This document shows, piece after piece, positions 1 through 12,184 of a stretch of DNA of 12,184 bases. The stretch comes from an uncultured Collinsella sp. (GTDB taxonomy: Bacteria; Actinomycetota; Coriobacteriia; Coriobacteriales; Coriobacteriaceae), in assembly GCA_900555355.1 (NCBI GenBank), contig USKV01000022.1, forward strand, positions 1 to 12,184, in the 5' to 3' direction. The notes below the pieces were generated by a model that saw only the letters and a list, made by a program, of their open reading frames with translations, did no database searches and was not told the DNA's origin. Position numbers and translations under genes: made by a program. The stretch's first letter is position 1, and every line of letters starts with the position of its first letter.

Positions 1-1094
1 GATGATGCCGCCGGCGAGCCGCAGGTTATCAAGGACGATTCCAAGATCATCTCGATTACGGATGAGTACGAGGCAGTCGACATCGATCTTGAGCCGGCGG
101 CGTCGTGGACGCTGCCTCTGGGTACGCTGCTTACTACTGCGACGGCGATTACGCCGCGGCGATGATGGCGCCCGCATCGGCATTGCACGCCAACACGCTC
201 GGTGTGCTCAACCTGGGCGATGGCTCGCTTACCACATTAATCGAGGATCCTGTCGAGGGCACGGGATATGCATTCTACGATGTCCGCGCCGGCGACGGCG
301 TATTCGCGTGGGTTGAGATGAACTTTGCCAATTCATCGTGGAAGCTCTACGCTCAAAATCTGTCGGGCGCTTCGCTCTCTGGCGATGTGGTTGAGCTCGA
401 TCGAGGCGGCAAGGACTATGATCCGCCCCTGTTTACGGCGTTCGGGTCATCAGTCATCTGGTATAAAATGCCTTCGACAGGCGGCAATAAAACGAGTAGT
501 GATTCGTTTTGCTATCGTCGCTCACTTGATGAATCCAAGGCCGAGACAATTTGGAAATCGACGGGCCGCTTTGCATCGGCTCCGCGCGCGAGCGACGGCA
601 TTTTGACCATCTCGCCGCGTGTCCGCAACGACGAGGGCGTCTACTACGGCATTACGGCAATCGATCTGACCGACGGCAACAACACCAAGCGTGCCCAGCT
701 GGTCCTCCCTTCGTCAGTTTCGCCTTTCGAGGCCGTGTATATGGGCGATACCTTCGTGTTTTCTATCGAGGCGGCCTATAGCGGCGTGGGCAGCCTGGGC
801 AATATGGGCACGTATATCGGTAATGAGGGAGGGCCGTACCTCTTTCTGTCACGCGAGCCGCTCGCATGTGCGGCTGGCAAGAAGAATAAATACCTTGTTA
901 AGGTACAGGCGTCGCATTTCCTGATCGACACCTCTGCCAAGACCTATGGCTCGCTGCTGTCGCCCGACCGAGCTTTGGAGTATGGCGATTATCCTGCTAC
1001 GGCGGGTAAATCGAACTCGTTCTTAACGTACGCAACGGTGCGTAACAGCCAGGGAATTCCCGAGACGGTTACCGCTCGCTTGTTCTCTCTTTAG
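1..1094 (+). CDS. C-terminal part of an unrecognised propeller-like protein, apparently frameshifted near base 107
   Basis: The gene enters from the left edge, so its N-terminus is not visible. From base 1 a plausible acidic protein is read in frame 1 (DDAAGEPQVIKDDSKIISIT...). From about 93 to 108 the sensible protein continues in frame 3 (DAASGYAAYYCDGDY...) and runs to the TAG at 1092-1094. The frame-3 ORF alone could start at GTG 105, but it has no ribosome binding site and the upstream frame-1 protein joins it smoothly (EPAAS-W-DAASGYAAYY) if one G is restored in the GG of the TGG codon at 106-108. The remaining ~330 residues alternate short hydrophobic strands with Gly/Asp/Ser turns (GDGVFAWVEM, GSSVIWYKM, GDTFVFSIE), as in WD- or TolB-like beta-propellers. 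No catalytic motif is seen. It is either a recent pseudogene or a one-base sequence error. Function unknown. Confidence 0.6.
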
Positions 1095-1153
1095 TCTCCG
1101 AGGGGTTAAAAAGGGCTCGACAGGGGAATAAGCGCGTTGTGACTATGAGTACC

Positions 1154-1192
1154 GCCCGCCGAGCTATCGCACCCATGCGATACCCGGTGGGC
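1154..1192. promoter_or_regulatory. two-tier hairpin in the leader of the two-component operon
   Basis: The outer arm GCCCGCCG (1154-1161) pairs with 1185-1192 with one G-T wobble. The inner arm TATCGCA (1165-1171) pairs perfectly with TGCGATA (1176-1182) around a CCCA loop. No T-run follows on the + strand, so it is not a standard intrinsic terminator for the upstream gene. It may be a T-less terminator or a structured leader. The rest of the 1095-1247 gap holds no other clear feature apart from the strong AGGGGGG ribosome binding site at 1234-1240. Confidence 0.45.
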
Positions 1193-1247
1193 TCAGGTGC
1201 GTTAAAATGAGCTTGTTCTTAGCTAATTGAGACAGGGGGGCCGTGTT

Positions 1248-1970
1248 ATGGCTTCAGATGCAAAAAAGATTCTGCTGGTCGAGGATGAGAAGGCAATCCG
1301 TGACGCTGTCGCTGCCTATCTCGAGCGCGAGGGCTATTGGGTTGTGGGCGTGGGCGACGGCCAGTCCGCTATCGAGGAGTTCGAGAAGCATCAGTTCGAC
1401 CTGGTCGTGCTCGACCTCATGCTCCCCAAGATTCCCGGCGAGCGCGTTTGCCGCACCATTCGCGACACCTCGGATGTCCCCATCATTATGCTGACGGCCA
1501 AGGGCGAGATCGAGGACCGTATTATCGGCCTCGAGCTCGGTGCCGACGACTATCTGATCAAGCCGTTCTCGCCGCGCGAACTTGTCGCGCGCGTGCGCGC
1601 CTTGTTCCGCCGTGCCCACCAGGCCGATGAGCCGGCCGTCGAGGTGCTCGACTTTGGCGATCTGGTCATTGACATCTCGGGCCACAAGATTTTGGTCGAG
1701 GGCAAGGAAGTCGACCTGACGGCTTCCGAGTTCAAGCTGCTCACCACGCTTGCCCGTCACCCCGGCCGCGTCTACAACCGCATGGAGCTGGTCGAGAAGG
1801 TGCTCGGCTACGACTTTGAGGGTTACGAGCGCACCATCGACAGCCACGTGAAGAACCTTCGCGCCAAGCTGGGCGACGACCCCAAGAAGCCCAAGTGGCT
1901 CTACACCGTCCACGGTGTCGGCTACCGCTTCGAGGCTCCGACCAAGACCGATAAGTCGGACGAGAAATAA
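1248..1970 (+). CDS. OmpR/PhoB-family response regulator
   Basis: A 240-aa two-domain transcription regulator with the usual family length. The receiver domain (about residues 6-125) has the acidic pair E12/D13, phospho-acceptor D56 in LVVLDLMLP, T83 and K105 in the YLIKPF motif. The C-terminal winged helix (about 140-232) carries the typical LTASEFKLL, RVYNRMELVEKVLGYD and DSHVKNLRAKLGDD segments and ends in YTVHGVGYRFE. It is phosphorylated by a partner kinase and binds promoter DNA as a dimer. I chose ATG 1248 because AGGGGGG at 1234-1240 sits 7 nt upstream; a TTG at 1227 would lie before this site. The histidine kinase starts 12 nt after its stop, so the two genes form an operon. The signal and regulon cannot be read from the sequence; PhoP, WalR, MtrA and RegX are comparable family members. 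Confidence 0.95.
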   Translation: MASDAKKILLVEDEKAIRDAVAAYLEREGYWVVGVGDGQSAIEEFEKHQFDLVVLDLMLPKIPGERVCRTIRDTSDVPIIMLTAKGEIEDRIIGLELGADDYLIKPFSPRELVARVRALFRRAHQADEPAVEVLDFGDLVIDISGHKILVEGKEVDLTASEFKLLTTLARHPGRVYNRMELVEKVLGYDFEGYERTIDSHVKNLRAKLGDDPKKPKWLYTVHGVGYRFEAPTKTDKSDEK

Positions 1971-1982
1971 AGGAAATCACAT

Positions 1983-3548
1983 ATGACACCTGCGCGCTTT
2001 GAAATCGGGCAAAAGCATAAGCAGGAGAACGAGGCGGGTTCCAAGGCTAGTTGGAACACGCCTCGTTCCGATTCACGGCCGACGATGAGCTATCCCTCGC
2101 GCATGGCCCTGGCTTTTGCCCTGACATCGCTCATGACGGTATTGGTGCTGGTGGGCGTAGTCTCCGTTGTATGGGGCACGGTTTTTACGGATTACACACG
2201 CTCCAATATTGTCGAAATCGCCAATTCCGCTGCCGAAAAGTTGGCAACGTCATATGAGGAAAACGGTTCTTGGACCGCGGGGGAGCTGCGTACGGTCGCG
2301 ACATCGAGCTTGGTGTCCGACGATCTTGGTATGCAGGTCGTCAATAAAAAGGGCGTCATCGTCTACGACGACTCGTGGCCCTCGGCAAGCGCTACTGCCG
2401 ATGTACGCGAAAATCAGGCGACGACCGACGATGCGAGCGGAAAGAGGGCATCGCACAGCCCAGTCTCGTCTGCTCCCACCGATTCCAATAGTGTTGCCAA
2501 CGTTGAGATCGTGACGTCCTCCGGCGAGCACGTGGGTCAGGTCAAATTGTGGGCGGTTGGCTCCGATGCCCTGCTCACCAGGGCAGACTCGGCATTCAGA
2601 GAGAAGACCTTTAACGCCATGGCCCTTGCCGCGGTTGTGGCCGTCTGCATCTCGGTCGTTATCGGAGCGCTTGTGTCGCGCATGCTTACCAAGCCGATTC
2701 ATCGAATTACGAGCACGGCCAAGCAGATTCGTGATGGAGACCTGTCCGCTCGTACGGGTTTGCGCGGCGATGATGAGATCGATCAGCTGGGAGAGACCTT
2801 CGACGAGATGGCCACCTCACTCGAGAAGGACATGAAGCACGAGAAGCGCCTGACCTCTGATGTTGCCCACGAGCTGCGCACGCCGCTCATGGCCATGCTT
2901 GCAACGGTCGAGGCCATGCAAGACGGTGTGTATCCCACCGATGACGAACACCTGGAAACGGTCGCATCCGAGACGCGTCGTCTGGCCCGTCTGGTGCAGC
3001 AGATGCTCGACCTGTCGCGCATGGAAAACAGTACCGCGCCACTCAACCTGGAGCCGGTGGATATGGTGCCGTTTGTGCGCTCGATTGTGAATGGCCAGGA
3101 GCGCTTGTTTGCCGACCGTGACCTGCGTTTGCGCTTTGCAGATGAGACGCAGGGCCACGATGACGTTGTCGAGGCGGATCCCGACATGATCACGCAATGC
3201 GTCATCAACCTCATGAGTAATGCCATGCGCTATACCCCCGAGGGCGGATGGGTCGTGGTGTCGGTGCTCAGTGACCGTAAACATGTCGATATTGCGGTCT
3301 CGGACACGGGCATTGGAATCGCCAAGGAAGACCTGTCGCGTATTTTCGGACGTTTTTGGCGTGCCGACGCCAGTCGCGCCCGCGAGGCGGGCGGCCTGGG
3401 CGTGGGCCTCGCCGTGACCAAGCAGATTGTCGAGCGTCATCATGGCTACATATCCGTGGAGTCGGAGCTTGGAAAGGGTACGACTTTTACGATTCATCTG
3501 CCTCGCGAGCACACGGCGGACGCGGCATCTACTACAATGGAGCACTAG
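1983..3548 (+). CDS. membrane sensor histidine kinase of the two-component pair
   Basis: A 521-aa HisKA-type kinase. A cytoplasmic tail of about 40 residues is followed by membrane helix 1 (about 41-68), an extracellular sensor region (about 69-208) with a Ser/Asp-rich insert at 132-170, and membrane helix 2 (about 211-233). Next come HAMP (234-285) and HisKA with the phosphorylated H296 in TSDVAHELRTP. The ATPase domain has an N box around N409/N413, G1 DTGIGI at 441-446, an F box FGRFWRAD, and G2 GGLGVGLA at 470-477. All residues needed for autophosphorylation are present. It should phosphorylate D56 of the regulator encoded just upstream. AGG at 1971-1973 provides a modest ribosome binding site for ATG 1983; the in-frame ATGs at 2085 and 2103 lack one. 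The sensor region matches no ligand-binding domain I recognise, so the stimulus is unknown. Confidence 0.93.
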   Translation: MTPARFEIGQKHKQENEAGSKASWNTPRSDSRPTMSYPSRMALAFALTSLMTVLVLVGVVSVVWGTVFTDYTRSNIVEIANSAAEKLATSYEENGSWTAGELRTVATSSLVSDDLGMQVVNKKGVIVYDDSWPSASATADVRENQATTDDASGKRASHSPVSSAPTDSNSVANVEIVTSSGEHVGQVKLWAVGSDALLTRADSAFREKTFNAMALAAVVAVCISVVIGALVSRMLTKPIHRITSTAKQIRDGDLSARTGLRGDDEIDQLGETFDEMATSLEKDMKHEKRLTSDVAHELRTPLMAMLATVEAMQDGVYPTDDEHLETVASETRRLARLVQQMLDLSRMENSTAPLNLEPVDMVPFVRSIVNGQERLFADRDLRLRFADETQGHDDVVEADPDMITQCVINLMSNAMRYTPEGGWVVVSVLSDRKHVDIAVSDTGIGIAKEDLSRIFGRFWRADASRAREAGGLGVGLAVTKQIVERHHGYISVESELGKGTTFTIHLPREHTADAASTTMEH

Positions 3549-3607
3549 CTTTTCGCTATTCGGTGAAGGAGGGGTTTCGTCCCTGCCGCTCCGAGTTTGC
3601 GAAAACG

Positions 3608-3625
3608 TGCGGGGAAGAACCCGCA
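3608..3625. promoter_or_regulatory. small hairpin between the kinase gene and purC
   Basis: TGCGGG (3608-3613) pairs with CCCGCA (3620-3625) around a GAAGAA loop, inside the 109-nt gap before purC. Only a weak T-rich stretch follows (3626-3640), so it is at best a weak terminator. No purine riboswitch core is recognisable. purC may have its own promoter in this gap or be read through from the kinase gene. Confidence 0.3.
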
Positions 3626-3657
3626 TTACTGTCGTATTTAGGTAAGGAGTGACTCAC

Positions 3658-4545
3658 GTGACAACGATGGAGCGTCGTCCGGATTCCCGTGGCAAGGTTC
3701 GTGATATCTATGATGCCGGTGAAAACCTGCTGATGGTCGCCACCGACCGCATTTCTGCGTTCGACTTCATTCTCCCCGACGAGATTCCGTTTAAGGGAGA
3801 GGTGCTCAACCGCATCTCGGCATTCTGGTTCGATAAGTTTGCCGACATCGTTCCCAACCACCTCGTCTCCATCGACCCGGCGGATTTCCCCGAGGAGTTT
3901 GCCGAGTATCGTGACTACCTCGCAGGCCGCGCCATGCTGGTCAAGAAGGCCCAGACGATTCCTATCGAGTGCATCGTCCGCGGCTATCTGACCGGTTCGG
4001 GCAAGAAGACCTATGACGAGAACGGCACCGTCTGCGGCATTCAGCTGCCTGAGGGTCTGACCGAGGCCTCCAAGCTTCCCGAGCCGCTGTTCACGCCGTC
4101 CACGAAGGCCGAGATCGGCGACCACGACGAGAACATTTCGTTCGAGCGTTGCTGCGAGATCGTGGGTGAGGATATCGCCACGCAGATTCGCGACCTGTCC
4201 CTCAAGATTTACAAGGCCGCTGCCGAGTATGCCGCGACTCGAGGCATCATCATCGCCGACACCAAGTTCGAGTTCGGTGTCATCGATGGCAAGGTTACGC
4301 TGATCGACGAGTGCCTAACGCCCGACTCCAGCCGTTTCTGGCCCGCTGCCAGCTACGAGGAGGGCAAGATTCAGCCTAGCTACGACAAACAATTCGTCCG
4401 CAATTGGCTCAAAGCCAACTGGGATATGACGGGGGAGACCCCGCACCTGCCCGCCGAGGTCATCGATGGCACGTCCGAGCGCTATCGCGAGGCCTTCCAG
4501 ATCATCACGGGCTCCCAGTTCACAAGCATGAAGGAGAACGCATAA
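3658..4545 (+). CDS. purC: phosphoribosylaminoimidazole-succinocarboxamide synthase (SAICAR synthetase)
   Basis: Catalyses the ATP-dependent joining of CAIR and aspartate to make SAICAR, a step of de novo purine synthesis in the cytoplasm. The 295-aa product fits the longer bacterial and yeast Ade1-like form. Visible signatures are SRGKVRDIYD with DRISAFDF near the N-terminus (nucleotide-binding strand region), IECIVRGYLTGSGKK (family signature 1) and LIDECLTPDSSRFW (family signature 2, substrate binding). I placed the start at GTG 3658 because AAGGAG at 3644-3649 lies 8 nt upstream; an earlier in-frame GTG at 3649 overlaps that ribosome binding site, and ATG 3667 is too far from it. The next gene begins immediately at the stop codon, so the two are probably co-transcribed. 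No other purine gene is in the window. Confidence 0.96.
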   Translation: MTTMERRPDSRGKVRDIYDAGENLLMVATDRISAFDFILPDEIPFKGEVLNRISAFWFDKFADIVPNHLVSIDPADFPEEFAEYRDYLAGRAMLVKKAQTIPIECIVRGYLTGSGKKTYDENGTVCGIQLPEGLTEASKLPEPLFTPSTKAEIGDHDENISFERCCEIVGEDIATQIRDLSLKIYKAAAEYAATRGIIIADTKFEFGVIDGKVTLIDECLTPDSSRFWPAASYEEGKIQPSYDKQFVRNWLKANWDMTGETPHLPAEVIDGTSERYREAFQIITGSQFTSMKENA

Positions 4546-5121
4546 GTGAGTACCCGTAGCGCCACGAACAAGCGCACGCAATCCCACGAAGTTACCGGGG
4601 TTGCGCGCAAGTCCGCCGCATCTGCTAAGCCCGCTCGCCAGGCAGCGAGCTCCGTTCGCGTCGTGCCGGCTTCGTCTAAGGCACGCCGCAAAGAGCTCGA
4701 GAAGGGTGAAAACCTGGAAGGCCTTTCCAAGGAGGAGAAGCGCGCCCGCAAGGCCAAGCAGCGTGCTCGCGAGGATCGTATCTATACGGTGTCGAATATC
4801 CTCCTTAAGCAGGATGAGGACTACACCAAGCGCCGCCGTATCTGGTGGGCCGTGCTCGCCATCGGCATGGTACTCGTCGTGGCAATTTGGGCTTCGCTCT
4901 ACTTCGCTCCCGGCGGCACGGTGTCCAGTCCCGTCCAGATGGTCGGCATCGTTTTGTCCTATGTCATCATTCTGGGTGACTTTATCTACGACTTCGTTCG
5001 TATTCGTCCCCTGCGCAACATGTACCGCACGCAGGCCGAGGGCATGTCCGAGAACAAGCTCAACGCTCTTATCGAGCGCGCGGCTGCCGAGGAGGACAAG
5101 AAGGACTCCAAGAAGAAGTAG
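4546..5121 (+). CDS. small two-helix membrane protein with a basic N-terminus, function unknown
   Basis: 191 residues starting at a GTG directly after the purC TAA, with AAGGAG at 4531-4536 inside the end of purC. This arrangement indicates translational coupling. The first ~98 residues are Lys/Arg/Ala/Ser-rich and probably disordered or helical (SKEEKRARKAKQRARED). Two hydrophobic helices follow, at about 99-121 (WWAVLAIGMVLVVAIW...) and 130-151 (VQMVGIVLSYVIILGDFIY). The C-terminal tail is charged and ends in a Lys run. There is no signal peptide and no enzymatic motif. By the positive-inside rule both ends should be cytoplasmic, with a short external loop (APGGTVSS). I do not recognise the family; it may be a lineage-specific conserved protein. 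Coupling to purC need not mean a role in purine synthesis. Confidence 0.85.
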   Translation: MSTRSATNKRTQSHEVTGVARKSAASAKPARQAASSVRVVPASSKARRKELEKGENLEGLSKEEKRARKAKQRAREDRIYTVSNILLKQDEDYTKRRRIWWAVLAIGMVLVVAIWASLYFAPGGTVSSPVQMVGIVLSYVIILGDFIYDFVRIRPLRNMYRTQAEGMSENKLNALIERAAAEEDKKDSKKK

Positions 5122-5151
5122 CGTTTGTATTCATACATATCGCTAAGATAT

Positions 5152-5182
5152 AAGGCGCGTCGTTTTAGCGGCGCGCCTTTTT
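5152..5182 (+). terminator. intrinsic terminator after the purC operon
   Basis: AAGGCGCG (5152-5159) pairs with CGCGCCTT (5172-5179) around a 12-nt loop and runs into five T (5178-5182). It closes the purC/membrane-protein operon 30 nt after the stop and separates it from the aminopeptidase gene. Confidence 0.9.
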
Positions 5183-5210
5183 ACTGTTCTATAGATAGAT
5201 GGAGTGGCAT

Positions 5211-6491
5211 ATGATTCGAGCTGCCCTGACGGTCGAAGAAGCTCTGGAGGGCATGAAGGCCCTGGAGCCCAAGATTAAAAACTATGCGCTCCTGGTTGTC
5301 CGCAAGGGCGTAAACGTTAAGCCCGGCCAGGAAGTCGTCGTTCAGTCTCCGGTTGAGTGCGCGCCGTTTGCGCGCGTGGTGGTCGCGGAGGCCTATGCTG
5401 CCGGCGCCGGCCACGTGACGGTCATCTGGGCCGATGATGCCGTGACGAGGCTCACGTACGAGCATGTCGAGAAAAGCTATTTTGAGCAGACGCCCGAGTG
5501 GAAGCGCCTGCAACTGGATTCCCTGACCCAGGACGGTGCCTGCTTTATCTTTATCGAGGGTGCGGACCCCGCCGCCCTTAAGGGCATCGATCCCGCTAAG
5601 CCCGCTGCAGCTTCTAAGGCAAAGAACACGCAGTGTAAAGTTTTCCGCCGTGGACTGGATTACAACATCAATCCGTGGTGCATCGCCGGCGCTCCGGTCG
5701 TGGCTTGGGCGCGCGAGGTGTTCCCGGGAGACGCCGATGAGGTTGCAATCTATAAGCTGTGGAATGCGATTCTGCACACCGCTCGTGCCGATGGCCAGGA
5801 CCCGGAGAGCGACTGGGAACTCCATGACGCCGCATTCGAAAAGAACTTGCGCTTCCTGAACGACAATCGTTTTGACCGCCTACATTACACCGCGGCAAAT
5901 GGAACCGATCTGACGATTGGCATGACGAAGGGTCACGAGTGGGCCGGCGGCAAGGGTAAGACGCCCGATGGACACCCCTTCTTCCCCAACATCCCCACCG
6001 AGGAGGTCTTCACCTCGCCTGATCGTATGCGTGCCGACGGTATCGTGTATTCGGCTATGCCGCTCATTCACCACGGTAACAAGGTTGACGATTTTTGGAT
6101 TAAGTTCAAGGCCGGCCGCGTAGTGGACTACGATGCCCGTGTGGGCAAGGCAACGCTTGCGAGCATTATTGACACCGATGAAGGTGCCGCTCATCTGGGC
6201 GAGGTCGCGCTCATTTCCAAGAACACTCCGATCCGCGAAAGCGGCGTTCTGTTCTATGACACGCTCTATGACGAGAACGCTAGCTGCCATCTCGCGCTAG
6301 GTGTCGGTTTCCCCGAATGCATCGAGGGTGGGTACGACATGTCCAAGGAAGAGCTCCTGGAGCATGGCGTTAACGTCTCGAGCACGCACGTCGATTTTAT
6401 GATCGGCACGGACGACATCGATATTAAGGGCATTACGCCTGATGGACGTGAAGTTGTGATTTTCCAGAACGGCCAATGGAGTTGGGAATAG
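5211..6491 (+). CDS. M29-family metallo-aminopeptidase (AmpS/PepS/AmpT type)
   Basis: A cytosolic enzyme that removes N-terminal residues from peptides using two divalent metal ions. 426 residues, about the family length. The N-terminal lobe has the NVKPGQEVVVQSPVECAPF segment. The C-terminal lobe holds the expected metal-site series: E265 in IPTEEVFTSP, E331 in AHLGEVALI, H360 in DENASCHLALG, and H393/D395 in STHVDFMIG. By spacing from published family members as I remember them, the position of the conserved catalytic Tyr (7 after the metal His) is Phe367 here. I chose ATG 5211 because GGAG at 5201-5204 lies 6 nt upstream; ATG 5199 is in frame but overlaps that site. It follows a terminator, so it has its own promoter, possibly using TATAGA at 5190-5195, although that would give a very short leader. 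Its 3' end overlaps the tRNA-Lys promoter. Confidence 0.93.
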   Translation: MIRAALTVEEALEGMKALEPKIKNYALLVVRKGVNVKPGQEVVVQSPVECAPFARVVVAEAYAAGAGHVTVIWADDAVTRLTYEHVEKSYFEQTPEWKRLQLDSLTQDGACFIFIEGADPAALKGIDPAKPAAASKAKNTQCKVFRRGLDYNINPWCIAGAPVVAWAREVFPGDADEVAIYKLWNAILHTARADGQDPESDWELHDAAFEKNLRFLNDNRFDRLHYTAANGTDLTIGMTKGHEWAGGKGKTPDGHPFFPNIPTEEVFTSPDRMRADGIVYSAMPLIHHGNKVDDFWIKFKAGRVVDYDARVGKATLASIIDTDEGAAHLGEVALISKNTPIRESGVLFYDTLYDENASCHLALGVGFPECIEGGYDMSKEELLEHGVNVSSTHVDFMIGTDDIDIKGITPDGREVVIFQNGQWSWE

Positions 6492-6510
6492 TCCCAGACC
6501 GTGGTACAAT
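6482..6510 (+). promoter_or_regulatory. promoter of tRNA-Lys
   Basis: A -35 box TTGGGA (6482-6487) and a -10 box TACAAT (6505-6510) are separated by exactly 17 bp. The -10 box ends 9 nt before the tRNA. The -35 box lies within the last codons of the aminopeptidase gene. Confidence 0.75.
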
Positions 6511-6519
6511 GCCACCCGC

Positions 6520-6595
6520 GGGCCGTTAGCTCAGCTGGCAGAGCAGGGGACTTTTAATCCCAAGGTCCAGGGTTCGAACCCCTGACGGCCCACCA
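6520..6595 (+). tRNA. tRNA-Lys (anticodon TTT), CCA encoded; integration target
   Basis: A complete cloverleaf: acceptor GGGCCGT (6520-6526) with ACGGCCC (6585-6591), D arm GCTC/GAGC, anticodon loop CTTTTAA with TTT at 6553-6555, T arm CAGGG-TTCGAAC-CCCTG, discriminator A and encoded CCA at 6593-6595. The outermost anticodon-stem pair is a G-A mismatch. The 3' half from base 6551 onward is duplicated at 10560 because an element integrated here and supplied it, so the gene stays functional. Confidence 0.97.
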
Positions 6596-6598
6596 TAG
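6551..6598. other. attL core: 48-bp identity with the right end of the element
   Basis: Starts at the first base of the anticodon loop and ends three bases after the CCA. It is identical to 10560-10607; the flanking bases differ on both sides (A/G before, T/A after). The left boundary in the anticodon loop fits strand exchange within that loop by a tyrosine integrase. Confidence 0.93.
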
Positions 6599-6605
6599 TT
6601 TACGC

Positions 6606-6637
6606 AGGTCAGAGACGGTGTCGTCTCTGACCTTTTT
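6606..6637 (+). terminator. strong intrinsic terminator supplied by the element for tRNA-Lys
   Basis: A perfect 12-bp stem: AGGTCAGAGACG (6606-6617) pairs with 6622-6633 around a GTGT loop, ending in five T (6633-6637). It lies 10 nt past the tRNA CCA. The chromosomal terminator was displaced to 10613-10644 by the insertion, so the element replaces it. Confidence 0.92.
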
Positions 6638-6643
6638 CTTTGC

Positions 6644-6672
6644 GTACCCCGCGAGTACCCAAAACGGTACCC
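6644..6672. promoter_or_regulatory. left integrase arm-type sites, three GTACCC repeats
   Basis: GTACCC at 6644, 6655 and 6667, same orientation, spaced 11 and 12 bp, about one helical turn apart. The matching trio at the other end (10422, 10433, 10445) has the same spacing. Direct repeats in the arms near att cores are typical binding sites for the N-terminal domain of tyrosine integrases. Confidence 0.7.
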
Positions 6673-6734
6673 CTCAAATCACGTGGATTCCATAATTCTG
6701 GCCTGTCCTTAGAGGGACATAGCGTCCCGATGGT

Positions 6735-6776
6735 CGGATGGATGGATCGTTGTTGATGCATCTGTCCATCCGTCCG
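6735..6776. repeat. 12-bp inverted repeat in the left noncoding arm
   Basis: CGGATGGATGGA (6735-6746) pairs with 6765-6776 with one G-T wobble across an 18-nt loop. No T-run follows in either direction, so this is not a terminator. Part of the origin-like noncoding region between attL and the operon. Confidence 0.5.
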
Positions 6777-6808
6777 AAGGGGCAGGGGGACGGCCCGAGT
6801 GAGTGCGA

Positions 6809-6880
6809 GCGTTCTGCGCGCTTTCGACAGCCGTAGGGGCTCCATACCTAGCCCCAGGCTGTCGGAAGGGCGTTGAACGC
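6809..6880. other. large compound hairpin in the element's noncoding region
   Basis: Three nested tiers: GCGTTC (6809-6814) with GAACGC (6875-6880), CTTTCGACAGCC (6821-6832) with 6857-6868 (one wobble), and GGGGCT (6836-6841) with AGCCCC (6850-6855) around an 8-nt loop. There is no open reading frame of note and no T-run. It could be a structured RNA, a single-strand replication origin or a protein-binding cruciform next to the iterons. Confidence 0.55.
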
Positions 6881-6942
6881 GAGCCTTGAGCGCGGGTATG
6901 CCGGTGTGGCGTAATGAGCGGTCGTTGATGCACCGAAGCCCT

Positions 6943-6974
6943 ATATCTATTACTTATTTATTTATATATAAATG
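6943..6974. other. AT-rich stretch beside the iterons, possible unwinding element
   Basis: About 30 bp almost free of G and C (CTATTACTTATTTATTTATA and following), unlike the GC-rich surroundings, ending just before the first iteron at 6979. AT-rich segments next to iterons commonly serve as the melting site in iteron-type origins. Confidence 0.5.
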
Positions 6975-6978
6975 GAAT

Positions 6979-7161
6979 GTAACTTGACGTTACACCTGCG
7001 GCGCTTCTACCTGCGGTTCGAGACGCTTGAATGCCCCCTTTTGAAGGGTGGGTTAAATGTAACCTCAAGTTACACATGTGTAACCTCACGTTACAGGAAG
7101 TGTAACTTCAAGTTACAGAAGATGTAACGTCACGTTACAGGCTGGTGTAACCTCACGTTAC
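6979..7161. repeat. six palindromic 15-bp iterons, candidate origin of replication
   Basis: GTAAC-N5-GTTAC units at 6979-6993, 7059-7073, 7080-7094, 7102-7116, 7124-7138 and 7147-7161. Each is flanked by T and A, giving TGTAACnTnAnGTTACA. The last five start 21, 22, 22 and 23 bp apart, two helical turns, so all sites face the same side of the DNA. Each unit is itself a 5-bp inverted repeat, suggesting a dimeric DNA-binding protein, plausibly one of the two winged-helix-like proteins of the adjacent operon. They could alternatively be operators or partition sites. Confidence 0.85.
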
Positions 7162-7177
7162 ACTTAAACCCACCCTT
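7044..7177. repeat. inverted repeat framing the five-iteron block
   Basis: AAGGGTGGGTTAA (7044-7056) reappears in reverse complement as TTAAACCCACCCTT (7164-7177), with one extra A. The pair lies directly outside the regularly spaced iterons, so the whole block is symmetrically framed. Confidence 0.65.
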
Positions 7178-7190
7178 TTGAACACTGAAA

Positions 7191-7219
7191 AGCCGTCCCG
7201 CAATAGATGCGGGACGGCT
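7191..7219 (-). terminator. terminator of the minus-strand xis/initiator operon
   Basis: A perfect 11-bp stem: AGCCGTCCCGC (7191-7201) pairs with 7209-7219 around a 7-nt loop. Reading the minus strand, it begins 2 nt after the stop codon of the last operon gene and is followed by TTTT, the orientation needed to end that operon before the iterons. Confidence 0.85.
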
Positions 7220-7221
7220 GC

Positions 7222-7719
7222 CTAGTCGCTCCATCCCATGGACTTGGCGGCATCGAGGATGGCTGCATATCGGAGTTGTAGTATGCCGTCAACCGAGTCG
7301 ATGAGATGCCTTGATTTCAACGCCTTTCGCGCTTTGCAGACGCTCGGCCGCGCCGCGTTAAAGAATTCGGCCAGTTCGATGTCGGTTTTCTTCAAACCAC
7401 AAACCTTATAGCCCTTGCGTGAGCCGATGCGCTCATATCGTCGTATTTCTAATAGCAACTGAAGTTCAAGCTTGCCCTTCGCGGCGAGATATAGCCATCG
7501 ATCACTTTTGTCGTCACATAGCCGCGATTTGGCGGCTTCCTCGGCTACCGTTGCAGCAGCGCAGATTTGTGGCGGTTCAACGCCGCTGAGCTGTGCGAAC
7601 CGTTCACGTGTTATAGTGTTTTCAATGCTAATCGCGCCCCTCGTGGTGCTTGGCGCCGTCGGAATCACTACTTCCGACGGCGCTTCTTTTTTGGGCGGGT
7701 CGTCACTCACGGCTGTCAT
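7222..7719 (-). CDS. 165-aa protein with a winged-helix-like segment, candidate replication initiator
   Basis: Last gene of the three-gene minus-strand operon. Its ATG overlaps the stop of the preceding gene (ATGA), so it is translationally coupled. The first ~35 residues are Pro/Ser/Thr-rich and probably disordered. Residues about 50-100 form a helical Ala/Leu/Arg-rich region. About 110-155 look like a winged helix-turn-helix: KKTDIELAEFFNAA, then RPSVCKARKALKSRHLI as recognition helix, then a short wing (DSVDGILQLR). There are no nuclease, helicase or polymerase motifs. It is encoded next to the palindromic iterons, only a terminator apart, so I infer it binds them as initiator or regulator. 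I do not recognise a named family. It is full length with no sign of decay. Confidence 0.75.
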   Translation of the reverse strand: MTAVSDDPPKKEAPSEVVIPTAPSTTRGAISIENTITRERFAQLSGVEPPQICAAATVAEEAAKSRLCDDKSDRWLYLAAKGKLELQLLLEIRRYERIGSRKGYKVCGLKKTDIELAEFFNAARPSVCKARKALKSRHLIDSVDGILQLRYAAILDAAKSMGWSD

Positions 7720-8141
7720 CTCCGTTTCTTTTTGCCACGCGGGCGGCCTCCGCGGGCACCACCTACAATCATTTTTCCATGGCGCACTGCCGCGGCGTTG
7801 ATTGGGGGCAGCAAAAGCCAGTCATCCTCGGTGGCAAACGCGAGCCCTGCCGCTCTTAGCGCGTTGACGTGCTCGGCCGCAACGGTCGACTTGCCTTGGC
7901 TTCCAAACAACCATTGCGCTAGCAGACCATAATCGAGTGGTAATGCGTGCCCTTCGCGCTGAGAGGCTCGGGAACATAGCTCCAGCCAAATACCCATATC
8001 GGCGTATGCCTTGGAGCCTCGGGCGGAATGGAGTCGGTTGAACTCCTTGCAGCTCGATAGAGGCATATCGAGCTGCATTGAAGGCAGCTGCACAGACCAT
8101 GCGGCTTCGATTGCTTCTAAATTGGTTATATTGCGTCCCAT
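7716..8141 (-). CDS. 141-aa protein resembling plasmid/phage replication N-terminal domains, function unproven
   Basis: Middle gene of the operon. It starts at ATG 8141, which shares its A with the TAA of the HTH gene (TAATG), and ends in an ATGA overlap with the next gene. Residues about 28-105 contain FNRLHSARGSKAYADMGIWLELC, then LPLDYGLLAQWLFGSQGKS, then VNALRAAGLAFATEDDWLLLPP. This pattern of a helix with Ser-Lys-Ala, a helix-turn-helix and a short wing is reminiscent of Lin1244/Lin1753-type (DUF4373) N-terminal domains seen in replication modules; that match is from memory and weak. The tail is strongly basic (GGRPRGKKKRR), suitable for binding nucleic acid. Tight coupling suggests it acts with the 165-aa protein, perhaps as a two-subunit initiator. 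Confidence 0.72.
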   Translation of the reverse strand: MGRNITNLEAIEAAWSVQLPSMQLDMPLSSCKEFNRLHSARGSKAYADMGIWLELCSRASQREGHALPLDYGLLAQWLFGSQGKSTVAAEHVNALRAAGLAFATEDDWLLLPPINAAAVRHGKMIVGGARGGRPRGKKKRR

Positions 8142-8374
8142 TACGCCGCGCCCTTATCGCGAAGCCCGCAGACCGCGAGTAGGTCATCGCGGTTGAGCTT
8201 CCAACATCTACCGATTTGGACTCCACGGATGTCGTTGCGCTCGACCATGCGGATTAAGTGCTTGGCGCTAATGCCTACAGCAGCTTCAGCGGTGCTTGGA
8301 GTTATGAGCAGCGGCAGCGATTCGTATTCTCCAGCGCGAAACCGCTCAACGATGGCCTGTTCCGATTTGCGCAT
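8141..8374 (-). CDS. excisionase-like helix-turn-helix protein
   Basis: 77 residues, first gene of the minus-strand operon. Reading the minus strand, AAGGAG lies 7 nt before ATG. About 24-70 match the small excisionase/HTH_17 (MerR-like) pattern: LLITPSTAEAAVGISAKHLIRMVERNDIRGVQIGRCWKLNRDDLLAV, i.e. a helix-turn-helix, a basic residue before a beta-hairpin wing and a conserved RxW-type strand. Such proteins bend att-site DNA and steer an integrase toward excision, or act as repressors. It is the only Xis candidate in the element, but it is separated from the integrase gene by more than 800 bp and sits in the replication operon, so excision and replication may be co-regulated. The TAA overlaps the next ATG by one base. 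Confidence 0.82.
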   Translation of the reverse strand: MRKSEQAIVERFRAGEYESLPLLITPSTAEAAVGISAKHLIRMVERNDIRGVQIGRCWKLNRDDLLAVCGLRDKGAA

Positions 8375-8390
8375 GATTGCGCTCCTTTCT

Positions 8391-8430
8391 AGCCCGGTCT
8401 GGGCTGATAAGACTGGGCGGCTTTTGCCGC
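8391..8430 (-). promoter_or_regulatory. two short inverted repeats in the leader of the xis operon
   Basis: AGCCC (8391-8395) with GGGCT (8401-8405), and GCGGC (8417-8421) with GCCGC (8426-8430), lie 17 and 43 nt before the ATG on the minus strand. They could be leader hairpins or operators. The -10 and -35 boxes could not be fixed; an AT-rich tract at 8430-8445 is the likeliest promoter area. Confidence 0.35.
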
Positions 8431-8474
8431 TAAAAATAGACTAATTTGGCTATGGACCCCATGCGCACCTATTT

Positions 8475-8504
8475 GGTGCCAAGCGGTGCCAAATGGTGAC
8501 AAGC
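8475..8504. repeat. three tandem 10-bp repeats upstream of the xis operon
   Basis: GGTGCCAAGC, GGTGCCAAAT and GGTGACAAGC follow each other with no gap (starts 8475, 8485, 8495). They sit about 100 nt before the xis start, so they are candidates for a regulator-binding or activator array in the operon control region. Confidence 0.6.
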
Positions 8505-8560
8505 TCTAGCGTGGGGGCGTGTTTCCTTCTTGAACCTGTGGTTACAAGACCGTAGGTTTC

Positions 8561-8666
8561 GCCCCGCGGGGCGCCGGGTTTTAGGGCAGAGCCCTAACAA
8601 GCGCCGAACCGCAGGTTTCGGCGTGTACGCGGACGGGCAAAACGCAGTTTTGTACGGCAGCGTACG
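8561..8666. other. noncoding cluster of five consecutive short hairpins
   Basis: The palindrome GCCCCGCGGGGC at 8561, TTAGGGC with a 3-nt loop at 8581-8597, CGCCGAA with an 8-nt loop at 8602-8623, CAAAAC with loop GCA at 8638-8652, and GTACG with loop GCAG at 8652-8665. Together they fill most of the 412-bp gap between the xis operon and the 69-aa gene (8375-8786). No ORF here has a convincing start. Such a folded stretch could be an oriT, a single-strand initiation site or an RNA. Confidence 0.55.
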
Positions 8667-8753
8667 ACTCTTGCGTATTTCAAAAAACTACCCTTACGGC
8701 CATTTCGCCCGACTTCGTCTGTCCCGCTCTAAACGGTGGGTTTCCGTACTCGA

Positions 8754-8785
8754 GCCCGCCTTTCGCCTTTCGCCGAAAGGCGGGC
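8754..8785. terminator. perfect 12-bp hairpin directly after the 69-aa gene
   Basis: GCCCGCCTTTCG (8754-8765) pairs with CGAAAGGCGGGC (8774-8785) around an 8-nt loop. On the minus strand it starts 1 nt after the stop of the 69-aa gene. It lacks a T-run on both strands, so it may be a factor-assisted terminator or an RNA-stabilising stem. Confidence 0.55.
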
Positions 8786-8786
8786 C

Positions 8787-8996
8787 TTATGAGGGATCGT
8801 CTAGGGATGCTTTTTCAAGGTTGGCAAGCATCCAGCCCATGACCTTCTCCTCGTCCATTTCGAGATAGATCCGACAACCTTCCTCGTCCCTGTTGCGATA
8901 GGGCTTCGAGCGCCTGACGACATAGCCCGCCCTTTCCAGTTGGTCTGCCAGACAGCTGGCCTTAGCAGTTTCACCGCTTATCCTGAATTCGAGCAT
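8787..8996 (-). CDS. 69-aa DUF3970-like small protein
   Basis: Reading the minus strand, a strong GGAGGT ribosome binding site lies 5 nt before ATG. The protein opens with a strand (MLEFRISGET), then an amphipathic helix (CLADQLERAGYVV), then RRSKPYRNRDEEGCRIYLEMD, then a C-terminal helix (EKVMGWMLANLEKA). The beta-alpha-beta layout with a SxPYxNR...RxYLE motif recalls a small family found in phages and mobile elements that I know as DUF3970; function unknown. It stands alone between the integrase and the hairpin cluster, with its own leader at 8997-9050 containing a palindromic operator-like site. A role in element control or transfer is inference only. Confidence 0.72.
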   Translation of the reverse strand: MLEFRISGETAKASCLADQLERAGYVVRRSKPYRNRDEEGCRIYLEMDEEKVMGWMLANLEKASLDDPS

Positions 8997-9018
8997 GGTT
9001 CACCTCCGTATCATTGTC

Positions 9019-9043
9019 CCAATAGTCCGACTAGTCTTATTGG
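9019..9043. promoter_or_regulatory. palindromic operator-like site before the 69-aa gene
   Basis: CCAATA (9019-9024) and TATTGG (9038-9043) flank the palindrome GACTAGTC (9029-9036). The site lies 23-47 bp upstream of the ATG on the minus strand, in promoter range. Confidence 0.45.
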
Positions 9044-9072
9044 AAAACAGCTGTCTAGCTGGTCTTTTGTTC

Positions 9073-9098
9073 AAATCAGAGCCGATTTGCGGCTCTGA
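9073..9098 (-). terminator. hairpin between the integrase and 69-aa genes
   Basis: TCAGAGCCG pairs with CGGCTCTGA around the loop ATTTG, a 9-bp stem at about 9076-9098. On the minus strand it lies downstream of the integrase stop and is followed by ATTTG, a poor T-run. The remainder of 8997-9172 holds only the operator-like site and leader of the 69-aa gene. Confidence 0.45.
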
Positions 9099-9172
9099 AA
9101 TAGGATGTCTGGAGCCGATGGACGGTCTTTGTTTTTTCGGGCTAAAAATTGGCATCTGGACGCCGCGTAGCC

Positions 9173-10399
9173 CTATTCTCCGGCAGCGCGTAGTTCCAAG
9201 ATTTCAGCAACGGGAGGCGCCGCGGTCATTGTTGCCGCCACAGCATCCATTGCCGTTCGCTTCGCCTGGGCATTTACACCCGTGTAAATGTTGAGCGTCA
9301 TGGCGGCGTTGGCATGGCCCAGGAGCGAGGAGACAGACTTGATGTCCGTCCCCGCGAGGATCGCTGCGGTGGCGAACGTATGGCGCAAATCATGGAACTT
9401 GGGCGGCTCGCCCTCCGAGCCCACCAGCCCCAGCTGCCGAACCGTGACGGCCCAATGTCGCGACAGACGTTCGGGGGCCATGAACTCGCCGTCAGGACCG
9501 CCTAGCACGAACATCGATTGCTCGAACGGCACGCCCGCCTTAAAGCACTCGGCTCGCGCGGCGGTCAGGCGGCGAGTGAGGATCCCCGCGACTTCATCGG
9601 GCATGGGAATGCTCCTGCGACTTCCGCCGTTCTTGGGCTCCTTCTCGTAATGCCCGTTTTCTCCAAACCCGATGGATGCTTTGACGTGCAGCATCTTTTG
9701 TCCGAAATCAACGTTGCGCCACCTGAGCGCAAGCAGCTCGCCACGCCGCATACCCGTGAGCAGTGCGAGATAGATGCCGACGTTTTCGGGACAGTCTCGA
9801 GCGATGGAGAGGAACGTGAGCAGCCGTCCTCGCTCGCGCTCGTCCAGCGCGTTAGGCTCACGGTGGCGGGCTTTAGGCACACGCACGCAGTCCACGGGGG
9901 AGTAGTCGATCACGCGGAGCCTGCCGACGGCATCGCGATATGCGGCCTTGAGTAGCGTCACGCTTTTGCGGATGGTGGATGGCTTGTAGCCCTCCTCAAC
10001 GGCCCAGTTGATCCAGTTCTGAGCTGCGGTTACATCCAGCGAATCGAATTCGATGCCGCCGATTCTGCGTTCAACGAGCCGCGCGGCACCGCGGTAGTCG
10101 TAGACGGTCGAGGACTCAATCGAACCGGATGCGCTGAGCATGTCGATATAGCCGTCTAGCAGGTCTTTTACCGTTTTATGTGCCATGCTGCCGAGTTTGA
10201 GCTTCTTCTGCGCAAGGTCCTCCATCTCCTCGCGCCACTCCCTTAGCTCGGCCTGGGCTGCCCGCTTCGATTTAGAAGCCATGACTTTGCTGACCTGCCC
10301 GTACGTTCCATCCTGCTTCTTAAACTTCAGGCGACCGCGCCATCCGCCGTTGCGATATGGCAGCAGGCAGGACGAGGTGTAGTAGCGCTTTAGCTTCAT
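9173..10399 (-). CDS. int: tyrosine integrase of the element
   Basis: 408 residues, complete. It has an N-terminal arm-binding segment (about 13-60, with GGWRGRLKFKKQDGTYG and basic helices), a core-binding SAM-like domain (about 75-165) and a catalytic domain with all residues: R218 in TGMRRGEL, K256 in EPKNGGSRRSI, H336 and R339 in HDLRH, H362 in LLGH, and nucleophile Y372 in NIYTGV. It recombines the 48-bp core at tRNA-Lys. Transcription runs away from the nearby attR. The start ATG at 10397-10399 has only GGGG as ribosome binding site, and this lies inside the GTACCC site at 10402, so integrase bound to its arm sites could block its own expression. Active elements usually pair such an enzyme with a small Xis; the HTH protein at 8141-8374 is the candidate. 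Confidence 0.97.
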   Translation of the reverse strand: MKLKRYYTSSCLLPYRNGGWRGRLKFKKQDGTYGQVSKVMASKSKRAAQAELREWREEMEDLAQKKLKLGSMAHKTVKDLLDGYIDMLSASGSIESSTVYDYRGAARLVERRIGGIEFDSLDVTAAQNWINWAVEEGYKPSTIRKSVTLLKAAYRDAVGRLRVIDYSPVDCVRVPKARHREPNALDERERGRLLTFLSIARDCPENVGIYLALLTGMRRGELLALRWRNVDFGQKMLHVKASIGFGENGHYEKEPKNGGSRRSIPMPDEVAGILTRRLTAARAECFKAGVPFEQSMFVLGGPDGEFMAPERLSRHWAVTVRQLGLVGSEGEPPKFHDLRHTFATAAILAGTDIKSVSSLLGHANAAMTLNIYTGVNAQAKRTAMDAVAATMTAAPPVAEILELRAAGE

Positions 10400-10401
10400 C
10401 A

Positions 10402-10450
10402 GTACCCCACAATCGCGGTGTGTACCCGCTGCGTACCGCGCGGAGTACCC
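10402..10450. promoter_or_regulatory. right integrase arm-type sites over the int start
   Basis: GTACCC at 10402, 10422 and 10445, and GTACCG at 10433, all in the same orientation. The last three repeat the 11/12 bp spacing of the left trio. The first overlaps the int ribosome binding site and the group covers the int promoter region, fitting autoregulation. Confidence 0.7.
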
Positions 10451-10500
10451 GTGTTGAATAAACCCGCTCAGGCCGCGCAGTCCGTCTAGTCGAACGAAAC

Positions 10501-10519
10501 CGCAGGTCAGAGTTGGTGT
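10501..10519. repeat. right copy of a 19-bp repeat near the att cores
   Basis: CGCAGGTCAGAG followed by NN and GGTGT matches 6603-6621 with two mismatches, in the same orientation. The left copy is part of the tRNA terminator; the right copy is not in a hairpin. It may be another integrase or Xis binding site. Confidence 0.5.
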
Positions 10520-10559
10520 ACGGTATCACTGCTCAAGACCTAAAGCAAACGGGATTTCG

Positions 10560-10607
10560 CTTTTAATCCCAAGGTCCAGGGTTCGAACCCCTGACGGCCC
10601 ACCATAG
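10560..10607. other. attR core: 48-bp copy of the tRNA-Lys 3' half
   Basis: Identical to 6551-6598, from the anticodon loop through CCA plus TAG. It lacks the 5' half of the tRNA, so it is not a tRNA gene. It marks the right end of the 4.0-kb element. Confidence 0.93.
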
Positions 10608-10612
10608 AATAG

Positions 10613-10644
10613 AAAAGCGACTGGCGGATGCCGGCCGCTTTTTT
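10613..10644 (+). terminator. displaced original terminator of tRNA-Lys
   Basis: AAAAGCGACTGGC (10613-10625) pairs with 10630-10642 (one mismatch, one wobble) around GGAT and ends in six T (10639-10644). It lies just after attR, where the tRNA terminator would be without the element. A related copy is at 11897-11927. Confidence 0.8.
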
Positions 10645-10670
10645 GTTGCCTAGGCATGGGTTCGAACCCG

Positions 10671-10779
10671 TCGGGGCGCGGAGCTGAGTAAACGCGTGAG
10701 CGTTTGCCAGCGCAGCGCGCAAGGCGCGAAGCGCCGCAGCGGCCGCCTGCGGAGCAGGCTGAACCCCTGACGGCCCACC
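10671..10779. repeat. cluster of small hairpins ending in a third, 19-bp copy of the tRNA-Lys tail
   Basis: Stems AAACGC/GCGTTT with loop GTGA (10690-10705), nested in GCTG/CAGC (10683-10711), then GGCGC/GCGCC with loop GAA (10723-10735) and GCCTGC/GCAGGC with loop GGA (10745-10759). Then 10761-10779 repeats GAACCCCTGACGGCCCACC exactly from the tRNA. The hairpin block sits where the T-loop would begin, as if inserted into or fused to a tRNA tail. With the terminator it fills the 190-bp gap before the TraX gene; no gene is supported here. Confidence 0.6.
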
Positions 10780-10797
10780 CAAAGAAAGGTAAAAGAA

Positions 10798-11595
10798 ATG
10801 AAAACAGATAGATACGGAATTAGCGGCAGCACATTAAAGATAATAGCGGCCATCTCGATGGTTCTCGATCATGTAAGCAGGATCGTCCTGACCAATGGAA
10901 TCATGACTCACGCATCGTACAATCAGATATCAGACGAACAGTGGGCGATTCTAAGCGAGGCTTCGGATGTGCTTCATGTTCTTGGCAGAATTGCATTTCC
11001 CTTATTTTGCTTTTTGATAGTTGAGGGATTTTTGCATACTCATGACATAAAGAAGTACCTGCGAAATATGCTTGTCTTCGCAATCATTGCGGAGCCCATA
11101 TACGATTTCGTTCAAACCGGGCAGCTATTTGACCTTCGGCAACAAAATGTTATGTATGAGCTCCTGCTTTCCTTGGTTTTTTTGATTATTCTGGAAAAGA
11201 TACAAAGTTTTTCAAAATGGAAGAGGCACATTGCAGAAATTGCTCTGATTGTTTTGACAGCACTGGCAGCTGAATACACTAAGCTGGATGGCGGTGTGTA
11301 TGGCATTCTACTTGTGGCTGCATTCTATTTATTCCATGACAGCAAAGCTAAGATGTTCTTTGCTGCAGTATGTGCAGTGCTCCTTTCGTCATGCCATATA
11401 ATTGGCGGCGGATTTGAGTTCACTACAGCTAATATTTTTAATCCTGATGTTGCTGCCGCGATAATTTCGTTGTTGCTTATCAATCTTTATAATGGCAAGC
11501 GAGGACTGAAGCTGAAATATTTCTTCTACATTTTCTATCCGGCACATCTTGCACTGCTTTATGGTGTCTCACTTATTGTTTTGAACTGTCTTTAA
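10798..11595 (+). CDS. TraX-family integral membrane protein
   Basis: 265 residues, complete, with about eight membrane helices. Family features are LKIIAAISMVLDH near the N-terminus (residues 13-25), GRIAFPLFCFLIVEGF at 63-78 and FFYIFYPAHLALLYG near the C-terminus (242-256). The namesake TraX of the F plasmid N-acetylates pilin, but most homologues in gut bacteria lie outside transfer operons and their substrate is unknown; the fold is that of acyltransferase-like membrane proteins. GAAAGG at 10784-10789, 8 nt before ATG, supports this start. The gene is clearly richer in A and T than the core genes and uses AT-ending codons (TTT, ATT, AAA), pointing to transfer from a low-GC donor such as a Firmicute. 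No conjugation gene is nearby, and no clear promoter is visible upstream. Confidence 0.88.
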   Translation: MKTDRYGISGSTLKIIAAISMVLDHVSRIVLTNGIMTHASYNQISDEQWAILSEASDVLHVLGRIAFPLFCFLIVEGFLHTHDIKKYLRNMLVFAIIAEPIYDFVQTGQLFDLRQQNVMYELLLSLVFLIILEKIQSFSKWKRHIAEIALIVLTALAAEYTKLDGGVYGILLVAAFYLFHDSKAKMFFAAVCAVLLSSCHIIGGGFEFTTANIFNPDVAAAIISLLLINLYNGKRGLKLKYFFYIFYPAHLALLYGVSLIVLNCL

Positions 11596-11617
11596 AAGCT
11601 CTCAAACAAGTCTCTGA

Positions 11618-11890
11618 AAGCAGAAACAAATTGACCCTAAGACTGCTTGTGAATTACCGGAAGACCTGAGAGATGCGAGGATAGGCAACGAGGGCTGCAG
11701 AAAGATGCTACTCAGTTCTCTGGCGGATTGCATGAATCTGTATGAGGATCACTTACACACACTCATTAATAACAGTGATAAACACGGCAGATCCTCAAAA
11801 CATGAGACCGCGAAGGTCGAAAGATGCTTCGAAAGCATGAATGGCAGCGAGAAAACGAGTTCGGAAGCACCCTCTGGATGCTCCAGCATA
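11618..11890 (+). pseudogene. possible remnant of an unidentified gene
   Basis: The frame is open from just after a TGA at 11615 and reads LPEDLRDARIGNEGCRKMLL then SSLADCMNLYEDHLHTLIN, helical and protein-like. It then runs through SSKHETAKVERCFESM into the terminator hairpin at 11897 and on to a stop at 12020-12022. A genuine gene should not be translated through a terminator, there is no ribosome binding site before ATG 11705, and I recognise no family. Best read as the decayed 5'-less part of a foreign gene, or as chance. Confidence 0.3.
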
Positions 11891-11896
11891 GAAAAG

Positions 11897-11927
11897 AAAG
11901 CGATCGACTCCGGTTGGTCGCTTTTTT
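11897..11927 (+). terminator. second terminator related to the tRNA-Lys terminator
   Basis: AAAGCGATCGAC (11897-11908) pairs with 11913-11924 (two wobbles) around a TCCG loop, ending in T6 (11922-11927). The following bases match those after the first terminator (11919-11953 against 10636-10670, 35 nt with 3 differences), including the palindrome GGGTTCGAACCC. Confidence 0.75.
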
Positions 11928-11953
11928 GTTGCCGCGGCACGGGTTCGAACCCG

Positions 11954-12184
11954 AACTTCTCTATATATAAGAACGCTTGGCGAACAAAACCTGCCTTTTA
12001 CCGACGGGAAACAAATGGTTGATGGTTTTGGAGTAAAGTGGCGCTCCAGAGATGACCGATGTCTTAACACCTATAAACCAGCTGGTCATCGCCAATATCA
12101 GAAGCTGCTGCTTCGAATACGGCCTCAGTGAAACAACTGAGGGTTCTATTCATTTGTGAACAAAATATGGAGTGCCAGATTCCC
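11954..12184. other. AT-richer stretch without a supported gene
   Basis: A 35-codon frame (ATG 12052 to TGA 12157-12159, reading TPINQLVIANIRSCCFEYGL) has no ribosome binding site and may be debris of a foreign gene. A 6-bp hairpin CCTCAG/CTGAGG lies at 12123-12142 without a T-run. Nothing else is recognisable up to the window edge. Confidence 0.4.

Follow-up and report, generated by a model that had tools for sequence, protein, structure and literature searches.

The window, by which is meant the whole 12,184-nucleotide stretch of contig USKV01000022.1 that was analysed, comes from an uncultured Collinsella sp., and the host is a gut Collinsella-like bacterium. A 48-bp perfect direct repeat, the copies of which are spaced 4,009 bp apart in the repeat analysis, delimits an element with five reading frames, all of them intact (Table 1); the tRNA-Lys duplication claimed in the first-pass annotation is thereby recovered.

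Table 1. Features of the element and its target gene in the window
Feature	Position	Strand	Description	Basis
tRNA-Lys (ttt)	6520..6595	+	Target gene, intact at attL	ARAGORN; Rfam RF00005
attL core	6551..6598		48-bp direct repeat	Repeat and empty sites
Hairpin inside attL	6606..6633	+	Intrinsic-terminator-like	Sequence scan
Left arm sites	6644..6672		Three GTACCC repeats, putative integrase arm sites	Role predicted
Long imperfect hairpin	6805..6885		Common to helper-type contig, putative single-strand-DNA signal	Role predicted
AT-richest 30-mers of element	6942..6973		93% AT, putative unwinding element	Role predicted
Iteron 1	6978..6994		17-bp palindrome (6-5-6)	
Iterons 2-6	7058..7162		Starts 7058, 7079, 7101, 7123, 7146; spacing 21-23 bp	
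GC-rich inverted repeat	7191..7219		3' of 165-aa gene, possible terminator	Read from sequence
165-aa protein	7222..7719	-	C-terminal Crp-like HTH, putative iteron-binding initiator/regulator	
141-aa protein	7716..8141	-	Winged helix, basic tail, putative replication partner	
77-aa protein	8141..8374	-	HTH_17/excise-like, putative excisionase	Pfam, PHROGs, NCBIfam
Candidate oriT	8570..8675	-	Inverted repeat and AACCC, plus second conserved block	
oriT block 1	8576-8597		TTAGGGC-TCT-GCCCTAA, then AACCC	
oriT block 2	8625-8675		Conserved	
69-aa protein	8787..8996	-	No family above cut-off	Pfam, PHROGs, NCBIfam
408-aa tyrosine recombinase	9173..10399	-	Integrase (int)	Pfam, PHROGs, NCBIfam
Right arm sites	10402..10450		GTACCC/GTACCG repeats, putative integrase arm sites	Role predicted
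attR core	10560..10607		48-bp direct repeat	Repeat and empty sites

The five genes were scanned against Pfam, PHROGs and NCBIfam at E<=1. The integrase named in the first-pass annotation is borne out by its match to Phage_integrase in Pfam (E 4.1e-24). Its excisionase candidate is present as a small HTH_17/excise-like protein, the scores of which fall just under the curated cut-offs (HTH_17, E 8.4e-6; TIGR01764, E 1.2e-5). The DUF3970-like identity proposed for the 69-aa protein was not recovered, the sole Pfam match at E<=1 being CysS_C (E 0.022, below cut-off). Winged-helix-like signals, as had been claimed for two proteins, were found in both the 165-aa and the 141-aa proteins. For the fold of the latter, Foldseek gave nothing at E<=0.001 and VIA-align returned a winged helix of the common kind; among the broader rows, two bear initiator titles, and these we take to be staphylococcal RepA N-terminal domains. 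Against the sequences of solved structures, the 141-aa profile gave nothing at E<=1 and the 165-aa profile four weak matches, the best to an HTH repressor (E 0.0049). A plasmid search with the 165-aa protein gave no match, and its HTH sorts into distinct sequence classes among the homologues. No recognised Rep family was found in Pfam among the genes of the element, nor was a relaxase, coupling protein or mating-pair protein found among the five genes in any of the three databases at E<=1.

For the empty-site comparison, the tRNA-Lys region was matched in 43 Collinsella genomes and loci were obtained from 30. In three of these 30 loci (L014, L018 and L019) both flanks of the element are exactly adjacent, the tRNA-Lys ...CCATAG running straight into AATAGAAAAGCGACTGG..., which is the right flank of the window. 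At the level of compared sequences, the insertion is proven by these empty sites in other Collinsella genomes, and the element is shown to be a site-specific insertion at the 3' end of tRNA-Lys (ttt), presumably carried out by its own integrase. The hairpin inside attL is probably a substitute terminator for the tRNA-Lys gene. Structured RNA in the non-coding parts was considered and rejected, Rfam at E<=1 giving the tRNA alone.

The iterons claimed earlier were found as six exact copies of the 17-bp palindrome TGTAAC-N5-GTTACA in 4 kb, against a calculated chance expectation of about 0.0002. They lie in helical register and adjoin the AT-rich stretch, as iteron theta plasmids (Rep_3 / RepA_N) require, and the 165-aa protein most likely binds them. 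The nearby GC-rich inverted repeat has a 6-5-6 core at 7197 and is absent from the terminator-like sites of the hairpin scan. In a 10.2-kb relative (L001), the 6-5-6 palindromes are likewise kept, with different arms; in both elements the first repeat lies 79-80 bp ahead of the others, with the AT-richest 30-mer adjoining.

This relative has the same ends and backbone as the window element, and its cargo, about 6 kb of extra DNA, occupies a single slot beyond the 165-aa gene; the earlier description of a replicon without cargo thus holds for the window copy and fails for L001. A Pfam search with two of the cargo frames identified neither as an ICE or phage structural gene. Protein relatives are found repeatedly on contigs close to 4.0 kb in length (17/101 and 13/56 homologue rows), the longest contig being 3,985-4,057 bp in 30 of the 157 rows. 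Such contigs were rejected as proof of a free circle: the 48-bp repeat would break short-k assemblies at both ends, and an integrated polymorphic copy would yield a contig of nearly the same size. Their recurrence shows a discrete, recurrent unit and nothing more. Decay from a larger ICE or prophage would account for the small size, the absence of transfer genes and the existence of the larger L001, but it is rendered very improbable by the intact frames, the recurrent 4.0-kb form and the confinement of the extra DNA of L001, with its two non-structural frames, to one slot. The proposed check for worn-down remains has therefore come out against a remnant, the one larger homologue compared being the same backbone with cargo.

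The first-pass annotation had seen nothing for transfer. However, the non-coding block between the 77-aa and 69-aa genes aligns with DNA close to the relaxase gene of G005:C59, a Collinsella contig of 93 kb, over 106 bp at 88.7% identity (E 1.4e-31, against L043, a 19.9-kb piece of that contig); alignment thus shows a match to an oriT-like region of larger, apparently mobile Collinsella DNA. The inverted-repeat motif occurs in four of the 43 Collinsella genomes, the same four being the only ones among 396 Coriobacteriia, and a reversed control gave 0. The two-block motif lies beside relaxase genes of the G012/G005:C59 type or NikA-like genes at 4/4 loci and was found around 0/10 other relaxase homologues, in a rescan that used wider stretches (6.5-14 kb) together with the four positive loci and omits one further relaxase match without a locus. 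A motif scan of 12 short relaxase loci found none, but had no power, since it missed even the two known cases, the oriT of which lies beyond these loci. The block is best read as an origin of transfer (oriT).

The oriT block and the long hairpin are the two best matches of the element against L043, the hairpin aligning over 81 bp at 86% identity (E 2.8e-21), with a second copy at 78%. At E<=0.001, hairpin matches among the 43 Collinsella genomes were confined to G005:C59 and the genome that carries the relative, and the hairpin is 93.8% identical between the window and L001. The contig G005:C59 encodes a VirD4 of the CD1115 type and a VirB4 of the CD1110 type, which both score above cut-off, and a TrbL-like protein, which scores below it. 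It also encodes a protein that matches PF03432 and shares 92% identity with the G012 relaxase; a NikA-like gene lies upstream of the G012 relaxase gene. A scan of the element gave no sigma-70-like promoter (0 against 1.7 expected), so that for the hairpin a priming role is preferred to that of such a promoter.

The iterons, the AT-rich stretch and the two DNA-binding proteins resemble a replicon, and with no relaxase encoded the element could be a small integrative plasmid that owes its spread chiefly to vertical descent or natural transformation and in which the oriT-like block was acquired by chance and is unused. An unused block should drift, whereas the oriT block is 97.5% identical between the window and L001, the best conserved of the compared non-coding stretches outside att; by contrast, the AT/iteron stretch is 56% and the nearby 141-aa and 165-aa genes 61-68% identical. 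This explanation is therefore considered unlikely.

A similar gene economy, with an integrase, small HTH proteins, replication-like genes and no capsid genes, would also fit a minimalist phage satellite packaged by a helper phage, and PICMIs with reduced gene content are described from Vibrionaceae (PMC10803314). Such a satellite is improbable here: no DNA match was obtained in 50,697 phage records at E<=1e-5, IMG/VR scans with the 165-aa and 141-aa families gave no relative, viral contigs gave no match to a 34-base segment of the oriT, and the positive sequence links run to conjugative DNA. PHROGs gave integrase and excisionase-type matches and otherwise unnamed weak ones; a cos/pac signal may be present.

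Thus, with a probability of about 0.7, we interpret this 4,009-bp unit as an integrative mobilizable element (IME) that lacks a relaxase, of the iOriT/MGI type, a conjugation hitchhiker of Collinsella. To judge from its sequence, it combines site-specific integration, with repeats and empty sites, the absence of a relaxase and a helper-related oriT. The earlier suggestion of a helper-dependent satellite or integrative plasmid was roughly right, except that the sequence links point to conjugation and not to a phage satellite; the suggestion of a type not described was too strong, because relaxase-less IMEs have been described as MGI (PMC5704250) and iOriT (PMC11389934). In the proposed course of events, the element would be inserted by its own tyrosine integrase, and the small HTH protein would act as directionality factor and, with the integrase, excise it. 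In the circular form, a co-resident conjugative element would supply both the NikA/VirD2-type relaxosome that nicks the oriT and the T4SS through which one strand leaves. In the recipient, the hairpin may aid the start of second-strand synthesis or early expression, and the 165-aa and 141-aa proteins, together with the iteron/AT-rich origin, would maintain or amplify the circle until integration.

A more elaborate version, which we regard as doubtful, makes the element a mimic of two signals, the oriT and the helper-related single-strand hairpin, and treats the iteron/165-aa pair as an incompatibility module that can be swapped. After circularization, hairpin and oriT would be 2.1 kb apart, the side and the orientation being those of the helper contig, where the distance is 2.0 kb. 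The start of int would follow 415 bp downstream of the hairpin, but only across the attP junction; the hairpin could therefore prime or activate int solely in newly entered circular DNA. If so, divergence of the iteron/165-aa pair could give rise to families of co-existing 4-kb hitchhikers.

According to PMC5704250, relaxase-less IMEs had, as of 2017, never been searched for comprehensively. Among the matches listed from the open-licence literature, no title describes such an element in Collinsella, and the IME_Rho_tet paper mentions the genus once (PMC12904643). The present analysis supplies a defined oriT sequence to search with, together with a candidate helper and a family that recurs within a common gut genus. 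To spread, an integrative element may need little more than its integrase, one small HTH protein, a module that putatively serves as origin and a transfer origin that is borrowed.

Actinomycete ICEs (AICEs, pSAM2 type) carry an FtsK-like Tra translocase and a RepSA-type initiator, neither of which is among the five genes, and the element is not assigned to them. Tn5520 encodes its own mobilization protein, whereas the window element does not. Tn5520 of Bacteroides fragilis (4.7 kb; PMC5704250) is comparable as an integrative mobilizable element of similar size. SGI1 and BcenGI2, listed among IMEs with Rep_3 in PMC5704250, are likewise integrative and mobilizable with replication genes of their own (here putative), but SGI1, the replication of which is treated in PMC7433901, is 42 kb and both have a recognised Rep_3, whereas the window element has no recognised Rep family. 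MTnSag1 and tISCpe8 (1.7-2.0 kb) are also very small, lack a relaxase and are mobilized in trans, as is predicted here, but are described in PMC5704250 as using a DDE transposase and as having an oriT match that is not significant, as against the tyrosine integrase, tRNA target and strong oriT match of the window element. The PICMI phage satellites (PMC10803314) share the minimal gene content, integration and helper dependence (predicted here), although the present helper appears conjugative and no phage link was found. For signals acting on the transferred single strand, the single-strand origin sso1 of ICEBs1 (PMC4595007) and Frpo of the F plasmid (PMC9849209) offer functional precedents, from both of which the idea is taken by analogy of function. 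As described in PMC5704250, MGIVflInd1 and its relatives (Vibrio) and GIE492 have, like the window element, their own tyrosine integrase and a helper-like oriT without relaxase or T4SS genes, and the MGIVflInd1 family has a directionality factor, of which a putative counterpart is present here. The 17 tyrosine-integrase MGIs given there are, however, 18-33 kb, whereas the window element is 4.0 kb, belongs to Coriobacteriia and, unlike MGIs of the MGIVflInd1 type, has a putative iteron origin and a hairpin common to the helper-type contig.

The insertion of the element at tRNA-Lys is proven, because exact empty sites exist in other Collinsella genomes. The tRNA-Lys region, used as the query, matched all 43 Collinsella genomes searched, and loci were taken from 30; the tRNA pattern was recognised in 23 of these 30 loci, the remaining seven carrying diverged sequence. 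Two loci (L014 and L018) contain a complete exact empty site, in which the tRNA is followed by CCATAG and then by AATAGAAAAGCGACTGGCGGATGCCGGCCGC, identical to the right flank of the window. A third locus (L019) is an exact empty site as far as the contig end, a fourth (L015) is empty with one difference, and in the other tRNA-Lys loci the downstream sequence differs from the window's right flank. The tRNA-Lys duplication by which the first-pass annotation had bounded the element was recovered as a perfect 48-bp repeat with a separation of 4,009 bp, and the tRNA stays intact at the left copy.

Features of the element, which has five genes, all on the minus strand, and of its surroundings in the window
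Feature	Position	Strand	Length	Remarks
tRNA-Lys(ttt)	6520-6595			3' part forms the left repeat copy
attL (left repeat copy)	6551-6598		48 bp	lies in tRNA-Lys
Terminator-like hairpin	6606-6633			strong; just inside attL
Long hairpin	6805-6885			non-coding
Candidate oriT	8570-8675			non-coding
attR (right repeat copy)	10560-10607		48 bp	
int		minus	408 aa	Phage_integrase, E 4.1e-24
69-aa protein		minus	69 aa	no family above cut-off
77-aa protein		minus	77 aa	HTH_17/excise-like, slightly below cut-offs
141-aa protein		minus	141 aa	winged-helix core in predicted model
165-aa protein		minus	165 aa	Crp-like HTH, weak match (E 2.5e-5, below cut-off)
tRNA-Lys 3'-end fragments	10761-10779			
TraX-family gene	10798-11595			PF05857, E 1.5e-53

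Beyond the right copy, the TraX-family gene is flanked on one side by the tRNA-Lys 3'-end fragments and on the other by 50 bases at 11887 that have an exact counterpart directly 3' of tRNA-Lys in another Collinsella locus (L016). An earlier insertion at this tRNA-Lys site probably accounts for the region 10761-11940.

A DUF3970-like identity, suggested earlier for the 69-aa protein, found no support in the family searches. The winged-helix core of the 141-aa protein is confidently predicted (mean pLDDT of the model 73.6), and 11 of 40 proteins of its family match HTH_36 at E<=0.1; in the 165-aa family alignment, the Crp-like HTH was detected at the same threshold in all 40 members.

The only full relative, of 10,160 bp, was identified in Collinsella sp. 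WCA1-178-WT-3 (L001). It is inserted in the same tRNA-Lys as the window's element and shares its 48-bp core. The int genes' products show 97% identity, and L001 carries about 6 kb of cargo (slot 4190-10380) between the 165-aa gene and the iterons. The window copy is thus a minimal form of a backbone able to carry cargo, and not, as had also been considered, the remnant of a larger ICE or prophage. The cargo includes an ABC-F-like gene of the ribosomal protection-like type, below the curated cut-off, and a sortase-like gene, also below cut-off; two further frames, judged by their sequence, look like a candidate IS21 istA/istB pair.

Protein searches retrieved 101 relatives of the 165-aa protein and 56 of the 141-aa protein; the single source name recorded among them is Collinsella sp. 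(P0096). The longest contig measures 3,985-4,057 bp for 17/101 and 13/56 of these, respectively, 5,590-5,650 bp for seven and four, and 3,460-3,485 bp for seven and none. The clustering establishes that the unit is discrete and comes in size classes, and is no proof of free circles; the groups of contigs at about 5.6 kb, and at about 3.48 kb among the relatives of the 165-aa protein, suggest further element size classes. The 165-aa family is present in one genome, the same among the 43 Collinsella and the 396 Coriobacteriia genomes; the 165-aa protein had no match among plasmid records, and neither family had one among viral contigs.

Six palindromes of 17 bp, each made of 6-bp arms around a 5-bp spacer, are found 3' of the 165-aa stop, where no other gene was assigned, and the AT-richest 30-mer of the element (93%) adjoins the first; about 6% of the element's positions are within 45 nt of an iteron. 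L001 shares this architecture: its AT-richest 30-mer is at the same place, and it has five repeats, of which three are perfect, the first standing 79 bp ahead of the second against 80 in the window. This iteron/AT-rich stretch may be a replication origin. At the DNA level the two loci are close in the oriT (97.5% identity), the hairpin (93.8%) and int (86.9%), but far less so in the genes for the 165-aa (68.3%) and 141-aa (61.3%) proteins and in the AT/iteron stretch (55.8%). The recognition-helix regions of the 40 165-aa members fall into the classes RPSVCxARKAL, xDSMSRTKNAL and TAQSMSRTTLAL, with a few variants. Since both the iteron arms (TGTAAC/GTTACA in the window, ATTGAC/GTCAAT in L001) and the recognition-helix class, read for L001 from its sequence, differ between the two loci, the 165-aa protein is the best candidate iteron binder, a lead from two loci.

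A 22-base motif of the candidate oriT (<=1 mismatch) was found in four of the 43 Collinsella genomes and in the same four among 396 Coriobacteriia genomes, the reversed control giving none. These are G001, which is the genome of the full relative; G024, in which the motif contig is probably plasmid NZ_CP084005; G005 (93-kb contig C59); and G012 (contig C98). The G012 relaxase matches PF03432 and neighbours a NikA-like gene; that of G005:C59 is 92% identical to it, the next best Collinsella homologue reaching 49%. About 62 kb from its relaxase, G005:C59 has genes for CD1115-type VirD4 and CD1110-type VirB4, each above cut-off, and for a TrbL-like protein below cut-off; the contig shares a 106-bp match (88.7% identity) with the element. 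As judged from sequence, it is a candidate helper only, known from a genome other than the element's. Both motif blocks occur in all four positive loci and neither in ten wider stretches around other relaxase homologues (0/10), a control in favour of the oriT reading, the odds of which were left unchanged.

A search of plasmid records with window 8400-8790 (E<=10) returned four, of which C. aerofaciens NZ_CP084005 is the sole significant match (E 5e-12). At 26703-27006 it carries two oriT-like copies that differ from each other and are oppositely oriented; it also has a NikA-like gene, with no relaxase among its listed genes. The other three matches are weak (E 0.1-0.3) and of interest only by position. 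In a Brevibacillus plasmid, the shared inverted repeat occupies 33-60, some 30 bp ahead of mobC (92), which is followed by the relaxase gene (413); in C. aerofaciens NZ_OY725718, the repeat precedes a NikA-like and a relaxase gene by 1.2 kb. The fourth, the small (2.9 kb) H. pylori plasmid p2HPAKL117, has the oriT-like repeat at 1732-1757 and 287-312 (E 0.3) and a Rep gene, with no annotated mobilization gene, and is a possible oriT-only plasmid.

A second match of the element on the helper contig, within a 19.9-kb piece (L043), is the long hairpin, present in two places (86% and 78%); among the 43 genomes its sequence was found at E<=0.001 only in the full relative's genome and G005:C59. In the window it is long and imperfect (-55.8 kcal/mol over a 125-base stretch), and the corresponding stretch of L001 has a different minimum-energy fold (-38.2). 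The copy at L043 13846-13924 is a near-perfect inverted repeat (about -102 kcal/mol), which may be an assembly effect, a run of N being close by (13990-14089). On the helper contig, 2.0 kb separate the first copy from the oriT. In the circular element the corresponding distance would be 2.1 kb, with the side and orientation relative to the oriT as in the helper, and int would begin 415 bp downstream of the hairpin, on the other side of attP. In the recipient, the hairpin could serve to prime second-strand synthesis or to permit early expression.

From the described kind, represented by the MGI family as portrayed in PMC5704250, the element differs in being so small for one with a tyrosine integrase (4.0 kb, where that family spans 18-33 kb), in its host group, in the putative iteron origin and in the addition of a second helper-like segment, the hairpin.
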